A stretch of DNA of 64,000 nt from Silicimonas algicola (GTDB taxonomy: Bacteria; Pseudomonadota; Alphaproteobacteria; Rhodobacterales; Rhodobacteraceae): NCBI RefSeq assembly GCF_003148765.1, contig NZ_QGGV01000002.1, forward strand, positions 310,001 through 374,000, written 5' to 3'. The notes beneath the pieces are model-generated. The model saw nothing but the letters and a program-made list of their open reading frames with translations, made no database searches and was not told where the DNA came from. This document shows positions 1 through 64,000 of this stretch, piece by piece. Position 1 is the stretch's first letter; the number at the start of each line of letters is the position of its first letter. The position numbers were made by a program, and so were the translations under genes.

Positions 1-43
1 AGAGGAGTCACGGGAGACGGCGCGCCCGGGTTTCATGCGTCGG

Positions 44-727
44 TCAGATTTCCTCGACGCCTGCCGCCGAGAGGATCTCTCCCGTGGGCTGGCCCGTCGG
101 GGAACCGCCGTCGGGTTCGTCCGAGATTGCGAGCGTCACGCCTTCGAGCGCGCTGCGGACGGCTTCGGGAACCTCGTAGCCGGCTCGGGCGGCGTCGTCG
201 GGCAGAAGGCCTACAGGGACGGGCGCCTCGCCGTCCGCAATCGCCCAAAGCTCCAGGTCGCGGCCCGGTGCGGCAGAGCCGTCCGTGCGCGTGACGCGGA
301 TGTGCCCCGTGACGCTGTCGTAGACGGCGAGGACCCGAAGCGCGCCATCCTCCGAGGTGAGCACGGTGGCATAGAGGATCGGCACGCGCACCTGAGTGGC
401 GACTTCGTATCCAAGGACGGCGGCGAGGGCGAGCGAGGCGGCGGCAGTAGCCTGCCAGAACCCGGCGCGGGCCAGCCATCCCTGCTTCTGCTCCTGCCCG
501 AAGACACGGGCGAGGAGTTGGCGGCGTGCGGCGGCAGACGGTTGAACCGGGGCGACGTCGGAGGCCAGATCGGCAAGACGTGCCTGCCAGAAGGTCACCT
601 CCTGGGCGAAGGCCGGTTCGGTCAGCGCGCGTGCCTCGGCGGCGCGGGCCTCGTCCCCGTCGAGCAGGCCGAGCGCCAGTTCCGCCGCGAGGATCGCGTC
701 ATCTTCCGGAAGGTCGGAGGGCATCAT
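44..727 (-). CDS. Anti-sigma factor, RskA/ChrR-like
   Basis: A 227-residue membrane anti-sigma factor that probably holds the adjacent ECF sigma factor inactive until a signal releases it. The N-terminal half is acidic and Ala-rich, as in the sigma-binding domain of this family. A hydrophobic segment near residues 90-107 would cross the membrane, and the rest matches the RskA C-terminal domain (ending in LELWAIADG- and AISDEPDGGSPTGQPTG-like motifs). The start at 727 was chosen because its ATG overlaps the sigma factor TGA (ATGA); an in-frame ATG at 772 would overlap the sigma gene by 49 bases. Identity of the signal is unknown. Confidence 0.85.
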   Translation of the reverse strand: MMPSDLPEDDAILAAELALGLLDGDEARAAEARALTEPAFAQEVTFWQARLADLASDVAPVQPSAAARRQLLARVFGQEQKQGWLARAGFWQATAAASLALAAVLGYEVATQVRVPILYATVLTSEDGALRVLAVYDSVTGHIRVTRTDGSAAPGRDLELWAIADGEAPVPVGLLPDDAARAGYEVPEAVRSALEGVTLAISDEPDGGSPTGQPTGEILSAAGVEEI

Positions 728-1266
728 CGGGACAGGCACTCCCTCAGCGAGATCAGGCTGCGGCGCAGCCATGTTCTCATGGTGTTGAGCGGCACGTCAA
801 AGCGCGACGCCAGGTCGGCATAGCTCTGGCCGTTCAGATAGGCGCCGGTAACCGCCGCGCGGCGGTCCTCGGCCAATTCGTCCATGCAGTCGACGATGCG
901 CTGCGCCTCGGACGCCGCGATGACATCCCCTTCCGGCGAGCGGCGGGGCGAGGGAAGGGTATCGAGCATCGCCTCGGTCGCGGATTCGGGCCGCCGCGCA
1001 CGCAGCCGGTCGATGGCGGTGTTGCGCGCGATGGTGATGAGCCACGTCATCGGCGAAAGGCCGTTGACCTGGTAACGGTCGGCCTTCTTCCAGATTTTGA
1101 CGTAGGCGTCCTGCATGGCATCCTCGGCTGCTGCACGGTCGTTTAACACACGCAGGCAAACGCCGAGAAGTTTCCCGCTCGTCGCGTCATAAAGGTCTGA
1201 AAATGCCGCTCTTTCTCCCAGTGCCACGCGGGCGATCAGGGCTTCGATCCGATCCTGTGGGGTCAT
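724..1266 (-). CDS. ECF RNA polymerase sigma factor, SigK-like
   Basis: A 180-residue extracytoplasmic-function sigma factor. Region 2 (about residues 20-85) carries the -10 recognition helix AAAEDAMQDAYVKIWKKA, and region 4 (about 125-178) has the helix-turn-helix QSYADLASRFDVPLNTMRTWLRR. Start MTPQDRIEAL at 1266 is preferred over the in-frame ATG at 1332, which adds an unconserved tail. The anti-sigma gene follows with a 4-base ATGA overlap, so the two are translationally coupled. An exported DUF7282 gene lies just upstream on the same strand and is a candidate target. A redox or cell-envelope stress role is an inference from the RskA-type partner. Confidence 0.9.
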   Translation of the reverse strand: MTPQDRIEALIARVALGERAAFSDLYDATSGKLLGVCLRVLNDRAAAEDAMQDAYVKIWKKADRYQVNGLSPMTWLITIARNTAIDRLRARRPESATEAMLDTLPSPRRSPEGDVIAASEAQRIVDCMDELAEDRRAAVTGAYLNGQSYADLASRFDVPLNTMRTWLRRSLISLRECLSR

Positions 1267-1362
1267 GTTCGGCCCGTTCCTTCGTACCGCCGCGTCTTGC
1301 GAGAGGGTGCCTTGGACTTCGGGGGGGCGCAACCGTCATGGCGGCTGCCGGCCCGGAATCTT

Positions 1363-1395
1363 GCGGGCGGTTCCAGCCGTGCCGGAACCGCCCGC
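1363..1395 (-). terminator. Strong GC hairpin between DUF7282 gene and sigma factor
   Basis: A perfect 12-base-pair stem (GCGGGCGGTTCC with GGAACCGCCCGC) closes a 9-base loop, 16 bases past the stop codon of the DUF7282 gene. There is no U-run, so it is a likely but not canonical terminator that separates this gene from the sigma operon. Confidence 0.6.
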
Positions 1396-1410
1396 GAAGA
1401 TGGTTTTCAG

Positions 1411-1827
1411 TTACTGAGCGGTGATGACCTGCATCACGAGTTGGTCGTCGACGCGGATCGGGCCGTCTTCCGTGGCGCCGAGCGTATATTCAAAGACGCC
1501 GGTCGACATGCCGCCCGCTTCCGAGTGGACCATGAGCATAAGCATGTCGCCGGGGGCCACCTCTTCCTGAAGGATGGCGGCGACGTCGGTGTTCTCACCG
1601 GCGCGCAGGGGCGCATAGCCCACGACGGGGCCAGGCTTCATCTCGGCGTCGGTGCGGTGAACGACCAGCCATCCGTTCTCGGTCGCGGTGATCATGTCAG
1701 CCGAGACGATGCCGTTCGACACGTCCTGATCGGCCGCCATGACGGCGGGGTTCATGGCATGGGCTGCGGCCAGCGCGATGCCGGTCGAGGCGGCGAGGGC
1801 AAGTGCGGCGATCGAAAGGGTCTTCAT
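1411..1827 (-). CDS. Exported DUF7282-domain protein
   Basis: A 138-residue periplasmic protein with a signal peptide (about residues 1-22, MKTLSIAALALAASTGIALA). The mature part fits the DUF7282 pattern: an early D-Q-V segment, then GWLVVHRTDAEMKPGPVVGYAPL, a G-E-N-T-D-V-A turn, and an MLMVHSEAG strand followed by a D-Q-L-V end. The function of this domain is not known. Start at 1827 gives the signal peptide directly; an ATG at 1848 adds seven residues. It sits upstream of and in line with the ECF sigma pair, separated by a hairpin, and has a possible ECF-type promoter of its own. Confidence 0.75.
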   Translation of the reverse strand: MKTLSIAALALAASTGIALAAAHAMNPAVMAADQDVSNGIVSADMITATENGWLVVHRTDAEMKPGPVVGYAPLRAGENTDVAAILQEEVAPGDMLMLMVHSEAGGMSTGVFEYTLGATEDGPIRVDDQLVMQVITAQ

Positions 1828-1862
1828 GTACGGTTCCTCCGTTTTCATTCACTGTCCTACCC

Positions 1863-1887
1863 ACGCCCCACGGCGCGCCAGAGTTTC
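1863..1887 (-). promoter_or_regulatory. Possible ECF-type promoter of DUF7282 gene
   Basis: On the minus strand, GAAAC (1887-1883) is followed after 17 bases by CGT (1865-1863), the general form of ECF promoters (AAC-rich -35, CGT-containing -10). It would start transcription about 28 bases before the gene. The match is short and no second copy was found at the sigma operon, so it is only a candidate. Confidence 0.25.
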
Positions 1888-2038
1888 GCGTGCCAGCGCA
1901 AATGCCGCGCCCGCTACCGCAACTAACTGAAAAATGGCGGAAATTTTCGAAGCTCGCGAGGCCATCCGGCTTTGTACGCTTGATCGCCGCACCGCCTCAT
2001 GCGACAGAGGCGCGACGGAAGGCGGCAAGGGGCCCTTC

Positions 2039-3415
2039 ATGAAGGTCATCATCTGCGGCGCGGGCCAGGTCGGCTGGCAGATCGCGCGGCACCTTTCCGG
2101 CGAAAGGAACGACGTCACCGTCGTCGACAACAACGCCGAACTGGTGCGCCGCGCGACCGATGCGCTCGACGTCCAGGGGATCGCGGGCCACGCCAGCTAT
2201 CCCGACGTGCTGGAGCGGGCCGGCGCCCGCGACGCGGACATGATCATCGCCGCGACCTATTCGGATGAGGTGAACATGGTCACCTGCCAGGTCGCCCACT
2301 CGATCTTCGAGGTGCCACGCAAGATCGCGCGGCTTCGCGCGCAAAGCTACCTGACGGCGATCTACTCCGACCTCTACCGCCGCGACCACATGCCGATCGA
2401 CGTGGTGATCTCGCCCGAACGCGAAGTGGCCGAGGCCGCCCTTCGCCGCCTGAACGCGCCCGCGGCTTTCGACACCGAGATGTTCCTCGAGGGCAAGGCG
2501 CAGCTTCTGGGCATCCAGCTCGACGAGAACTGCCCGGTGGTGAACACGCCCCTGCGGCAGCTCACCGATCTGTTCTCGACGCTTCGGGCGATCGTGGTCG
2601 GCGTACGTCGCAACGGCAAGCTGTTCGCGCCCGAGCCGGGCGATCAGCTCTTTCCCGACGACCAGGTCTACGTGATGGCCCACTTCCAGGACATCAATCG
2701 GACCTTCGAGATCTTCGGCAAGACGGTCCACCGTCAGGAGCGCGTCGTGATCCTTGGCGGCGGCAACGTCGGCCTCGCCGTCGCCCGCGCGCTGGAAGGG
2801 CGGGCCGAACGGTTGCGCGCCCGCGTGATCGAGAAGAACCGCTTCAACGCCGAACGCGCCGCAGACGCGCTGGAGCGGACCATCGTCCTGCATGGCGACG
2901 GCATGAACATGGACCTGCTGAACGAGGCAGGGATCGACCGGGCCGACGCCATCCTCGCCGTGACCGACGACGACAACACCAACCTTCTGGCCAGCGTGCG
3001 CGCCAAGCAGCTGGGCTGCCCCATGGCCATTGCGCTCATCAACGATCCGACGCTGATCCCGCTGATGGAGCCTCTGGCCATCGACGCCTACATCAACCCG
3101 CGGGCCACCACGGTAAGCTCGATCCTGCGGCACATCCGGCACGGGCGGGTGCGCAGCGTCTATTCCATCGGCGACGCCGAGGCCGAGGTGATCGAGGCGC
3201 AGATCCTCTCGCCCTCGCCTTTGGCCGGGCGCCTGATCCGCGACATCGAATTCCCCGAGGGCGTGCTGGTCGGCGCGGTGATGAAGAACGGCGAGGTGGT
3301 GAAGCCCACGGGCGATCTGAGGATCGACGAAGGAGACGTCATCGTCGTCTTCGCGCTCGCCGCCGACGTCCCCGAGGTCGAGCGCCTGTTCCAGGTCTCG
3401 ATCGACTTCTTCTGA
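2039..3415 (+). CDS. trkA: Trk potassium uptake system NAD-binding component TrkA
   Basis: A 458-residue peripheral membrane protein that gates the TrkH potassium channel in response to NAD(H)/nucleotides. It has the usual two repeats of RCK_N plus RCK_C: the first Rossmann motif MKVIICGAGQVGWQIA is at the N-terminus with its acidic residue in VVDNN, and the second, VVILGGGNVGLAVARAL, is near residue 235, each followed by a TrkA_C domain. The start at 2039 puts the first beta strand at the N-terminus; an ATG at 1934 would add 35 unconserved residues. Its TGA overlaps the trkH ATG (TGATG). Confidence 0.96.
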   Translation: MKVIICGAGQVGWQIARHLSGERNDVTVVDNNAELVRRATDALDVQGIAGHASYPDVLERAGARDADMIIAATYSDEVNMVTCQVAHSIFEVPRKIARLRAQSYLTAIYSDLYRRDHMPIDVVISPEREVAEAALRRLNAPAAFDTEMFLEGKAQLLGIQLDENCPVVNTPLRQLTDLFSTLRAIVVGVRRNGKLFAPEPGDQLFPDDQVYVMAHFQDINRTFEIFGKTVHRQERVVILGGGNVGLAVARALEGRAERLRARVIEKNRFNAERAADALERTIVLHGDGMNMDLLNEAGIDRADAILAVTDDDNTNLLASVRAKQLGCPMAIALINDPTLIPLMEPLAIDAYINPRATTVSSILRHIRHGRVRSVYSIGDAEAEVIEAQILSPSPLAGRLIRDIEFPEGVLVGAVMKNGEVVKPTGDLRIDEGDVIVVFALAADVPEVERLFQVSIDFF

Positions 3416-4920
3416 TGAGCCGCTTTTACGACCTGCCTTTCATCGTCATCCTCATGGGGATCGGCGCCGCCGCGATGATGGTGCCTGCCGTCTATGCCTC
3501 GGTCGTCAACGACAACGAGACGGCGCGGGCGTTCTTCTATCCATCGGTGCTTTTCTCGATGCTGTTCGGCATGGTCGCGCTGGCCACGGCCAACATCCGG
3601 ATCCGCCGACAGGGTCGAAGCCACCTGATCTCGATCGTGGCGTGTTATGCCGTGCTGCCCGTGATGCTGGCGGTGCCCTTCTCGGAGGCGGTCCCAGACA
3701 CGACATTCCTCAACGCCTATGTCGAGATGGTGTCGAGCCTGACGACGACGGGCGCCACGCTTTTCGCGCCCGAGCGCCTGCCTGACGCGGTCCACTTCTG
3801 GCGCGCGATGGTCGGTTGGATGGGCGGCTTCTTCGTCTGGGTCACGGCCATCGCGATCATGGCGCCCCTGAACCTGGGCGGGTTCGAACTGACCTCGGCC
3901 GCCGAGATCGGGCAGGGCGCGCGCGAAAGCCGCCGCACCGCCGAGCCGTCCGAGCGCATCCGGCGCGTGGGAGCGCGGCTGTTTCCGGTCTATCTGGGTC
4001 TGACGGTCGCCCTCTGGATCGCGCTTGTCGTCTCAGGCGACCGCGCCATCGTGGGCCTGGTACATTCGATGTCGACACTCTCGACTTCGGGCATTTCGGT
4101 GCTGGGCGGTCTCGAACCAGCCGGATCGGGCTATGTCGGCGAGTTCATCGTCTTCCTCTTTCTGATCTTCGCCCTGTCGCGCGTGACTTTTGTATCGGAG
4201 GAGCGCCCGGACGGCGTTCGAAGCCTCTGGAACGACCCCGAGATCCGACTGGGCCTCGCGATCACCGGGACGCTTGCCGTCCTTCTTTTCCTGCGCCACT
4301 GGGTCGTCAGCTTTGAAGACGGGACCGAGCTTCGGGTGCTCGAGGGCCTGCGCAGCGTCTGGGGCGCGCTTTTCACCGTGCTGTCCTTCCTGACGACGAC
4401 CGGCTTCGTCGCCGCCGACTGGGACACGGCGCAGCTTTGGTCGGGGGTAAGTTCGCCGGGCGTTCTTCTCGTCGGGCTCGCCGTCTTCGGCGGGGGCGTT
4501 GCCACCACGGCGGGCGGTGTCAAGCTCCTCCGCGTGTTCTCGCTCTACCAGCACGGCCTCCGCGAGATGGAAAAGCTCGTCCACCCCCGCTCGGTCGGCG
4601 GCTCGGGACGGCACGGGCGGCGCTTCCGGCGTCAGGGCGCCTATGCGGCCTGGGTGTTCTTCATGCTCTTCGCCATCTCGATCGCGCTGGTGGTGGGAGC
4701 CTTCACCCTCGTCGGTCGCATGGGCTTCGAAGAGGCGATGATCCTGACCATCGCGACGCTCTCGACGACTGGTCCTCTGACCGCAGTGGCGGGTGGAGAG
4801 CCGATCGATCTGGCGGCCTACTCCGAAGCGACGAAGGGCATCATGTGCGCCGCCATGATCCTCGGCCGGCTCGAAGCGCTCGCGATTATCGCGCTTCTCA
4901 ACCCGGAATTCTGGCGTTGA
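3415..4920 (+). CDS. trkH: Trk potassium transporter membrane subunit TrkH
   Basis: A 501-residue integral membrane protein forming the potassium pore. It shows the four pore-loop repeats of the SKT superfamily, visible as the selectivity-filter-like stretches SSLTTTGATLF, MSTLSTSGISV, LSFLTTTGFV and IATLSTTGPLT. Many hydrophobic helices lie between them, and the length is normal for TrkH. It overlaps trkA by the TGATG junction and is followed by a 139-base gap before hfq, so trkAH is one transcript that may or may not continue into hfq. Confidence 0.96.
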   Translation: MSRFYDLPFIVILMGIGAAAMMVPAVYASVVNDNETARAFFYPSVLFSMLFGMVALATANIRIRRQGRSHLISIVACYAVLPVMLAVPFSEAVPDTTFLNAYVEMVSSLTTTGATLFAPERLPDAVHFWRAMVGWMGGFFVWVTAIAIMAPLNLGGFELTSAAEIGQGARESRRTAEPSERIRRVGARLFPVYLGLTVALWIALVVSGDRAIVGLVHSMSTLSTSGISVLGGLEPAGSGYVGEFIVFLFLIFALSRVTFVSEERPDGVRSLWNDPEIRLGLAITGTLAVLLFLRHWVVSFEDGTELRVLEGLRSVWGALFTVLSFLTTTGFVAADWDTAQLWSGVSSPGVLLVGLAVFGGGVATTAGGVKLLRVFSLYQHGLREMEKLVHPRSVGGSGRHGRRFRRQGAYAAWVFFMLFAISIALVVGAFTLVGRMGFEEAMILTIATLSTTGPLTAVAGGEPIDLAAYSEATKGIMCAAMILGRLEALAIIALLNPEFWR

Positions 4921-5059
4921 TGCCGCAAGACGAGGCAAATCCACCATAAACCGGCCCCCGCGATCTCAATTGGGGGTGGCACATGGCGAATCTGTCCGTA
5001 ATATCCCATCACCACGAAGGGTCGGTCGATCAACGGCCGCAATAAGAAGGCTATGAAAC

Positions 5060-5293
5060 ATGGCTTCGGACAGACAGAATTTGCAGGACGCATTTCTGAA
5101 CCACGTCAGGAAGACGAAGGTTCCCGTAACGATTTTCCTCATCAACGGCGTCAAACTCCAGGGCGTCATCACCTGGTTCGACAATTTCTGCGTTTTGCTG
5201 CGCAGGGACGGTCAGTCGCAGCTTGTCTACAAGCACGCGATTTCCACCATCATGCCGGCACAGCCGATCTCGCTCTATGAAGGTGAAGAATAG
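5060..5293 (+). CDS. hfq: RNA chaperone Hfq
   Basis: A 77-residue Sm-fold protein that forms a hexamer and pairs small RNAs with mRNAs. The Sm1 motif ([23 protein letters not shown]) and the Sm2 motif ending in [10 protein letters not shown], with the YKH signature, are intact. The C-terminal tail is very short, as is usual in Rhodobacter relatives. It lies between trkH and hflX, matching the common hfq-hflX order. HflX begins three bases after the hfq stop, so the two are co-transcribed. Confidence 0.97.
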
Positions 5294-5295
5294 GG

Positions 5296-6573
5296 GTGGA
5301 GAACGCGGACGGTCGGTCCATTACTCGGGCGCTCGTCCTTCATCCCGACATCACCGGCAATCCTGACCGGCGCGATGCCGGCTATGCCCTGGACGAGGCC
5401 GTGGCGCTTGCCGCTGCCTTGCCTGGGCTTCAGGTCGTGGGTGCGGAGGTCATTCGGCTGAAGAAGCCGCAGCCGGGCAAGCTGTTCGGCACCGGCAAGG
5501 TCGAGGAGCTTGCGGCGCGCATCAAGGCGGACGAAGTCGAGCTCGTTCTGGTGGATGGGCCGGTTACCCCCGTGCAGCAGCGCAACCTCGAAAAGGAATG
5601 GTCGGTCAAGCTTCTCGACCGGACCGGGCTGATCCTCGAGATCTTCTCGGACCGCGCCGCGACGCGCGAAGGTGTTCTCCAGGTCGAGATGGCCGCGCTC
5701 AGCTACCAGCGCACCAGGCTTGTCCGCGCCTGGACCCACCTCGAACGTCAGCGTGGCGGGCTGGGCTTCGTCGGAGGCCCCGGCGAAACCCAGATCGAGG
5801 CCGACCGCCGCGCCATCGACGACCAGCTCGTGCGTCTGAAGCGCCAGCTCGAGAAGGTAGTGAAGACCCGCGCGCTGCACCGGGCGGCGCGCGCCAAGGT
5901 GCCGTTCCCGATCGTGGCGCTTGTGGGCTATACGAACGCCGGCAAGTCGACGATCTTCAACCGCCTCACTGGAGCCGACGTTCTGGCGAAGGACATGCTG
6001 TTCGCCACGCTCGATCCCACGATGCGGTTGGCGAAGTTGCCTTCGGGCCGGCCCGCGATCCTCTCCGACACAGTGGGCTTCATCTCGGACCTGCCGACGC
6101 AGCTCGTTGCCGCCTTCCGCGCCACCCTCGAAGAGGTGCTGGCCGCCGACATCATCCTCCACGTCCGCGACATCTCGCATCCCCAGACCGAAGAGCAGCG
6201 CGAGGATGTCCTCTCGGTTCTGTCCGACCTGGGGGTCGGTCAGGATCGCCGGATGATCGAGGTATGGAACAAGATCGACCGCCTGCCGCCCGAGGCGCAG
6301 GAGCCCCTGCGCACCGCGGCCGAACGGCGCGAGGACACCATCGTCACCTCGGCGCTGACCGACGACGGCCTTTCCACCCTGTTGCCGATTGTCGAGGCCG
6401 CCCTCGACGAAGGCCGCCGGCAAGAGCGCCTGGACATCCCGCACGACGATGGCCGCAAGCGGGCCTGGCTCTATGAGCAGGGCGTCGTGACGAACGAGGA
6501 CGAGACCGAGGACGGATGGCGGCTGGACGTGTCGTGGTCCGCGATCCAGGCGGCCCGCTTCGCACAGCTCTGA
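5296..6573 (+). CDS. hflX: Ribosome-associated GTPase HflX
   Basis: A 425-residue GTPase that rescues or splits stalled ribosomes under stress. The N-terminal HflX domain contains the conserved KPQPGKLFGTGKVEEL and GGPGETQIEADRR stretches. The G domain starts near residue 205 with Walker A GYTNAGKST, then the switch motif ATLDPTMR, G3 DTVGFI and G4 NKID. It starts at a GTG two bases after the hfq stop codon, so it is coupled to hfq. Confidence 0.96.
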   Translation: MENADGRSITRALVLHPDITGNPDRRDAGYALDEAVALAAALPGLQVVGAEVIRLKKPQPGKLFGTGKVEELAARIKADEVELVLVDGPVTPVQQRNLEKEWSVKLLDRTGLILEIFSDRAATREGVLQVEMAALSYQRTRLVRAWTHLERQRGGLGFVGGPGETQIEADRRAIDDQLVRLKRQLEKVVKTRALHRAARAKVPFPIVALVGYTNAGKSTIFNRLTGADVLAKDMLFATLDPTMRLAKLPSGRPAILSDTVGFISDLPTQLVAAFRATLEEVLAADIILHVRDISHPQTEEQREDVLSVLSDLGVGQDRRMIEVWNKIDRLPPEAQEPLRTAAERREDTIVTSALTDDGLSTLLPIVEAALDEGRRQERLDIPHDDGRKRAWLYEQGVVTNEDETEDGWRLDVSWSAIQAARFAQL

Positions 6574-6593
6574 GATTGTACTGTCGGAAACCA

Positions 6594-6634
6594 CTTCGGG
6601 GTGAGACCCCAAGGGGCCGAGGGGCAGCGCCCCT
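6594..6634. terminator. Convergent terminator hairpins after hflX
   Basis: Two small GC hairpins lie between the convergent hflX and acylase genes: GGGG/CCCC around 6598-6610, and AGGGGC-AGC-GCCCCT at 6620-6634, which reaches the acylase stop codon. No long U-run is present on either strand. Confidence 0.45.
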
Positions 6635-9093
6635 TACTCTGCAGGTTCGAGCCGCGTTATCCCTTCGGCTCCGGCGCGAGCCAGGTCGGGGTCGAGCGTC
6701 ATCGGGATGTATTCCCCTCGCCGCCACAACTCGCCCAGATCGTCGTAATGCCGCGACAGCGGGTGGCCCGACTGCCCCGTAGAGATCACGAAGACCGAAC
6801 TGTCGGGGTCGGCGAAGTCGTAGACGCCCCGGTAGCCCGCGCCGTGGGTGTTCTGGAACGGGTTCGGATCGCGCCCCGACGTCAGCCCGCGCAAGAGTGT
6901 GTGGTCGCCCCCGCTCGTCGACTGCCGGATGTTCACCAGCCACGAGAACCAGCCCACGTCACCGAGGACAGGATGGTCGTGTGTGGCCTCGTGCGCGTCG
7001 CCCCACCTGAGCGACTCGAGCGACTGACCGTAGGTTTCGTCGATCCAGACGAGCGCGTCGTCGAGCGCCAGCCGCGCTATGTCGGTGCAGGTCTCCTCCG
7101 GCGCCGACTGGATCACGTCGCACCAGACCGAGGCCCCGTCGCGGTTGCGGAACACGCGCTCGACGAAGATCGGCTCGAGATGCGGGAAGGCGTCGGCCAG
7201 GGTGCCGAGTTCGTCGCGGATCAGCCGGTCCTGAAGCCGCCGCATCCACGCCATGTAGATCAGCGGCTCGGGCAGGTGCTCGTTCATCTCGCCGTTCCAG
7301 CCCGCCAGCAGGTCCAGCGCATCCCGGCGCCGGCGTTCGGGTGTGCCCTCGGCGGCCGCTTCTCCGGTGAACCACAGGTTGCGGGCGACAAGCGGCAGAA
7401 GCGTGCGCGCCGTGATCGACACGGTATCGAGTTGCGCCTCGATGAAGCTCTCGCGGGTGTGGACCTCGCGCGACTGCATCAGGCGCTCCCACCTCTGGAT
7501 GCGCTGCGTGTCCCCCCAGTCGAACGACATGTGGAGCGGGAAGGGACGGTCGATGACCTTGTTGTTGGTGTTGCCGAGGATGCCGCCCTCGGGGTCGACG
7601 AACTCGGGGTTGGATGCGTCCGACAGCCGCCCCTGCCAGCGGTTCTCGGCCAGCCAGCCGGGAGCGGGCATCCGTCCCTGGGTCTGGTGACGCGCGGCGC
7701 GGCGCGGCAGCGCGCCGATCACCTTCATCGCGATCCGCTCGCTGTCGACGACCGTCAGGTTCTGGGGCGGCGCGACGAAGGCCTGTCCGGCCTCCAGCGC
7801 CTCGTCGACCGTGCCGGCGCGCATCACGCCGAGAAGCGCCTGCACCGAGGTGTCGGTCGGTCCAAGTGCCGTCCATCCAAGCGACGCCACATGACCTCTC
7901 GGCGTCACCGCCGCGAGGTCGTAGTGCGAGCCCGGCAGGACCGGACCGTTGTCGGTCCAGCGCAGCGTGAGGGTGATCGGATCCGCGTCCTTGATCGTGA
8001 TGAGCGAGGTGCGCTCCGCCATCTTCTTCCAGCCCGAGGGCGTCAGAACCTCCTCGGGGTTGTCGGGGTTCAGCTTCTCGATGAACACGTCCTGATCGTC
8101 GGCATAGGACGAGGTCAGGCCCCATCCCAGATTTTCCGAACGGCCCACCAGAACCACGGGAGCGCCGGGAATCGTGCCGCCGATCACCCCGCCCGTGGCC
8201 AGTTCCAAGCGGGCCAGATACCAGATCGAGGGCGCCGTAAGTTCGAGGTGGGGATCGTTCGCCAGAAGGGTCCCACCGGCCGCCGAGCGGAAGGGCGCCG
8301 CGGCCCAGACGTTGGACGCGCCCGCCATTCCACGGGGTGCGACCGGCGACAGTCGATCCGGCCAGGTCACCTGGGCATAGGTCGGCAGGGGCGCGTCGAA
8401 GAGCGAGGCGTATTCGGGCAGGGCGGCCACGCCCGGCCCCGGCGTGTCGGGCAGGATGTCGGCCAGACGCTCGTCGGGCAGCATCTGCGAGACCCGCGCG
8501 CGAAGCACCTCGGTCTGGAGATGGCCCGACAGTTGCAGGGCCATGAGCTTGCCGATGACGATGCTGTCGGCCGGCTGCCAGGGGGCGATCGACGGCTCGA
8601 ACAGCCAGAACTCGGGCGCGCCGCGACCGCGCGCGCCGGTATTGACCTCCTCGAGCCAGGCGTTGACGCCCCGGGCATAGGCGGCAAGCGCGGTCCGGGT
8701 ATAGTCGTCCTGGGCCTCGAGCGACTTCACCGACAGGGCGTAGAGGTCGAAGCGCCGCAGCAACTCGTCGACCTTCGCGGTCCGCGCGCCGAAGATCTCG
8801 GACAGCCGGCCCTGTGCGGTGCGCCGCAGCATGGTCATCTGCCACAGCCGGTCCTGGGCATGAGCAAGTCCGAGCCCGAAGTAGACGTCCTCGTCCGTTG
8901 CCCCGAAGATATGGGGGACGTCGGCGTTGTCCCGCACGATCTCGACCGGCGCCGAGATGCCGGCGACGGTCAGCGTTCCCGAATACTCCGGGATCGAGCG
9001 CGAGAAGAACCAGTAGAGCACGACGGCCGCGAGCAGGACGAGGGCGAGGATGCCCGTCACGATGCGCAACAGCCAGCGGAAAAGGCGCAGCAT
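6634..9093 (-). CDS. Penicillin acylase family protein (Ntn hydrolase)
   Basis: An 819-residue periplasmic or membrane-anchored amidase precursor. Members are cut by themselves into alpha and beta chains and cleave amides such as penicillins or acyl-homoserine lactones; the substrate here cannot be told from sequence. One N-terminal hydrophobic segment (about residues 8-29) acts as signal anchor. The alpha chain has VEIVRDNADVPHIFGATDEDVYFGLG; the predicted beta chain begins at Ser260 in GASNVWA, followed by LLANDPHLEL. The start MLRLFRWLLR at 9093 was chosen over the ATG at 9303, which adds 70 low-complexity residues overlapping the divergent neighbour. Confidence 0.9.
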   Translation of the reverse strand: MLRLFRWLLRIVTGILALVLLAAVVLYWFFSRSIPEYSGTLTVAGISAPVEIVRDNADVPHIFGATDEDVYFGLGLAHAQDRLWQMTMLRRTAQGRLSEIFGARTAKVDELLRRFDLYALSVKSLEAQDDYTRTALAAYARGVNAWLEEVNTGARGRGAPEFWLFEPSIAPWQPADSIVIGKLMALQLSGHLQTEVLRARVSQMLPDERLADILPDTPGPGVAALPEYASLFDAPLPTYAQVTWPDRLSPVAPRGMAGASNVWAAAPFRSAAGGTLLANDPHLELTAPSIWYLARLELATGGVIGGTIPGAPVVLVGRSENLGWGLTSSYADDQDVFIEKLNPDNPEEVLTPSGWKKMAERTSLITIKDADPITLTLRWTDNGPVLPGSHYDLAAVTPRGHVASLGWTALGPTDTSVQALLGVMRAGTVDEALEAGQAFVAPPQNLTVVDSERIAMKVIGALPRRAARHQTQGRMPAPGWLAENRWQGRLSDASNPEFVDPEGGILGNTNNKVIDRPFPLHMSFDWGDTQRIQRWERLMQSREVHTRESFIEAQLDTVSITARTLLPLVARNLWFTGEAAAEGTPERRRRDALDLLAGWNGEMNEHLPEPLIYMAWMRRLQDRLIRDELGTLADAFPHLEPIFVERVFRNRDGASVWCDVIQSAPEETCTDIARLALDDALVWIDETYGQSLESLRWGDAHEATHDHPVLGDVGWFSWLVNIRQSTSGGDHTLLRGLTSGRDPNPFQNTHGAGYRGVYDFADPDSSVFVISTGQSGHPLSRHYDDLGELWRRGEYIPMTLDPDLARAGAEGITRLEPAE

Positions 9094-9246
9094 CAGGCGA
9101 CCCTTGACGGGCGAGGGGCGGCGGTCGTCGCCTGTCGGGCAAGACGAATGGTCATGCGCGCCTGTCCGCGTTGGCCCGGCGCTATTGACTGCGCCTGAGG
9201 GTTCGATAGGTCGGGGGCAGGATAGGCGTGAAGCCGGGAGGATGCC

Positions 9247-10119
9247 ATGACGAAAATCGCGTTTCTGGGACTTGGGGTCATGGGCTTTCCCATGGCGGGG
9301 CACCTAAAGGCGGGAGGCTACGAGGTGACGGTCTACAACCGGACCTTCTCGAAAGCCGAAGACTGGGCGTCGAAGCACGGCGGCACGGCGTCGAGGACGC
9401 CCCGCGAGGCGGCACAGGGTGCCGAGTTCGTCATGGCCTGTGTCGGTAACGACGCCGACCTCCGCTCGGTCTGTCTCGGCCCCGACGGCGCTTTCGCGGG
9501 TATGAAGTCGGGCGCCATCTTCGTCGACCACACCACGGTCAGCGCCAAGGTAACGAGGGAGCTTTACGCCGAGGCCGACAAGAAGAACCTCTCCTTCGTG
9601 GACGCCCCGATCTCGGGCGGACAGGCGGGGGCCGAGAAGGGTCAGCTTTCTATCATGTGCGGCGGCGATCAGGGCGCCTACGACCGCGCCGAACCGGTGA
9701 TGCAGACCTATGCCAAGATCTGCCGGCGGATCGGGGGATCGGGTGCCGGACAGGTGACGAAGATGTGCAACCAGATCGCCATCGCCGGGCTGGTGCAGGG
9801 CCTCTCCGAAGCGCTTCACTTCGCCGAGAAGGCCGACCTCGACGGCCGCGCGGTGGTCGAGGTCATCAGCCAGGGCGCGGCCGGGTCCTGGCAGATGTCG
9901 AACCGTTTCGAAACCATGCTCGACGATCATTTCGAGCACGGCTTCGCGGTCGACTGGATGCGGAAGGACCTGGGCATCTGCCTCGACACCGCCGACGAGA
10001 CGGGTGCGAGCCTTCCGGTCACGGCCCTCGTCGACCAGTTCTACAAGGACGTCCAGAAGATGGGCGGCGGCAGGTGGGACACGTCGAGCCTGCTCAAGCG
10101 CCTGCGCAAGCTCGGGTGA
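9247..10119 (+). CDS. NAD(P)-dependent 3-hydroxyacid dehydrogenase (HIBADH family)
   Basis: A 290-residue beta-hydroxyacid dehydrogenase. The N-terminal Rossmann motif IAFLGLGVMGFPMAGHL binds NAD(P). The substrate-binding signature DAPISGGQAGAEKGQL is near residues 119-133, and the catalytic lysine is Lys172 in GAGQVTKMCNQ. Relatives reduce tartronate semialdehyde or oxidise 3-hydroxyisobutyrate; the sequence alone does not settle which. It is divergent from the acylase gene and appears to be a single-gene transcript that ends at the hairpin at 10178. Confidence 0.88.
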   Translation: MTKIAFLGLGVMGFPMAGHLKAGGYEVTVYNRTFSKAEDWASKHGGTASRTPREAAQGAEFVMACVGNDADLRSVCLGPDGAFAGMKSGAIFVDHTTVSAKVTRELYAEADKKNLSFVDAPISGGQAGAEKGQLSIMCGGDQGAYDRAEPVMQTYAKICRRIGGSGAGQVTKMCNQIAIAGLVQGLSEALHFAEKADLDGRAVVEVISQGAAGSWQMSNRFETMLDDHFEHGFAVDWMRKDLGICLDTADETGASLPVTALVDQFYKDVQKMGGGRWDTSSLLKRLRKLG

Positions 10120-10146
10120 CGCGGGCGAGGGGCGCTGTCCCTCGCG

Positions 10147-10319
10147 CTCCCCGGGATATTTCGGGACCGATGAAAGCAACGGCCCGCCCCGGATCGGGGA
10201 CGGGCCGTTCGGTTTTCACCGGTCGCGGTCATCGGCGTCCCCGCCTGTACCGCCCCTCTCCGATGACACGTCACGGTAAACGAGGCGTTATCATCGGTCC
10301 CGCAAATATCCCGGGGGAG
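10147..10319. repeat. Inverted intergenic repeat with AAATATCCCGGGG core
   Basis: In the 244-base gap between two convergent genes, CTCCCCGGGATATTT (10147-10161) is repeated in inverted form as AAATATCCCGGGGGAG (10304-10319), the same sequence apart from one extra G. A terminator lies between the two arms and a GGGGGC-AGA-GCCCCC hairpin follows at 10336-10350. This looks like the short intergenic repeats often seen in Rhodobacterales genomes (from memory). Confidence 0.6.
10178..10216 (+). terminator. Rho-independent terminator of the dehydrogenase gene
   Basis: A stem AACGGCCCG/CGGGCCGTT (10178-10186 with 10201-10209), extended by CCCC/GGGG with one bulged A, is followed by CGGTTTT. It is well placed, 58 bases after the stop codon. 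Confidence 0.8.
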
Positions 10320-10363
10320 ACGCGCGAAGCGCGGCGGGGGCAGAGCCCCCTCCGCCGCCCGGA

Positions 10364-10921
10364 TCAGGGGATGATGCGCGAGTACTTGGTGCCCTCGACA
10401 GAGGCGCCCGCGATGAGCCCGGCCTGCCCGAAGACGACCGCGATCACGGGAGCGAGGACCGTCGTCGTGTCGGCGGAAAGGTTCCCGCCCCGGTCGTTCA
10501 TCGCGTATTTCACGTCCGCGCCGGCGGCCCATCCGGAGGAGGCCCGGAACTCGGCCAGCGCTTCCTCGGTCATGAAGTAGAGGACGTGCGCATACTGCTG
10601 CGCGCCGATCTGGAAGCCGAAGCTGGCCTGCGCCGCCGAGTAGTAGTCGACCGTGATCCCGTTCACGCGTAGGGCGCCGCGACCATAGGAGCCGCCGAAC
10701 CCGAGGCTCGCCTCGGTCACCAGCGGCATGACGAGCATGCCGACGGACTTGGCCTGGAGGTCTCGCGTGCCGGGATAGTTGTTCTCGAGATAGCCGAGCG
10801 TCGCGTCGACGCGGGCGTCGATGTTGGCGCCGCCCTGGCTGCCGATGCCGTTGCCGCAGGCGGAAAGCGCCAGCGCCGCGGCGGCGCCCATCAGGAGGGC
10901 GCGGCGGGAAATGCGTGTCAT
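10364..10921 (-). CDS. YSC84/SYLF-type lipid-binding lipoprotein
   Basis: A 185-residue exported protein. The N-terminus SRRALLMGAAAALALSACG carries a twin-arginine-like start and a lipobox (LSAC, Cys about 21), so it is probably lipidated. The mature part matches the YSC84-related family: AKSVGMLVMPLVTEASLGFGGSYGRGAL, then YSAAQASFGFQIGAQQY, and GADVKYAMNDRGGNL. The family binds phosphoinositides in eukaryotes, and its bacterial role is unclear. It is monocistronic and convergent with the dehydrogenase gene. Confidence 0.82.
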   Translation of the reverse strand: MTRISRRALLMGAAAALALSACGNGIGSQGGANIDARVDATLGYLENNYPGTRDLQAKSVGMLVMPLVTEASLGFGGSYGRGALRVNGITVDYYSAAQASFGFQIGAQQYAHVLYFMTEEALAEFRASSGWAAGADVKYAMNDRGGNLSADTTTVLAPVIAVVFGQAGLIAGASVEGTKYSRIIP

Positions 10922-11003
10922 GGGGTCTGCCCTTTTATTGAACCTCGAACGACGGCCTTATCTGGCCGTTCGCCGCAAAGTATAGGGGAGGGCGCGGACA
11001 GAG

Positions 11004-12266
11004 TCACCCTCCATAGTGGTGCGGCGGACCATCGGTCTCACCTCCTGACCTCGCGGCGCGATACCATGCGACGAGGGCGGCGCGGTCGGCAGGCTCCATC
11101 CCCGTGATGTTCGCGGGAGGCATGGCGTGGCTGAGGCCCGCCTGGAGATAGACCTGCCGGGCATGGCGCGCGATGTCGCCCGGCGTCTCGAGCACGACAC
11201 CCTTGGGCGGCTGCAGGATCCCCTCCCACACCGGCTCGCGGGCATGGCACATCGAGCAGCGGCCCATGACGACGCTTTCGGCCTCCTCCCACTCGGCGAC
11301 TTGCGTGAAGCGTGCCTCGGACGGCGTCAGGGCGCGCGCCTCGGCCGCCTCGACCGTCTCGCCGTTGCCCGCAGTCGAGAGCCAGGCGATCAGGATGAAG
11401 ATCACCACTGTAACCGCCCAGGTCCAATGGGGATTTCCTCTCCGGGCATGGCGGGTGTTGAACCAGTGGCGGATGGTGACGCCCATCAGGAACACAAGCG
11501 CCGCGATGGCCCAGGAGAAGCGGGTTCCGAAGGCCAGCGGATAGTGAGTGGACAGCATCAGGAAGACGACCGGCAGCGTCAGGTAGTTGTTGTGGGTCGA
11601 GCGCAGCTTGGCGATCTTGCCGTACTTCGGATCGGGCGTGCGTCCGGCCTTCAGGTCGGCGACGACGATCCTCTGGTTCGGCATGATGATGAAGAAGACG
11701 TTGGCCGTCATGATCGTCGCCGTGAAGGCGCCGAGATGCAGGAGCGCCGCTCGGCCGGTGAAGATCTGGTGATAGCCCCAGCTCATCCCGACAAGCATGG
11801 CGAAGAGCAGGAGCATCAGCGTCGTCGGACGCTCGCCGAGAGATGATTTGCACAGGAAATCATAGACAAGCCAGCCGATGCTGAGGCTCGCGGCGGAGAT
11901 CAGGATGCCTTGCCAGAGTGTCAGATCGGCCTTGGACGGCTCGATCAGGTAAAGTTCGCCGCCGACCCAGTAGACGATCATCAGGAGTGCTGCGCCGGAT
12001 ATCCATGTCCAGTAGCTCTCCCACTTAAACCACGTCAGGTGCTCGGGCATCGCGGCGGGCGCGACCATGTATTTCTGGATATGGTAAAAGCCGCCGCCGT
12101 GGACCTGCCATTCCTCGCCGTCCGCCGGGCCGGGCACGTCTCGGTTCAGGCCAAGATCGAGGGCGATGAAGTAGAAGGACGAGCCGATCCAGGCGATGGC
12201 CGTCACGACGTGCAGCCAGCGCACGGCGAATTCGAACCAGTCCCAGAGAATGGCGATGTCGGTCAT
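11004..12266 (-). CDS. puuD: Urate hydroxylase PuuD (membrane, cytochrome c-linked)
   Basis: A 420-residue inner-membrane enzyme that oxidises urate to 5-hydroxyisourate. The N-terminal domain has about eight or nine hydrophobic helices, starting with FAVRWLHVVTAIAWIGSSFYF. The C-terminal domain, after about residue 315, is a cytochrome c with the haem motif CSMCHA and a distal Met in HAMPPANI. This family replaces soluble uricase in many Rhodobacterales and passes electrons to the respiratory chain. The product is the substrate of UraH, encoded 3.4 kb away, so it belongs to the purine block although other genes intervene. Confidence 0.93.
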   Translation of the reverse strand: MTDIAILWDWFEFAVRWLHVVTAIAWIGSSFYFIALDLGLNRDVPGPADGEEWQVHGGGFYHIQKYMVAPAAMPEHLTWFKWESYWTWISGAALLMIVYWVGGELYLIEPSKADLTLWQGILISAASLSIGWLVYDFLCKSSLGERPTTLMLLLFAMLVGMSWGYHQIFTGRAALLHLGAFTATIMTANVFFIIMPNQRIVVADLKAGRTPDPKYGKIAKLRSTHNNYLTLPVVFLMLSTHYPLAFGTRFSWAIAALVFLMGVTIRHWFNTRHARRGNPHWTWAVTVVIFILIAWLSTAGNGETVEAAEARALTPSEARFTQVAEWEEAESVVMGRCSMCHAREPVWEGILQPPKGVVLETPGDIARHARQVYLQAGLSHAMPPANITGMEPADRAALVAWYRAARSGGETDGPPHHYGG

Positions 12267-12595
12267 GGGCGGCTCTCCGCTGATGCTCGGGTGTCATGTG
12301 ACGCATGCGGCATGGGGATGACAAGGGCGGCGTGAGGCCGGCCTCGCTGCAACGCGGCGCTTGACAGGGGCGCAGAGTGACGCCATGTGTCCCTCGAACG
12401 CAGACGCCCTGCCGCGTGAGCAGGTGGCCCAAGTCGGCCGATCAGGTGTCGCGTTCGATGCATCCGACATCACGCGTGGAGGCAGCGACGGGTCAATACG
12501 GCCCGGGCGCACTCTGACCGCAACACCCGCGGGCCTTTGGCCCGGCGGGCAAGATTTATCGCGGAGGCATGCTGTCTTCGCACCGAAAGGACTAC
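12267..12595. other. 329-base divergent spacer between puuD and helicase
   Basis: No convincing gene. It holds a candidate puuD promoter near 12296-12324, a possible plus-strand promoter (TTGACA at 12361-12366, then a weak CATGTG 17 bases on), and a GGGCC-TTT-GGCCC hairpin near 12533-12545, just before the helicase. If the plus-strand promoter is real, the helicase mRNA has a leader of about 200 bases. Confidence 0.5.
12296..12324 (-). promoter_or_regulatory. Candidate puuD promoter
   Basis: On the minus strand, TTGTCA (12324-12319) and TCACAT (12301-12296) are 17 bases apart, about 30 bases before the puuD start. The -35 is good and the -10 weak. Confidence 0.4.
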
Positions 12596-13816
12596 ATGGA
12601 TTTCGATATGTTGGGGCTTCAGCCCCGTCTCGTTAAGGCTCTGATCGATCAGGGCATCACCAACCCCACTCCGATTCAAACGCAGGCGATCCCGCATGCC
12701 ATGAACGGCCGCGACGTCCTGGGCATCGCCCAGACCGGCACCGGCAAGACAGCCGCCTTCGGGCTTCCGATGATCCACGCGCTGATGACGCGCGGGATCG
12801 CCCCCGCGCCCCAGACGGCGGCCGGCCTTGTCCTGGCACCGACGCGCGAACTGGCGAACCAGATCGCCGAGGCGATGCGCACCTTCACCAAGGGCAGCCA
12901 CCTCAAGGTCGCCGTCGTCGTCGGCGGCGCCTCCATGGGCAAGCAGATCGAGGCGCTGCGCCGTGGCGCGGACCTTCTGATCGCGACGCCGGGCCGCCTG
13001 ATCGACCTGATCGAGCGCCGTGCCGTGCGGCTGAACGAGACCAACTTCCTCGTTCTCGACGAGGCCGACCAGATGCTCGACATGGGCTTCATCCACGCGC
13101 TGCGCCGGATCGCGCCGCTTCTGCCCGCTGACCGCCAGACGATGATGTTCTCGGCTACGATGCCGAAACTGATGGCCGAGTTGGCCGGCAAGTTCCTGAC
13201 CGACCCCGTCCGGGTCGAGGTCACGCGGCCGGGCATCGCCGCGAACGGCATCGAGCAGTCGGTGCATTTCGTGCCGAAGGCCGGCAAGACCGACCTGCTG
13301 ATCCAGCTTCTGGGCGCGCACCGGGGCGACCTGTCCCTTGTCTTCGCGCGCACCAAGCACGGTGCCGAGCGTCTGATGAAGACGCTCGTTTCGGCGGGCT
13401 TCGACGCCGTGTCGATCCACGGCAACAAGAGCCAGGGCCAGCGCGACCGCGCCATCCGCGACTTCAAGGCGGGCAAGCTGAACATTCTGGTGGCGACCGA
13501 TGTCGCCGCGCGGGGCATCGACATCCCCGACGTGCGCCATGTCTACAACTACGAACTGCCGAACGTGGCCGAGAACTATGTCCACCGCATCGGCCGCACC
13601 GCGCGGGCCGGGGCTTCGGGCCAGGCCATCGCGCTTTGCGCCGAGGACGAATTCGGCGAGTTCCAGGCGATCGAGAAGCTTCTGAAGACGCGTATCGCCG
13701 TCGTCGGGGGCCGTCCCTGGGCCGCGGAGCATGCCAAGGATCAGACGCGCGCCAAGACCGCACGTCCCCGCAACCGCAGCCGCAAGCCGCGCGGCGGCGT
13801 CAAGTACGCGGCCTGA
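12596..13816 (+). CDS. DEAD-box ATP-dependent RNA helicase, RhlE-like
   Basis: A 406-residue RNA helicase. The Q motif (FDMLGLQPRLVKALIDQGITNPTPIQ), Walker A AQTGTGKT, motif Ib TPGRL, motif II DEAD, motif III SAT, and motif VI HRIGRTARAG are all present, followed by a short basic tail (RPRNRSRKPRGG) for RNA binding. Such proteins help ribosome assembly and RNA decay, often in the cold. The start at 12596 has AAAGGA four bases upstream; the in-frame ATG at 12569 adds nine residues but its GGAGG is only one base away. Confidence 0.92.
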   Translation: MDFDMLGLQPRLVKALIDQGITNPTPIQTQAIPHAMNGRDVLGIAQTGTGKTAAFGLPMIHALMTRGIAPAPQTAAGLVLAPTRELANQIAEAMRTFTKGSHLKVAVVVGGASMGKQIEALRRGADLLIATPGRLIDLIERRAVRLNETNFLVLDEADQMLDMGFIHALRRIAPLLPADRQTMMFSATMPKLMAELAGKFLTDPVRVEVTRPGIAANGIEQSVHFVPKAGKTDLLIQLLGAHRGDLSLVFARTKHGAERLMKTLVSAGFDAVSIHGNKSQGQRDRAIRDFKAGKLNILVATDVAARGIDIPDVRHVYNYELPNVAENYVHRIGRTARAGASGQAIALCAEDEFGEFQAIEKLLKTRIAVVGGRPWAAEHAKDQTRAKTARPRNRSRKPRGGVKYAA

Positions 13817-13820
13817 GGGT

Positions 13821-14771
13821 TCAGCGTCCGAACAGTCTCCTGATCCGGCGCTTCAGGCGCCGGGCCGGGGGAAGCGGGAGGACATGGTGCGCGCCGGGTG
13901 CGACAGCGAGGCTTCGCAGGACATCCTTCCTGAGTGCGCCCGCCACCTTCGCCGCCCGTGTCGCGCAGTCCTTCGCGCTGCTTCGCGCCTCGTCCCCAAG
14001 ACATCGGTCCAGAGCGTCCGAAAGCCCCTCGGGCGTGGCGTCGTCGATGCCCACGACCTCGGGCCAGCCTATAACTCCTGCCTGTTTGGTCACCTTGTCA
14101 CCGCCTGCGATGGCATCGAGCGCCAGGACCGGGGTTCCCGCCTTCAGCCCCAGAACCAACCCGTGAAGCCGTGTCGTCAGCAGCACGTCGAGCCGTCCGG
14201 CGAGGGCGGTGAACTGGTCCGCCGTCTCGGTCAGGGTGCGGTTTGTTTCGGGCGGCCAGAGCGTGTCCATCTCGACGGCTGACAGTCCGCGTGCGCGGAT
14301 CAGGTCCCGGAGCAGCGTGCCGGCTTCGTCGTGGCGGCGACGGGCTCCGTATTCCGACTGGCGCGTGGCCAGGCAGAGGCCGACGACAGGCACCTGTGTC
14401 ACGGGCGTCGTGAAGGACAGGTCGGTTCGCACCAGCCGGTCGCTGTCGCGCTCGAGAAGGACGTCGAAGGGCTGGAACGTCGAGAGCGGCGCCACCATCG
14501 TCAGGTTCACCCCGATCCAGGTGCAATGTGCGAAGGCGGCGAAGATGTCGGCCATTCCTTCGTACATCTTCTGCGAGAAAGGGCCGCAGACCACCAGAAG
14601 GTGAGAATAGCGCGCAGCGTCGAGGGCGCGCGGATCGACCCAGTCGGGGTTGCCCAGTCGGACCTTTCCCGCATAGGGAGCGATGTCGAAGGGGAGGCCC
14701 GCCTCGCTCAGCCATCCCTCGACGACCTTGAGCACCTCGGTGTCGCCGAATGTCGAGAAGTGTCCCATCAC
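13821..14771 (-). CDS. Polysaccharide pyruvyl transferase family protein
   Basis: A 316-residue protein of the PS_pyruv_trans (CsaB/WcaK) superfamily, which adds ketal pyruvate to cell-surface glycans. Recognisable parts are the N-terminal MGHFSTFGDTEVLKVVE and the C-terminal LDVLLTTRLHGLVLGLKAGTPVLALD, with TRLHG and a following G-D-K-V-T-K segment. The start is uncertain: GTG at 14771 is followed directly by ATG at 14768. It lies 33 bases downstream of the GT8 gene on the same strand, so the two are likely co-transcribed and act on one glycan. The basic C-terminal end may bind membrane. Confidence 0.8.
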   Translation of the reverse strand: MMGHFSTFGDTEVLKVVEGWLSEAGLPFDIAPYAGKVRLGNPDWVDPRALDAARYSHLLVVCGPFSQKMYEGMADIFAAFAHCTWIGVNLTMVAPLSTFQPFDVLLERDSDRLVRTDLSFTTPVTQVPVVGLCLATRQSEYGARRRHDEAGTLLRDLIRARGLSAVEMDTLWPPETNRTLTETADQFTALAGRLDVLLTTRLHGLVLGLKAGTPVLALDAIAGGDKVTKQAGVIGWPEVVGIDDATPEGLSDALDRCLGDEARSSAKDCATRAAKVAGALRKDVLRSLAVAPGAHHVLPLPPARRLKRRIRRLFGR

Positions 14772-14804
14772 AAGCGCGCGCGCCTTTCGGCAGGGTCGGG
14801 GCTT

Positions 14805-15707
14805 TCATCGCGTTTCCAATCTCTTGAGGGCGGCTTCGGCATCCAGCCATTCCCGCGCCCACTGCGGCACGCGCAGGGTTTCGGGTGGCGCGGTCCAGGG
14901 TTTGCCGGCCCCGGTGAAGTGCAAAATGCGCGGGTCGCGGCGCGAGGCGGCGAAGCGGTCCACATCCGCGCGCCTCAGGGGCGGTCCGGCGGTCCTGTGG
15001 TTGCCCCAGATGGCGTTCCAGGCGGGATCGACCAGGGTGGCTCGGTCCTGAAAGACGACGTTCAGGTGATCCTGGTCGCGCAAGCGATAGCGCCCCGCCG
15101 CCTCTGCGTCGTCCATGGCGCCGTCGAGGCCAAGCGCGCGGATACGCGCGCAGTCGAGGACCATCACGCCCGCATTGAAGTAGGTGCCCGGGCGGCGCAT
15201 GCCCAGGCTCTGGAGGTGCCGCACGAAGCGCATATGCCCGGGACGCCACCAAGGCAGGTTGTGCCACCGGACCGACGCGACGGACCGAACGGCCGCGGGG
15301 TCGGGAGCTGCGCCCACGGGCTGGCCTGCGAGGTCGGCGAAGGCGAGGGGCGCCACGTCGGACCGCACCAGCGTATCTCCGTCGAGATAGAGCACGCGCC
15401 CTTCGATCACTTCGGGCAGGCGGAGACGCAGAAGCGTCGCCGCCGAGACATGCTTGCGGTCGTCCGTCACAGTGGGTCCGGGATCGAGAAAGACCGCTTC
15501 GGTTCCGGGAAAGGCCGCGGCAATTCGCCGGACGCGATCCGGGAAGTCGCCCAGGTCGCCAGCGCAGAGGAACACGGCCCGCACCGGGCAGGACGCCGTC
15601 CTCAGAAGGGAAAAGAGCGAAACCAGCGTGCAGCGCGCGAAGCCCGCATCCAGCGCCCAGGTCACCGTCGCCGTGCCCTCGGGGGCGTCGGGAAGCCGGG
15701 GCGTCAC
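14805..15707 (-). CDS. Glycosyltransferase family 8 protein
   Basis: A 300-residue GT-A fold retaining sugar transferase. It has the DxD metal motif in VLYLDGDTLV, the acceptor-side YFNAGVMVLD, DQDHLNVVF, and the C-terminal ILHFTGAGKPW typical of GT8 lipopolysaccharide galactosyl/glucosyltransferases. The GTG start at 15707 was chosen because the open frame upstream is only a shadow of uraH; this gives TATVTWALDAGF as first beta strand. The gene begins seven bases after the uraH stop, so it appears to ride on the uraH transcript. Confidence 0.83.
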   Translation of the reverse strand: MTPRLPDAPEGTATVTWALDAGFARCTLVSLFSLLRTASCPVRAVFLCAGDLGDFPDRVRRIAAAFPGTEAVFLDPGPTVTDDRKHVSAATLLRLRLPEVIEGRVLYLDGDTLVRSDVAPLAFADLAGQPVGAAPDPAAVRSVASVRWHNLPWWRPGHMRFVRHLQSLGMRRPGTYFNAGVMVLDCARIRALGLDGAMDDAEAAGRYRLRDQDHLNVVFQDRATLVDPAWNAIWGNHRTAGPPLRRADVDRFAASRRDPRILHFTGAGKPWTAPPETLRVPQWAREWLDAEAALKRLETR

Positions 15708-15714
15708 CTTGGCC

Positions 15715-16068
15715 TCAACTGCCCCGGTACGTCGAATAGCCGTAGGGCGAGAGGAGGAGCGGGACGTGATAGTGATCCTCCTTCGCCATCCCGAAGCGGA
15801 CCGGGACCACGTCGAGGAAGCGCGGCGTCGGATGATCGGCCGCGTGAGCGTCGAAATAAGCCCCGGCATGGAACACCAGCTCGTAGGTCCCGGGCCGCCA
15901 CTCCTCGGCCCCGAGGATCGGCGTGTCGGTCCGGCCATCGCCGTTCGTCCTGCGCGAATGCAGGTAGGTGCGCGCCTCGCCGTCGATCCGGTAAAGCTCG
16001 ATCGTGATGCCGGCTGCTGGAGCTCCACGCGCCGTATCGAGAACGTGTGTCGTCAGGAATCCCGTCAT
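15715..16068 (-). CDS. uraH: 5-hydroxyisourate hydrolase (transthyretin-like)
   Basis: A 117-residue enzyme that opens 5-hydroxyisourate to OHCU, the step after PuuD. The family signature is complete: N-terminal [20 protein letters not shown] with the catalytic His, an internal R-T-N-GDGRTD strand, [19 protein letters not shown] at the C-terminus with the YRGS tetrapeptide. The start at 16068 gives the standard length; ATGs further up belong to a longer open frame. It is divergent from the purine permease and upstream of the two glycan genes. Confidence 0.96.
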
Positions 16069-16218
16069 GGCCAAACCTCGCGCACATGTGTCCAACACCT
16101 GTGCAGCGGAAACCGGCCGTCGATGCAACCTGAAAACGCAGGTGCGAAATTCGTTGACGGAGCGGCAGTTCCGCGAGCTTCCTGTCGCCACAAACAAAAA
16201 AATCAAGGGACGGGAAAA

Positions 16219-17628
16219 ATGACGGACACTTCCATCGGAACGCCGGCGCAGCTACGCGATCCGGATTACACACCACCTCTCATGAAGGCCGTGCCTCTGG
16301 GCATCCAGCACGTCATGGCCATGTTCGTGTCGAACGTGACACCGGCGATCATCGTCGCGGGGGCTGCGGGTTTCGGCTTCGGATCGAACAGCCCGGACTT
16401 TCCGGAGCTTCTCTACCTGATCCAGATGTCCATGCTCTTTGCCGGGATCGCCACGCTGTTCCAGACCATCGGCGTGGGCCCCGTGGGCGCGCGCCTTCCG
16501 GTCGTCCAGGGCACCAGCTTCGCCTTCATTCCCATCATGATCCCGCTCGTTGCGGGCAAGGGCGTCGATGGTCTCGCAGCTCTCTTCGGCGGCATCGTGA
16601 TCGGCGGCATCTTCCACACCTGTCTCGGCTTCTTCATCGGTCGCATCCGGTTCGCGCTGCCGCCGCTGGTGACGGGCCTTGTCGTAACGATGATCGGTCT
16701 CGCGCTGGTGCGTGTCGGCGTACAGTACGCGGCGGGCGGCGTCCCGGCCATCGGCACGCCGGAATACGGCAGCCTGCTGAACTGGTCGGTCGCGCTGATC
16801 GTCATCGTCGTGACCCTTGGCCTCAAGTTCTTCGCGCGCGGGATGCTGTCGATCTCGGCGGTGCTGGTGGGGCTTCTCGTCGGTTACGCCGTCGCGATCC
16901 TGACAGGGATGCTGCCGGTGTCGTCCATCGCCGCAAGCTGGTCCAACGCCGCCTCCTTCGCGCTGCCAGACCCGTTCCGCTATGGTTTCGAGTTCTCGTT
17001 CGCAGCCGTGATCGGCTTCAGCCTGATGGCCATCGTCTCGGCGGTCGAGACCGTGGGCGACGTCTCGGGCATCGCCAAGGGCGGCGCGGGACGCGAGGCG
17101 ACCGAGGAGGAGATCACCGGCGCCACCTTCGCCGACGGTCTGGGAACGGCGGTCGCGGGCGTCTTCGGCGGGCTTCCCAACACCTCGTTCAGCCAGAATG
17201 TGGGGCTGATCGCCATGACGGGCGTGATGAGCCGGCATGTGGTGACCATCGGCGCGATCTTCCTGATCGTCTGCGGTCTGATCCCGAAGGTCGGCGGCCT
17301 GATCCGTACCGTCCCGATCGAGGTTCTGGGCGGCGGCGTCATCGTCATGTTCGGCATGGTCGTCGCGGCAGGCGTATCGATGCTGTCCGAGGTCGACTGG
17401 AACCGGCGCAACATGGTGATCTTCGCGATCTCGCTATCGCTCGGCCTTGGGCTTCAGCTTGAACCCGATGCGCTTCAACACCTGCCGGCCACGGCGAAGA
17501 TCCTGCTTACCAGCGGGCTGCTGCCGGCAGCGGGTCTCGCCATCGTGCTGAACCTCATCCTGCCCGAGACGCTCGAGGACGAGGCGACCGAAGAGATCTC
17601 CGGCGGCCTGTCGGGTTCGCGGGCCTGA
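16219..17628 (+). CDS. Nucleobase:cation symporter-2 (urate/xanthine permease)
   Basis: A 469-residue inner-membrane permease of the NCS2 family, expected to import urate or xanthine. It starts with [33 protein letters not shown] and has about 14 helices. The substrate-site region includes [17 protein letters not shown], the conserved Glu in [19 protein letters not shown], and the NCS2 signature [25 protein letters not shown] precedes the ATG at 16219. Its place between uraH and puuE supports a purine (urate-like) substrate over uracil. Confidence 0.9.
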
Positions 17629-17698
17629 ACGAACCGCCCTTGCCCGCTCTGGCGGGCAGGGGCATCCTCCTGGGGCAGACGTAGCCCCGGACCATTCC

Positions 17699-19105
17699 AT
17701 GACCGACGCCCCCCGATATCCTCGTGACATGACCGGCCACGGCGAGACGCCGCCCGATCCGCAATGGCCGAAGGGCGCGCGGATCGCGGTGCAGATCGTG
17801 CTCAACTACGAGGAAGGCGGCGAGAACAACATCCTGCACGGAGACGCGGCGTCGGAGGCGTTCCTGTCCGAGATCGTGGGCGCGGCCCCGTGGCCGGGTC
17901 AGCGGCACTGGAACATGGAGTCGATCTACGAATACGGCGCTCGTGCGGGGTTCTGGCGGCTGCACCGGATGCTGAAGGACCTGCCCGTGACGGTCTACGG
18001 CGTCGCCACCGCCCTGGCCCGCGCGCCCGAGCAGGTCGCGGCGATGAAGTCGGCCGGGTGGGAGATCGCGTCGCACGGTCTGAAGTGGATCGAGTACAAG
18101 GACGTCCCGGAGGCGCAGGAGCGCGCCGACCTGATCGAGGCCATCCGCCTGCACGCCGAGGTCACGGGCGAGCGCCCGCACGGCATCTACACCGGCCGGT
18201 CGTCGATGAACACGGTCCGGCTGGCGGCGGAGGAGGGCGGTTTCGCCTATGTCGCCGACGCCTACGCCGACGATGTTCCCTACTGGATCAGGGTCGGCGA
18301 ACGCGACCAACTTGTCGTGCCCTACACGCTCGACGCCAACGACATGCGCTTCGCGGTCGCGGCGGGGTTCGGCGGGCCGCGAGAGTTCGAGGACTACCTG
18401 AAGGACAGCTTCGACATGCTCTATGCCGAGGGCGGGCGGATGCTGTCGATCGGCCTTCACTGCCGCCTCATCGGGCGGCCGGGACGGGCACTGGCGCTGA
18501 AGCGCGCGCTCGACCACATGGCGGCGCACGACGGCGTCTGGTTCGCCACGCGCCTCGACATCGCCGAGCATTGGGCTCGGCTGCATCCACCCTCCAAGAC
18601 CCCACGTCCCTCGGAGATGACGCGCGAGGACTTCGTTGCGGCCTTTGGCGGCGTCTACGAGCATTCGCCCTGGATTGCCGAACGGGCCCGGGCGCTGGAG
18701 CTGGGTCCGACGCACGACACCGCACGAGGCGTCCACTCCGCGCTGACCCGCGTGTTCCGCTCGGCCTCGGAAGAGGAGCGCCTGGGTGTCCTCAAGGCGC
18801 ACCCCGACCTCGCCGGTAAGCTGGCTCAGGCGAAGAGACTGACGGCGGAATCGACCTCCGAACAGTCCTCCGCAGGTCTCGACGCGCTGACGGACAAGGA
18901 ACGCGAGGATTTCGAGCGGCTGAACGCGGCCTATGTCGAGAAATTCGGTTTCCCCTTCATCATCGCCGTAAGAGACCATGACAAGGCCGGCATCCTGCGC
19001 GCCTTCGAGACGCGGATCGCGCATGACAGGGCGGAGGAATTCGCCGAGGCCTGCAGGCAGGTCGAGCGGATCGCCGAGCTGCGCCTCATGGACAAGCTCG
19101 GGTGA
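17699..19105 (+). CDS. puuE: Fused allantoinase PuuE / OHCU decarboxylase UraD
   Basis: A 468-residue two-domain enzyme. Residues about 25-300 are a polysaccharide-deacetylase-type allantoinase (IAVQIVLNYEEGGENNILHGD, NMESIYEYG, GWEIASHGLKWIEY, HGIYTGRSS). Residues about 307-468 are OHCU decarboxylase (DFVAAFGGVYEHSPWIAERA, then VLKAHPDLAGKLA with the catalytic His, STSEQSSAGLDALT, and KFGFPFIIAVRDH). The fusion joins the step that makes S-allantoin with the step that opens it. It is followed by allA with a GTGA overlap. An ATG at 17729 is an alternative start. Confidence 0.94.
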   Translation: MTDAPRYPRDMTGHGETPPDPQWPKGARIAVQIVLNYEEGGENNILHGDAASEAFLSEIVGAAPWPGQRHWNMESIYEYGARAGFWRLHRMLKDLPVTVYGVATALARAPEQVAAMKSAGWEIASHGLKWIEYKDVPEAQERADLIEAIRLHAEVTGERPHGIYTGRSSMNTVRLAAEEGGFAYVADAYADDVPYWIRVGERDQLVVPYTLDANDMRFAVAAGFGGPREFEDYLKDSFDMLYAEGGRMLSIGLHCRLIGRPGRALALKRALDHMAAHDGVWFATRLDIAEHWARLHPPSKTPRPSEMTREDFVAAFGGVYEHSPWIAERARALELGPTHDTARGVHSALTRVFRSASEEERLGVLKAHPDLAGKLAQAKRLTAESTSEQSSAGLDALTDKEREDFERLNAAYVEKFGFPFIIAVRDHDKAGILRAFETRIAHDRAEEFAEACRQVERIAELRLMDKLG

Positions 19106-19590
19106 GCCGCGAGATTCGTTGCGAGCCGCTTACGGCGGCATCCTTCGCACCCTTCGGCGACGTTCTGGAGGCGGCGGGCGTGCCCGACCGCATCATCAAC
19201 CAGGGGCTCTGCGGGCGCTTTCACGACCTCGCCGCTCTCGATTTCTCGGATGGCCGCGCCGGGATCAGCGTGTTTCTCGCCGAGCCGCGGACGCTGCCCC
19301 TGACGCTCGAAATGGTCGAACGCCACCCGGAGGGCAGCCAGGCCTTCCTTCCGATGACGCAGCATCCGTTCCTCGTGATCGCGGCGCTGGATGACGGCGG
19401 CGTGCCTGGAACACCCCGCGCCTTCCTGACGGAACCGGGGCAGGGCGTGAATGTCCACCGAGGCACCTGGCACGGCGTGCTGACCCCGCTTCACGCGCCG
19501 GGCCTCTTCGCCGTCGTCGACCGGATCGGAAATGGGGCGAACCTCGAGGAGCACTGGTTCGAGACGCCTTGGATCGTGTCGGAGCGCTGA
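19102..19590 (+). CDS. allA: Ureidoglycolate lyase
   Basis: A 162-residue cupin-fold enzyme that splits ureidoglycolate to glyoxylate and urea, the last step of the ureide route. It starts REIRCEPLTAASFAPFGDVLE and has the family's FLPMTQHPFLVIAA, then NVHRGTWHGVLTPL with metal or substrate-binding histidines. Its GTG overlaps the puuE-uraD stop codon, showing tight coupling. A GC hairpin follows the gene. Confidence 0.94.
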   Translation: MSREIRCEPLTAASFAPFGDVLEAAGVPDRIINQGLCGRFHDLAALDFSDGRAGISVFLAEPRTLPLTLEMVERHPEGSQAFLPMTQHPFLVIAALDDGGVPGTPRAFLTEPGQGVNVHRGTWHGVLTPLHAPGLFAVVDRIGNGANLEEHWFETPWIVSER

Positions 19591-19624
19591 TCTTCATCTT
19601 GCCTGAAACACGCCGGGGGGATCC

Positions 19625-19641
19625 GGGGGGCAGCGCCCCCC
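19625..19641. terminator. GC hairpin between convergent allA and allE
   Basis: GGGGGGC-AGC-GCCCCCC is a 7-base-pair stem with a 3-base loop in the 55-base gap, placed to end both transcripts. It has the same shape as the hairpin at 6620-6634. Confidence 0.55.
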
Positions 19642-19645
19642 GTCC

Positions 19646-20473
19646 TCAGAACGGCACGAGCGGCATCTGCCGGTTGACGTCCTTGTAGAGCAAATAGCGG
19701 AACCTCTGCGGCCCGCCCTCGTAGCAGGCCTGCGGGCAGAAGGCGCGCAGCCACATGAAGTCGCCCGCCTCGACCTCGAGCCAGTCGTCGTTCAGGCGAT
19801 AGACCGCCCGGCCCTCGAGCACGTAAAGCCCGTGCTCCATGACGTGGGTCTCGGCGAAGGGGATCACGCCGCCCGACTCGAAGGTGACGATGTTGACGTG
19901 CATGTCGTGGCGGAGGTCGGCGGGGTCGACGAAGCGCGTCGTCTTCCAGCGGCCGTCCGACAGCTCCATCGCGACCGGCGCGACAGCGTTCTCATTGGCG
20001 ATCAGCACGTCGGGGAGAGGCAGGCCCTCGACCCTCTGATACTTCTTCCGGACCCACATGAAACAGGCCGAGATCGCGCCCCGGTTCCACAGGGCCCAGG
20101 GCACCCCGGGAGGGATATAGGCATAGCCGCCGGGTGTCAGGCGGTGGAGAATGCCCGCGATGGTCAGTTCGATCTCGCCCTCGGTGACGAAGATCACGCA
20201 TTCCGCCTCGGGGTCATCCTCGGGGCGGTTGGTGCCGCCCATGGCGAAGACCTCCATCGCGACCTGCGCGAAGGTTTCGGCGAAGCCCGACAGGGGCCGC
20301 GCCAGAACCCAGCCGCGCGTCTTTTCCCAGTTCGGGAAGAAGCTTGCCGTGATGTCCTTGGCGCAGCGGCGCGGGATGAAGGCGTAGGCCTCCTTGAAGA
20401 CGGCGCGGTCGGTGACGAGGGTCGTGGGGTCCGGCTTGCCGCCTTTCAGCGAATAGTAGGTGTTCACCGTCAT
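19646..20473 (-). CDS. allE: (S)-ureidoglycine aminohydrolase (bicupin)
   Basis: A 275-residue protein with two cupin domains that releases ammonia from ureidoglycine to give ureidoglycolate, the substrate of AllA. The first cupin includes MEVFAMGGTNRPEDDPEAECVIFV and PGGYAYIPPGVPW; the second has FAETHVMEHGLYVLEGRAVYRLNDDWLEVEAGDFMW with metal ligands in E-T-H-V-M-E-H-G-L-Y. It faces allA, and its ATG overlaps the trpE TGA (ATGA), so it is read as the last gene of a trpE transcript and not from the purine operon. Confidence 0.92.
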   Translation of the reverse strand: MTVNTYYSLKGGKPDPTTLVTDRAVFKEAYAFIPRRCAKDITASFFPNWEKTRGWVLARPLSGFAETFAQVAMEVFAMGGTNRPEDDPEAECVIFVTEGEIELTIAGILHRLTPGGYAYIPPGVPWALWNRGAISACFMWVRKKYQRVEGLPLPDVLIANENAVAPVAMELSDGRWKTTRFVDPADLRHDMHVNIVTFESGGVIPFAETHVMEHGLYVLEGRAVYRLNDDWLEVEAGDFMWLRAFCPQACYEGGPQRFRYLLYKDVNRQMPLVPF

Positions 20474-21981
20474 GCGTTGCCGCCCCTCTCGAACCGGCCG
20501 GCTTCCTCGGCGGCCTTCCGCAGCGCCTTCGACTTGTTGACCGTCTCCTGCCATTCGGCCTCGGGGTCGCTGTCCCAGACGACACCGCCGCCCGACTGGA
20601 TGTAAAGCTGCTGGTCCTTCAGGACGGCAGTCCGGAGCGCGATGCACATGTCCATGTCGCCCCCCGCCGAGAAGTAACCCACGCCGCCGCCATAGACGCC
20701 GCGCTTCTCGGGCTCCAACTCGTCGATGATCTCCATCGCGCGGACCTTCGGCGCGCCGGACACCGTTCCCGCAGGCAGGCCCGCCAGAAGCGCCGACAGC
20801 GCGTCCTCGTCTTCCCGCAGTTCGCCCACGACGTTCGAGACGATATGCATGACGTGGGAGTAGCGCTCGACGATGAATTCCTCGGTCGGATGCACGGTGC
20901 CGATCTTCGCGACGCGGCCGACGTCGTTGCGGCCGAGATCGAGAAGCATCAGGTGTTCGGCCAGTTCCTTCTGGTCGCTCAGGAGGTCGGCTTCGAAGGC
21001 GCGGTCTTCCTCGGGCGTGGCGCCCCTCGGCCGGGTTCCGGCGATCGGGCGGATCGTCACTTCGCCGCCGAAGACGCGGACGAGGATCTCGGGGCTTGCG
21101 CCGATGACTTGAAACCCGCCGAAATCGAAGTGGAACATGAAGGGCGAGGGGTTCGTCCGCCGCAGCGCCCGGTAAAGCGCGAAGGGCGGCAGGCGGAACT
21201 CCTGCTTCCAGCGCTGCGAGGGGACGACCTGGAAGATGTCGCCTGCCGCGATGTATTCGCGCGCCTTCTCGACTGCGGTCTTGTAGGCCTCCTTCGAGAA
21301 GTTCGAGACCGGCTCGGCCACGGGCACGTCCTCGCCGAAGTCGCGGTGCGCCTCTGGCACGGGGCGTTCCAGATCGCGGACCGCGTCCATCACCCGTTCG
21401 GCCGCCTGCGCATAGGCGGCGCGAGCCGAGAGGCCGGAGGACACCCAGGCCGGCGAGACGACGATGACCTCGCCCTTGACCCCGTCCAGCACTGCGACGA
21501 CTGAGGGGCGCAGGAGTACCGCGTCGGGCAGGCCAAGCGGGTCGGGGTTCACGTCCGGCAGGTGCTCGACCAGCCGGATCATGTCGTAGCCCAGATAGCC
21601 GAAAAGCCCGGCCGAGGCGGCGGGCAGGTCGTCCGGGATGTCGATCCGGCTTTCCTCGATCAGCGCTCGCAGCGAGGCGAGGGGGTCCGACGCCTCGGCC
21701 TCGAAACTTTCGCGGTCGTAGCGGGCCTGGCGGTTCATGCGCGCCTGCGTCCCGCGGCATTCCCACACGAGGTCAGGCTTCATGCCGATGATCGAGTACC
21801 GCCCCCGCACTTCGCCGCCCGTCACGCTTTCCAGCATGAAGGCGTCGCGGCGGGCGCCGGTCAGCTTCAGCATCAGCGATACCGGCGTGTCGAGGTCGGC
21901 GGCCAGGCGCGTGTAGACGAGCTGGTTCCGCCCCGCCTCGAAGCCCGACGCGAAGGCGTCGTATGCCGGCTGAAGCGTCAT
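20470..21981 (-). CDS. trpE: Anthranilate synthase component I
   Basis: A 503-residue chorismate-binding enzyme that makes anthranilate, the first step of tryptophan synthesis. The C-terminal chorismate domain shows GDIFQVVPSQRW, SPEILVRVFGGEVTIRPIAGTRPRG, LLDLGRNDVGRVAKIGTV, FIVERYSHVMHIVSNVVGEL and PAGTVSGAPKVRAMEII. The N-terminal regulatory part has LLKLTGARRDAFMLESVTGGEVRGRYSIIG-like feedback residues. It starts one base after the ppiD stop. No trp leader is visible; trpG is not in the window. Confidence 0.96.
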   Translation of the reverse strand: MTLQPAYDAFASGFEAGRNQLVYTRLAADLDTPVSLMLKLTGARRDAFMLESVTGGEVRGRYSIIGMKPDLVWECRGTQARMNRQARYDRESFEAEASDPLASLRALIEESRIDIPDDLPAASAGLFGYLGYDMIRLVEHLPDVNPDPLGLPDAVLLRPSVVAVLDGVKGEVIVVSPAWVSSGLSARAAYAQAAERVMDAVRDLERPVPEAHRDFGEDVPVAEPVSNFSKEAYKTAVEKAREYIAAGDIFQVVPSQRWKQEFRLPPFALYRALRRTNPSPFMFHFDFGGFQVIGASPEILVRVFGGEVTIRPIAGTRPRGATPEEDRAFEADLLSDQKELAEHLMLLDLGRNDVGRVAKIGTVHPTEEFIVERYSHVMHIVSNVVGELREDEDALSALLAGLPAGTVSGAPKVRAMEIIDELEPEKRGVYGGGVGYFSAGGDMDMCIALRTAVLKDQQLYIQSGGGVVWDSDPEAEWQETVNKSKALRKAAEEAGRFERGGNA

Positions 21982-21982
21982 T

Positions 21983-23821
21983 CTACTGAAGTTGCGCGTT
22001 GACGGCCGAGATCGCCGACTGGTTCACCTCGACCTCGCGGGTATCGAGAAGCGACGACGTATATGCGGTCAGCAGTGCGCCCGAGAAGTCGCGGGCAATC
22101 CCTTCCGAGAAGGCCGCCTTGGCACGCGCGGCTTCCTCCGAGGTGCCGTCCGGCACGTTCACGGCGTCGAGCCGGACGACCCAGGCGTCGCCGTCCGCGG
22201 CAAGGACCGCGATCTCGTCGGGCTTCAACTGGAACAGCGTCGTGACGAAATCGGGCGGCGTGCCCTCGACGAGAGCGTCGCGTCCCACGCTTCTGTCGGT
22301 CTGGAGATCGAGGCCGAGCGCCGCCATCTCGCGGCCGTTGCGGACCTGGTCAGCGATCGTCTCGGCCTGGGCGGCGAGCGTTTCCTGGCGACGCTCGGTC
22401 AGAAGGGCCGTGCGGACGTCGTCCTTGACCTCTTCGAGCGGCCGCAGTTCGGGGGCCTTCACCTCGTCCACCTTCAGCGCGACGATGCCGCCGTCCTCGA
22501 GTTCAATCACCTCGGGAAAGCTGTCCGGCGTGGCCTGTGAAGCCGCTGCACGGAAGGCGTCATAGGCCGCGATATCGTCGAAGACTTCGTCGTTCCATTC
22601 GATCGTGCCCGCCTCCATATCGGTCCGCTCGGCCAGAAGCGCCATGTCCGCGCCGCCTGCCAGCATGTCCTCGATCTGGGGAGCCGACTCCACGATGATG
22701 CGCCGCGCGCGGTCGGCGGCGGCTTCTCCGGCCAATTCGTCGCGGACCTCCTCGAAGCTCGTCTCCTGCGCTGCAAGGACGCCGTTCATGCGGTAGAGCG
22801 CAGGTCCAAGGCTGGACGGCAGGGGGCCCACGACGCCGGGTTCCTCCAGCGCGAAGATCGCCTCGCCGGCCTCACCCAGATCCTCGAGCGATACGTCGCC
22901 CAGGTCGATGTCCGCCAGTTGCAGGCCGCGCTCGGCGACGAGGTCGTCGAAGGTGGCATCGTCCGCATCGAGACGCGCCTTGGCTTCCGCGGCCGCCGCC
23001 TCGCTGCCGTAGACCAGCCGTTCGACGAGGCGGCGTTCGGGCTGGATGAACTCCTCCTGGCGCTCGTCGTAGAGGGTCCGAAGCTGCGCATCGTCCACCT
23101 CGACATCGCCCACCAGCATGTCGGGCGTGAGCCAGGCGTAAGAGATCACCTTGGTTTCAGGACGGGTGAAAGCGTCGGGGTTGGCCTCGTGATAGGCGGC
23201 CAGATCCTCGAGGGACGGCTCGGGCAGCGGCTCCGCCAGGTCTTCCTCGGTCAGCCGGGCCCAGGTGACGTCGCGGGTTTCGCGCGCGAAGGCGAAGAGG
23301 GTGTCGGTGAAGAACGGCGGCGTCTCGACACCTGACGCGACGGCCTGCCGCAGAAGGCCCTCGGCGAGGTCCGACCTTACGCGCGTCTCGAAGTCGGAGA
23401 CCGAGATGTTGCTCTGCTGGAGCGCCATTTCGTAGGTCGTGCGGTCAAACCCGGCGGCGCTTTGGAAGGCGTCGGCCTGGCGGATCTCGCTCACCACGTT
23501 CGCGTCGCCGACCGACAGTCCGATGCGCCGGGCCTCGTCCTCGAGCGCGGCTTCGGTCACGACGCGCGACAGGGCCTGACGGTCGAGCCCGATCAGTTGT
23601 GCCTGCTGGACCGTCATCGGCTGGCCCGTCGTCTGCTGGAAGCGTCGCACTTCGGCCTCGACCGCGCGGGCGTAGTCGTTGACGCCGATCTCGGCCGATC
23701 CGACCGTGGCGACGGTGCGAAGCGAGCCGCCGAAGTTCGTCACGCCGAAGCCGGCAAGCCCCATGACCAGAAGAAGAAGGATCACCACGACGGTGGGGTT
23801 GGTTTTCTTCTTGCCGGCCAT
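21983..23821 (-). CDS. ppiD: Peptidyl-prolyl cis-trans isomerase D-like chaperone
   Basis: A 612-residue inner-membrane folding factor for outer-membrane and periplasmic proteins. The N-terminus MAGKKKTNPTVVVILLLLVMGLAGFGV is a cytoplasmic basic tip and one transmembrane helix (about 10-28). A SurA_N-like chaperone domain follows (YARAVEAEVRRFQQTTGQPMTVQQAQLIGLDRQAL), then a degenerate parvulin domain and long helical regions. Length fits PpiD. trpE follows after one base. A terminator at 23858-23887 separates it from gpt, so it probably has its own promoter. Confidence 0.88.
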   Translation of the reverse strand: MAGKKKTNPTVVVILLLLVMGLAGFGVTNFGGSLRTVATVGSAEIGVNDYARAVEAEVRRFQQTTGQPMTVQQAQLIGLDRQALSRVVTEAALEDEARRIGLSVGDANVVSEIRQADAFQSAAGFDRTTYEMALQQSNISVSDFETRVRSDLAEGLLRQAVASGVETPPFFTDTLFAFARETRDVTWARLTEEDLAEPLPEPSLEDLAAYHEANPDAFTRPETKVISYAWLTPDMLVGDVEVDDAQLRTLYDERQEEFIQPERRLVERLVYGSEAAAAEAKARLDADDATFDDLVAERGLQLADIDLGDVSLEDLGEAGEAIFALEEPGVVGPLPSSLGPALYRMNGVLAAQETSFEEVRDELAGEAAADRARRIIVESAPQIEDMLAGGADMALLAERTDMEAGTIEWNDEVFDDIAAYDAFRAAASQATPDSFPEVIELEDGGIVALKVDEVKAPELRPLEEVKDDVRTALLTERRQETLAAQAETIADQVRNGREMAALGLDLQTDRSVGRDALVEGTPPDFVTTLFQLKPDEIAVLAADGDAWVVRLDAVNVPDGTSEEAARAKAAFSEGIARDFSGALLTAYTSSLLDTREVEVNQSAISAVNAQLQ

Positions 23822-23857
23822 GCGCGGTCGTCCTCCTCGTGCCCCGAAGCCCTTAGG

Positions 23858-23887
23858 AAAAAGGGTCGCGTCGATCTAGCGCGACCC
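23858..23887 (-). terminator. Rho-independent terminator after gpt
   Basis: On the minus strand a perfect 8-base-pair stem GGGTCGCG/CGCGACCC (23887-23880 with 23870-23863) is followed by TTTTT (23862-23858). It lies between gpt and ppiD. Confidence 0.85.
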
Positions 23888-23928
23888 GGGATGCAGGGCA
23901 AGGGACATCGGGATGGGGGAAAGGCCGC

Positions 23929-24432
23929 TCAGTCCTTGCCGCGGTAGGGCTCGACGTACTGAAGCGCCATGTCCCAGGGGAAGAAGATCCAGGTATCCTG
24001 GCTGACCCCGGTGATGAAGGTGTCGACCATCGGCTCGCCCTTGGGCTTGGCATAGACCGTGGCGAAGTGGGCCTGGGGATAGAGCCTGCGGACAAGCTCC
24101 AGGGTCTTGCCGCTGTCGACCAGGTCGTCGACGACGAGGATGCCGGTGCCATCGCCCATCATTTCGGCGTCGGGCGCCTTGAGCACCTGAGCCTCGTTCT
24201 GCGACTGGTGGTCGTAGGACTTGACGCTGATCGTGTCGACGGTGCGGATGTCCAGTTCGCGCGCCACGATCATCGCCGGCGCCATCCCGCCGCGGGTGAT
24301 CGCGACGACGGCCTTCCAGCCGCCGTTGAGCGGGCCACGTCCATCCAGCCGCCAGGCCAGCGCCCGGCTGTCACGGTGGATCTGATCCCAGGAGACGTGG
24401 AAGCCCTTCTCGTGCGGCAGGCGGTCGTTCAT
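23929..24432 (-). CDS. gpt: Xanthine phosphoribosyltransferase
   Basis: A 167-residue type I phosphoribosyltransferase that salvages xanthine and guanine. The PRPP-binding motif is [23 protein letters not shown], and the N-terminal [32 protein letters not shown] matches E. coli Gpt closely. It follows fabI by four bases, so the two are co-transcribed. Gpt competes with the purine breakdown pathway encoded nearby for xanthine. Confidence 0.93.
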
Positions 24433-24436
24433 GGCG

Positions 24437-25252
24437 TCACTCTTTCTTGTCGTAGGTCATGTCGGGCGCATCGAGCGCTTTCATGCCGACGACGTGGTAG
24501 CCCGAGTCGACGTGGTGGACCTCTCCGGTGACGCCTCGGCTGAGATCGGACAGAAGATACATCGCCGCGCCGCCCACGTCCTCGATCGAGACGTTCCGGC
24601 GCAGGGGCGAGTTATATTCGTTCCACTTGAGGATATAGCGGAAATCGCCGATCCCCGAGGCGGCCAGCGTCTTGATCGTGCCCGCGCTGATCGCGTTGCA
24701 GCGGATGCCGTCACGCCCCAGGTCCTCGGCGATGTAGCGCACGCTGGCCTCGAGCGCGGCCTTGCACAGACCCATGACGTTGTAGTGCGGCATGACCTTT
24801 TCGGCGCCGTAATAGGTCAGGGTCAGAAGCGATCCGCCGTCAGGCATCATCGCGGCCGCGCGGCGCGCGACGGCGGTGAAACTGTAGACGGAAATATCCA
24901 TGGACATCAGGAAGTTGTTACGCGACGTGTCAATGTAACGACCGCGCAGTTCGGCCTTGTCCGAGAACCCGATGGCGTGGACGAGGAAGTCGAGTTTGCC
25001 CCATTTTTCCTCGAGTGAGGCGAAGAGCGCGTCGACGCTGTCGGCGTCGCCCACGTCGCAGGGCAGGACGATGTCGGAGCCGAGTTGCGCGGCCAGTGGC
25101 TGGACCCGCTTCAGAAGCGCTTCGCCCTGGTAGGAGAAGGCCAGTTCGGCCCCCTGTTCGGCGCAGGCTTTCGCAATGCCCCAGGCGATCGAGCTGTGGT
25201 TGGCCAGCCCCATGATGAGGCCGCGTTTCCCGGCCATCAGTCCTGCGGTCAT
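24437..25252 (-). CDS. fabI: Enoyl-[acyl-carrier-protein] reductase FabI
   Basis: A 271-residue NADH-dependent reductase for the last step of fatty acid elongation. The cofactor motif is [15 protein letters not shown], and the active-site Tyr/Lys pair lies in [22 protein letters not shown] (YxxxxxxK type specific to FabI). The C-terminal [22 protein letters not shown] fits the substrate loop. An alternative start is [10 protein letters not shown] at 25237. It is divergent from pdxH across a 91-base gap. Confidence 0.96.
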
Positions 25253-25343
25253 TTTCAGCCCCCGACCCGTTTATCTCGCTCAGGGTCTATGTCATCACGG
25301 TGTCTGCATCAAGTATGCGGACCGTATGCGGAGTGTAGGGCAA

Positions 25344-25949
25344 ATGGCGGACCGAGGCGGCATTTTCGAGGGCGACGACCCGATCGCGATCGCGCGCCGC
25401 TGGCTGGCCGAGGCCGAGGCGTCTGAGCCCAACGATCCTAACGCCATCGCGCTGGCCACGGTCGACGCCGAGGGTCTGCCGAACGTGCGCATGGTACTGC
25501 TGAAGGACATCGAAGACGACGCCTTCGTCTTCTACACCAACTACGACAGCGCCAAGGGTGCCGAGTTAGGGCAGACCCCCAAAGCCGCTTTCGTGATGCA
25601 TTGGAAGAGCTTGAGGCGGCAGGTTCGTGTGCGGGGAACCGTCACGCGCGAGGTGGGCCCGCAGGCCGACGCCTATTACCGGAGCCGCGCCCTGAAGAGC
25701 CGCATCGGCGCCTGGGCGTCGAAGCAGTCGACACCTCTGTCGTCGCGCGAAAAACTGGTCGCCGAGGCGGCGAAGATGACGGTGGTGCACGGTCTCGACC
25801 CGAAGCGGCCGCCGTTCTGGGGCGGGTTCCGGATCGACCCGGTCGAGATCGAGTTCTGGGCAGACGGCGAGTTCCGTCTCCATGACCGCTTCCGATGGAC
25901 CAGGTCGGCGGCGGACCGTGCTTGGAGAGTCACACGTCTGTATCCCTAG
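25344..25949 (+). CDS. pdxH: Pyridoxamine 5'-phosphate oxidase
   Basis: A 201-residue FMN flavoenzyme making pyridoxal 5'-phosphate. Conserved pieces are [54 protein letters not shown], and the C-terminal LHDRFRWTR...WRVTRLYP. The start [13 protein letters not shown] at 25344 follows GGGCAA; an ATG at 25326 adds six residues (MRSVGQ). The gene appears to stand alone. Confidence 0.95.
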
Positions 25950-26052
25950 GCGGGCGCTCGGCGAAAAAAAGTCGTATCGCCCCGGATTAAAGTTGCATAA
26001 ACTCAGGTTTACAGCCCACTAGTGCAATAATAATGGGTGGAAGACCCGAGGG

Positions 26053-26619
26053 ATGATGCAACAGATGACCGACGCCGAAAAAGACGGGGCGCGCGTCACC
26101 GGTACCGTTAAGTGGTTTGATCCGTCGAAGGGTTTCGGCTTCGTCGTTTCCGATCAGGGCGGACCGGACATTCTCCTGCATGCCAACGTTCTTCGGAACT
26201 TCGGCCAGTCTTCGGTGGCGGACGCAGCCGGCATCGAAGTGATCGTGCAGGAGACGGCGCGCGGTATACAAGCCATAGAGGTTCTTCACATAGAGCCTCC
26301 GGCATCGATGGACGCCGACGAGCTGGCCTCGTCGGGCGGCGAAATCGCCGAGCCTGTCGACCTGTCGCTTCCCCTCGTGCCGGCCCGCGTGAAGTGGTTC
26401 GACAAGGCGAAGGGATTCGGATTTGCCAACGTCTTCGGGCGGGGCGAGGACGTGTTCCTTCACATCGAGGTTCTGCGTCGGTCCGGACTGGCGGACCTTC
26501 AGCCGGGCGAAGCGGTGTCGCTTCGTGTGGTCGAGGGAAAGCGCGGCCGCATGGCGACACAGGTGACTTCATGGGAATCTGCCCTTCGTTCGGAGCCGGA
26601 AACGGAAGACGGAGCCTAG
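26053..26619 (+). CDS. Cold-shock protein with two CSD domains
   Basis: A 188-residue nucleic-acid-binding protein with two cold-shock domains. The first (about 14-80) has GTVKWFDPSKGFGFVV (RNP1) and DILLHANVL; the second (about 110-178) has ARVKWFDKAKGFGFANV and DVFLHIEVL (RNP2-like). A 35-residue acidic linker joins them. Paired-CSD proteins are typical of alphaproteobacteria. Start choice is open: GAGGG directly abuts the ATG at 26053, is 3 bases from the ATG at 26056 and 12 from the ATG at 26065. The DUF192 gene overlaps its 3' end by 49 bases. Confidence 0.93.
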   Translation: MMQQMTDAEKDGARVTGTVKWFDPSKGFGFVVSDQGGPDILLHANVLRNFGQSSVADAAGIEVIVQETARGIQAIEVLHIEPPASMDADELASSGGEIAEPVDLSLPLVPARVKWFDKAKGFGFANVFGRGEDVFLHIEVLRRSGLADLQPGEAVSLRVVEGKRGRMATQVTSWESALRSEPETEDGA

Positions 26620-27068
26620 CACTCGTCCTTCTTGTCCTGCCTGCCGGAGCCTTTGCCGCCGCGTGCGACGAAGGCCGGGTCGAATTGCGCGGCGATGGCG
26701 GCCGGGCCGCCTTCTCGGTCGAGGTCGCGGACGACCCGAGCGAGCGTTCCGTCGGGCTGATGAACCGGCCCTCGATGCCGAAAGGCGCGGGCATGCTCTT
26801 CGTCTACGAGCGTCCGCAGCGTGCCGTCTTCTGGATGCGCAACACCCTCATCCCCCTGGACATGATCTTCATGGACGAGACGGGAGAGGTGACGCATGTC
26901 CATTCCGAAGCGGTGCCCCTGGACGAGACCGGCATCGACGGCGGGGAAGACGTGAAGTTCGTGCTCGAGATCAACGGCGGCCTCGCCGAGCGCCTCGGCA
27001 TCGCCGAGGGCTACGAGATGCTTCATCCGAGCGTTGGCGACATTGCGGCCTGGCCCTGCGGCGAGTGA
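26571..27068 (+). CDS. DUF192 domain exported protein
   Basis: A 165-residue protein with a signal peptide (about 12-28, RRSLALVLLVLPAGAFAAAC) that may be lipidated at Cys30. The DUF192 domain follows with FSVEVADDPSERSVGLMNRPSMPKGAGMLFVY, FWMRNTLIPLDMIFMDETGEV and VKFVLEINGGLAERLGI. Its function is unknown; a beta-barrel fold is known for the family. The start lies inside the 3' end of the cold-shock gene (49-base overlap), a common arrangement pointing to shared translation. Confidence 0.87.
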   Translation: MGICPSFGAGNGRRSLALVLLVLPAGAFAAACDEGRVELRGDGGRAAFSVEVADDPSERSVGLMNRPSMPKGAGMLFVYERPQRAVFWMRNTLIPLDMIFMDETGEVTHVHSEAVPLDETGIDGGEDVKFVLEINGGLAERLGIAEGYEMLHPSVGDIAAWPCGE

Positions 27069-27116
27069 CCCCTTTGGGCTTTTCACGCCGCCCGGCAGGG
27101 TCTAGGTAGACGTCGT

Positions 27117-27193
27117 CGGGGCGTAGCGCAGCCTGGTAGCGCACCTGTTTTGGGAACAGGGGGTCGTGAGTTCGAATCTCTCCGCCCCGACCA
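27117..27193 (+). tRNA. tRNA-Pro (anticodon TGG)
   Basis: A 77-base tRNA with acceptor stem CGGGGCG/CGCCCCG, discriminator A and encoded CCA. The anticodon arm is CCTGT-TTTGGGA-ACAGG with anticodon TGG, and the T-loop TTCGAATC is standard. An exosortase-target gene lies downstream. Confidence 0.96.
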
Positions 27194-27463
27194 CTTCGAA
27201 GCCGTCGTTTGCCGGGCAGGGCGTCCGGACCTCAAGCTTCGCTTCACCTTTGCCGTGATACGGAAAACGAGACGGGCGGGGCGCTTGCGCCAAGTGCCGG
27301 ACATCTGCGCGCCCATTGTTTCAGTCTGAGGGAAGATGTGTCCGGCAACAGGCGTCGTGGGCCATTTGCCGCCGATTGTGGCGGTGCTATGTCGTCTCTG
27401 TGTCCGGAGGGCAGGGTGAGTCACGCCATGCCTTGGCGGATAAGTATCAGTGCAGGGATAGTG

Positions 27464-28063
27464 ATGAGAAAACTCACACACCTTTTTACCGCTGCGGCCT
27501 TCTATGCCGTGGCGGCGACTGCGGCGTGCGCAGCCACATTCGATCTGACCGATGCCGCTCGCTATTCGATGAACTCGTTCACGATGGCGGGCGACGACGG
27601 TCTGACGATGACGGTCAGCGGCGGCGACTATGATGGCGCCGCAAGAAGCGTCAGTGCGCACAAGGACTTCGGCCTGTCAGTGGGCGACGTCTATATCGAC
27701 ACGAATGAATTCGCGCTGTTCGAATTCAGTCGCAAGGTCAACCTCACCAGCTTCATGGCGGGATTCGTCGACAGTACCGACGGCTACCGTGTCTACGCCC
27801 TGGTGGGCGGGCTTTACGAGATGATCGCCTCCGGCGACTTCGGCGTGTCGAACCTTCTCGGCAAGAACACGGATCGAGCAACCGTGACTTTGGGCGACAC
27901 CGTCGCCTCGACGGCCTTCGCCATCGGCGTGGCCAACTGGTGGGACGAGTTCAAGGTTCGCAGCGTCAGCGTCGACCCGGTATCGGAAGTTCCGCTTCCG
28001 GCTGGCGGCGTGCTGCTTCTGTCCGCTCTCGGCCTCGTCGCGGTCAAACGCCGCAAGGCCTGA
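27464..28063 (+). CDS. VPLPA-CTERM exosortase-target protein
   Basis: A 199-residue secreted protein with an N-terminal signal (about 1-23, MRKLTHLFTAAAFYAVAATA) and a C-terminal sorting tail: VPLPAG, a hydrophobic helix (GVLLLSALGLVAV) and a basic end KRRKA. In the VPLPA-CTERM class this tail is processed by exosortase XrtD and links to exopolysaccharide export. The body is beta-rich with no known domain. ATG at 27464 has GCAGGGA upstream; ATG at 27428 is possible. No exosortase gene is in the window. It sits next to tRNA-Pro and may be an acquired gene. Confidence 0.82.
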   Translation: MRKLTHLFTAAAFYAVAATAACAATFDLTDAARYSMNSFTMAGDDGLTMTVSGGDYDGAARSVSAHKDFGLSVGDVYIDTNEFALFEFSRKVNLTSFMAGFVDSTDGYRVYALVGGLYEMIASGDFGVSNLLGKNTDRATVTLGDTVASTAFAIGVANWWDEFKVRSVSVDPVSEVPLPAGGVLLLSALGLVAVKRRKA

Positions 28064-28079
28064 CCCGACACTCAACCGG

Positions 28080-28107
28080 GATCGCGCCCGCCTCGTTGGG
28101 CGCGATC
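28080..28107 (+). terminator. Hairpin after VPLPA-CTERM gene
   Basis: A perfect 10-base-pair stem (GATCGCGCCC/GGGCGCGATC) with an 8-base loop, 17 bases past the stop codon, without a U-run. Confidence 0.6.
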
Positions 28108-28278
28108 CGCCAGCCGCCTCGGGTGGCCCCGGTTTTTCCACATCATGCAGGGTCTGAACCGCACGGCTTAAGCCGCGACGGTCTCACGCTTTTTCGGCCC
28201 GGGGTGATTTTCCCGGAACGCCCCTGTCACGAAAATGCCATGCGGATGTCCAAAAGGCCGTTGACGAATCCCGCCCCG

Positions 28279-28326
28279 ATGCTTCAAGTTGTGCAGGCCG
28301 GTCGGGATAGCCACAACATATAGTGG
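28279..28326 (+). promoter_or_regulatory. Candidate NrdR boxes before nrdJ
   Basis: CCACAACATATAGTGG (28311-28326) fits the NrdR box (ACACWATATATWGTGT) well and overlaps a -10 like TATAGT (28319-28324). A weaker half-matching box (28279-28294, containing TTGTG at 28289) lies 32 bases upstream, the three-turn spacing expected of NrdR pairs. NrdR represses ribonucleotide reductase genes, so this suggests dATP-sensing control of nrdJ. Confidence 0.6.
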
Positions 28327-28484
28327 GCTCCGGTAGGGGAAGTAGAAGCCTCCTGAAAACGCTCCGTCAAGGGGACGTGCCGTTCGGATCGCAGGATCCG
28401 GGGGTCGGGACTTTTCTGTCTCTCGGAGACCCGGCCGGTGCGAAGGGGCAGGTCCGAAAAACGGGCCAAAAGATAGGACCGGGC

Positions 28485-31400
28485 ATGAAGATCGAAAGAC
28501 GCTTTACCGAGGCAGGCAAGGACGCTTACGCGGCCATCGAGTTCACGACGACCGCGTCGGAGATCCGCAATCCCGACGGAACCATCGTCTTCAGGCTGGA
28601 CGATGTCGTCGTGCCGTCGCGCTGGACCCAGGTGGCGTCGGACGTCATCGCTCAGAAGTATTTCCGCAAGGCCGGCGTGCCCGCGCGTCTGAAGAAGGTG
28701 CGGGAAAAAGACGTGCCGTCCTTCCTGTGGCGGTCCGTGCCCGACGAGAAGGCCCTGGCCGAGCTGCCCGAGGACGAGCGTTTCGGCGGCGAGACGAAGG
28801 CCACGGAGGTCTTCGACCGCCTGGCCGGCGCCTGGGCCTATTGGGGCTGGAAGGGCGGCTATTTCACCGACGAAGAGGACGCTCAGGCCTACTTCGACGA
28901 GATGCGCTTCATGCTGGCGACGCAGAAGGCCGCGCCGAATTCGCCGCAGTGGTTCAACACCGGGCTGCATTGGGCCTACGGCATCGACGGTCCCAGCCAG
29001 GGGCATTATTACGTCGACTACCGCACGGGCGAGCTGACCAAGTCGGCCTCGGCCTATGAGCATCCGCAGCCGCATGCCTGCTTCATCCAGTCCTGCGCCG
29101 ACGACCTCGTGAACGAGGGCGGGATCATGGACCTGTGGGTCCGCGAGGCGCGGCTCTTCAAGTACGGCTCGGGCACGGGCACCAATTTCTCGCACCTTCG
29201 GGGCGAGGGCGAGAAGCTTTCGGGCGGGGGAAAATCCTCGGGCCTGATGGGCTTCTTGAAGATCGGCGATCGCGCGGCCGGCGCGATCAAATCGGGCGGG
29301 ACAACCCGTCGGGCAGCGAAGATGGTGATCGTGGACGCCGATCACCCCGACATCGAGGCCTTCATCAACTGGAAGGTTCTCGAGGAGCAGAAGGTCGCGT
29401 CGATCGTCGCCGGCTCGAAGATGCACGAGCGTGAGCTCAATGGCATCTTCGCGGCGATCCGCGCCTGGGACGGCAGCGTCGAGGACGCCTACGACCCGGC
29501 GAAGAACGACGCGCTGAAGGCCGCGGTCAAGTCCGCGAAGAAATGCGCGATCCCCGAAACCTACATCAAGCGGGTCCTGGATTATGCGCGGCAGGGGTAT
29601 TCCTCGATCGAATTCCCGACCTACGACACGGACTGGGATTCCGAGGCCTACAGCAGCGTCTCTGGCCAGAACTCCAACAACTCGATCCGCGTCACCGACG
29701 CCTTCCTGAAGGCGGTCGACGCCGACGAGAAATGGAAGCTGACCAACCGCAAGGACGGCAGCGTGTCCAAGGAAATCGACGCCCGCGACCTGTGGGAGCA
29801 GGTGGGCCACGCGGCCTGGGCCTGCGCCGATCCGGGCATCCAGTACCACGATACCGTCAACGCCTGGCACACCTGCCCGGAAGACGGCGCGATCCGGGGC
29901 TCGAACCCCTGTTCGGAATACATGTTCCTCGACGACACGGCCTGCAACCTGGCCTCGATGAACCTGCTGACCTTCTGGAAGGACGGCGTGTTCCAGGCCG
30001 AGGACTACATGCACGCCACGCGCCTGTGGACGGTCACGCTGGAGATCAGCGTGATGATGGCGCAGTTCCCCTCGAAGGAGATCGCGCAGCTGTCCTACGA
30101 GTTCAGGACGCTCGGCCTCGGCTATGCCAACATCGGCGGGCTGCTGATGAACATGGGCCTCGGTTACGACTCGGACGAGGGGCGTGCGATGGCGGGCGCG
30201 CTGACCGCGATCATGACCGGCGTGTCCTATGCCACCTCGGCCGAGATGGCGGGCGAGCTTGGCGCCTTCGGCGGCTATGAGCGCAACGCCGAGCACATGC
30301 TGCGCGTCATCCGCAACCACCGCCGCGCCGCCTATGGCGAGACGGCGGGCTATGAGGCGATGAACGTCAATCCCGTTCCGCTCGACGACGCGAACTGCCC
30401 GGACCAGAAGCTTGTGAAGCTTGCCCGGGCCGCCTGGGACGAAGCGCTGAAACTGGGCAAGAAGCACGGCTATCGCAACGCGCAGGCAACCGTCATCGCG
30501 CCGACGGGCACCATCGGTCTCGTGATGGACTGCGACACCACCGGGATCGAGCCCGACTTCGCCCTGGTGAAGTTCAAGAAGCTCGCCGGAGGCGGCTACT
30601 TCAAGATCATCAACCGTTCGGTGCCCGCGGCGCTCGAGACGCTCGGCTACGGGTCGGCGCAGATCGAGGAGATCGTGAGCTATGCCGTGGGTCACGGCAC
30701 GCTCGGCAACGCGCCCGGCATCAACCACACCGCGCTGATCGGCCACGGCTTCGGCCAGAAGGAGATCGAGAAGATCGAGACGGCTCTGCCCTCGGCCTTC
30801 GACATCCGCTTCGTCTTCAATCAATGGACGCTTGGCGAGGATTTCTGCACCCGCACGCTCGGCATCCCTGTGGCGAAGCTGAACGATCCGTCCTTCGACC
30901 TGCTGCGGCACCTGGGCTTCTCGCGCCGCGACATCGAGGCTGCGAACGACCACGTCTGCGGGACGATGACGCTGGAGGGCGCGCCCTTCCTGAAGCAGGA
31001 GCACTACGTCGTGTTCGACTGCGCCAATCCCTGCGGCAAGAAGGGCAAGCGCTTCCTGTCGGTCCAGAGCCACATCACGATGATGGCGGCGGCGCAGAGC
31101 TTCATCTCGGGCGCCATCTCGAAGACGATCAACATGGCGAACGACGCCACCATCGAGGACTGCAAGGCGGCCTACGAGCTTTCGCACCGCCTCGGCGTCA
31201 AGGCGAACGCGCTGTACCGCGACGGCTCGAAGCTGTCGCAGCCCTTGGCCTCGGCGCTGGTCGAAGGGGACGACGAGGCCGAAGAGGTGCTGGCGTCCGG
31301 CAATCCCGCCGAGAAGGCGCAGGTGCTGGCCGAGAAGATCATCGAGAAGGTCATCGTCCAGGAAATCGCCCGCGGCCGCGACAAGCTGCCCGAGCGGCGC

Positions 31401-32165
31401 CGGGGCTATACCCAGAAGGCCATCGTGGGCGGCCACAAGGTCTATCTCCGGACCGGCGAATACAAGGACGGCACGCTCGGCGAGATCTTCATCGACATGC
31501 ACAAGGAAGGCGCCGGCTTCCGGGCGATGATGAACAACTTCGCCATCGCGATATCGGTGGGCCTGCAATACGGGGTGCCGCTGGAGGAGTTCGTCGACGC
31601 CTTCACCTTCACCCGGTTCGAGCCGGCCGGCATGGTCCAGGGCAACGAGGCGATCAAGAACGCGACCTCGATCCTCGACTACATCTTCCGCGAGCTGGCG
31701 GTGTCCTACCTCGACCGGACCGACCTTGCCCACGTCAAGCCCGAGGGCCAGACCTTCGATGAGATGGGCCGGGGCGAGGACGAGGGGAAGCGCAACTTCT
31801 CCGAGGTGCCGGGATCGGCCGGGTCGGATGCGGTCGAAGTGCTGAGGAAGGTGGCCTCGGCCGGCTTCACCCGCCGCCGCGTCCCGCAGGAACTGGTGCT
31901 GGTCCAGGGCGGCATGGGCGCCACGGCCTTCGCCGGAACCGCAGATCCCTCGGCAGCGCTTCAGGCTCTGGCGCCGGACCTGGCGCCGATGACGTCCTCC
32001 GAGACGGCGGTCGGCAGCGGCACGGTCAAGATGGACCTGCGGCAGAAGGCGAGGATGCAGGGTTACGAGGGCGATCCCTGCGGCGACTGCGGCAACTACA
32101 CGCTGGTGCGCAACGGCACCTGCATGAAGTGCAACACCTGTGGCGGAACGAGCGGGTGTAGCTGA
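28485..32165 (+). CDS. nrdJ: Vitamin B12-dependent ribonucleotide reductase (class II)
   Basis: A 1226-residue adenosylcobalamin-dependent enzyme making deoxynucleotides with or without oxygen. Landmarks are [77 protein letters not shown] with the catalytic cysteine, and [39 protein letters not shown]. The C-terminus has the redox or zinc cluster [27 protein letters not shown]. The start [11 protein letters not shown] at 28485 is used; a further upstream ATG at 28323 overlaps the putative NrdR site. It is the only reductase in the window, so cells need cobalamin if no class I enzyme exists elsewhere. Confidence 0.96.
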
Positions 32166-32198
32166 GGAATCGGGTGGGGCGCCTGGCGCCCTGCTCTA

Positions 32199-32224
32199 CG
32201 AAAGGTTCGCTTCGCGAACTTTCG
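32199..32224 (+). terminator. First stem-loop after nrdJ
   Basis: An 11-base-pair stem with one bulged G (CGAAAGGTTCGC with GCGAACTTTCG) and a TTC loop, 33 bases after the nrdJ stop. There is no U-run; it may stop or stabilise the message. Confidence 0.5.
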
Positions 32225-32318
32225 GTCACGGGGCGGGTGCGCTCGCCCTTGAACGCGGGTCAGGCCGCAGGCAGAAACCGGGCGGTATAAACACAGAGCC
32301 TGACAAGCGAAACTGACA

Positions 32319-32342
32319 GGGGGCCCTCGTGGCCCCCTTTTT
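32319..32342 (+). terminator. Rho-independent terminator downstream of nrdJ
   Basis: GGGGGCC-CTCGT-GGCCCCC followed by TTTTT, a textbook terminator 153 bases after nrdJ and 75 bases before the DUF305 gene. Confidence 0.9.
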
Positions 32343-32417
32343 CTGTGCGATTCGGACGTTCCGGAACTCTTTCGGGGCGGACTTCGTTGGCAGGGCGAAC
32401 TCTGAAGGGGGAACACT

Positions 32418-32876
32418 ATGTCCAGCTACGCCCGTTTCTTCGCCATGATCGGCACGTCGATGGTGGCCATGTACGCGATGACCTATCTCAACGTCTGGTC
32501 CCTCGATCACGTCACGTTCAGCGAAAGCCGCATCTACATGGTGGGGTACATGGGCGCCGTGATGGCGGTCGTCATGCTGTCCTTTATGTGGGGCATGTAC
32601 GAGGGGCAGGGGACGAAGATTGGCATCCTGGCCGCGGCGGCCCTGCTTTTCGCGGTGTCGCTCTGGCTCATGCGCAGTCAGTCGACGGTCGAGGACGTGT
32701 CATGGATGAAGGCGATGATCCCGCACCACTCCATCGCCATCCTGACCAGCGAACGCGCCACGATCACCGACCCGAGGGTGCGTGACCTGGCGGACAGCAT
32801 CATCGAGGCGCAGCGCCGCGAGATCGGCGAGATGAAGGCGCTGATCGCCGACCTGGAGGGCTCGGGCGGTCAGTAG
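32418..32876 (+). CDS. DUF305-type membrane protein
   Basis: A 152-residue protein with three hydrophobic segments (about 8-25, 38-58, 67-85) and a C-terminal DUF305-like stretch. The hallmark is WMKAMIPHHSIAILTSERATI, with the His-His pair typical of a family found with copper and other metal resistance genes. Function is not known. GGGGGAAC precedes the start. Its end overlaps the convergent HTH gene by 7 bases. Confidence 0.82.
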   Translation: MSSYARFFAMIGTSMVAMYAMTYLNVWSLDHVTFSESRIYMVGYMGAVMAVVMLSFMWGMYEGQGTKIGILAAAALLFAVSLWLMRSQSTVEDVSWMKAMIPHHSIAILTSERATITDPRVRDLADSIIEAQRREIGEMKALIADLEGSGGQ

Positions 32877-33703
32877 AGTCCCTTGATCCAGCGCGGGGTG
32901 AAGGGGCCGAAGGGATTCCAGTCCTCGAAGAACAGCCTCTCCGTCTCCATCAGGCGGTCCCAATGGAACACGCCGCACCTTCGGCGGGCGGCCAGCCCGT
33001 CGCGCAGGCGCGGACCCGCGCGTTCGAGGATGGACGGGAGGAGGAGGGCGTGGTGCTGCTCGTTCGAGCGCATCATCGCGGTGTAACCGAAGAAGAGCTG
33101 ATTGTCGGCGTCGTGGCCGTGGGTGAAGTACGACAGGTACATCGCGGGGCGCACGGTCGTGGTGAGGAACAGGAACGCGGTGCCGACAGTGTTCTGGAAG
33201 GCAAGCGACCGTGCGCGGCGCTGCCGCCAGGTGAGGCGCTGGTTCTTGCCTCCGAAGTGGACGGAGTCGATGGCCGTCCTCGCCAGGGCCGATCCGTCGG
33301 GCAGGCTGCTGAGGAGGATCAGGCTTGCCGAGACCATGTCGGGGACCGTGAACGTCGGCCGCAGAAGGCGGTAGAACCCGTCCGGCATGACTCCGTGATC
33401 GAAGGCGCGCATGCGCGACAGGAAGGCCGGGAAGCCGAGCGCCGGATCGGGGCCGGGGTCGTCTTCCTCCCGCAGCGTTTCGATCGGTTCGAGGAGGATG
33501 CGGGCATCGACCCCGAAGTGCTTGCAGATGCGATGCAGGACGTCCGGCCGGGGGTGCGCTTCGCCGGAAAGGTAACGCAGGAATTGCGTTCGGTTCACGC
33601 CGATGTCGCGGCAGACCTGCGAGACTGACGTCGTTCCTTCTATCAGAACCCTGAGGTTCTTGCCGAAGCGGTCCCGCAACTGCTGCGGTGTGGGCGCTCT
33701 CAT
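32870..33703 (-). CDS. HTH transcriptional regulator
   Basis: A 277-residue regulator with an N-terminal XRE-like helix-turn-helix (about 12-70: TSVSQVCRDIGVNRTQFLRYLSGEAHPRPDVLHRICKHFGVD). The C-terminal 200 residues are a ligand or protein domain with no family I recognise. An 18-base palindrome lies 26 bases before its start, a likely autoregulatory operator. It is convergent with the DUF305 gene. Confidence 0.85.
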   Translation of the reverse strand: MRAPTPQQLRDRFGKNLRVLIEGTTSVSQVCRDIGVNRTQFLRYLSGEAHPRPDVLHRICKHFGVDARILLEPIETLREEDDPGPDPALGFPAFLSRMRAFDHGVMPDGFYRLLRPTFTVPDMVSASLILLSSLPDGSALARTAIDSVHFGGKNQRLTWRQRRARSLAFQNTVGTAFLFLTTTVRPAMYLSYFTHGHDADNQLFFGYTAMMRSNEQHHALLLPSILERAGPRLRDGLAARRRCGVFHWDRLMETERLFFEDWNPFGPFTPRWIKGLY

Positions 33704-33728
33704 GGTCGCACCACCAGCCCCCCACCAT

Positions 33729-33746
33729 TGTCGCTAAATAGCGACA
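33729..33746 (-). promoter_or_regulatory. 18-base palindromic operator before HTH gene
   Basis: TGTCGCTA-AA-TAGCGACA is a perfect inverted repeat with 8-base arms. It covers a possible -10 (TATTTA on the minus strand). Its place directly upstream of the HTH regulator points to autorepression. Confidence 0.65.
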
Positions 33747-33826
33747 GACAAAGAGAAAATTGCATTCAACCCAGAGTTAGCCCTGGTGGGTCGAAAAGCA
33801 AGTGGGGATCGGGGAAGGTGCGGGCG

Positions 33827-34396
33827 TCAGAGACCCGATTTGCCCCGCGACAGCGCCGCGATTCCCGTGCGCGCCATCTCGTCCAGACCGAGGGGACGCA
33901 TGAGGTCGGCGAAGGCGTCGATCTTCTCGGAGGTGCCGGTGACCTCGAAGACGAAGCTTTCCAGCGTCGAGTCGACCACGTTGGCGCGGAAGATGTCCGC
34001 GAGGCGCAGCGCCTCGACCCGGCGCTCGCCCTTGCCGGAGACCTTGAAGAGCGCCAGCTCGCGCTCGACCGCCGGACCTTCGGTCGTGAGGTCGTGGACC
34101 TCGTGGACCGGGACGATGCGGCCAAGCTGGGCCTTGATCTGCTCGATCACCGAGGGCGTGCCGGTGGTGACGACGGTGATGCGCGACCGGTGCCCCTCGT
34201 GATCGACCTCGGCTACGGTCAGGCTCTCGATGTTGTACCCCCGGCCGGAGAAGAGGCCGATGACGCGCGCCAGCACGCCCGCCTCGTTCGCCACGATCAC
34301 CGCGAGGGTGTGACGTTCGACCGTCTGCACATTGGGGTCGCGCAGGTCGTAGGCGGAATGGCTGGAGGAGCCTTTCTTGATCTTCAAGGCGGACAT
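33827..34396 (-). CDS. ilvN: Acetolactate synthase regulatory (small) subunit
   Basis: A 189-residue small subunit that activates the catalytic subunit and gives valine feedback inhibition. An N-terminal ACT domain (HTLAVIVANEAGVLARVIGLFSGRGYNIESLTV) and the C-terminal ALS_ss_C domain (RRVEALRLADIFRANVVDSTLESFVFEVTGTSEKIDAF) are complete. It is the last gene of the ilvI-creA-ilvN minus-strand operon, nine bases after creA. Also called ilvH in systems paired with IlvI. Confidence 0.95.
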   Translation of the reverse strand: MSALKIKKGSSSHSAYDLRDPNVQTVERHTLAVIVANEAGVLARVIGLFSGRGYNIESLTVAEVDHEGHRSRITVVTTGTPSVIEQIKAQLGRIVPVHEVHDLTTEGPAVERELALFKVSGKGERRVEALRLADIFRANVVDSTLESFVFEVTGTSEKIDAFADLMRPLGLDEMARTGIAALSRGKSGL

Positions 34397-34405
34397 CTGT
34401 GCTTC

Positions 34406-34894
34406 CTAGTCCTGAGTGCCGGCCTGCCAGAGCGGAACGGTCGAGATCGACATCTTGGCCGATCCTTCCGTCAACTCGCGGGCGTGAGCGAGGTAGATGA
34501 GGGTCTGGTTCGCCTCGTCGTAGATCCGCTTGATGCGGATCGACTTGAGAACAAGGCTGCGGGACTGGCGGAACACCTCTTCGCCCTCTTTCGAGCGGTC
34601 GATGTCGCCGATGGTGATGGGGCCGGTCTGACGGCAGGCGATCGAGGCGTTCGAGGGATCCTCGAACCAGTTCCCCTGCGACAGCCGGTCGATGAGGCTG
34701 CGCTCGAAGTACGCGACGTGGCAGGTGACGCCGGGCACCTGCGGATCGTTGATCGCCTCGACGATGATGTCGTTGCCGACCCAGTCGACGCCGACCTTGC
34801 CGACCTCTTCTGCCCATGCCGCAAAGGGGGCGACAAGAAGCGTGGCGAGGGCAAGGACGCGACGCAAGGCGTGGGTGCCGAAGGACTTTCGCAT
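34406..34894 (-). CDS. creA: CreA family exported protein
   Basis: A 162-residue periplasmic protein of unknown function. A signal peptide (about 1-28, ending FAAWA) precedes the CreA domain: EEVGKVGVDWVGNDIIVEAINDPQVPGVTCHVAYFERS, then WFEDPSNASIACRQTGPI and VFRQSRSLVLKSIRIKRIYDEANQTLIYLAHARE. The ATG overlaps the ilvI TGA (ATGA), so it is translated together with the acetolactate synthase subunits, an unusual place for an exported protein. Confidence 0.9.
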   Translation of the reverse strand: MRKSFGTHALRRVLALATLLVAPFAAWAEEVGKVGVDWVGNDIIVEAINDPQVPGVTCHVAYFERSLIDRLSQGNWFEDPSNASIACRQTGPITIGDIDRSKEGEEVFRQSRSLVLKSIRIKRIYDEANQTLIYLAHARELTEGSAKMSISTVPLWQAGTQD

Positions 34895-36666
34895 CACACC
34901 AGCACCGCCCCGCCTTCCTTGATCGCGTTCCTGGTGTCCGCGTTCTCGCCGAGGATCATCTCGTTGTGCGGCTTGCCGGAGGGGATCATGGGGAAGCAGT
35001 TCTCGTGCTTCTCGACCAGGCAGTCGACGATCACGGGGCCGTCGTAGGCCAGCATCTCGCGGATGCCCTCGTCGAGGTCGGCGGGGTCGTCGATGCGGAT
35101 GCCCTTCGCGCCGAAGGCTTCTGCGAGCTTGACGAAATCGGGCAGGGCCTCGGACCACGAGTGGGAATACCGCTCGCCGTGCAGCAGCTCCTGCCACTGG
35201 CGGACCATGCCGAGGCGTTCGTTGTTCAGGATGAACTGCTTCACGGGCAGGCGGTACTGGATCGCGGTGCCCATCTCCTGCATGTTCATCAGCCACGATG
35301 CCTCGCCCGCGACGTTGATGACGAGCGCGTCGGGATGCGCCATCTGCACGCCGATGGACGCCGGGAAGCCATAGCCCATGGTTCCCAGGCCGCCGCTGGT
35401 CATCCAGCGGTTCGGCTCGTCGAAGTCCATGTACTGCGCGGCCCACATCTGGTGCTGTCCGACCTCGGTGCAGATGTAGCGGTCGGGGTGATCCTTCGTC
35501 AGCGCCTCGAGGCGCTGCACCGCGTGCTGCGGCTTGATGGTCTTGCCCTCTTGCCGGAACTTCAGGCAGTCGATGGCCTTCCACTCGGCGATCTGCTTCC
35601 ACCAGTCCTTCAGCGCCTTGCCATTCACGCGCGAGCCGCGCTCCTTCCAGACCGCCAGCACATCCTCGAGGACCGAGGCCACGTCACCGATGATCGGCAT
35701 CTCGACATGGATGACCTTGTTGATCGAGGACGGGTCGATGTCGATGTGCGCCTTGACCGAGTTGGGGCTGAAATCCTGGATGCGGCCGGTGATGCGGTCG
35801 TCGAAGCGGGCGCCGACGTTTATCATCAGGTCGCAGTCGTGCATCGCGAGGTTGGCCTCGTAGAGCCCGTGCATCCCCAGCATCCCGAGCCAGCCCTTGC
35901 CGCTGGCGGGATAGGCGCCGAGGCCCATCAGCGTCGAGGTGATCGGGAAGCCCGTCGTGTCGACCAGCTCGCGCAGAAGGCGCGAGGCCTTGGGGCCGGA
36001 GTTGATGACGCCGCCGCCGGTATAGAAGACGGGACGCTTCGCGCCCTCGATGGCCTCGACCAGCGCGCGGACCATGTCCGCGTCGCCCTTGGTGCGGGGC
36101 GCATAGTGCGAGGTCTTCGTGTCCTTGGGTGAGACATAGGTGCCGGTCGCGAACTGGACGTCCTTAGGAATGTCGACCAGCACCGGACCGGGACGGCCCG
36201 ACACGGCGACGTGGAACGCCTCGTGCAGCACGGGCGCCAGGCGGTCGGTCTCCTTCACCAGCCAGTTGTGCTTGGTGCAGGGCCGGGTGATGCCGACGGT
36301 GTCGGCCTCCTGGAAGCCGTCGGTGCCGATCATGAAGGTCGGAACCTGGCCTGTCAGCACGACGATCGGGATCGAGTCGAGTAGCGCGTCGGTCAGGCCG
36401 GTCACGGCATTGGTGGCTCCGGGCCCCGAGGTCACGAGGACGACGCCCGGCTTGCCGGTCGAGCGGGCATAGCCTTCAGCGGCGTGAACCGCGCCCTGTT
36501 CGTGCCGCACGAGGACGTGGCGAATCCGGTTCTGCTGGAAAATCTCGTCGTAGATCGGAAGAACCGCGCCGCCGGGATAGCCGAACACCACCTCGACGCC
36601 CTGGTCCTTCAGGGCCTCCACGACCATTCTCGCTCCGGTCATCTGCTTCTTGCTCATCGCGCCCAA
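34894..36666 (-). CDS. ilvI: Acetolactate synthase catalytic (large) subunit
   Basis: A 590-residue thiamine diphosphate enzyme that condenses pyruvate or pyruvate and 2-oxobutyrate, the first step to valine, leucine and isoleucine. The N-terminal FGYPGGAVLPIYD contains the catalytic Glu in HEQGAVHAAEGYAR, and the ThDP motif is GEASWLMNMQEMGTAIQYRLPVKQFILNN. Likely starts are 36666, MSKKQ at 36657, or MTGARM at 36642. It is expressed behind an attenuator. Confidence 0.96.
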   Translation of the reverse strand: MGAMSKKQMTGARMVVEALKDQGVEVVFGYPGGAVLPIYDEIFQQNRIRHVLVRHEQGAVHAAEGYARSTGKPGVVLVTSGPGATNAVTGLTDALLDSIPIVVLTGQVPTFMIGTDGFQEADTVGITRPCTKHNWLVKETDRLAPVLHEAFHVAVSGRPGPVLVDIPKDVQFATGTYVSPKDTKTSHYAPRTKGDADMVRALVEAIEGAKRPVFYTGGGVINSGPKASRLLRELVDTTGFPITSTLMGLGAYPASGKGWLGMLGMHGLYEANLAMHDCDLMINVGARFDDRITGRIQDFSPNSVKAHIDIDPSSINKVIHVEMPIIGDVASVLEDVLAVWKERGSRVNGKALKDWWKQIAEWKAIDCLKFRQEGKTIKPQHAVQRLEALTKDHPDRYICTEVGQHQMWAAQYMDFDEPNRWMTSGGLGTMGYGFPASIGVQMAHPDALVINVAGEASWLMNMQEMGTAIQYRLPVKQFILNNERLGMVRQWQELLHGERYSHSWSEALPDFVKLAEAFGAKGIRIDDPADLDEGIREMLAYDGPVIVDCLVEKHENCFPMIPSGKPHNEMILGENADTRNAIKEGGAVLV

Positions 36667-36683
36667 GTCCTTGTCCTGCGCAT

Positions 36684-36712
36684 AAAAAAGCCCCCGGGAG
36701 TGATCCGAGGGC
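36684..36712 (-). terminator. Attenuator terminator of the ilv operon
   Basis: On the minus strand an 8-base-pair stem (GCCCTCGG/CCGGGGGC) with a 7-base loop is followed by TTTTTT, 18 bases before ilvI. Its left arm shares bases with the antiterminator strand at 36710-36719. Confidence 0.85.
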
Positions 36713-36753
36713 GCATGGGAACCGTTATGGCGTCCGTTACCGGCCCATGCACC
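36710..36753 (-). promoter_or_regulatory. Antiterminator hairpin of the ilv leader
   Basis: GGTGCATGGG (minus strand, 36753-36744, across the end of the leader ORF) can pair over 10 positions with CCCATGCGCC (36719-36710, one G-U). CCCATGCGCC overlaps the terminator's left arm, so the two structures exclude each other: stalled ribosome, antiterminator; finishing ribosome, terminator. Confidence 0.75.
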
Positions 36754-36787
36754 ACCGTCCTACAAGTACGACTACGATCCGTTCCAC
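36737..36787 (-). CDS. ilv leader peptide
   Basis: A 16-residue ORF, MERIVVVLVGRWCMGR, starting at a GTG with AGGAG six bases upstream (GGAG-ACCTTC-GTG). Six of seven consecutive codons, ATC GTA GTC GTA CTT GTA, specify Ile, Val, Val, Val, Leu, Val, the end products of the pathway. A ribosome that lacks any of these charged tRNAs would stall here. This is a standard leader design for branched-chain operons. Confidence 0.85.
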   Translation of the reverse strand: MERIVVVLVGRWCMGR

Positions 36788-36810
36788 GAAGGTCTCCTAT
36801 CGGTCCCGGG

Positions 36811-36839
36811 ACACTATGCAGGAGGGTGGGGAGCGTCAA
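36811..36839 (-). promoter_or_regulatory. Promoter of the ilv operon
   Basis: TTGACG (36839-36834) and TAGTGT (36816-36811) on the minus strand are 17 bases apart. Transcription would begin near 36804, 17 bases before the leader GTG. Confidence 0.7.
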
Positions 36840-36889
36840 CCGCCAAATTTCCATTTCTTGCGTGGCGGCGGCACCTCGCGCAACTTTTA

Positions 36890-37534
36890 TCAGAAGGTGC
36901 CGGTGCCCTGCAGGACGCCGTGCTCGAGCGCGTAGCGCGTCAGACCGGCTGTGGAACTGATCCCCAGCTTGCGGCGGATGTTCTTCCGATGCGTCTCGAC
37001 CGTGTGGACGCTGATGTCGAGGCTGTCGGCGACCTCGCGGTTCGAGCGGCCCTGCGCGAGCTGGAGAAGGATCGTCTGCTCGCGCGAGGTCAGCGGTTCG
37101 CGCCCGTCCGCGATCTTCTTCGGCGAGAGCTGCGACTTGGCGCCGGTGCAGAGATAGGTCTCGCCCCGCATCACGGCGTCGATAGCGATCTTGATCTCGT
37201 CCGTGGGCACGTCCTTCAGGACATAGCCCTTCGCGCCGTGCGCGAGCGCCGTCGAGATGTATTCGGCGCTGTCGTGCATCGACAGGATCAGGATGCGCAT
37301 GTCGGGACAGCGCTCGAGGATCAGTTCGGTTGCGGCAAGCCCGGTGAGGCCGGGCATGTTGAGGTCCATCAGCACCACGTCGGGTCTCATCCTTTCGGCC
37401 GCCTCGACCGCCGCGCGCCCGTCCGGCGCGGTGCCGACGACTTCGAGGTCGTCGTAGGTGTCGAGGATGGCTTCGATCCCCTCGGCCACCATCGGATGGT
37501 CGTCGGCGATGAGGACGCGGACAGGTGCGGTCAT
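36890..37534 (-). CDS. NarL/LuxR-type response regulator
   Basis: A 214-residue two-component regulator. The receiver domain has DDH near residue 11, phosphoacceptor Asp57 in VVLMDLNMPG and Lys in GYVLKDVP. The C-terminal LuxR HTH is LTSREQTILLQLAQGRSNREVADSLDISVHTVETHRKNIRRKLGISST. It overlaps the upstream kinase by ATGA. Both are divergent from the TRAP transporter genes, so it most likely controls them. Confidence 0.93.
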   Translation of the reverse strand: MTAPVRVLIADDHPMVAEGIEAILDTYDDLEVVGTAPDGRAAVEAAERMRPDVVLMDLNMPGLTGLAATELILERCPDMRILILSMHDSAEYISTALAHGAKGYVLKDVPTDEIKIAIDAVMRGETYLCTGAKSQLSPKKIADGREPLTSREQTILLQLAQGRSNREVADSLDISVHTVETHRKNIRRKLGISSTAGLTRYALEHGVLQGTGTF

Positions 37535-38949
37535 GCGCTTTCCTTGGTTTCGGTGTCTGGTCTGAGAAGGTGGGTCAGGGGCACCTCGGCCTCGATCACG
37601 GTGCCGGTGGACGAGGCGAGGATGCGGAAGGTGCCGCCAAGCTGCTCGACGCGCTCCTGCATGTTGCGCAGGCCGAGACCGCCCGACACCTGGTCTGGAC
37701 GGAAGCCGTGGCCGTCGTCCTGGATGCGCAGCGTGGCGCCCTTGCGGTGGCCGTAGACGCGGATCTTCACTTCGGAGGCGACTGCGTGCCGCTCGATGTT
37801 GGTCAGCGCCTCCTGTGCGACGCGGAAGAGTGCGATCTTGGCGTCGTCATCCAGCCGGTTGCGGAACACCACCGTCTCGAGTTCGGAGGCGATGCCGGTC
37901 CGCTCGGTGAACTCGTCGGTCAGGGTCTTGAGGGCCGGCCCCAGGCCCAGGTCGTCGAGCGTGCCTGGACGCAAGTCGCGGCTGATGCGGCGCACCTCCT
38001 GGATCGCGGTCGTCAGCCCGTCGAGGCCCTTCCGCAGGCTTTCCGCCGCACGTCCGTCGCCCGAGCGGAACCGCCTCTCGGCCAGATCGAGCGCGTAGCG
38101 CACCGACACGAGCATCTGGCTGATCCCGTCATGAAGCTCGCGCGCGACGCGGCCGCGTTCCTCCTCCTGGGTGTCGATGATGCGCTGCGTGAGGCGCTTG
38201 AGCGCGGCGTCGGCGAGGGAACGCTCCCGTATGTTGACGAAGAGACCCGAAGCGAAGACCGCGACGAGCGCCCCGGCGGCGATGGCGCCGATCCACAGGA
38301 AGTTGCGACGGACCCGCGCCTCGACGCCGGCACGCGCCGAAGCGACCGTCTCGCGGACGTCGTCGATGAAGATGCCGGTGCCAAGCGCCCATCTCCAGTC
38401 CTGAAAGCCGACGACATAGGAGATCATCTCGGCCTGCCGGCCGGTCGTGGGCTTGGGCCAGTCGTGGGTCTGGTAGCCGCCGCCCGAGCGGGCGAGTTCG
38501 ATGAAGCGCTGCACGATCTTCGTGCCGTCCGTGCCCTCGAGATCCAGCCAGTTGCGGTTGATGAGATGCGTCTGGCGGGGTGCGACGAGGTTGGTGCCGT
38601 CGTAATCGAAGACGAAGAAGTATCCGTCCTGCCCGTAGATCATCGCCGCCAGCGACTGCATCACCTCGACCTTCGCCTCTTCGTCGAGAGGCGAGGCGTT
38701 GCCGTAGACGGCGCCAATGGCGGTTCGGGCGATCGAGATGTAATTTTTCAGCTCCGCCTTCTTGGCCGCGATCAACTCGCGCTCCAGCGCCGCGATCTCG
38801 CGTTCGGCGAGCGTGCGCGACTGGAGCGCCACGAACGCGGCCATCGCCGCGACGGCAAGAACGAGGGGAACGGCGGCCAGAAGCAGGAACTTCCGCCGAT
38901 AGCGCCGCGACAGGCGCTGGTCGAGTGTTTCGATGCCGCGTCTCGTCAT
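37531..38949 (-). CDS. Cache-domain sensor histidine kinase
   Basis: A 472-residue sensor. Two transmembrane helices (about 20-42 and 217-237) flank a periplasmic single Cache domain (YFFVFDYDGTNLVAPRQTHLINRNWLDL), which in this family senses small carboxylates. The kinase core is HisKA_3 with phosphoacceptor His273 (ELHDGISQML) and an ATPase domain ending GGLGLRNMQERVEQLGG. Its gene faces the TRAP genes, suggesting that it senses the transported acid. The response regulator follows with a 4-base overlap. Confidence 0.93.
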   Translation of the reverse strand: MTRRGIETLDQRLSRRYRRKFLLLAAVPLVLAVAAMAAFVALQSRTLAEREIAALERELIAAKKAELKNYISIARTAIGAVYGNASPLDEEAKVEVMQSLAAMIYGQDGYFFVFDYDGTNLVAPRQTHLINRNWLDLEGTDGTKIVQRFIELARSGGGYQTHDWPKPTTGRQAEMISYVVGFQDWRWALGTGIFIDDVRETVASARAGVEARVRRNFLWIGAIAAGALVAVFASGLFVNIRERSLADAALKRLTQRIIDTQEEERGRVARELHDGISQMLVSVRYALDLAERRFRSGDGRAAESLRKGLDGLTTAIQEVRRISRDLRPGTLDDLGLGPALKTLTDEFTERTGIASELETVVFRNRLDDDAKIALFRVAQEALTNIERHAVASEVKIRVYGHRKGATLRIQDDGHGFRPDQVSGGLGLRNMQERVEQLGGTFRILASSTGTVIEAEVPLTHLLRPDTETKESA

Positions 38950-39052
38950 TCGTCCCTGCCGGTTTCATTGCAGGTCGCCGCCTGCCGGGCAAGGCTCGCC
39001 GCATCCGCATGCGGCGCTAACAGGGCGAAAAACGCCCCGCATTCCCTTGCGT

Positions 39053-39068
39053 CTACTCAATAACGGGT
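39053..39068 (+). promoter_or_regulatory. Candidate regulator site before TRAP genes
   Basis: TACTC-AATAAC-GGGTA is an imperfect inverted repeat 92 bases before the TRAP start. LuxR-type regulators bind such short half-sites. The assignment to the neighbouring regulator is a guess. Confidence 0.3.
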
Positions 39069-39159
39069 ATTCCCCTGACACATGGCTCCCTCTAGTGTCG
39101 CGCCACTTGCAACGATCCGCTTGTGAAAGCGGGCCATGCGTATTTGGGAGGATAACCAC

Positions 39160-40242
39160 ATGGATCGTCGTTCATTCCTTAAGAACACCGCCATCGGCGG
39201 CTCGGCGGCCGCCGCCACCTCGCTGGCGGCCCCGGCCTATGCCCAGGGCAACCGCACGCTGACGCTCGTCACCACCTGGGGCCGCGGCCTTGCCGGCGTG
39301 CACGACAGCGCGCAGCGCGTCGCCGACAACATCACGGCGCTCACGGACGGCCAGGTCACCGTCGACCTCAAGGCCGCGGGCGAACTCGTCGGCGCCTTCG
39401 AGGTCTTCGACGCGGTGACCTCCGGCCAGGCCGACATGTACCACGGCGCCGACTACTACTTCGTCGGCCAGCATCCGGGCTATGCCTTCTTCACCGCCGT
39501 GCCCATGGGCATGACGGCGCAGGAGCTGGTCAACTGGTACTACATGGACGGCGGCATGGAGCTTCACGACGAGCTCGGCCAGATCTTCGGCCTGAAGTCC
39601 TTCCTCGCCGGCAACACCGGCGCGCAGTCGGGCGGCTGGTTCAAGTCCGAGATCAACAGCCCCGAGGATTTCCAGGGCCTCAAGTTCCGGATGCCCGGCC
39701 TCGGCGGCCAGGCCCTCGGCAAGCTGGGCGCGAGCGTCCAGAACCTGCCCGGCGCCGAAGTGTACCAGGCGCTTGCCTCGGGCGCCATCGACGGGACCGA
39801 GTGGATCGGACCCTGGGCGGACGAGAAGGCCGGTTTCCAGGAAATCACCAAGATCTACTACACCTCGGGCTTCCACGAGCCGGGTGCCGGCCTGTCGCTG
39901 GCCACCAACCGCGAGGTCTTTGAAAGCCTGACGCCGACGCAACAGAAGATCATCGAGATCGCCTCGGCCGAGTGCCACCAGTGGAACCTCGCACAGTTCC
40001 TGTCCGAGAACGCCGCGGCGCTCCAGCGTCTTCAGTCGGCCGGCGTGACGGTCCGCGAATTCCCGGATGCGGTCTGGGATGCCTTCGGCCGTGCAAGCCA
40101 GGAAGTCCACGACGAGAACATGGGCGACGAGCTCTACAAGAAGATCTACGACAGCGCGATGGCCTCGATGCGGTCCTCGTCCGAATGGATCGCCAAGTCG
40201 ACCGGCGCCTACCTTGCGCAGCGCGACCGCGTCCTGGGCTGA
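39160..40242 (+). CDS. TRAP transporter substrate-binding protein, TakP/DctP type
   Basis: A 360-residue periplasmic binding protein. The N-terminus MDRRSFLKNTAIGGSAAAA is a Tat signal (RRSFLK), as in TakP. The family core is present: AAGELVGAFEVFDAVTSGQADMYHGADYYFVG, GGWFKSEINSPEDFQGLKFRMPGLGGQALGKLG and ASGAIDGTEWIGPWADEKAGF. TakP-like proteins bind 2-oxo or other monocarboxylates. Start MDRRSF at 39160 follows GGGAGG at 39149-39154; an ATG at 39136 adds eight residues and breaks the Tat signal. A hairpin separates it from the permease genes. Confidence 0.9.
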   Translation: MDRRSFLKNTAIGGSAAAATSLAAPAYAQGNRTLTLVTTWGRGLAGVHDSAQRVADNITALTDGQVTVDLKAAGELVGAFEVFDAVTSGQADMYHGADYYFVGQHPGYAFFTAVPMGMTAQELVNWYYMDGGMELHDELGQIFGLKSFLAGNTGAQSGGWFKSEINSPEDFQGLKFRMPGLGGQALGKLGASVQNLPGAEVYQALASGAIDGTEWIGPWADEKAGFQEITKIYYTSGFHEPGAGLSLATNREVFESLTPTQQKIIEIASAECHQWNLAQFLSENAAALQRLQSAGVTVREFPDAVWDAFGRASQEVHDENMGDELYKKIYDSAMASMRSSSEWIAKSTGAYLAQRDRVLG

Positions 40243-40259
40243 GACTGACCTCAACGACG

Positions 40260-40283
40260 AAAGGGGCCCAGCCGGGCCCCTTT
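40260..40283 (+). terminator. Hairpin between TRAP binding protein and permease genes
   Basis: AAAGGGGCCC-AGCC-GGGCCCCTTT, a perfect 10-base-pair stem with a 4-base loop, 17 bases after the binding protein stop. In TRAP operons such elements reduce read-through or protect the upstream message, so the binding protein is made in excess over the membrane subunits. Confidence 0.75.
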
Positions 40284-40314
40284 CCAAGACAGACGGACCA
40301 TTCGGGAGGGGACA

Positions 40315-41217
40315 GTGGTCGAAGGTCTTTCGTGGTTCTTCACGAACATCGCCCTGGCGTTCTATAACTTCTTCTACGCCATCACCCATCCGAACCTGTG
40401 GCTGGACATGGGCGACCCCGAAGCCGTGAGCCGGGTGATCTATTACGGCGGTTCGGTCGAGTTCTTCTTCATCGTCTTCGTGGCCTTCCTTGTCCTGACG
40501 GGGCTGGGGCTGTGGAAGAACGGCATCATGTGGGGCGCTGTCCGCATCCTCGAGGGGTTCGGCAACGCCGTGGGCCGCGTTGCGGCCTGGGCCGGCCTCA
40601 TCATGGTGATTCAGCAGATCATCATCATCTTCGTCCAGCGGGTCTTCGCCAGCGCCCAGATCACGCTCGGTTTCGGCACGCCGCTGACCAAGGATGTCTC
40701 GTGGTGGTCCGAGGAACTGAAGCTCTGGAACGCGCTCGTCGTGTGCCTATGCGTGTCCTACACCTTCATCCAAGGTGGTCACGTCCGGGTCGACCTGATC
40801 TATTCCGGCGTCTCGTACCGCACCAAGCGCGTCCTCGACATGCTGGGCTCGCTGTTCTTCATGATCCCGACGGCAGTCCTGACGTGGATGTACGCCTGGT
40901 ACTTCCTGTGGCGTCACCTCGTCGTCCCCAAGCCCTCGGCCAGCCAGACGCTGGAACAGACGATGATGAAGGCGCGCGCCCTGCGGTGGAACGTCGAGAC
41001 CATCGGCTTCAGCCCGAACGGCTTCAACGGCTATTTCCTGTTCAAGGTCCTGCTGCTGGCCTTCTGCGCGATGGTGTTCATCCAGGCCATCGCCTTCTTC
41101 TACCGCTCGTTCCTCGAGTGGAAGGAAGGGCCGGAGAGCGAAGGCAAGTATCTCGACCGCGATGCCCTTGGCGATCCCAATGCCGAGCTCGTGCACGCCA
41201 TCGATGAACATCACTGA
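40315..41217 (+). CDS. TRAP transporter small permease subunit (DctQ type)
   Basis: A 300-residue membrane subunit with a GTG start 72 bases after the binding-protein gene. It has four central helices (VEFFFIVFVAFLVLTGLGLW, WAGLIMVIQQIIIIFVQR, VVCLCVSYTFIQGGHVRVDLIYSG, MLGSLFFMIPTAVLTWMYAW) and a further C-terminal one (FLFKVLLLAFCAMVFIQAI). Usual DctQ proteins are 160-230 residues, so this one is long at both ends. It belongs with the following large permease, ten bases on. Confidence 0.88.
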   Translation: MVEGLSWFFTNIALAFYNFFYAITHPNLWLDMGDPEAVSRVIYYGGSVEFFFIVFVAFLVLTGLGLWKNGIMWGAVRILEGFGNAVGRVAAWAGLIMVIQQIIIIFVQRVFASAQITLGFGTPLTKDVSWWSEELKLWNALVVCLCVSYTFIQGGHVRVDLIYSGVSYRTKRVLDMLGSLFFMIPTAVLTWMYAWYFLWRHLVVPKPSASQTLEQTMMKARALRWNVETIGFSPNGFNGYFLFKVLLLAFCAMVFIQAIAFFYRSFLEWKEGPESEGKYLDRDALGDPNAELVHAIDEHH

Positions 41218-41227
41218 GGACTGACAG

Positions 41228-43582
41228 ATGCTTCTTGGACTCGACGGCGTAGAGATCGGTCTTCTGATCGTCTTCCTATGTCTCTTCGGCGGCATCCTGT
41301 CGGGCTTCCCCGTGGCCTTCGCCATCGGCGGCGCGGCGGTGATCTCGTTCGCGATCATCGCCGGGCTCGACGGCGCGGGTCTGCTGATCCACCAGGCCAT
41401 CGACACGTCGAGCGCCGACTACTCCGCTCTGGTTCGAGAAGGGATACGACCCGACGCCATATCGGTGTTCTCCTATCCCGACCTGCCGCGCCTGGGCGTG
41501 CCCGTCTTCCCGCAGGGCTGGGAATTGGCGATGGACCGCAACGTGTCGTTCATCGTGAACCGGATGAACGAGCGCGTGCTCGCCGGCGCGTCGATCGAGA
41601 CGCTGCTGGCCGTGCTGATGTTCGTGATGATGGGCATCACGCTCGAACGCTCGAAGATCGCCAACGACCTGCTTCTGACGATGGCGCGGGTCTTCGGACC
41701 GCTTCCGGGAGGACTTGCGGTGTCTATCGTCGTGGTGGGCGCGTTCCTCGCCGCCTCGACGGGGATCGTCGGCGCCACCGTCGTGACCATGGGCCTGCTC
41801 GCCCTGCCGACGATGCTGCGCAACAACTACTCGCCCGAGCTTGCGACCGGCGTCATCGCCGCCTCCGGCACGCTGGGCCAGATCATTCCGCCCTCCATCG
41901 TCATCGTGCTTCTGGGCACCCTCGCCGGCGACCTCTACGCCGCCGCGCAGGAGGAGCGCGCCTCGCTCGTCGGCTGCTCGGATGCGCTGACCTACCTGGG
42001 CGAGCCTGCGGTCGTGTCGGTCGGCACGCTGTTCCAGGCAGCGCTGCTGCCGGGGATCCTTCTGGCGGTGCTCTATGGCCTTTACGCCTTCGGCTTCGCT
42101 CTTCTGAACCCGTCCAAGGCGCCGGCCGTTCAATTCGGCGAATCGACCTCCGAGATCGTGACCCGGAACGAGGCGCTGACCTGGTATCTCGGTGCGCCCA
42201 TCCTCCTGATCGGCGGGCTGATCGTCGCGATGTCCTTCGGGGTCGTCGGCAACCAGAGCACGCGTGTCGACAGCTTCTCGGAGGCGGGCCAGACCGCCTC
42301 ACTGCGCACCAAGGTTTCGCTCCAGTGCCAGGAGGCGATGATCGAGCTTCATGGCCAGGCGGCCTGGGATCGGGCGCTTGAGCAGCAGGCCGAGATCGAT
42401 GCCGCGGGCGGCGTTGAACAGGCCGTGCAGCTGACCGAGGAAGAGCGCGCACAGCGCACGATGCAGAAGATCCTCGACGCCGCGCCGATCGGCACCGGCG
42501 TCGCCGTCGGCTTCCTGATCCTGTCGCTCGTCCTGACGACCGCCCTCGGCGTGTCGCCCAGTTCGGACCCGAGGCCGTTGTGGATCGGCCTGGGCGGGGT
42601 GGTGCTGGCGCTTCTGGTCGATGCCTTCCTCATCATGCCGACCACGACGCCGGGGATGACCTTCGTCTATCTCCTGATCCCGCTTGCCATCGTCATCTGG
42701 GCCTGCCGCATCGCGGTCGAGCGTCTGGGCCGGAACGAGCTTCTGCGCGTCGTCTTCCCGCCGCTGGTGCTGATCGTGGCTGTCCTGGGATCCATCCTGG
42801 GCGGCATCACCAACCCGACCCCTGCGGCGGCCTTGGGTGCCGGCGGCGCGATCTTGCTGGCGGCTTACAGGAAGCGGAAGGACCAGAACCGCAGCGGCCG
42901 GGTCATCATCATGTCGAGCTTCGCGCTGGTCATCATGCTGCTGATCGGGTTCAACTTCGACCTCCGCGTCGGGTCGAACACCACGACCGAGAACTGGATC
43001 GCCTTCTTCGTTGCCCAGGCGACGTATCTCTTCGCGCTCTTCGGGCTGTTCTACGCCTGCTGGGTCCTGCTCGCGTCGGGTGTCCTGGGGCCTATCGTCC
43101 GCGAGACGGCAAAGGTCACGAGCATGGTGTTCACCATCCTCATCGGGTCGCAGCTTCTCAACCTCGTGGTGATCTCCTTCGGCGGCGAACATTACATCCA
43201 GGACTTCCTCAAGAGCTTCGACGACGAGTTCACTGTCTTCCTGATCGTGATGCTGGTGCTGTTCTTCCTGGGCTTCGTGCTCGACTTTCTCGAGATCATC
43301 TACATCGTCATCCCGATCGTCGGTCCCGTCATCTATGGCGGCACCTTCGACCCGAAGTGGGTGACGATCATGATCGCGGTGAACCTTCAGACGTCGTTCC
43401 TTACGCCGCCCTTCGGCTTCGCGCTGTTCTACCTGCGCGGCGTCGCCCCGCCCGAGGTCACGACGCGGCATATCTATCGCGGCATCATTCCCTTCGTGCT
43501 GATCCAGATCCTGGGGCTGGCCCTTCTGTGGTTCTTCCCGGAGGTCGTGACGATCGTTCCCGACCTGATGCCAAACAACTGA
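41228..43582 (+). CDS. TRAP transporter large permease subunit, extended DctM
   Basis: A 784-residue integral membrane protein. DctM motifs are present at both ends: GGILSGFPVAFAIGG, SIVVVGAFLAASTGIVGATVVTMGLLALP and GTLGQIIPPSIVIVLLGTLAG near the N-terminus; FFLGFVLDFLEIIYIVIPIVGPVI and LTPPFGFALFYLRGVAPPEVTT near the C-terminus. Standard DctM has about 430 residues, so roughly 350 are extra: a soluble insert near residues 60-105 and a long middle section (about 300-520) with a Gln/Glu-rich soluble part and added helices. It follows the small permease by ten bases. Confidence 0.88.
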   Translation: MLLGLDGVEIGLLIVFLCLFGGILSGFPVAFAIGGAAVISFAIIAGLDGAGLLIHQAIDTSSADYSALVREGIRPDAISVFSYPDLPRLGVPVFPQGWELAMDRNVSFIVNRMNERVLAGASIETLLAVLMFVMMGITLERSKIANDLLLTMARVFGPLPGGLAVSIVVVGAFLAASTGIVGATVVTMGLLALPTMLRNNYSPELATGVIAASGTLGQIIPPSIVIVLLGTLAGDLYAAAQEERASLVGCSDALTYLGEPAVVSVGTLFQAALLPGILLAVLYGLYAFGFALLNPSKAPAVQFGESTSEIVTRNEALTWYLGAPILLIGGLIVAMSFGVVGNQSTRVDSFSEAGQTASLRTKVSLQCQEAMIELHGQAAWDRALEQQAEIDAAGGVEQAVQLTEEERAQRTMQKILDAAPIGTGVAVGFLILSLVLTTALGVSPSSDPRPLWIGLGGVVLALLVDAFLIMPTTTPGMTFVYLLIPLAIVIWACRIAVERLGRNELLRVVFPPLVLIVAVLGSILGGITNPTPAAALGAGGAILLAAYRKRKDQNRSGRVIIMSSFALVIMLLIGFNFDLRVGSNTTTENWIAFFVAQATYLFALFGLFYACWVLLASGVLGPIVRETAKVTSMVFTILIGSQLLNLVVISFGGEHYIQDFLKSFDDEFTVFLIVMLVLFFLGFVLDFLEIIYIVIPIVGPVIYGGTFDPKWVTIMIAVNLQTSFLTPPFGFALFYLRGVAPPEVTTRHIYRGIIPFVLIQILGLALLWFFPEVVTIVPDLMPNN

Positions 43583-43592
43583 CGCCACGCAG

Positions 43593-43620
43593 CGTCCCGC
43601 CACGGCGGGACGTCTTATTT
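43593..43620 (+). terminator. Terminator of the TRAP operon
   Basis: CGTCCCGC-CACG-GCGGGACG followed by TCTTATTT, ten bases after the large permease stop codon. It also lies 16 bases from the convergent bpt stop. Confidence 0.85.
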
Positions 43621-43636
43621 CGACGGTGGGGATGGG

Positions 43637-44461
43637 TCAGCGCGTGGGTCGCGTATCGGGCAGGCTGATGCGCGCGACCTGCTCTGCGATGGGATCGGTC
43701 GACAGCGGGTGCGTGTCGGCGGAATAGCTGTCGGGGTCGCCGAGGTTCTGCCAGGCGCCGCGAGAATAGACCTCGAGCGCCGAGAAGTTGGCCTTGTAGC
43801 CCATCTTCGCCGATCCCGGCACCCAGTAGCCGAGATAGACGTAAGGCAGCCCCGCCTCGCGCGCGATCTCCACGTGATCGAGGATCACATAGGTGCCCAG
43901 GCCCCGGTCCGCGACATCGGGATCGTAGAAGCTGTAGACCATCGACAGCCCGTCATCGAGAACGTCGGTGAGACACACGGCGCGCAGGCGTTTCTGGCGG
44001 TCGACGCGGTCCGAATATTCGACGACGCGCGAGCGGATCGGGGTCTCTTCGATCATCGCGGCGAACTCGAAGATGTCCATGTCGGCCATGCCGCCGTCGG
44101 CGTGGCGGGCGTCGAGGTAGGCGCGGAACAGCGCGTACTGATCCTCGGTCGCCCAGGGAGAGGTCGCGTCGCGGCGCAGACCGTCGTTCCGCTTCTGGTT
44201 CCGGCGCTGGCTGCGCGAGGGCTCGAAATCCGCGACCCGGATGCGTGCCGACAGGCAGGCCGAGCATTCCGCGCAGGAGGGACGGTAGAGCACGTTCTGC
44301 GAGCGGCGGAATCCCTGCTTCGACAGCGCGTTGTTCAGTTGCTCGGCATAGTCGCCCTGAAGGGCGGTGAACAGCTTCCGCTCCATCCTGCCGTCGAGAT
44401 ACGGGCAGGGCTGGGGCGCCGTGACATAGAATTGCGGCGCGAGTGGAAGGGTGTGGCGCAT
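43637..44461 (-). CDS. bpt: Leucyl/phenylalanyl-type arginyltransferase Bpt
   Basis: A 274-residue aminoacyl-tRNA-protein transferase of the ATE family that adds leucine to N-terminal Asp/Glu and marks proteins for degradation. Landmarks are [46 protein letters not shown], with the clustered cysteines of the ATE_N domain, and [44 protein letters not shown]. It is on the minus strand below the RDD gene with an 85-base gap. Confidence 0.92.
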
Positions 44462-44546
44462 GGTAACCTAAGGCGGCGGGACTGGCTTTCGGACTCAAAG
44501 ACTAGCGCCCCGATCCCGAAGCGCCAATCCCCCATTATGGCTGTAG

Positions 44547-44996
44547 TCAGGCGTGACGGTTGATGGCCGCAGTCCCAAGGACCATGTCCGTCAGCCCCTG
44601 CTTGCGCGCGGTCGTCAGGATCAGCACGATCGAGATGAGCTGAAGCGGGAAGGTGATGACCGAAACGGTATAGCCCGCGACATGAAGGAACGCGGTCAGC
44701 CCGTCCAGCCGCTCGCCGTCCGCCGCGCGCAGCTCGATCGCCATCAGCCTCATGCCGAGCGTCGCAGAGCCGCCCGAGATGGTCATCCAGCGGTAAAGAA
44801 AGCCGACAACCAGGAACAGCGGGAGGAAGAGCGGAGCGAGGAACAGCGTGAAGACCGAGATCGCGGCCGTCACAACGGCGATCAGGCCCACGTCGACGAC
44901 CCAGGCCATCAGGCGCTTGACGGGAACGTCGTCGTAGAACTCGGGATGTGTGTCTGGATCGGGAAGGCCGGTCCGGATGTCGTGTGTCATGTCCAT
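44547..44996 (-). CDS. RDD family membrane protein
   Basis: A 149-residue membrane protein with the RDD signature: KRLMAWVVDVGLIAVVTAAISVF (helix 1), then FLVVGFLYRWMTISGGSATLGMRLMAIELRAADG, and a C-terminal helix with ILTTARKQGLTDMVLGTAAI. The family is linked to small-solute or ion transport. Start is MDMTHDI at 44996 or MTHDI at 44990. It lies between DUF2852 and bpt; a hairpin separates it from DUF2852. Confidence 0.88.
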   Translation of the reverse strand: MDMTHDIRTGLPDPDTHPEFYDDVPVKRLMAWVVDVGLIAVVTAAISVFTLFLAPLFLPLFLVVGFLYRWMTISGGSATLGMRLMAIELRAADGERLDGLTAFLHVAGYTVSVITFPLQLISIVLILTTARKQGLTDMVLGTAAINRHA

Positions 44997-45030
44997 CGGT
45001 GTCTCCTGTCCCCTTTAGATAGGAAGTGTC

Positions 45031-45067
45031 GGCGGCCCCTTGGAGGGGACGGTTGGCAGGGGCCGCC
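45031..45067 (-). terminator. Stem-loop between DUF2852 and RDD genes
   Basis: A 10-base-pair stem GGCGGCCCCT/AGGGGCCGCC around a 17-base loop, 28 bases after the DUF2852 stop codon, without a U-run. Confidence 0.55.
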
Positions 45068-45094
45068 GCCGAAAGTGCGGAAGCCCCTCCGGTG

Positions 45095-45526
45095 TCAGGC
45101 GTCGAGAGCGTCGCCCTCGACGTCCGTTTTCTGCTTGCGGGCGCGGTCTTCCATGAACTGGTCGAACTCGGCCTTGTCCTTGGAGTCGCGGAGCCTCTGG
45201 AGGAAGGCTTCGAAGGCATCCTGCTCGTCCTGGAGGCGCTTCAGCGTATCGGCCTTGTAGGAGTCGAACGCGGTGTTGCCGGAGGACCGGAACGCGGTGT
45301 GTCCGAAGCGGCCCTGGCGGGCGGTGGAGCAGTTACCTTTGAACATCTGTTTTCCCCAGATCATGTAGGCGAGAAGAGCGAGCCCGATCGGCCAGAAGAC
45401 GACAAAGCCGACCACCGTCGCGGCGATCCATGCGGCCTTGCCGCGTGCGTCGAGCCATCCTTCTGCGCGCCTGATGGGGTTGCCCCCGCGGCGGGCAGGC
45501 ATGGCGTTGAGTGTCGCGGTGGTCAT
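45095..45526 (-). CDS. DUF2852 domain protein
   Basis: A 143-residue protein with one transmembrane helix (about 33-55, WIAATVVGFVVFWPIGLALLAYMIWG) and a C-terminal coiled-coil (about 80-135, with SSGNTAFDSYKADTLKRLQDEQDAFEAFLQRLRDSKDKAEFDQFM). The family occurs in alphaproteobacteria and has no known function. Two matched 19-base operators flank its promoter, so expression is probably switched by one dimeric regulator. Confidence 0.9.
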   Translation of the reverse strand: MTTATLNAMPARRGGNPIRRAEGWLDARGKAAWIAATVVGFVVFWPIGLALLAYMIWGKQMFKGNCSTARQGRFGHTAFRSSGNTAFDSYKADTLKRLQDEQDAFEAFLQRLRDSKDKAEFDQFMEDRARKQKTDVEGDALDA

Positions 45527-45558
45527 CTTCGGGTCCTTTCTCCGAATGGTGCGGGTCT

Positions 45559-45577
45559 ATGTGAATTGCTTTCACAT
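45559..45577 (-). promoter_or_regulatory. Operator 1 of DUF2852 gene (over +1)
   Basis: ATGTGAA-TTGCT-TTCACAT (19 bases, perfect 7-base arms) begins just past the -10 and covers the likely start site. Confidence 0.7.
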
Positions 45578-45581
45578 CCCG

Positions 45582-45610
45582 AATATCGGAAGGGGGCGAC
45601 CTGCCTTCAA
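45582..45610 (-). promoter_or_regulatory. Promoter of DUF2852 gene
   Basis: On the minus strand TTGAAG (45610-45605) and GATATT (45587-45582) are 17 bases apart. The transcript would begin near 45575, about 50 bases before the start codon. Confidence 0.65.
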
Positions 45611-45616
45611 GAGGGT

Positions 45617-45635
45617 ATGTGAACGATTTTTACAT
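45617..45635 (-). promoter_or_regulatory. Operator 2 of DUF2852 gene (upstream of -35)
   Basis: ATGTGAA-CGATT-TTTACAT (19 bases) has the same arms and spacing as operator 1, with one mismatch, and lies six bases above the -35. The two copies start 58 bases apart. Confidence 0.65.
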
Positions 45636-45678
45636 TTTTTGCAGACAAGCGCCGAAACGCGTCTCGCCCCGCCTGCGA

Positions 45679-46146
45679 TCAGGTGAAATCGGCCTCGTGA
45701 CCGCCCGTGGCGTTCAGCAAAAGCGCCGGAGCGACGGGAAAGATGTGCCGGGGCGTCCCGGCGGCGGCATAGACGACGTCGAAATCCAGAAGCCTCGGGT
45801 CGAAGAAGATGCGGCTTGGCGTCAGGTGACCGACCGGGGCGACGCCGCCGATGGCGAAGCCCGTCCGGTCGCGCACGAAGGCCGCGTCGGCACGCCCGAG
45901 GGGTTCACCCGCGACCGCACCGGCCTTCCCGGCATCGACCTGGTTTCCGCCCGCCGTGATGAAAAGGACGACGCCGTCGCTGGCCTCGCCGCGGAAGATG
46001 ATCGACTTGGCGATCTGGTCGACGGCGCAACCCGCCTCGCGCGCGGCGTCCTGCGCCGTGCGGGTTTCGCCCGGCATTTCCATGACATCGGTCTCGATCC
46101 CCAGGGCGGCGAGGGCGGAGGTCACGCGGGCGAGGCTTTTGCTCAT
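45679..46146 (-). CDS. YbaK/EbsC-type aminoacyl-tRNA deacylase
   Basis: A 155-residue protein of the YbaK/ProX fold, which hydrolyses mischarged tRNA (usually Cys-tRNA-Pro). It has the KSIIFRG stretch with the conserved lysine, VLFITAGGNQVDAGKAGAVAG, GFAIGGVAPVGH and a C-terminal IFPVAPALLLNATGG. It is divergent from glnE and has its own transcript. Confidence 0.9.
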   Translation of the reverse strand: MSKSLARVTSALAALGIETDVMEMPGETRTAQDAAREAGCAVDQIAKSIIFRGEASDGVVLFITAGGNQVDAGKAGAVAGEPLGRADAAFVRDRTGFAIGGVAPVGHLTPSRIFFDPRLLDFDVVYAAAGTPRHIFPVAPALLLNATGGHEADFT

Positions 46147-46222
46147 GGGCGCGACTTTGACCCGCCACCGACGCGTTCTGCAAGCTCTTCCGGGGGGCGG
46201 GCCGGGCTGCTAGCGTCCGGCC

Positions 46223-49024
46223 ATGACGACGACCCTTTCGGACCGCATCGCCCGCGCGCCGCGCGCCCACGATCCCGACCGGGGGGACGAGGCTCTGGCC
46301 CTCGTGCCGGACCTGCCTGCGCGGGCGGCCGAGCTTGTCCGGGGGGCGGCCGGATCGTCGCCCTATCTCTGCGACCTGATCCGCCGCGACGCCGAATGGC
46401 TGTCCCAGGCGCTGGTCGTCCCGCCCGAAGAGACGATGGAGGCGATCCTCGCGACGCCGGTTCTCGAGGACGTGCGGGACGCGGGCGTGACGCTGCGCGG
46501 TCTGAAGTCCCGGACAGCGCTTCTCGTGGCCCTCGCTGACCTCGGCGGCGTCTGGACGCTCGAGGAGGTGACGGGGGCGCTGACGCGCTTCGCCGACCGC
46601 GCCGTCGCTGCGGCGTTGCGTGCTGCCCTTCTGCGCGAGGTCGGAAAAGGGCGCATTCCCGGCCAGACCGAAGACGACGTCGACACCGGCGCGGGGCTCG
46701 CGGTCCTCGCAATGGGCAAGATGGGCGCTTTCGAGCTGAACTATTCGTCCGACATCGACCTGATCTGCCTCTTCGACGAGACCCGCTTCGACCCCGAGGA
46801 CTATGCCGAGGCGCGCACGGGCTTTGTCCGGGCCGTCCGCACCATGACGCAGATCCTGTCCGAGAGAACCGCCGAGGGATACGTCTTCCGCACCGATTTG
46901 CGCCTGAGGCCCGATGCGTCGGTGACGCCGGTCGCGATCTCGATGGGAGCGGCCGAGCGCTATTACGAGAGCTTCGGCCGCACCTGGGAGCGTGCCGCCT
47001 ACATCAAGGCGCGGCCCTGCGCCGGCGACGTGGCCGCGGGCCAGCGGTTCCTCGACACGCTCACCCCCTTCGTCTGGCGGCGGCACCTCGACTATGCGGC
47101 GATCCAGGACGCGCAGGACATGCGGCTTCGCATTCGCGACCACAAGGGTCTGCACGGCGCGCCCTCGCACAAGGGGCACGACCTGAAGCTGGGGCAGGGC
47201 GGCATCCGCGAGATCGAATTCTTCACTCAGACCCGCCAGATCATCGCCGGGGGCCGCGACCCCGAGCTTCGGACGCGCGACACCGTCGGCGGCCTGCGCG
47301 TCCTCGCCGCGAAAGGCTGGGTCGGCGACGAAGACGCCGAAACGCTGATCGCCGACTACCGGGCGCACCGCGAGGCCGAGCATCGCGTCCAGATGATCGC
47401 CGACCAGCAGACGCATTGCCTGCCCGAGACCGCCGAGGATTTCGCCCGCCTCGCCGCCCTCGCAGGTCGCGAGACCGACGACTACGCCCGCGAGATAGAA
47501 GAGCGCCTGACCCGCGTGTCGTGCCTGACCGAAGGGTTCTTCGTTCCCGACGCCCGACCGGCCGCGACCTCAGACGTCTCGACCTCGATTCCGTCGAGCG
47601 AGACGATGCTCGAACGCTGGAACGGCTTTCCGGCGCTGCGCAGCCCGCGTTCGCGCCAGATCTTCCGCCGTGTCTGGCCGCGCATGGCCGAACGGCTGGA
47701 CCGGGCGCAGAACCCCGACGAGGCGCTTCTGAACGTCGAGGGCTTCATCGGCGGTCTGCCGGGGGGCGTGCAGCTTTTCTCGCTGTTCGAGGCCAATCCG
47801 TCCCTTCTCGACCTCGTGGTCGATATCGTCGACACGGCGCCCGGACTCGGTCGCTATCTTTCGCGCAATTCCGGCGTCTTCGACGCAGTGATCGGCGGCC
47901 AGTTCTTCGCCGACTGGCCGGGACGCGCAGCCCTGGCGGGGATGCTGACCCGCAGCCTTGCGGCTGAGGACGACTATGAAAAGCGGCTCGACCTTGCGCG
48001 GATCTGGTCGCGGGAATGGCACTTCCGCATCGGCGTCCACCTCCTGCGCGGCCTCGTCGATCCCGACGCCAGCGGGCACCAGTATGCCGACCTTGCCGGC
48101 GCCGTGGTGGGGGCGCTCTGGCCCGTGGTTACCGCCGAATTCGCGAAGAAGCATGGCGGGCCGCCCGGGCGCGGCGCGGCGCTCCTCGGGATGGGATCGC
48201 TCGGTGCCGAGAGGCTGAACGCGGCCTCGGACCTCGACCTGATCGTCATCTACGACGGCGCGGGGGTCGAGACGTCGGACGGCCGCCGCGCCCTGCCGAC
48301 GCGCACCTACTACGCACGGCTGACGCAGGCGCTGGTCACGGCGCTTTCCGCTCCGACCGCCGAGGGACGGCTCTACGAGGTCGACATGCGGCTCAGGCCG
48401 TCGGGCCGTCAGGGGCCGGTGGCGACATCGCTCGAGTCGTTCCGCACCTATCAGAAGACCGAAGCCTGGACCTGGGAACACCTTGCCCTGACCCGTGCCC
48501 GCCCGATGGCGGGGCCGCCCGATCTCATGGACGAGATCGAGGCGATCCGGCGCGACGTGCTGGCCTTGCCCCGCGATGCGGACCAGGTGAAGACCGACGT
48601 GGCCGACATGCGCGTCCGTCTTGCCGAGGCAAAGCCCGCGCGCGAGGGTCTGGAAACGCGGCCCGGCCCGGGGCGGCTGCAGGACATCGAGCTTTTCGTC
48701 CAGGCAGGCACGCTTCTCGCCGCCTCGCCCGAGCGTCGGATGCACGAACAGCTCGCGGCGGCCGCGGCCTCGTTCAGCCTGACCGAGATCGAGCGGGACA
48801 GGCTTGAGGAGGCCGCAGCCCTGTTCTGGCGCGTGCAGGCCGGCCGCCGGCTGGTCCTGGGCGACGCCGACAGCGCAGCAGACTTCGGCGCAAGTGCGAC
48901 GGCCTTCCTGCTGCGCGGCACCGGAACCGACACGCTGGACGATCTGGCCGTTCGGATCGCGGCCTGGGCCGACGAGATCCGCACCATTGCCGACACGCAT
49001 CTGAACGACAGGGGCACCCCATGA
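46223..49024 (+). CDS. glnE: Bifunctional glutamine synthetase adenylyltransferase/deadenylase
   Basis: A 933-residue enzyme that adenylylates and deadenylylates glutamine synthetase under PII control. Two nucleotidyltransferase domains show: an N-terminal deadenylase one with GKMGAFELNYSSDIDLICLFD, and a C-terminal adenylylase one with GSLGAERLNAASDLDLIVIYD. Each is followed by a regulatory helical domain (GGIREIEFFTQTRQ and GRLQDIELFVQAG). Length is normal. A small ORF follows with an ATGA overlap. Confidence 0.95.
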   Translation: MTTTLSDRIARAPRAHDPDRGDEALALVPDLPARAAELVRGAAGSSPYLCDLIRRDAEWLSQALVVPPEETMEAILATPVLEDVRDAGVTLRGLKSRTALLVALADLGGVWTLEEVTGALTRFADRAVAAALRAALLREVGKGRIPGQTEDDVDTGAGLAVLAMGKMGAFELNYSSDIDLICLFDETRFDPEDYAEARTGFVRAVRTMTQILSERTAEGYVFRTDLRLRPDASVTPVAISMGAAERYYESFGRTWERAAYIKARPCAGDVAAGQRFLDTLTPFVWRRHLDYAAIQDAQDMRLRIRDHKGLHGAPSHKGHDLKLGQGGIREIEFFTQTRQIIAGGRDPELRTRDTVGGLRVLAAKGWVGDEDAETLIADYRAHREAEHRVQMIADQQTHCLPETAEDFARLAALAGRETDDYAREIEERLTRVSCLTEGFFVPDARPAATSDVSTSIPSSETMLERWNGFPALRSPRSRQIFRRVWPRMAERLDRAQNPDEALLNVEGFIGGLPGGVQLFSLFEANPSLLDLVVDIVDTAPGLGRYLSRNSGVFDAVIGGQFFADWPGRAALAGMLTRSLAAEDDYEKRLDLARIWSREWHFRIGVHLLRGLVDPDASGHQYADLAGAVVGALWPVVTAEFAKKHGGPPGRGAALLGMGSLGAERLNAASDLDLIVIYDGAGVETSDGRRALPTRTYYARLTQALVTALSAPTAEGRLYEVDMRLRPSGRQGPVATSLESFRTYQKTEAWTWEHLALTRARPMAGPPDLMDEIEAIRRDVLALPRDADQVKTDVADMRVRLAEAKPAREGLETRPGPGRLQDIELFVQAGTLLAASPERRMHEQLAAAAASFSLTEIERDRLEEAAALFWRVQAGRRLVLGDADSAADFGASATAFLLRGTGTDTLDDLAVRIAAWADEIRTIADTHLNDRGTP

Positions 49025-49287
49025 CGGACACCGACCCGGACCCGCGCGGGCTGATCCGCGAAAGCTACAACATCGAGGGCATCACGCCCGAGGAATGCCG
49101 GTCGATCTTCCTCGACTGGGCCATCTCGGCGCCCGACGGTGCCGTGGCGCCGACGATCCGCACGCTTCTCGAGCGCCACGGCGGGACCGCGCCGGGCCAT
49201 CCAATGACGGCCATCCTGACAGACGCCCTCGAGAATCCGCCAAGCGCGCGTCGGAGGGGCGGCCGCAGGGGACGAAGCGAGGCCTAG
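49021..49287 (+). CDS. Small hypothetical protein after glnE
   Basis: An 88-residue ORF whose ATG overlaps the glnE stop (ATGA). It begins with an acidic, helical region (RGLIRESYNIEGITPEECRSIFLDWAISAPDGAVAPTIRTLLERHG) and ends basic ([14 protein letters not shown]). No family recognised. Codon use and the coupling to glnE support a real gene. Its stop overlaps the convergent eda stop, sharing CTAG. Confidence 0.72.
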   Translation: MTDTDPDPRGLIRESYNIEGITPEECRSIFLDWAISAPDGAVAPTIRTLLERHGGTAPGHPMTAILTDALENPPSARRRGGRRGRSEA

Positions 49288-49922
49288 GACAGAGCCGCCG
49301 CTTCCCGCGCCAGCGTCTCGATCCCGGCCCAGTCCGTGGCCGCCACCTTGTCGGCGGGCGCCACCCACGAGCCGCCGACACAGACGGTGTTCGGCAGCGA
49401 CAGGTAGTCGCGCACGTTCTTCAGGCTGACGCCGCCCGTGGGGCAGAAGACCGCGCGGGGCAGGGGGCCGGCAAAGGCCTTGAGGGCAGGGGCGCCGCCA
49501 GAGGCCTCGGCGGGGAAGAACTTCATCGTGGTGTAGCCGCGCTCGAGAAGTCGCATCACCTCGGAGGGCGTGACGGCGCCGGGAAGGAGGGGCAGCCCCG
49601 CTTCCTCGGCCGCGTCGAGAAGCCGGTCGGTGGCACCCGGCGACACGCCGAAGCGCGCGCCTGCGTCGACGGCTGCCTGCACGTCCTTTGGCGTCAGAAG
49701 CGTGCCTGCCCCCACGACCCCACCCTCGACGCCTGCCATCTCGCGGATGGCCTCGAGCGCTGCGGGCGTCCTCAGCGTGACCTCGAGCGCGGGAAGGCCG
49801 CCTGCGACCAGCGCGCGGGCGAGGTCGGCGGCGGTTGCTGCGTCCTCGACCGTCAGGACGGGGATCACGGGCGCGAGGCGGCAGATCTCGAGCGATCGGG
49901 CGCTGGCTTCGGTCGGGGTCAT
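49284..49922 (-). CDS. eda: 2-dehydro-3-deoxyphosphogluconate (KDPG) aldolase
   Basis: A 212-residue class I aldolase that splits KDPG to pyruvate and glyceraldehyde 3-phosphate. The catalytic Glu is in GLPALEVTLRTPAALEAI and the Schiff-base Lys in GYTTMKFFPAEASGG, with GAGTLLTPKDVQAAVDAGARF between. Start MTPTEASARS at 49922, rather than 50117, gives the family length. It follows edd after 31 bases, so the two form the Entner-Doudoroff operon. Confidence 0.94.
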   Translation of the reverse strand: MTPTEASARSLEICRLAPVIPVLTVEDAATAADLARALVAGGLPALEVTLRTPAALEAIREMAGVEGGVVGAGTLLTPKDVQAAVDAGARFGVSPGATDRLLDAAEEAGLPLLPGAVTPSEVMRLLERGYTTMKFFPAEASGGAPALKAFAGPLPRAVFCPTGGVSLKNVRDYLSLPNTVCVGGSWVAPADKVAATDWAGIETLAREAAALS

Positions 49923-49953
49923 TCGTGCGTCTCCTCGGGCAATGTCTGCGGGG

Positions 49954-51756
49954 TCAGACCACAAGCGCCGCGCCGTCCGAGGCGTGGCCGCAATGGTGGC
50001 GGAAGGCGGCGAAAAGCTCTCGTCCGAGACCCGTCTCGTTGGCGGAAAGATCCACCTCGACAGGGGCGCGGTCTTCGAAGTCAGGTTCCAGCACGTCGAT
50101 GGTGCCGGCTTCGGCATCGACGCGCAGGCGGTCGCCGTCTCGTATCTTCGCGATGGGGCCGCCAGCCGCCGCTTCCGGCGACAGGTGGATCGCGGCGGGA
50201 ACCTTGCCCGACGCGCCCGACATGCGCCCGTCCGTCACCAGCGCCACCCTGAACCCGCGTCCGATAAGGACCGACAGCGTGGGTGTCAGGCCGTGAAGCT
50301 CGGGCATCCCGTTGGCGGTCGGACCCTGGAACCGCACGACGACGATGGTGTCCTCGGTGAACTCGCCCGCCTTGAACGCCGTTTTCACCGCCTCCTGGTC
50401 GTGGAACACGCGGGCCCTGGCCTCGATCACGCGATGCTCGGGCGCGACCGCCGAGACCTTCATCATCGACCGTCCGAGGTTGCCCTTCAGCTCGCGCAGC
50501 CCGCCCGTGGCCTGGAAGGGATTGCCGACGGGCCGCAGGATCTTGTCGTTGAGCGTTTCTTTCGGACCTTCGTCGCGGACGAGCACGCCGTCCTTCAGCT
50601 TCGGCTCGGTCGTATAGAGCGCCAGGCCGTCGCCCGCCACGGTACGGGTGTCGGGGTGCAGGAATCCGCCCTCCAGAAGCTCGCCGATCATGTAGCCGAG
50701 GCCTCCCGCGGCGTGGAAATGGTTCACGTCGGCAAGGCCGTTCGGATAGACCTTAGCCATCAGCGGCACGACGGACGAGAGATCGTTGAAATCCTCGATG
50801 TCGAGGACGACGCCAGCCGCCCGCGCCATCGCGGGCAGGTGCAGAACAAGGTTCGTCGAGCCGCCCGTCGACATCAGCCCCACCATTCCGTTCACGAAGG
50901 CGCGCGCGTCGAGGATGTCGGACACCGGGCGATAGTCGTTGCCCTGCGCCGTGATCTGAACCGCGCGCGTCGTCGCCTCGTCTGTCAGCGCGTCGCGGAG
51001 CGGTGTGTTCGGGTTCACGAAGGACGCGCCCGGCATGTGGAGACCCATGAACTCCATCAGCATCTGGTTCGTGTTCGCGGTGCCGTAGAAGGTGCAGGTG
51101 CCGGGACCGTGGTAGGAGGCCATCTCGGCCGCCATCAGCGCCTCGCGCCCGACCTCTCCGGTCGCGAACTGCTGGCGGACCTTCGACTTTTCGTCGTTCG
51201 GCAGGCCGCTCGGCATCGGGCCGGCGGGGACGAAGATCGACGGCAGGTGCCCGAAGGTCGCCGCGGCGATGACGAGGCCCGGCACGATCTTGTCGCAGAT
51301 CCCCAAGTGGAGCACCGCGTCGAAGGTGTTGTGCGACAGCGCGACGCCCGCGGCCAGCGCGATGACGTCGCGCGAGAAGAGCGACAGCTCCATCCCGGTC
51401 TGGCCCTGGGTGACGCCGTCGCACATGGCGGGCACGCCCCCCGCGACCTGGGCCGTGGCACCCGCGCGCCGGGCTGCCGCCTTGATGCGGTCGGGATAGT
51501 CCTTGTAGGGCTGGTGCGCCGAAAGCATGTCGTTGTAGGCCGTCACGATCCCGATGTTCGGCGCCCGCTCCTCGGCCAGCCGGGACTTGTCCTCGCCCAT
51601 GGCGGCATAGGCATGGGCCTGGTTGCCGCAGGCGAGGTGCGCGCGCGCGACACCCTGGTCCTGGGCCCGCGCGATCTTGTCGAGGTAGCGTCCGCGCAGC
51701 GGGGCCGAGCGCTCGACGATGCGGTCTGTGACGCGAGAGACGGTGTCGTTCAGCAT
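49954..51756 (-). CDS. edd: Phosphogluconate dehydratase
   Basis: A 600-residue iron-sulfur dehydratase that makes KDPG from 6-phosphogluconate. Landmarks are GGVPAMCDGVTQGQTGMELSLFSRDVIA and HLGICDKIVPGLVIAAATFGHLP, with cysteines for the [4Fe-4S] cluster, plus FTEDTIVVVRFQGPTANGMPELHGLTP. It is expressed with eda from a promoter whose -35 lies in a palindrome. The pair lets the cell use glucose or gluconate without phosphofructokinase. Confidence 0.95.
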   Translation of the reverse strand: MLNDTVSRVTDRIVERSAPLRGRYLDKIARAQDQGVARAHLACGNQAHAYAAMGEDKSRLAEERAPNIGIVTAYNDMLSAHQPYKDYPDRIKAAARRAGATAQVAGGVPAMCDGVTQGQTGMELSLFSRDVIALAAGVALSHNTFDAVLHLGICDKIVPGLVIAAATFGHLPSIFVPAGPMPSGLPNDEKSKVRQQFATGEVGREALMAAEMASYHGPGTCTFYGTANTNQMLMEFMGLHMPGASFVNPNTPLRDALTDEATTRAVQITAQGNDYRPVSDILDARAFVNGMVGLMSTGGSTNLVLHLPAMARAAGVVLDIEDFNDLSSVVPLMAKVYPNGLADVNHFHAAGGLGYMIGELLEGGFLHPDTRTVAGDGLALYTTEPKLKDGVLVRDEGPKETLNDKILRPVGNPFQATGGLRELKGNLGRSMMKVSAVAPEHRVIEARARVFHDQEAVKTAFKAGEFTEDTIVVVRFQGPTANGMPELHGLTPTLSVLIGRGFRVALVTDGRMSGASGKVPAAIHLSPEAAAGGPIAKIRDGDRLRVDAEAGTIDVLEPDFEDRAPVEVDLSANETGLGRELFAAFRHHCGHASDGAALVV

Positions 51757-51786
51757 GGCCGTGAGTCTCCTCGGGGGATCGGCGCT

Positions 51787-51815
51787 TTTCTAACAGATTG
51801 CGTTACCGCTAACAA
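51787..51815 (-). promoter_or_regulatory. Promoter of edd-eda
   Basis: On the minus strand TTGTTA (51815-51810) and TAGAAA (51792-51787) are 17 bases apart, 30 bases before the edd start. The -35 lies inside the palindrome at 51806-51823. Confidence 0.65.
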
Positions 51816-51823
51816 CTTAGCGG
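51806..51823 (-). promoter_or_regulatory. Palindromic operator over edd -35
   Basis: CCGCTAA-CAAC-TTAGCGG has perfect 7-base arms. It overlaps a second, partial repeat GTTA-CCGC-TAAC (51802-51813). The place suggests repression by a sugar-acid regulator (LacI/GntR or HexR type), none of which is in the window. Confidence 0.55.
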
Positions 51824-51950
51824 AGGAAGGCGCATCGGATAGGTCAGTCGTCATGTCCCAAGTGCATGGCGGTAATGTCGACATTCGGGGTGCTTCCTGC
51901 CGGATCAGCCCCTTAGCTTCAGTGTCAACGCTAACCGAAAGGCATCCGAC

Positions 51951-52055
51951 ATGACCAGCACCTCCGACACGCGCATCGACGTCGACCGGATCGAACGCAA
52001 GGCCCGCCTGCTGCGGGCGCAGTATCTCTCGGGTCTGTTCCGCCGCAGGCGCTGA
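51951..52055 (+). CDS. 34-residue small ORF before RlmI-like gene
   Basis: A short ORF with the sequence MTSTSDTRIDVDRIERKA, then RLLRAQYLSGLFRRRR: an acidic start and a basic amphipathic helix. GAAAGG lies ten bases upstream. The IERxARxLRAxxLxxLF pattern resembles short basic proteins common in Rhodobacterales, from memory. It is 39 bases before the methyltransferase gene on the same strand and may share its transcript. Too short to prove by sequence alone. Confidence 0.5.
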   Translation: MTSTSDTRIDVDRIERKARLLRAQYLSGLFRRRR

Positions 52056-52093
52056 GCCCTTCCGGAGCGCCGGCCGACCGGGTAAGGGGGGAC

Positions 52094-53287
52094 ATGTCTT
52101 CCCGCCCGGTCATCCGCCTCCGCCCCAAAACCGATCCCCGCCGCATCCGGCGCGGATTTCCCTGGGTCTACGACAACGAGCTTGTCGTCGACCGCCGTAC
52201 CAAGGCGCTCGAGCCCGGCAGCATCGCCACGCTCGAGGATGCCGATCGCCAGCCGCTGGCGACCGTCGCGGTCAATCCGAATTCCAAGATCATGGGACGT
52301 GTCCTCGACCTCGACCCCGAGGCGGAAGTCGGCCACGACTGGCTTGCCGGGCGCCTCCGGGCGGCGCTCGACCTGCGCGACATGCTCTATGACGCGCCCT
52401 TCTATCGCCTCGTCCATGCCGAGGCCGACGGCTTTCCCGGAACGGTGATCGACCGCTTCGGCGAGGCCTGCGTGATCCAGCCGAACTCGGCCTGGATCGA
52501 GGCGCGGTTCGACGATCTGGCGGACGTGCTGTCCGAGGTGTCGGGTGTGACGACCATCTTCAAGAACGCCGGCGGACGGGCGAGGGGGCTCGAAGGTCTC
52601 GACGATGCGAGCCTTGTGGCGCGTGGCGCCTTGTCGGGTGCGGTGCGGGTGCCGATGAACGGTGCGACCTACTTGGCCGACCTCGAAGGCGGTCAGAAGA
52701 CCGGCCTCTTCTACGACCAGCGGCCGAACCATGCCTTCGTGCAGCGCCTGGCGCGCGGGACCGAGGTGCTGGACGTGTTTTCCCACGTCGGAGGCTTTGC
52801 GCTCGCTGCCCTCGTCGGCGGTGCCACGCGCGCGCTGGCCGTCGATGGATCGGCGCCTGCGCTTGCGCTGGCCGCGCAGGGGGCCGAGGCCACCGGCGTC
52901 GCCGACCGCTTCGAGACGCGGCAGGCCGATGCCTTCGACGCGCTGACCGCCCTGGCGGAGGAGGGCCGTACCTTCGGCACCGTCGTCTGCGATCCGCCGG
53001 CTTTCGCTCCGTCGAAGAACGCCCTCGACGCAGGCCTGCGCGCCTATGAGAGGGTGGCACGCCTCGCCGCGCCGCTGGTGGCTCCGGGGGGCACGGTAAC
53101 GCTCTGCTCCTGCTCTCACGCCGTCGATCTTGACGCGTTCCGCACGGCCTGCCTCCGGGGCATCGGCCGGGCGGGTCGCAAGGTGCAGATCCTGCGGACC
53201 GGGTTCGCCGGACCAGACCACCCCTTGCATCCCTCTCTCACGGAAAGCGGCTACCTCAAGGCGATGACGTTCCGGCTTCTTCCTTGA
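52094..53287 (+). CDS. RlmI-like 23S rRNA methyltransferase
   Basis: A 397-residue class I SAM methyltransferase. An N-terminal PUA-like domain (RRGFPWVYDNELV) precedes an RlmI_N and catalytic domain with LDVFSHVGGFALAAL (motif I), VVCDPPAFAPSKN (motif IV) and LCSCSHAVDL (motif VI, catalytic Cys). E. coli RlmI makes m5C1962 of 23S rRNA. A PIN-domain gene follows with a TTG start overlapping its stop. From memory, R. sphaeroides RSP_2647/RSP_2648 is the same pair. Confidence 0.88.
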   Translation: MSSRPVIRLRPKTDPRRIRRGFPWVYDNELVVDRRTKALEPGSIATLEDADRQPLATVAVNPNSKIMGRVLDLDPEAEVGHDWLAGRLRAALDLRDMLYDAPFYRLVHAEADGFPGTVIDRFGEACVIQPNSAWIEARFDDLADVLSEVSGVTTIFKNAGGRARGLEGLDDASLVARGALSGAVRVPMNGATYLADLEGGQKTGLFYDQRPNHAFVQRLARGTEVLDVFSHVGGFALAALVGGATRALAVDGSAPALALAAQGAEATGVADRFETRQADAFDALTALAEEGRTFGTVVCDPPAFAPSKNALDAGLRAYERVARLAAPLVAPGGTVTLCSCSHAVDLDAFRTACLRGIGRAGRKVQILRTGFAGPDHPLHPSLTESGYLKAMTFRLLP

Positions 53288-53829
53288 AGGTCCTGATCGA
53301 CGCCTGCGTCCTCTTTCCGACCGTCCTGCGCGAGATCGTCCTCGGGACCGCCGCGACCGGCGCCTTCACGCCGCTCTGGTCCGAGCGCATCCTCGAGGAA
53401 TGGCGGCGGGCGGCGGCAAGGCTCGGACCCGCGGACGGCGCGGTGGCCGACGCCGAGATCGCCGCGGCGCGGGCGGCCTTTCCGTCCGCCGTCGTAACGG
53501 TGTCCCCCGACACGCTGTCGCGTGTGACCCTGAAGGACCGCGATGACGAGCACGTCCTCGCCGCCGCAATCGACGGAGGCGCGGACGAACTACTGACGCT
53601 GAACGTGAAGGACTTTCCGACGAACCATCTGGCGGGAGAGGGCATCCTGAGACGCCACCCCGACGAGTTCCTGCTGGAGGCCTTTCACGCGGACCCGGAC
53701 GGGCTGCGCGCTATCGTCGAAGACGTCCTGACCCGCGCCGCCGCGCATGGCATCGACACCTCGAACCAGAGGGCGATCCTCAAGCGGGCACGTCTGCCGA
53801 GGCTCGCCAAGGCGCTCGATCAGGACTGA
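53284..53829 (+). CDS. PIN-domain protein
   Basis: A 181-residue protein with a PIN fold, usually a ribonuclease. The acidic active-site set is visible: KVLIDACVLF (Asp6), a Glu in SERILEEWRR, and DEHVLAAAIDGGADELLTLNVKDF (two Asp). It starts at TTG overlapping the methyltransferase TGA. No antitoxin ORF is adjacent, so it may act in RNA processing with its partner, not as a toxin. Confidence 0.82.
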   Translation: MKVLIDACVLFPTVLREIVLGTAATGAFTPLWSERILEEWRRAAARLGPADGAVADAEIAAARAAFPSAVVTVSPDTLSRVTLKDRDDEHVLAAAIDGGADELLTLNVKDFPTNHLAGEGILRRHPDEFLLEAFHADPDGLRAIVEDVLTRAAAHGIDTSNQRAILKRARLPRLAKALDQD

Positions 53830-54512
53830 GGCACCTTCCAGCGCGCCTCGTTCTTCTCGATCGCCGCGATCCGCTCCTCGACCTTCGGGTGGCTCATCAG
53901 CCAGACCGGCATTCCCGACCCCTTCATGCCCGTCAGGTCCTGCAATTTCCGGAACAGCGACTTCTGCGGATCCGTGCCTATGCCCGCCTTGACCAGCAAG
54001 GCCGAGGCATAGGCGTCCGCCTCGTACTCGTCCCCCCGCGACAGCCGCGCGGCGAGAACCGATGTCAGGAGGTTCGCGACATAGATGCCGAGCCCCGGCA
54101 GGATGCGGCCGAGCACCATCATCAGGGCCACGCGGATCGCGTTCTGGCCCGAGAAGTCGATCATCCGCCGCCGCGCGTGGCCCAATGCGACGTGACCCAA
54201 CTCGTGCGCGATGACAGACCCGATTTCTTCGGCCGACACCTTGCCATCGACGTATTTCTGGTAAAATCCGCGGGTCAGGAAGATCCTGCCATCCGGAGAG
54301 GCAAGCCCATTCACCGGCTCGACCTCGTAGAGAAAAACCCGGATTCGCGGGAGATCCAGCGCTTCGGCCATCCGTTTCGTCACACGTGAAAGGCCCGCAT
54401 CGGCCAATTCGGACGAGCGCTGGTCGAGGTCGCGCTTGCTGTTCCAGACCGAGAACCGGTACATGACCAGCCCCCAGACGACGGCAAGAAGAAGGGGAAG
54501 GAACTTCAACAT
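53820..54512 (-). CDS. M48-family metallopeptidase
   Basis: A 230-residue zinc peptidase. The N-terminus MLKFLPLLLAVVWGLVMYRFSVW is a membrane anchor; the active site is HELGH (His103-His107) with the third ligand Glu in DEYEADAYA (about 160). It resembles HtpX or Oma1-type quality-control proteases, without the extra helices of HtpX. Its 3' end overlaps the PIN gene by ten bases on the opposite strand. Confidence 0.88.
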   Translation of the reverse strand: MLKFLPLLLAVVWGLVMYRFSVWNSKRDLDQRSSELADAGLSRVTKRMAEALDLPRIRVFLYEVEPVNGLASPDGRIFLTRGFYQKYVDGKVSAEEIGSVIAHELGHVALGHARRRMIDFSGQNAIRVALMMVLGRILPGLGIYVANLLTSVLAARLSRGDEYEADAYASALLVKAGIGTDPQKSLFRKLQDLTGMKGSGMPVWLMSHPKVEERIAAIEKNEARWKVPQS

Positions 54513-54549
54513 GGTGGAAATATGGGACTTGAGTGCAACAGCGCCAAGA

Positions 54550-54613
54550 TTGTCACGCGGAAATCATCTCCCGTTAATATTAAAAGTGGAACCGTGCTGT
54601 ACCGCGCGGCATT
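54550..54613 (+). promoter_or_regulatory. Possible promoters of NepR-like ORF
   Basis: TTGTCA (54550) with TTAATA 18 bases on, and GGAAC (54588-54592) with CATT after 17 bases, similar to the GGAAC-N16/17-CGTT motif of general-stress EcfG sigma factors. The second would leave only about 3-5 untranslated bases. Confidence 0.25.
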
Positions 54614-54621
54614 CTTCCAGC

Positions 54622-54777
54622 ATGAGGTACGCAGAACCACCCACTGACAGGCAGATCATGGAGCGCACGCTACAGCGTGTCTTCAAGGTGCCGTCGGAAC
54701 TGCCCGAGCGGTTCGCCGAGATGCTTCGCCATCTCGACGAGAAGTCGTCGGCGCGCGCTGTGGTACGCGACGACTAA
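54622..54777 (+). CDS. Small NepR-like protein
   Basis: A 51-residue ORF. The segment MERTLQRVFKVPSELPERFAEMLRHLDEK resembles the core of NepR anti-sigma factors (an amphipathic helix, EPxPxRFxxLLxxLD, and a charged end). The usual phyR and ecfG neighbours are missing. The closing DEKSSARAVVRDD is acidic and basic mixed. The stop overlaps the convergent VWA gene by four bases. The assignment is from pattern only. Confidence 0.5.
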   Translation: MRYAEPPTDRQIMERTLQRVFKVPSELPERFAEMLRHLDEKSSARAVVRDD

Positions 54778-55958
54778 CCCAGAAGTTTCATTCCCCGCGT
54801 CAGCCCATCCAGTGTCAGCGGCACCATCCGTTCGGCCCCGATGATGTGGCGGATCATCGCTGTCGACTGGGTGTACTCCCAATATTTTTCCGCCATCGGA
54901 TTGATCCAAAGCAGGTCCGGCCACTGGGCCAGTGCCCGCCGCAGCCAGACCTTGCCCGCCTCGTCGTTCCAGTGTTCGTTGGCGCCTCCCGGCACCGCGA
55001 CCTCGTAGGGCGACATCGACGCGTCGCCCACGAAGATGCACTTCCATCCGGGCCCATAACGGTTCAGCACGTCCCAAGTCGGCGTGCGCGCATTCCAACG
55101 GCGCGCGTTCTCGCGCCAGAGAAACTCGTAGAGGCAGTTGTGGAAATAGAAGTGTTCGAGGTGCTTGAACTCGGTCCGTGCGGCTGAAAACAACTCCTCG
55201 ACCATGCTCACATGCGCGTCCATCGAGCCGCCCACGTCCAGAAGCAGCAGGACCCGCACGGCGTTCCGGCGTTCGGGCCGCGTCTTCACGTCCAGAAACC
55301 CCTGCCGCGCCGTGGACCGGATCGTACCGTCCAGGTCCAGCTCTTCGGCCGCGCCCTCACGCGCCCACTGCCGCAGGCGCTTCAGCGCGACCTTCATCGT
55401 GCGCGTCCCGATCTCGCGCGTGTCGTCGAGGTCGCGGAACTCGCGCTTGTCCCAGACTTTGACCGCGCGCTGGTGGCGTGAGGCGTCCTGTCCGACACGC
55501 ACGCCCTCGGGGTTATAGCCATAGGCGCCGAAGGGAGAGGTGCCGGCGGTGCCGATCCACTTCGATCCGCCCTGGTGCCGTCCGGCCTGCTCCTTCAATC
55601 GCTGGCGAAGCGTCTCCATGAGCTTGTCGAAACCGCCGAGCGATGCGATCTCGGCCTTCTCCTCGTCCGTGAGGTGCTTCTCGGCCATCCGGCGCAGCCA
55701 GTCCTCGGGCAGGTTCAGGGCGTCGAGAACGGCCTCGGCCGGGATCGCTTCGACCCCCGCGAAGGACGCGGCGAACGCCTGGTCGAAGCGGTCGATGTGC
55801 GCCTCGTTCTTCACCAGAGAGGCGCGGGCGAGGTAATAGAAGCCGTCGACGTCATAAGTGACGAGCCCCGCATCGAGGGCGCCGAGGAAGGTCAGGAACT
55901 CCCGCGGCGAGGCGGGGACGCCATGCCGTCGAAGCTCTTCGAAGAACGGAAGGAACAT
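54774..55958 (-). CDS. VWA domain (CoxE-like) protein
   Basis: A 394-residue protein. The N-terminal part (FFEELRRHGVPASPREFLTFLGALDAGL) and the C-terminal von Willebrand A domain with a degenerate MIDAS motif LLLLDVGGSMD match the CoxE/YeaD class that works with MoxR AAA ATPases to insert metals or assemble complexes. MFLPFFEEL at 55958 is the start (TGATG with the small membrane ORF); the long upstream frame is a shadow. The MoxR gene is 4.5 kb away. Confidence 0.88.
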   Translation of the reverse strand: MFLPFFEELRRHGVPASPREFLTFLGALDAGLVTYDVDGFYYLARASLVKNEAHIDRFDQAFAASFAGVEAIPAEAVLDALNLPEDWLRRMAEKHLTDEEKAEIASLGGFDKLMETLRQRLKEQAGRHQGGSKWIGTAGTSPFGAYGYNPEGVRVGQDASRHQRAVKVWDKREFRDLDDTREIGTRTMKVALKRLRQWAREGAAEELDLDGTIRSTARQGFLDVKTRPERRNAVRVLLLLDVGGSMDAHVSMVEELFSAARTEFKHLEHFYFHNCLYEFLWRENARRWNARTPTWDVLNRYGPGWKCIFVGDASMSPYEVAVPGGANEHWNDEAGKVWLRRALAQWPDLLWINPMAEKYWEYTQSTAMIRHIIGAERMVPLTLDGLTRGMKLLG

Positions 55959-56125
55959 CAGCTCGCGAGGCGCTCGATGAGGACGGTCGCGAACAGGCCG
56001 AGAAGAGTGAAGGCGATGCCGAAGACAGCGCCATACTGAAGCTGGTCCAGCCGCCCCCCCTCGTGCCGCCGGGCGGTCGAGACGCCCACGAAGATGCCGA
56101 GAAGCGCCATCACGACGACGATCAT
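55958..56125 (-). CDS. Small two-helix membrane protein
   Basis: A 55-residue ORF with two hydrophobic helices: MIVVVMALLGIFVGVS (about 1-16) and AVFGIAFTLLGLFATVLI (about 33-50), with a polar loop of about 16 residues between. Its start overlaps the DUF2927 stop (ATGA) and its stop overlaps the VWA start (TGATG). Coupling on both sides strongly supports a real gene; I recognise no family. Confidence 0.78.
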   Translation of the reverse strand: MIVVVMALLGIFVGVSTARRHEGGRLDQLQYGAVFGIAFTLLGLFATVLIERLAS

Positions 56126-57489
56126 GCCGGCCGGCCTTCCCGGCGCGAACGGGGCGAAATGGCCAGGATCTCGCCCATCCTGTCACTGATCTCGGCCTCG
56201 GAGCCGAAGCCGTAGCGCGCCCAGGCAAGCGCCTCGGTCCGGACGGCCCCCGCTTCGTTGGCCTTTCCGATGACTTCCATCGCCTCGGCCTTCACCATCA
56301 GCATCAGCGACAGAAGGGCCGCGTGCTGGCTGTCGCGGATCGGGCCTGCGTTCGCGTCGACAAGCCGGATCGCCTCTTCGGCCTCGCCCGCCGAAAGCTG
56401 GAAGGCCGCCATTTGAAGCGCCACATGCGCCGCCTGAATGCGCGTGTCGGGTCGCGACCCATAGATGCGCCCCGCAGCCTCGAAGGCCCGGAAGGCGACG
56501 TTAGGGTCGTTGGCGAGCGCGAGGCGTCCGAGAAGGTAATAGGAAAAAGCCAGCTCGGTATCCGTTCCGCCGTCGCGCCGGGCGATCGTGACCGCTTCCT
56601 CGGCATAGGCGGTGCGCCGTCCGCGCGCCGTGCCCGTCGCGGTCGCCTTGATCACCGCCTGCGACCAGGCCCCCGACGACGGCAGCGGATCCGCGATGCC
56701 CTGGAAGCCGCCCCTCGGGTTCAGCCGCGCCAGGATCGACGGCAGCCGCGAGGCGACCTCGTAGCGCGTCATGCCGCTTTCCAGGGCCGGATCGTGGTAG
56801 GCCTTCAGGATCAGCATGTCATAGCCGGTCAGGACGGTGTGGAAGTTGTCGTCGTTGAAGATCGAATCCGTCAGCCGGTAGAGATCGTTGACCGGGCCGA
56901 GCGCCTGGGCGATCTCTTCGTGGAGGCAGTCGCGCACCTCCTGAGGGCTCACGTCCGCGGGCACGAAGACGGCCATGCGCGTGCGCGTCGTCAACCGGTT
57001 CCAGAAGGTCGCGGGGTCGCTGCGGCGGGCGCGGTACTCGTCCCAGCTCGACACGTTCGGCCGCACGAAGCAGGCCGCCGAGGGCGCGAAGCGCTGGATG
57101 CTCGCGCGCGGGATGGCCTCGACCGTGATCGACGCGGGCCCGCCGTCCGCGGCACGGCGGATGTCGATGCCCGCCTCGCGTCGCAGCCGGCCGATAAGCC
57201 GCTCGAGGTCGCCCTCGAGCGTCGCGGGAGCGGCCCCCCTGACGCCGACCGTCACTGGCCCCTCGAAGCGGCTGAAGACGGGAACCTCGTCGCCGTTCTC
57301 GAGCCGGAACACGAGGTCCAGGAAGTCGCGCGCGATGACCGCGTTCGGCACGCGGGGCAGGGTGGGCGTCGACTGCGCGAAGGTGTTCATCGGTGGCAGC
57401 GCAAGGTCGGGCGCAGCGCGTCGGGTCGTTTCCGCCACCGGGGAGCAGGCGACCAGAAGCATCAAAAACGCCGCGGGTAGAACTCTCAT
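56122..57489 (-). CDS. DUF2927 lipoprotein
   Basis: A 455-residue exported protein. MRVLPAAFLMLLVACSP carries a lipobox (LVAC, Cys15). The DUF2927 core has LENGDEVPVFSRFEGPVTVGV, CLHEEIAQALGPVNDLYRLTDSIFNDDNFHTVLTGYDMLILKAYHDPAL with an HE pair like a zinc-protease site. A TPR-like helical region follows (about 290-440). Downstream are the small membrane ORF and the VWA gene. The GNAT gene upstream overlaps it by ATGA. Confidence 0.85.
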   Translation of the reverse strand: MRVLPAAFLMLLVACSPVAETTRRAAPDLALPPMNTFAQSTPTLPRVPNAVIARDFLDLVFRLENGDEVPVFSRFEGPVTVGVRGAAPATLEGDLERLIGRLRREAGIDIRRAADGGPASITVEAIPRASIQRFAPSAACFVRPNVSSWDEYRARRSDPATFWNRLTTRTRMAVFVPADVSPQEVRDCLHEEIAQALGPVNDLYRLTDSIFNDDNFHTVLTGYDMLILKAYHDPALESGMTRYEVASRLPSILARLNPRGGFQGIADPLPSSGAWSQAVIKATATGTARGRRTAYAEEAVTIARRDGGTDTELAFSYYLLGRLALANDPNVAFRAFEAAGRIYGSRPDTRIQAAHVALQMAAFQLSAGEAEEAIRLVDANAGPIRDSQHAALLSLMLMVKAEAMEVIGKANEAGAVRTEALAWARYGFGSEAEISDRMGEILAISPRSRREGRPA

Positions 57490-57953
57490 GCAGGCCTCGC
57501 GTACTTGATGAAGGGCGTCACGGTGCCGATCCGGTCATAGAGCCGTCGGGCCGTCATGTTGAAATCCTGCGTCAGCCAGTAGACGGCGGGCGCGCCCGCG
57601 TCGTCGGCTTCGGCGTAGACCGCCTCGATCAGCGCGCGTCCGACACCCTGTCCGCGCACCTCGGGGTCGGCGTAGAGATCCTGAAGATAGCAGACGTTCT
57701 CGACCTTCCATCCGTGACGGTGGAACAGGTAATGCGCCAGCCCCGCCAGACGTCCGTCGACCTCGGCCAGGAGGCCCGAGAAATCCTGCGGATCGTCGCC
57801 CAGAAGCCGCGCGAAGGTCGTCCGGTAAACCTCTTCCGGCACGCGCGTTTCATAGAAGTCGAGATAGGCCGTCCACAGGCGGCGCCATTCGGCCTCGTCC
57901 TCGGGTTTCAGGTGTCGCACGACGCAGGTCATCGGGACCTGTCTAGCCGCCAT
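57486..57953 (-). CDS. GNAT family N-acetyltransferase
   Basis: A 155-residue acetyltransferase with motif A VCYLQDLYADPEVRGQGVGRALIEAVYAEA (R-G-x-G-V-G-x-A acetyl-CoA loop) and a C-terminal VYWLTQDFNMTARRLYDRIG. Substrate unknown. Likely start MTCVVRHLKPED at 57932; the longer form begins at 57953. It ends by ATGA into the DUF2927 gene, so it is first of a four-gene set. Confidence 0.85.
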   Translation of the reverse strand: MAARQVPMTCVVRHLKPEDEAEWRRLWTAYLDFYETRVPEEVYRTTFARLLGDDPQDFSGLLAEVDGRLAGLAHYLFHRHGWKVENVCYLQDLYADPEVRGQGVGRALIEAVYAEADDAGAPAVYWLTQDFNMTARRLYDRIGTVTPFIKYARPA

Positions 57954-57971
57954 GCCGGACGGACGCCAGCC

Positions 57972-58868
57972 TCACGCGAGCCACGCAAGAGAGGCGAGCG
58001 ACAGCACGCTCGTCCAGACGATCACCGGGGCGATGTTGCGCGTGGGCACGCCGTGGAGAAGCGCAAGCGAGAAGGCCATGGCCCCCGACGGTCCTGCAGC
58101 GTTCAGCACGAAGAGATCCGTCCAGGGGTTCGCGGGCGACAGGAGGGCGAACGCGATCCACACGAGCGCTGGGAATGCGACAAGCTTCATCGCCGCAATT
58201 CCCGTCGCGGCCGGTCCCGGCGTCACCGGCTGCGACGACAGCACGACGCCGAGCGCGAAAAGCGTCATGGGCGCCGCCGCCTTGCCCGCGAACTCCGCCG
58301 CCGTCAGCAGCGGTTCGGGAATGGGCACATGGGCGATATTGAGCGCCAGCGACAGGACGATGGTGAGAAGGACGGGGTTGCGGATGAGCCGTGGCAGTGC
58401 CGCACGGGCAGGGCGGCCTGTCACGAACTCGACCGAGACGATGAAGAAGGCGAAGGTCACTGACGCGTCGAGCGCCACGATGGCCGTGATCGGCAGCGTC
58501 TCGGCCTCGCCATAGATCAGGACCGTGACCGGCCAGATGTAGAGCAGCGAATTGACGAAGACGACCGCCATTCCCAGAAGCCACGCCTCGGCAAGCGGCA
58601 CGCCGAACACCCGTCGTGCAAGAAGGAAGGACGCGGCGAAGGCGACCGCCTCGCAGAGGGCATAGAGGCCAATGGCATCGAACCGCACCGACGGAAGGTC
58701 GATCCCTGTCAGCAGAAGAAACAGCAGCGGCGGTTGCAGCGTCAGGAAGGCGATGCGGTTGATCGCCCGCGCCTCGTCGACACTGGCCGTCTTCGCTTTC
58801 CCCATGACGAACCCGAGCGCCAGCATGGCGAAGACCGGGAGGATGTCGTGGGTCAGGACGGTGAGCAT
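57972..58868 (-). CDS. AEC family transporter
   Basis: A 298-residue membrane carrier with about ten helices, of the auxin efflux carrier superfamily. It starts LTHDILPVFAMLALGFVMGKAK and has LTIVLSLALNIAHVPIPEPLLTAAEFAGKAAAPMTLFALGVVLS in the middle. Members move malonate, malate or other acids; the substrate is unknown. It lies divergent from the arsR-like gene. Confidence 0.9.
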   Translation of the reverse strand: MLTVLTHDILPVFAMLALGFVMGKAKTASVDEARAINRIAFLTLQPPLLFLLLTGIDLPSVRFDAIGLYALCEAVAFAASFLLARRVFGVPLAEAWLLGMAVVFVNSLLYIWPVTVLIYGEAETLPITAIVALDASVTFAFFIVSVEFVTGRPARAALPRLIRNPVLLTIVLSLALNIAHVPIPEPLLTAAEFAGKAAAPMTLFALGVVLSSQPVTPGPAATGIAAMKLVAFPALVWIAFALLSPANPWTDLFVLNAAGPSGAMAFSLALLHGVPTRNIAPVIVWTSVLSLASLAWLA

Positions 58869-58923
58869 CGGCGGGACAGTATCTGCCGCTCGGTGCGGCG
58901 CAATCCGCGATTGACGGACGTTC

Positions 58924-58946
58924 GATATATCGCTAGTTAGATATAT
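58924..58946 (+). promoter_or_regulatory. Inverted repeat before ArsR-type gene
   Basis: ATATATC-GCTAGTTA-GATATAT, 7-base arms with an 8-base gap, ends 17 bases before the arsR-type start. Such AT-rich repeats are typical self-operators of ArsR regulators. Confidence 0.5.
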
Positions 58947-58963
58947 AACTCATTGGATATGTA

Positions 58964-59302
58964 ATGGCACAGGATCTCGACCTCGCCTTTTCGGCCCTTG
59001 CGGATCCCACGCGCCGCTCGATCCTTGCGGCCCTGTCGGGAGGAGAGCGGACTGTCGGCGATCTCGTGTCGCTTCATCCGCTGTCGCAGCCGGCGATCAC
59101 CAAGCACCTGAACGTCCTCGAGCGGGCACGCCTCATCCAGAGGGGCCGCGTCGGGCAGACGCGTCCCTGCAGCCTCGACCCCGAGGGCCTGAAAGTGGTC
59201 GCGGACTGGGTCGCCCGGTACCGGGCCCACTGGGATCAGGCTTTCGATCGGATGGAAGACTACCTGAACACGCTGTCCTTTTCGGAGACACCCGATGACT
59301 GA
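58964..59302 (+). CDS. ArsR-family transcriptional regulator
   Basis: A 112-residue winged-helix repressor. The signature LADPTRRSILAALSGGERTVGDLVSLHPLSQPAITKHLNVLERARLIQR is complete. No metal-binding CVC motif is present, so it is the non-metal subtype found next to SRPBCC (AHSA1) genes. It overlaps the first SRPBCC gene by eight bases. Confidence 0.93.
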   Translation: MAQDLDLAFSALADPTRRSILAALSGGERTVGDLVSLHPLSQPAITKHLNVLERARLIQRGRVGQTRPCSLDPEGLKVVADWVARYRAHWDQAFDRMEDYLNTLSFSETPDD

Positions 59303-59858
59303 ACCAGCCGACCATCCCGACAACGTCCTTCGCATTGAACGGCGTTTCTCCGCGCCGCCCGAAATGGTCTTCGCCATGTTCACGCGGCCCGAACTGGTGC
59401 GCGTCTGGAACGCCGCGTCGCACGGTTTCCGTGCGCAGGACGTGCAGATCGACGCCCGGCCCGGCGGTGTGCTGAGCCTGCGGAACGTGAAGCCCGGCGT
59501 GGAAGAGCGCGAGGAGGGGGTCTTCCACGAGGTGCGGCCTCACAGCCGGCTTGTGTGGAGCTACCGCTATCTCGGGACGGACTTCTTCTCGACCGTCTCG
59601 GTCGACCTGACACCCAATGACGGCAGCACTCGGATGGCATTTCGCCAGACTGGCTTTCCGGATTCCGGCTCCCGAGACGAACATGCCTACGGATGGAATG
59701 CCGTTCTCGCGATGATGGAGACGGCCCTTCTGGCCGGGAGCGGTGCGACGAGGTTCGCCGCCGACCGCGACGGCATGGACGGATTTGCCGCCGACCTGGA
59801 AGCCGCCCGCAAGCGGTTCGAGGCCGAGCAGACCACCGGCGATACGGAACGCGCGTGA
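59295..59858 (+). CDS. SRPBCC (AHSA1) protein 1
   Basis: A 187-residue START-like protein with LRIERRFSAPPEMVFAMFTRPELVRVWNAA and a beta-helix grip ending in MAFRQTGFPDS and DGFAADLEAARKRFEAE. Such proteins bind hydrophobic ligands or assist Hsp90-like factors; the ligand here is unknown. It overlaps the arsR gene (eight bases) and the next SRPBCC gene (TGATG). Confidence 0.9.
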   Translation: MTEPADHPDNVLRIERRFSAPPEMVFAMFTRPELVRVWNAASHGFRAQDVQIDARPGGVLSLRNVKPGVEEREEGVFHEVRPHSRLVWSYRYLGTDFFSTVSVDLTPNDGSTRMAFRQTGFPDSGSRDEHAYGWNAVLAMMETALLAGSGATRFAADRDGMDGFAADLEAARKRFEAEQTTGDTERA

Positions 59859-60412
59859 TGGCGGCTGATGCACTTCCAGCCGATGCCCCGGGGCAGGTCC
59901 TGCGGATCGACCGGACCATGCCTGCGCCGCGTCCCTTCGTGTTCGCCCTCTGGCAGAAGCCCGCGCTTCTGTCGCCTTGGTGGGGGCCCGAGGGCCATCG
60001 CCTGAAGACCTGCGAGATCGACTTCCGCCCCGGCGGCGCCTGGCGCTTCAACATGGTGAAGGGCGACGACAGCCACTGGACCCAAGGCGTCTACCACGAG
60101 ATCCGCGCGCCCGAGCGGCTGGTCTTCAGCTACCGTTTCGACGCCTTCGACATCAGGTCGACCGTGTCCATCGGCTTCACCGACAAAGGAGAGCGAACCG
60201 GCCTGCACTTCGTCCAGACCGGCTTCCCGAACGCCGAGCACTTCGAGGGCCACGGCTGGGGCTCGACCTTCCGCCTGCTCGAGGACGCGCTTCTCAAGCT
60301 CCACGGCGTCGGATCGGTCTGGCCCCAGCTTCCGCCCGACAAGGAGAGCGGAGTGGCGCGGGATCTCGAGGCGGCAAGGCAGCGCTTCGAGAGGGAACGC
60401 GAGAGCGCCTAA
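59858..60412 (+). CDS. SRPBCC (AHSA1) protein 2
   Basis: A 184-residue paralogue of the preceding protein: LRIDRTMPAPRPFVFALWQKPALLSPWWGPEGHR, then RFNMVKGDDSHWTQGVYHEI and FVQTGFPNAEHFEGHGWGSTF. The WWGP segment is typical of AHSA1-type ligand pockets. Start ATG at 59858 overlaps the previous TGA. The end overlaps the convergent moxR gene by four bases. Confidence 0.9.
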   Translation: MAADALPADAPGQVLRIDRTMPAPRPFVFALWQKPALLSPWWGPEGHRLKTCEIDFRPGGAWRFNMVKGDDSHWTQGVYHEIRAPERLVFSYRFDAFDIRSTVSIGFTDKGERTGLHFVQTGFPNAEHFEGHGWGSTFRLLEDALLKLHGVGSVWPQLPPDKESGVARDLEAARQRFERERESA

Positions 60413-61248
60413 CCCCGCCCTCGCGACATGAACGCCAGCCGTTCGAACAGCGACACGTCCTGCTCGTTCTTCAGGAGCGCACCATGCAGCTTCGGCAGGC
60501 TGTCCTTCGCGTCCCTCTGAAGGTCCTCCGGCGACAGGTCTTCGGACAGGATCAGCTTCAGCCAATCCAGCACCTCCGAGGTCGACGGCTTCTTCTTCAG
60601 GCCCGGCGTCTCCCTGATCTCGAAAAACCGGGTCAGCGCAACGGACAACAGGCGATCCCTGATGTCGGGGAAATGGACGCGGACGATCTCGGTCAGGGTC
60701 TCGGTGTCGGGAAAGCGGATGTAGTGGAAGAAGCAGCGGCGCAGGAAGGCGTCGGGCAGCTCCTTCTCGTTGTTGGAGGTGATGATGACGACCGGCCTCT
60801 GCCGCGCGGTCACTGTCTCGCCTGTCTCGTAGACGTGGAACTCCATGCGGTCGAGCTCTTGCAGCAGGTCGTTCGGGAACTCGATGTCGGCCTTGTCGAT
60901 CTCGTCGATCAGGAGGACGACGCGCCCCTCTGCCGTGAAGGCGTCCCACAGCTTGCCGGGGCGGATGTAGGCGGCGACGTCATGGACGCGGCCCTCGCCA
61001 AGCTGGCTGTCGCGCAGCCGCGAGACAGCATCGTATTCGTAAAGTCCCTGCGCCGCGCGCGTCGTGGACTTGACGTGCCATTCGATGATCGGAAGGCCCA
61101 GGGCGCCGGCCACCTGACGCGCCAGCTCGGTCTTTCCCGTACCCGGTTCGCCCTTGACCAGAAGCGGGCGTTCCAGCGTGATGGCGGCGTTGACCGCGAT
61201 CCTCAGATCGTCCGACGCGATATAGCTGTCGGTGCCCTCAAATCTCAT
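60409..61248 (-). CDS. MoxR-family AAA ATPase
   Basis: A 279-residue AAA+ ATPase, partner of VWA proteins. Walker A GEPGTGKTELA is near residue 32, Walker B VVLLIDEIDKADIEFPNDLLQEL follows, and a sensor-1 VIITSNN is present, then the helical lid. Start MRFEGTDSYIASDDL at 61248. Normally such genes precede a CoxE-like VWA gene; here one lies 4.5 kb downstream in the same direction, behind other genes. Confidence 0.92.
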   Translation of the reverse strand: MRFEGTDSYIASDDLRIAVNAAITLERPLLVKGEPGTGKTELARQVAGALGLPIIEWHVKSTTRAAQGLYEYDAVSRLRDSQLGEGRVHDVAAYIRPGKLWDAFTAEGRVVLLIDEIDKADIEFPNDLLQELDRMEFHVYETGETVTARQRPVVIITSNNEKELPDAFLRRCFFHYIRFPDTETLTEIVRVHFPDIRDRLLSVALTRFFEIRETPGLKKKPSTSEVLDWLKLILSEDLSPEDLQRDAKDSLPKLHGALLKNEQDVSLFERLAFMSRGRG

Positions 61249-61444
61249 GCCTGCCTCGCTTTTTTCCGTTGCGCCGGGCAAGCCTAGCCTGCTCACGAAG
61301 GCCCCACAAGCGAAGGGAATCGTGTAGTGACAAGGTCCGGACGATAGGGTATGTGCCCGCCATGATGAGGAGCCGGACCAGTGTGAGCGTAGCAGTCGCA
61401 AGCCCGTCCGGAATGGTTCGAGAATGAACAAAAAAGGGAAGACC

Positions 61445-61867
61445 ATGAAGGCTGAGGTGTTTCTTCCGGACGATTACCAGCCCGCCGAGGACGAGCCGTT
61501 CATGAACGACCGCCAGCTCGAGTACTTCCGTCGGAAGCTGCTGATGTGGAAGTCCGAGCTGATGGACGACTCCAAGTCGACCATCGAAGGTCTTCAGCAC
61601 TCCACCCGCAACATCCCCGACATCGCCGACCGCGCCAGCGAAGAGACCGACCGCGCTCTGGAGCTTCGGACCCGCGACCGGCAACGCAAGCTCGTGGCCA
61701 AGATCGACTCGGCGCTCCGCCGGATCGACGAAGGCGAATACGGCTATTGCGAGGAAACGGGCGAACCGATCTCGCTGAAGCGGCTCGACGCACGTCCGAT
61801 CGCGACGCTCTCGCTCGAGGCGCAGGAGCGGCACGAGCGGGCCGAGCGCGTCCACCGCGACGACTGA
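61445..61867 (+). CDS. dksA: RNA polymerase-binding DksA, single-cysteine form
   Basis: A 140-residue transcription factor that acts with ppGpp on RNA polymerase. The coiled-coil tip motif D59-x-x-D62-x-A64 (PDIADRASEE) is intact. The C-terminal zinc-finger region has one cysteine (Cys102 in YGYCEETGEPISLKRL) in place of four, as in the R. sphaeroides protein RSP_2654 (from memory). The MKAEVFLPDD start has AGGGAAG upstream; an ATG at 61424 adds seven residues. A strong terminator follows. Confidence 0.93.
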   Translation: MKAEVFLPDDYQPAEDEPFMNDRQLEYFRRKLLMWKSELMDDSKSTIEGLQHSTRNIPDIADRASEETDRALELRTRDRQRKLVAKIDSALRRIDEGEYGYCEETGEPISLKRLDARPIATLSLEAQERHERAERVHRDD

Positions 61868-61912
61868 TCCGCGCTGCACGGCCGCGAAAGATCGCGGCCT
61901 GCCAGAGATTTG

Positions 61913-61953
61913 GACGCCCGTCTTGACATGACTCAAGGCGGGCGTCTTTCGTT
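61913..61953 (+). terminator. Rho-independent terminator of dksA
   Basis: A 13-position stem (GACGCCCG-T-CTTG with CAAG-G-CGGGCGTC, 61913-61925 with 61934-61946) is followed by TTTCGTT. Confidence 0.8.
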
Positions 61954-61970
61954 AAGGGCAGAAGGACGAC

Positions 61971-63098
61971 ATGGACAGCCTTCGCATCACCATCGCCGGC
62001 GCAGGCATCGGGGGGCTGGCCGCGGCGACGGCGCTGGCCCGCGACGGCCACCGCGTGCGCGTGGCCGAGAAGGCACCCCGGATCGAGGAAGTGGGCGCCG
62101 GCATCCAGATCAGCCCGAACGGTGCGGCCGTGATGCGCGCCCTGGGTTTGGGCGATGCGCTGGCCGAGGCGTCGATCCGCGCCGAAGCGGTACGTCTGGT
62201 CGACGGGCTCACGGGAAAGCCCGTGGTGACGATGAACCTCAAGCGGGATGCGCCCGACCTGGCCTGGCACTTCATCCATCGCGCACCCCTCATCGAAATC
62301 CTGAAGGTCGGCGCGCAAGACGCTGGCGCCGTTGTGGAAACCGGAGACGAGATCCTGCCGCCCCCGGCCGGCAAGCCGCTAGAGGGCGACGACCTGCTGG
62401 TGGGGGCGGACGGGCTGCACTCGAAGGTGCGGGCGCGGGTAGACGACGCGTCGAAGCCCTTCTTCACACGGCAGGTCGCCTGGCGTGCGGTCCTGCCCGA
62501 GACCGACGTGCCGCCCGTGGTCGAGGTTCACATGGGACCGCATCGCCACCTGGTAACCTATCCCCTGCCCGGAGGGCGGCGGAACATCGTCGCCGTGGAG
62601 GAGCGGGAGGGCTGGGCGGCAGAGGGCTGGAGCCACAAGGACGACGCGCTGAAGCTCCGCGCCGCCTTCGCGCGGTTCGCAGACCCGGTGCCGTCCTGGC
62701 TCGAGAAGGTGGGGACTGTCCATCTCTGGGGTCTCTTCCGCCATTCCGTGGCCGACCGCTGGTGGCACGGGCGGCAGGTCATCCTGGGAGACGCCGCCCA
62801 TCCGACGCTGCCCTTCCTGGCGCAAGGGGCGAACCTCGCGCTCGAGGATGCCTGGGTGCTGGCGCGATCTCTGCGCGGCCAAGCCGTCGAGACCGCTCTC
62901 GCGGCCTACCAGAACGAACGGCGGCCGCGCGCGGCGCAGGTCGTGCAGGCGGCCTCGTCCAATGCGCGCAACTATCACCATGCCTTCCCGCCCGCGCGGT
63001 TCATCGGCTTCAACGCACTTCGGCTTCTGGATCGCCTTGCCCCCGCGCGGCTTCTCGGCCGCTACGACTGGCTTTACCGCCACGACGTCACCGACTGA
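61971..63098 (+). CDS. FAD-dependent monooxygenase, salicylate hydroxylase-like
   Basis: A 375-residue group A flavin monooxygenase. The FAD motif IAGAGIGGLAAATALARDGH, the DG motif LLVGADGLHSKVRARV and the GD motif VILGDAAHPTLPFLAQGANLALEDAWVLA are all present, so the enzyme should hydroxylate an aromatic or quinol-type substrate. Middle residues resemble 3-hydroxybenzoate or salicylate hydroxylases more than UbiH. Start at 61971 follows AGAAGGACGAC. Confidence 0.9.
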   Translation: MDSLRITIAGAGIGGLAAATALARDGHRVRVAEKAPRIEEVGAGIQISPNGAAVMRALGLGDALAEASIRAEAVRLVDGLTGKPVVTMNLKRDAPDLAWHFIHRAPLIEILKVGAQDAGAVVETGDEILPPPAGKPLEGDDLLVGADGLHSKVRARVDDASKPFFTRQVAWRAVLPETDVPPVVEVHMGPHRHLVTYPLPGGRRNIVAVEEREGWAAEGWSHKDDALKLRAAFARFADPVPSWLEKVGTVHLWGLFRHSVADRWWHGRQVILGDAAHPTLPFLAQGANLALEDAWVLARSLRGQAVETALAAYQNERRPRAAQVVQAASSNARNYHHAFPPARFIGFNALRLLDRLAPARLLGRYDWLYRHDVTD

Positions 63099-63138
63099 CC
63101 CCTTGTCCTTCCGGGACAATTCGGGTTTCTCCGGCGTC

Positions 63139-64000
63139 ATGGGCATCGTCACCGAGGCTTACCAACAGCGCATCGCGGCGGGCGGGCTGGAGCCCGATCC
63201 GGCGCAGCTTGCCATCCTCCCCGAGTTCGACCGCATCGCCGAGGGTCTCGCCGCGACGGGCGAGAGGCGCGGCCTGTCGTCCCTGTTCCACCGCAAGCCC
63301 GAGCCTGTGCCCGGGCTCTACCTCTGGGGCGGCGTAGGGCGCGGCAAGTCGATGCTGATGGACCTGTTCCACGAAGTCGCGGGCGGGCCGCACAGCCGGC
63401 GCGTCCACTTCCACGCCTTCATGCAGGAGGTCCAGGCGGGTCTGCACGAGGCGCGGAAGACCCATGTCGATGACGCCATCCTGCCCGTCGCAAAGGGCAT
63501 CGCGGACAGCCTGCGTCTGCTCTGCCTCGACGAGATGCAGATCTCGGACATCGCCGACGCAATGATCGTGGGGCGCTTGTTCCAGAACCTGCTCGACGCA
63601 GGCGTGACGGTCGTCACGACATCGAACCGGCACCCCGACGACCTCTACAAGGACGGGCTCAACCGCGCCCTCTTCCTGCCCTTCATCGAGTTGATGAAAG
63701 AGCGTCTGTCCGTCCGCGAACTCGCCTCGCCCCGCGATTACCGGCAGAACCGTCTGGCCGGAGAGGAGGTCTATTTCACTCCCGCCGATGCCACCGCGCG
63801 AGCCGCGGTCGACGCGATCTGGACCGACCTCACGCATGGCGAAACCCACGCACTTGTGCTCCACGTCAAAGGACGGCGTGTCGAGATCTCGGCCTTCGCG
63901 CACGGCATGGCGCGGGCGACCTTCTTCGACCTCTGCGGACGTCCTCTCGGCCCTGCCGATTATCTGGCGCTGGCGCAGGCTGTCCGCCTTCTGATCCTCG
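63139..64000 (+). CDS. zapE: AFG1/ZapE-type ATPase (cut by window end)
   Basis: The first 287 residues of a P-loop ATPase of the AFG1/ZapE family. Walker A is LYLWGGVGRGKSMLMDLF, Walker B LLCLDEMQISDIADAM, and TTSNRHPDDLYKDGLNRALFLPFI is diagnostic. In E. coli ZapE promotes constriction of the division ring; in mitochondria AFG1 handles membrane complexes. The start at 63139 (MGIVTEAYQQRI) is used. It runs off the window. Confidence 0.92.
   Translation, partial: MGIVTEAYQQRIAAGGLEPDPAQLAILPEFDRIAEGLAATGERRGLSSLFHRKPEPVPGLYLWGGVGRGKSMLMDLFHEVAGGPHSRRVHFHAFMQEVQAGLHEARKTHVDDAILPVAKGIADSLRLLCLDEMQISDIADAMIVGRLFQNLLDAGVTVVTTSNRHPDDLYKDGLNRALFLPFIELMKERLSVRELASPRDYRQNRLAGEEVYFTPADATARAAVDAIWTDLTHGETHALVLHVKGRRVEISAFAHGMARATFFDLCGRPLGPADYLALAQAVRLLIL

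Follow-up and report, generated by a model that had tools for sequence, protein, structure and literature searches.

A probable ribosome-mediated attenuator of ilvI in Silicimonas algicola and related leaders before Bcr/CflA-type efflux pump genes

Results

The ilvI locus and its leader region

The window, a 64,000-nucleotide stretch of the Silicimonas algicola genome (contig NZ_QGGV01000002.1, positions 310,001 to 374,000), carries on its minus strand ilvI, which encodes the large subunit of acetolactate synthase, followed by a CreA-family gene and the gene for the small subunit (Table 1). The CreA-family gene probably belongs to the same operon as ilvI; in 80 relatives, a tblastn search of the sequence downstream of ilvI, which in six of them is shorter than 400 nt, found no CreA-family gene. 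Upstream lies a LuxR-type response regulator gene, confirmed by Pfam, and the gap between its stop at 36890 and the ilvI ATG at 36657 (minus strand) is occupied by the element described here. An earlier note on this DNA had read in this gap a promoter, a GTG-started 16-residue ORF with six Ile/Val/Leu codons, and a six-U terminator before ilvI; all of them are found where it placed them, on the minus strand.

The RNA is expected to start near 36804. The leader ORF runs GTG GAA CGG ATC GTA GTC GTA CTT GTA GGA CGG TGG TGC ATG GGC CGG TAA, and the Gly codon GGA (36758-36760) stands directly after the Ile/Val/Leu run, as it does at the same place in relatives. The end of the ORF supplies the left arm of a stem, stem A, within which sits a short hairpin around the stop codon, hairpin S. 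Stem A and the terminator have three nucleotides in common in the window, 36710-36712.

Several of these parts, taken singly, are at chance level. A strict consensus promoter scan of the window leader returned 0 sites, a terminator scan found 1 against 0.4 expected, which alone is no more than chance, and the leader fold has no exceptional stability (z -0.62; 53/200 shuffles were equally good). The element stands above chance because it is conserved among relatives.

Table 1. The ilvI leader and operon genes in the window
Feature	Position	Strand	Description
ilvI leader element	36839-36684	minus	promoter, Shine-Dalgarno, GTG ORF, stem, terminator
-35 element TTGACG	36834-36839	minus	
-10 element TAGTGT	36811-36816	minus	spacer 17 nt; relatives' consensus TAATGT
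Shine-Dalgarno AGGAG	36794-36798	minus	of the leader ORF
Leader ORF MERIVVVLVGRWCMGR	36737-36787	minus	GTG start, 16 residues, stop UAA
Control codons ATC GTA GTC GTA CTT GTA	36761-36778	minus	codons 4-9, six consecutive Ile/Val/Leu
Stem A left arm GGUGCAUGGG	36744-36753	minus	codons 12-15, ORF end; proposed antiterminator
Stem A right arm CCCAUGCGCC	36710-36719	minus	
Hairpin S, CCG-GUAA-CGG	36734-36743	minus	last codons, UAA stop and following bases
Intrinsic terminator, 8-bp stem GCCCUCGG/CCGGGGGC	36684-36712	minus	hairpin 36712-36690, six U to 36684
ilvI, acetolactate synthase large subunit	34894-36657	minus	Pfam TPP_enzyme domains; regulated gene
CreA-family gene	34406-34894	minus	PF05981, 166 bits; between ilvI and small-subunit gene
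ilvH/ilvN, acetolactate synthase small subunit	33827-34396	minus	PF10369 and ACT domains

Conservation and codon use among ilvI leaders

We compared 81 ilvI loci, namely the window and the best 80 of 594 related loci, to whose ilvI genes that of the window is 80-86% identical. A leader ORF of the same type, 15-16 residues long, is present in 74 of the 81, so that the expectation of a conserved ORF among relatives, raised in the earlier note, holds. The calling rule required Ile/Val/Leu codons and an end of the form [MV][GD][RLQG], with the Shine-Dalgarno sequence deciding between start codons. Codon conservation is likewise borne out, five positions being Ile/Val/Leu in 67-73 of the 74 leaders under a rule that itself favours such ORFs, and the peptide ends in RMGR in most (R in 70, M in 73, G in 72 and R in 70 of 74). 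All 74 leaders have the motif TTGAC 45-70 nt ahead of their start, compared with 7/74 control windows (scan within 90 nt), and a Shine-Dalgarno-like sequence is present in 72/74; the leader thus has a conserved promoter and ribosome-binding site of its own, as expected of an attenuator. Seven loci have no leader by the rule. One, L041, is truncated by a contig end; by eye, the leader of L073 is divergent, those of L071 and L080 are degenerate, L027 retains the terminator alone, and L028 and L075 show no leader parts.

A charging sensor is expected to use rare codons at its control positions. Across the 74 leaders, valine is encoded by GTA in 115/208 cases (55%), as against 136/3389 (4%) in ilvI of the same loci, leucine by CTA in 41/97 (42%) as against 54/3411 (1.6%), isoleucine by ATT in 41% as against 12%, and glycine by GGA in 34% as against 5.6%; P values for this bias are too small, because the leaders share ancestry. 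In the window, three of four leader Val codons are GTA, compared with 0 of 52 in its own ilvI, a bias that indicates which tRNAs the leader probably reads. In 74 of 81 loci, then, ilvI is preceded by a short ORF rich in codons for the operon's product, as an attenuator would have it.

These regularities bear on the proposal that the ORF is accidental and that the terminator alone matters, insulating after the upstream response regulator gene. Such a proposal would accommodate the folds described below, where the terminator forms in most of the ribosome states, but it leaves unexplained the constant ORF length, the Ile/Val/Leu positions, the rare-codon bias and the promoter upstream, all recurring in 74 leaders, and we regard it as very improbable.

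Pairing and covariation of the stems

Stem A pairs GCGCAUGGG with CCCAUGCGC in most leaders and GGUGCAUGGG with CCCAUGCGCC in the window. In an alignment of the 74 ilvI leaders (A1), pairing is kept in 99.1% of cells for stem A, 94.6% for hairpin S and 94.0% for the terminator. Changes on both sides occur in 8 of the 18 pairs of the joint structure, a number reached by 0 of 500 shuffles, although kin sequences can exceed shuffles without structure; each of the three pairs of hairpin S is changed on both sides in one relative. The signal is weaker in a mixed alignment of 24 rows (A4), with 5/16 pairs, reached by 2/500 shuffles, and the terminator alone gives no signal beyond shuffles on A4 (137/500). 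An intrinsic terminator lies between leader and first gene, again as in an attenuator. Taken together, the ORF, its codons, the covariation and the promoter with its Shine-Dalgarno sequence lend comparative support to the central proposal of the earlier note, an Ile/Val/Leu leader attenuator of ilvI.

The overlap of stem A, the proposed antiterminator, with the terminator is the weakest point of that proposal. Stem A does begin in the end of the ORF and overlap the left arm of the terminator by 3 nt in the window, but among the 74 ilvI leaders the overlap ranges from 0 to 4 nt (0 nt in 4 leaders, 1 in 11, 2 in 33, 3 in 25 and 4 in 1). In six of 14 leaders of pump genes, introduced below, it amounts to 4-6 nt.

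Folding with ribosome states

To represent ribosome states, the footprint was held single-stranded during folding. Over the 74 leaders, the two basal pairs of the terminator have a mean probability of 0.91 when the ribosome stands at the stop and 0.60-0.66 with codons 5-7 in the A site, where the stalled states also held all upstream RNA single-stranded and the stop state the footprint only, so that the states are not strictly alike. The mean is 0.97 with codon 8 in the A site and 0.26 without a ribosome. Basal pairs exceed 0.5 in 49-54 of 74 leaders stalled at codons 5-7, in 73/74 at codon 8 and in 74/74 at codon 9. In 13 pump leaders, they stand at 0.88 in the free RNA, 0.74-0.77 when stalled at codons 5-7 and 0.91 at the stop. 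In the window leader the values are 0.99-1.00 whichever of codons 4-10 occupies the A site, 1.00 at the stop and 0.40 without a ribosome. Some free folds pair the Shine-Dalgarno region with the right arm and U tract of the terminator.

The ensemble over 74 leaders therefore leans in the expected direction, and the window leader shows no equilibrium switch: its two hairpins coexist, sharing 3 nt, and its terminator is at least 0.98 in the ribosome states tested. Competition between the hairpins is limited to the base of the terminator. For the competing hairpins envisaged in the earlier note the folds make no clear case: the stems overlap at the base, and in the window at equilibrium the two form together. 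Antitermination there would need stem A to fold first, denying the terminator its base.

The same coexistence in the window folds would suit a different role for stem A, that of a pause or timing hairpin which keeps ribosome and polymerase in step, with readthrough arising through kinetics or some other, unseen structure. The rhizobial-type leaders L082, L212, L213 and L215, in which several nucleotides part stem A from the terminator, fit this role as well. A pausing role is harder to reconcile with the entry of the stem A right arm into the terminator left arm in 70/74 ilvI and 13/14 pump leaders, and we consider it rather unlikely, though the most serious of the alternatives.

A model for attenuation of ilvI

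We consider it very likely that the element is a ribosome-mediated transcription attenuator of ilvI, of a known kind. The leader probably turns on the synthesis of isoleucine, valine and leucine when these run short. The model draws on the observed parts and their conservation, together with the codon bias and the compensatory changes; the RNA start, the ribosome stall, and the sufficiency of losing 2-3 basal pairs to stop termination are what we infer beyond these. Transcription would begin near 36804 and a ribosome would load at AGGAG/GTG, to read six Ile/Val/Leu codons, which include four for Val, three of those being the rare GUA. With ample charged tRNA, the ribosome would arrive at the UAA within hairpin S and cover the left arm of stem A; the full terminator would then form, and RNA polymerase would halt before ilvI. 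When charged tRNA(Val/Ile/Leu) is scarce, the ribosome would stall upstream, stem A and hairpin S would fold first, and stem A would capture the basal 3 nt of the terminator left arm, allowing the polymerase to read through.

Comparable systems have been reported. Attenuation of Caulobacter crescentus ilvIH by the ilvL leader ORF has been described (PMC4117421), and on that description the likeness extends to an alphaproteobacterial host, a leader ORF with Ile and Val codons ahead of the acetolactate synthase genes, and a rho-independent terminator. Sinorhizobium meliloti ilvIH is listed as a cis element with reference to Vitreschak et al. 2004 (PMC2573895), whose predictions of alphaproteobacterial ilvIH and ilvB leaders are cited also in PMC1273637; as conveyed by these citing papers, the predictions share gene, principle and bacterial class with the window. 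The cysS leader uORFC-8-2 of Rhodobacterales (PMC8632094) is likewise a proposed ribosome-mediated attenuator and from the same order, but differs, as described, in its cysteine codons and in the gene that it precedes. The window element is real and ordinary in kind, one more ilv attenuator, and the comparative case for it is clean.

Related leaders before efflux pump genes

A covariance model built from the 74 ilvI leaders only (R1) was searched against 385 alphaproteobacterial genomes, and the matched loci were inspected; further, weaker matches in G022, G168 and G073 lie outside this set. Thirty genomes gave matches with E up to 0.1. Five belong to the window's family, with matches before ilvI; in eleven others (L091-L101), all outside that family, the match lies just before one MFS transporter, with E from 6e-16 to 1.6e-4. 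The matches in the remaining 14 genomes (best E 0.0046-0.092) were taken as chance, being mostly bare terminators by eye; none of the 14 has ilvI in its locus, and the downstream gene was examined in four.

The three transporters tested (L082, L093 and L096) match TIGR00710, Bcr/CflA efflux, above cut-off. Pump leaders encode peptides such as MHILIVVVGERRLDR, MTVTTVVVGAWRLDR and MNTGVVLVGSRRMDR; a clean run is missing from those of L100 (MYLSNTAGVGARRPGR) and L101 (MSIRIVSQYVWRAVL), and L097 has VFVV only. Codon bias in 13 pump leaders is milder than before ilvI, with GTA in 9/47 Val codons as against 12/368 in the genes for the pumps, of which one could not be located. In 12 pump-leader genomes, the eleven and G107, a leader of the ilvI type was not seen within about 420 nt before ilvI. 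We found no description of the pump leader in the open-access literature. Other alphaproteobacterial ilvI genes are preceded by leaders of different sequence with terminators, at L083 (1501-1624, minus strand), L218 and L220 (MSLLIVPCAPNEGLA, MNGILVLCWRGDRAA, MNDQNSHRAILVVGSAPGTA).

A joint model (R2) includes the pump leaders and is therefore no independent test. At E up to 0.01 it matched 16 of the 385 class genomes, five before ilvI and eleven before pumps. In a phylum-wide search it matched 30 of 398 genomes, comprising 24 own-family ilvI loci, two ilvI loci and one pump locus in family f174, and three loci (L214, L216 and L217; E 0.003-0.009) with neither ilvI nor pump, which we rejected; G636 carries a further match (E 0.0013) outside the inspected set. 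The window leader scores 84.5 bits with R1 and 94.4 bits with R2, a match by construction as it is a training row of both. In the genome of the window, the ilvI leader is the sole full R2 match; a second, partial one (E 0.10) resembles a terminator. Three of 30 pump homologues from the window's family carry the leader, and in these three genomes other leader types precede ilvI in L218 and L220, with none seen in L219.

Atu_C8 and the reach of the leader family

At the gathering threshold, Rfam reports nothing in the window leader. The window reaches 21.8 bits (E 0.048) with RF02502, the Rhizobiales sRNA Atu_C8, below the gathering score of 50, and is accordingly not assigned to that family; mir-976, the other hit at E up to 5 on 36600-36950, was rejected as lying on the opposite strand. 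Over 190 class genomes, RF02502 matched 3, one above cut-off; the hits in G092 look like a bare terminator and were dismissed. In L082, L183 (a Rhizobium etli plasmid), L184 (a Phyllobacterium plasmid) and L215 the model reaches 95-105 bits upstream of a pump gene, and in L212 and L213 it reaches 97-101 bits upstream of ilvI, so that matches to the Atu_C8 "sRNA" precede both kinds of gene. As in the window, RF02502 has a Val/Ile/Leu-rich ORF with RMG(R/K), the stem GCGCAUGGG/CCCAUGCGC at the leader end, and a terminator; unlike the window, it has a longer inner hairpin and several nucleotides between stem A and terminator. Atu_C8 is the rhizobial version of this leader, before ilvI and before pumps. 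A literature search on AtuC8 found no paper.

The listing of this rhizobial relative as an sRNA suggests that a short RNA was seen there, and raises the alternative that the leader acts mainly in trans through its terminated product, be it an sRNA or the 16-residue peptide, after the manner of the S. meliloti trp leader. That leader, as reported in PMC7298713, offers a precedent, and the strong conservation of the peptide end RMGR could be read in the same sense. The conservation of RMGR is, however, explained by stem A, the right arm of which is equally conserved, and joint-model matches with E up to 1e-3 precede genes of two kinds, pumps as well as ilvI; action mainly in trans thus appears improbable to us.

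Returning to attenuation in cis, we give about equal weight to belief and doubt in a broader proposal: that one attenuator lineage serves ilvI and a subfamily of Bcr/CflA-type pumps on chromosomes and plasmids, that the pump would be induced by ribosome stalling on the Val run, and that Atu_C8 would be the terminated form. Inducing causes could include scarcity of charged tRNA(Val/Ile/Leu), inhibitors of the cognate synthetases or of acetolactate synthase, and ribosome-targeting antibiotics. If the proposal is true, a sensor for biosynthesis also serves as a drug sensor. In alphaproteobacteria, a leader peptide has been tied to multidrug efflux before, by another mechanism, in the report on trp of S. 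meliloti (PMC7298713). What specialists may not expect is the connection with pumps and Atu_C8, a connection whose function is predicted; it would tie an Rfam sRNA family and plasmid-borne pump regulation to an amino-acid sensor that is well understood, and it points to possible pump inducers.

Plasmid-borne pumps and history of the leader

Nine plasmid records were fetched of 30 carrying a related pump, and six of the nine have an R2 leader before the pump. The pump leader of Roseobacter denitrificans pTB1 (MTVKFVVVVSKRRMVR) scores 85.1 bits with R2, and R2 leaders also precede pumps in Phaeobacter piscinae and Leisingera caerulea. R2 scores are 31.6 bits for the Phyllobacterium plasmid and 28.0 bits for R. 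etli, in whose copy no short leader ORF is listed; the Pseudorhodobacter pump (L221) has no R2 leader. A betaproteobacterial pump leader was seen on the 3.2-Mb replicon of Burkholderia cenocepacia (L185 1800-1920, R2 71.9 bits). Before Bcr/CflA-type pumps of Agrobacterium pAt2 (L181 3824-3940) and a Mesorhizobium plasmid (L182 1824-1940), a TPP riboswitch occupies the place of the leader.

We placed the leader on a rapidly built tree of 51 pump proteins, whose rows with the leader were mostly chosen for it and whose leaderless rows are all of the window's family. Two changes suffice for the leader there, compared with 16.7 in shuffles. A single branch, with support 80, splits the leader and TPP rows from the leaderless rows. 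The pumps with TPP riboswitches fall inside a clade that otherwise bears the leader, so that one pump clade bears two unrelated RNA switches.

The leaders themselves have mean identities of 0.59 between pump leaders, 0.60 between pump and ilvI leaders and 0.67 between ilvI leaders, rhizobial and divergent rows excluded. Pump leaders grouped together in 0% of 200 bootstrap trees, yet a single pump clade is not rejected (p-AU 0.104). Five leaders of the rhizobial type, two before ilvI and three before pumps, form one clade with support 100/100, and this clade of mixed leaders suggests exchange between ilvI and pump genes. In Leisingera caerulea (L178 2481-5233), the pump with the leader lies near a chloramphenicol phosphotransferase of the CPT family and two GNAT acetyltransferases, on a plasmid typed as conjugative.
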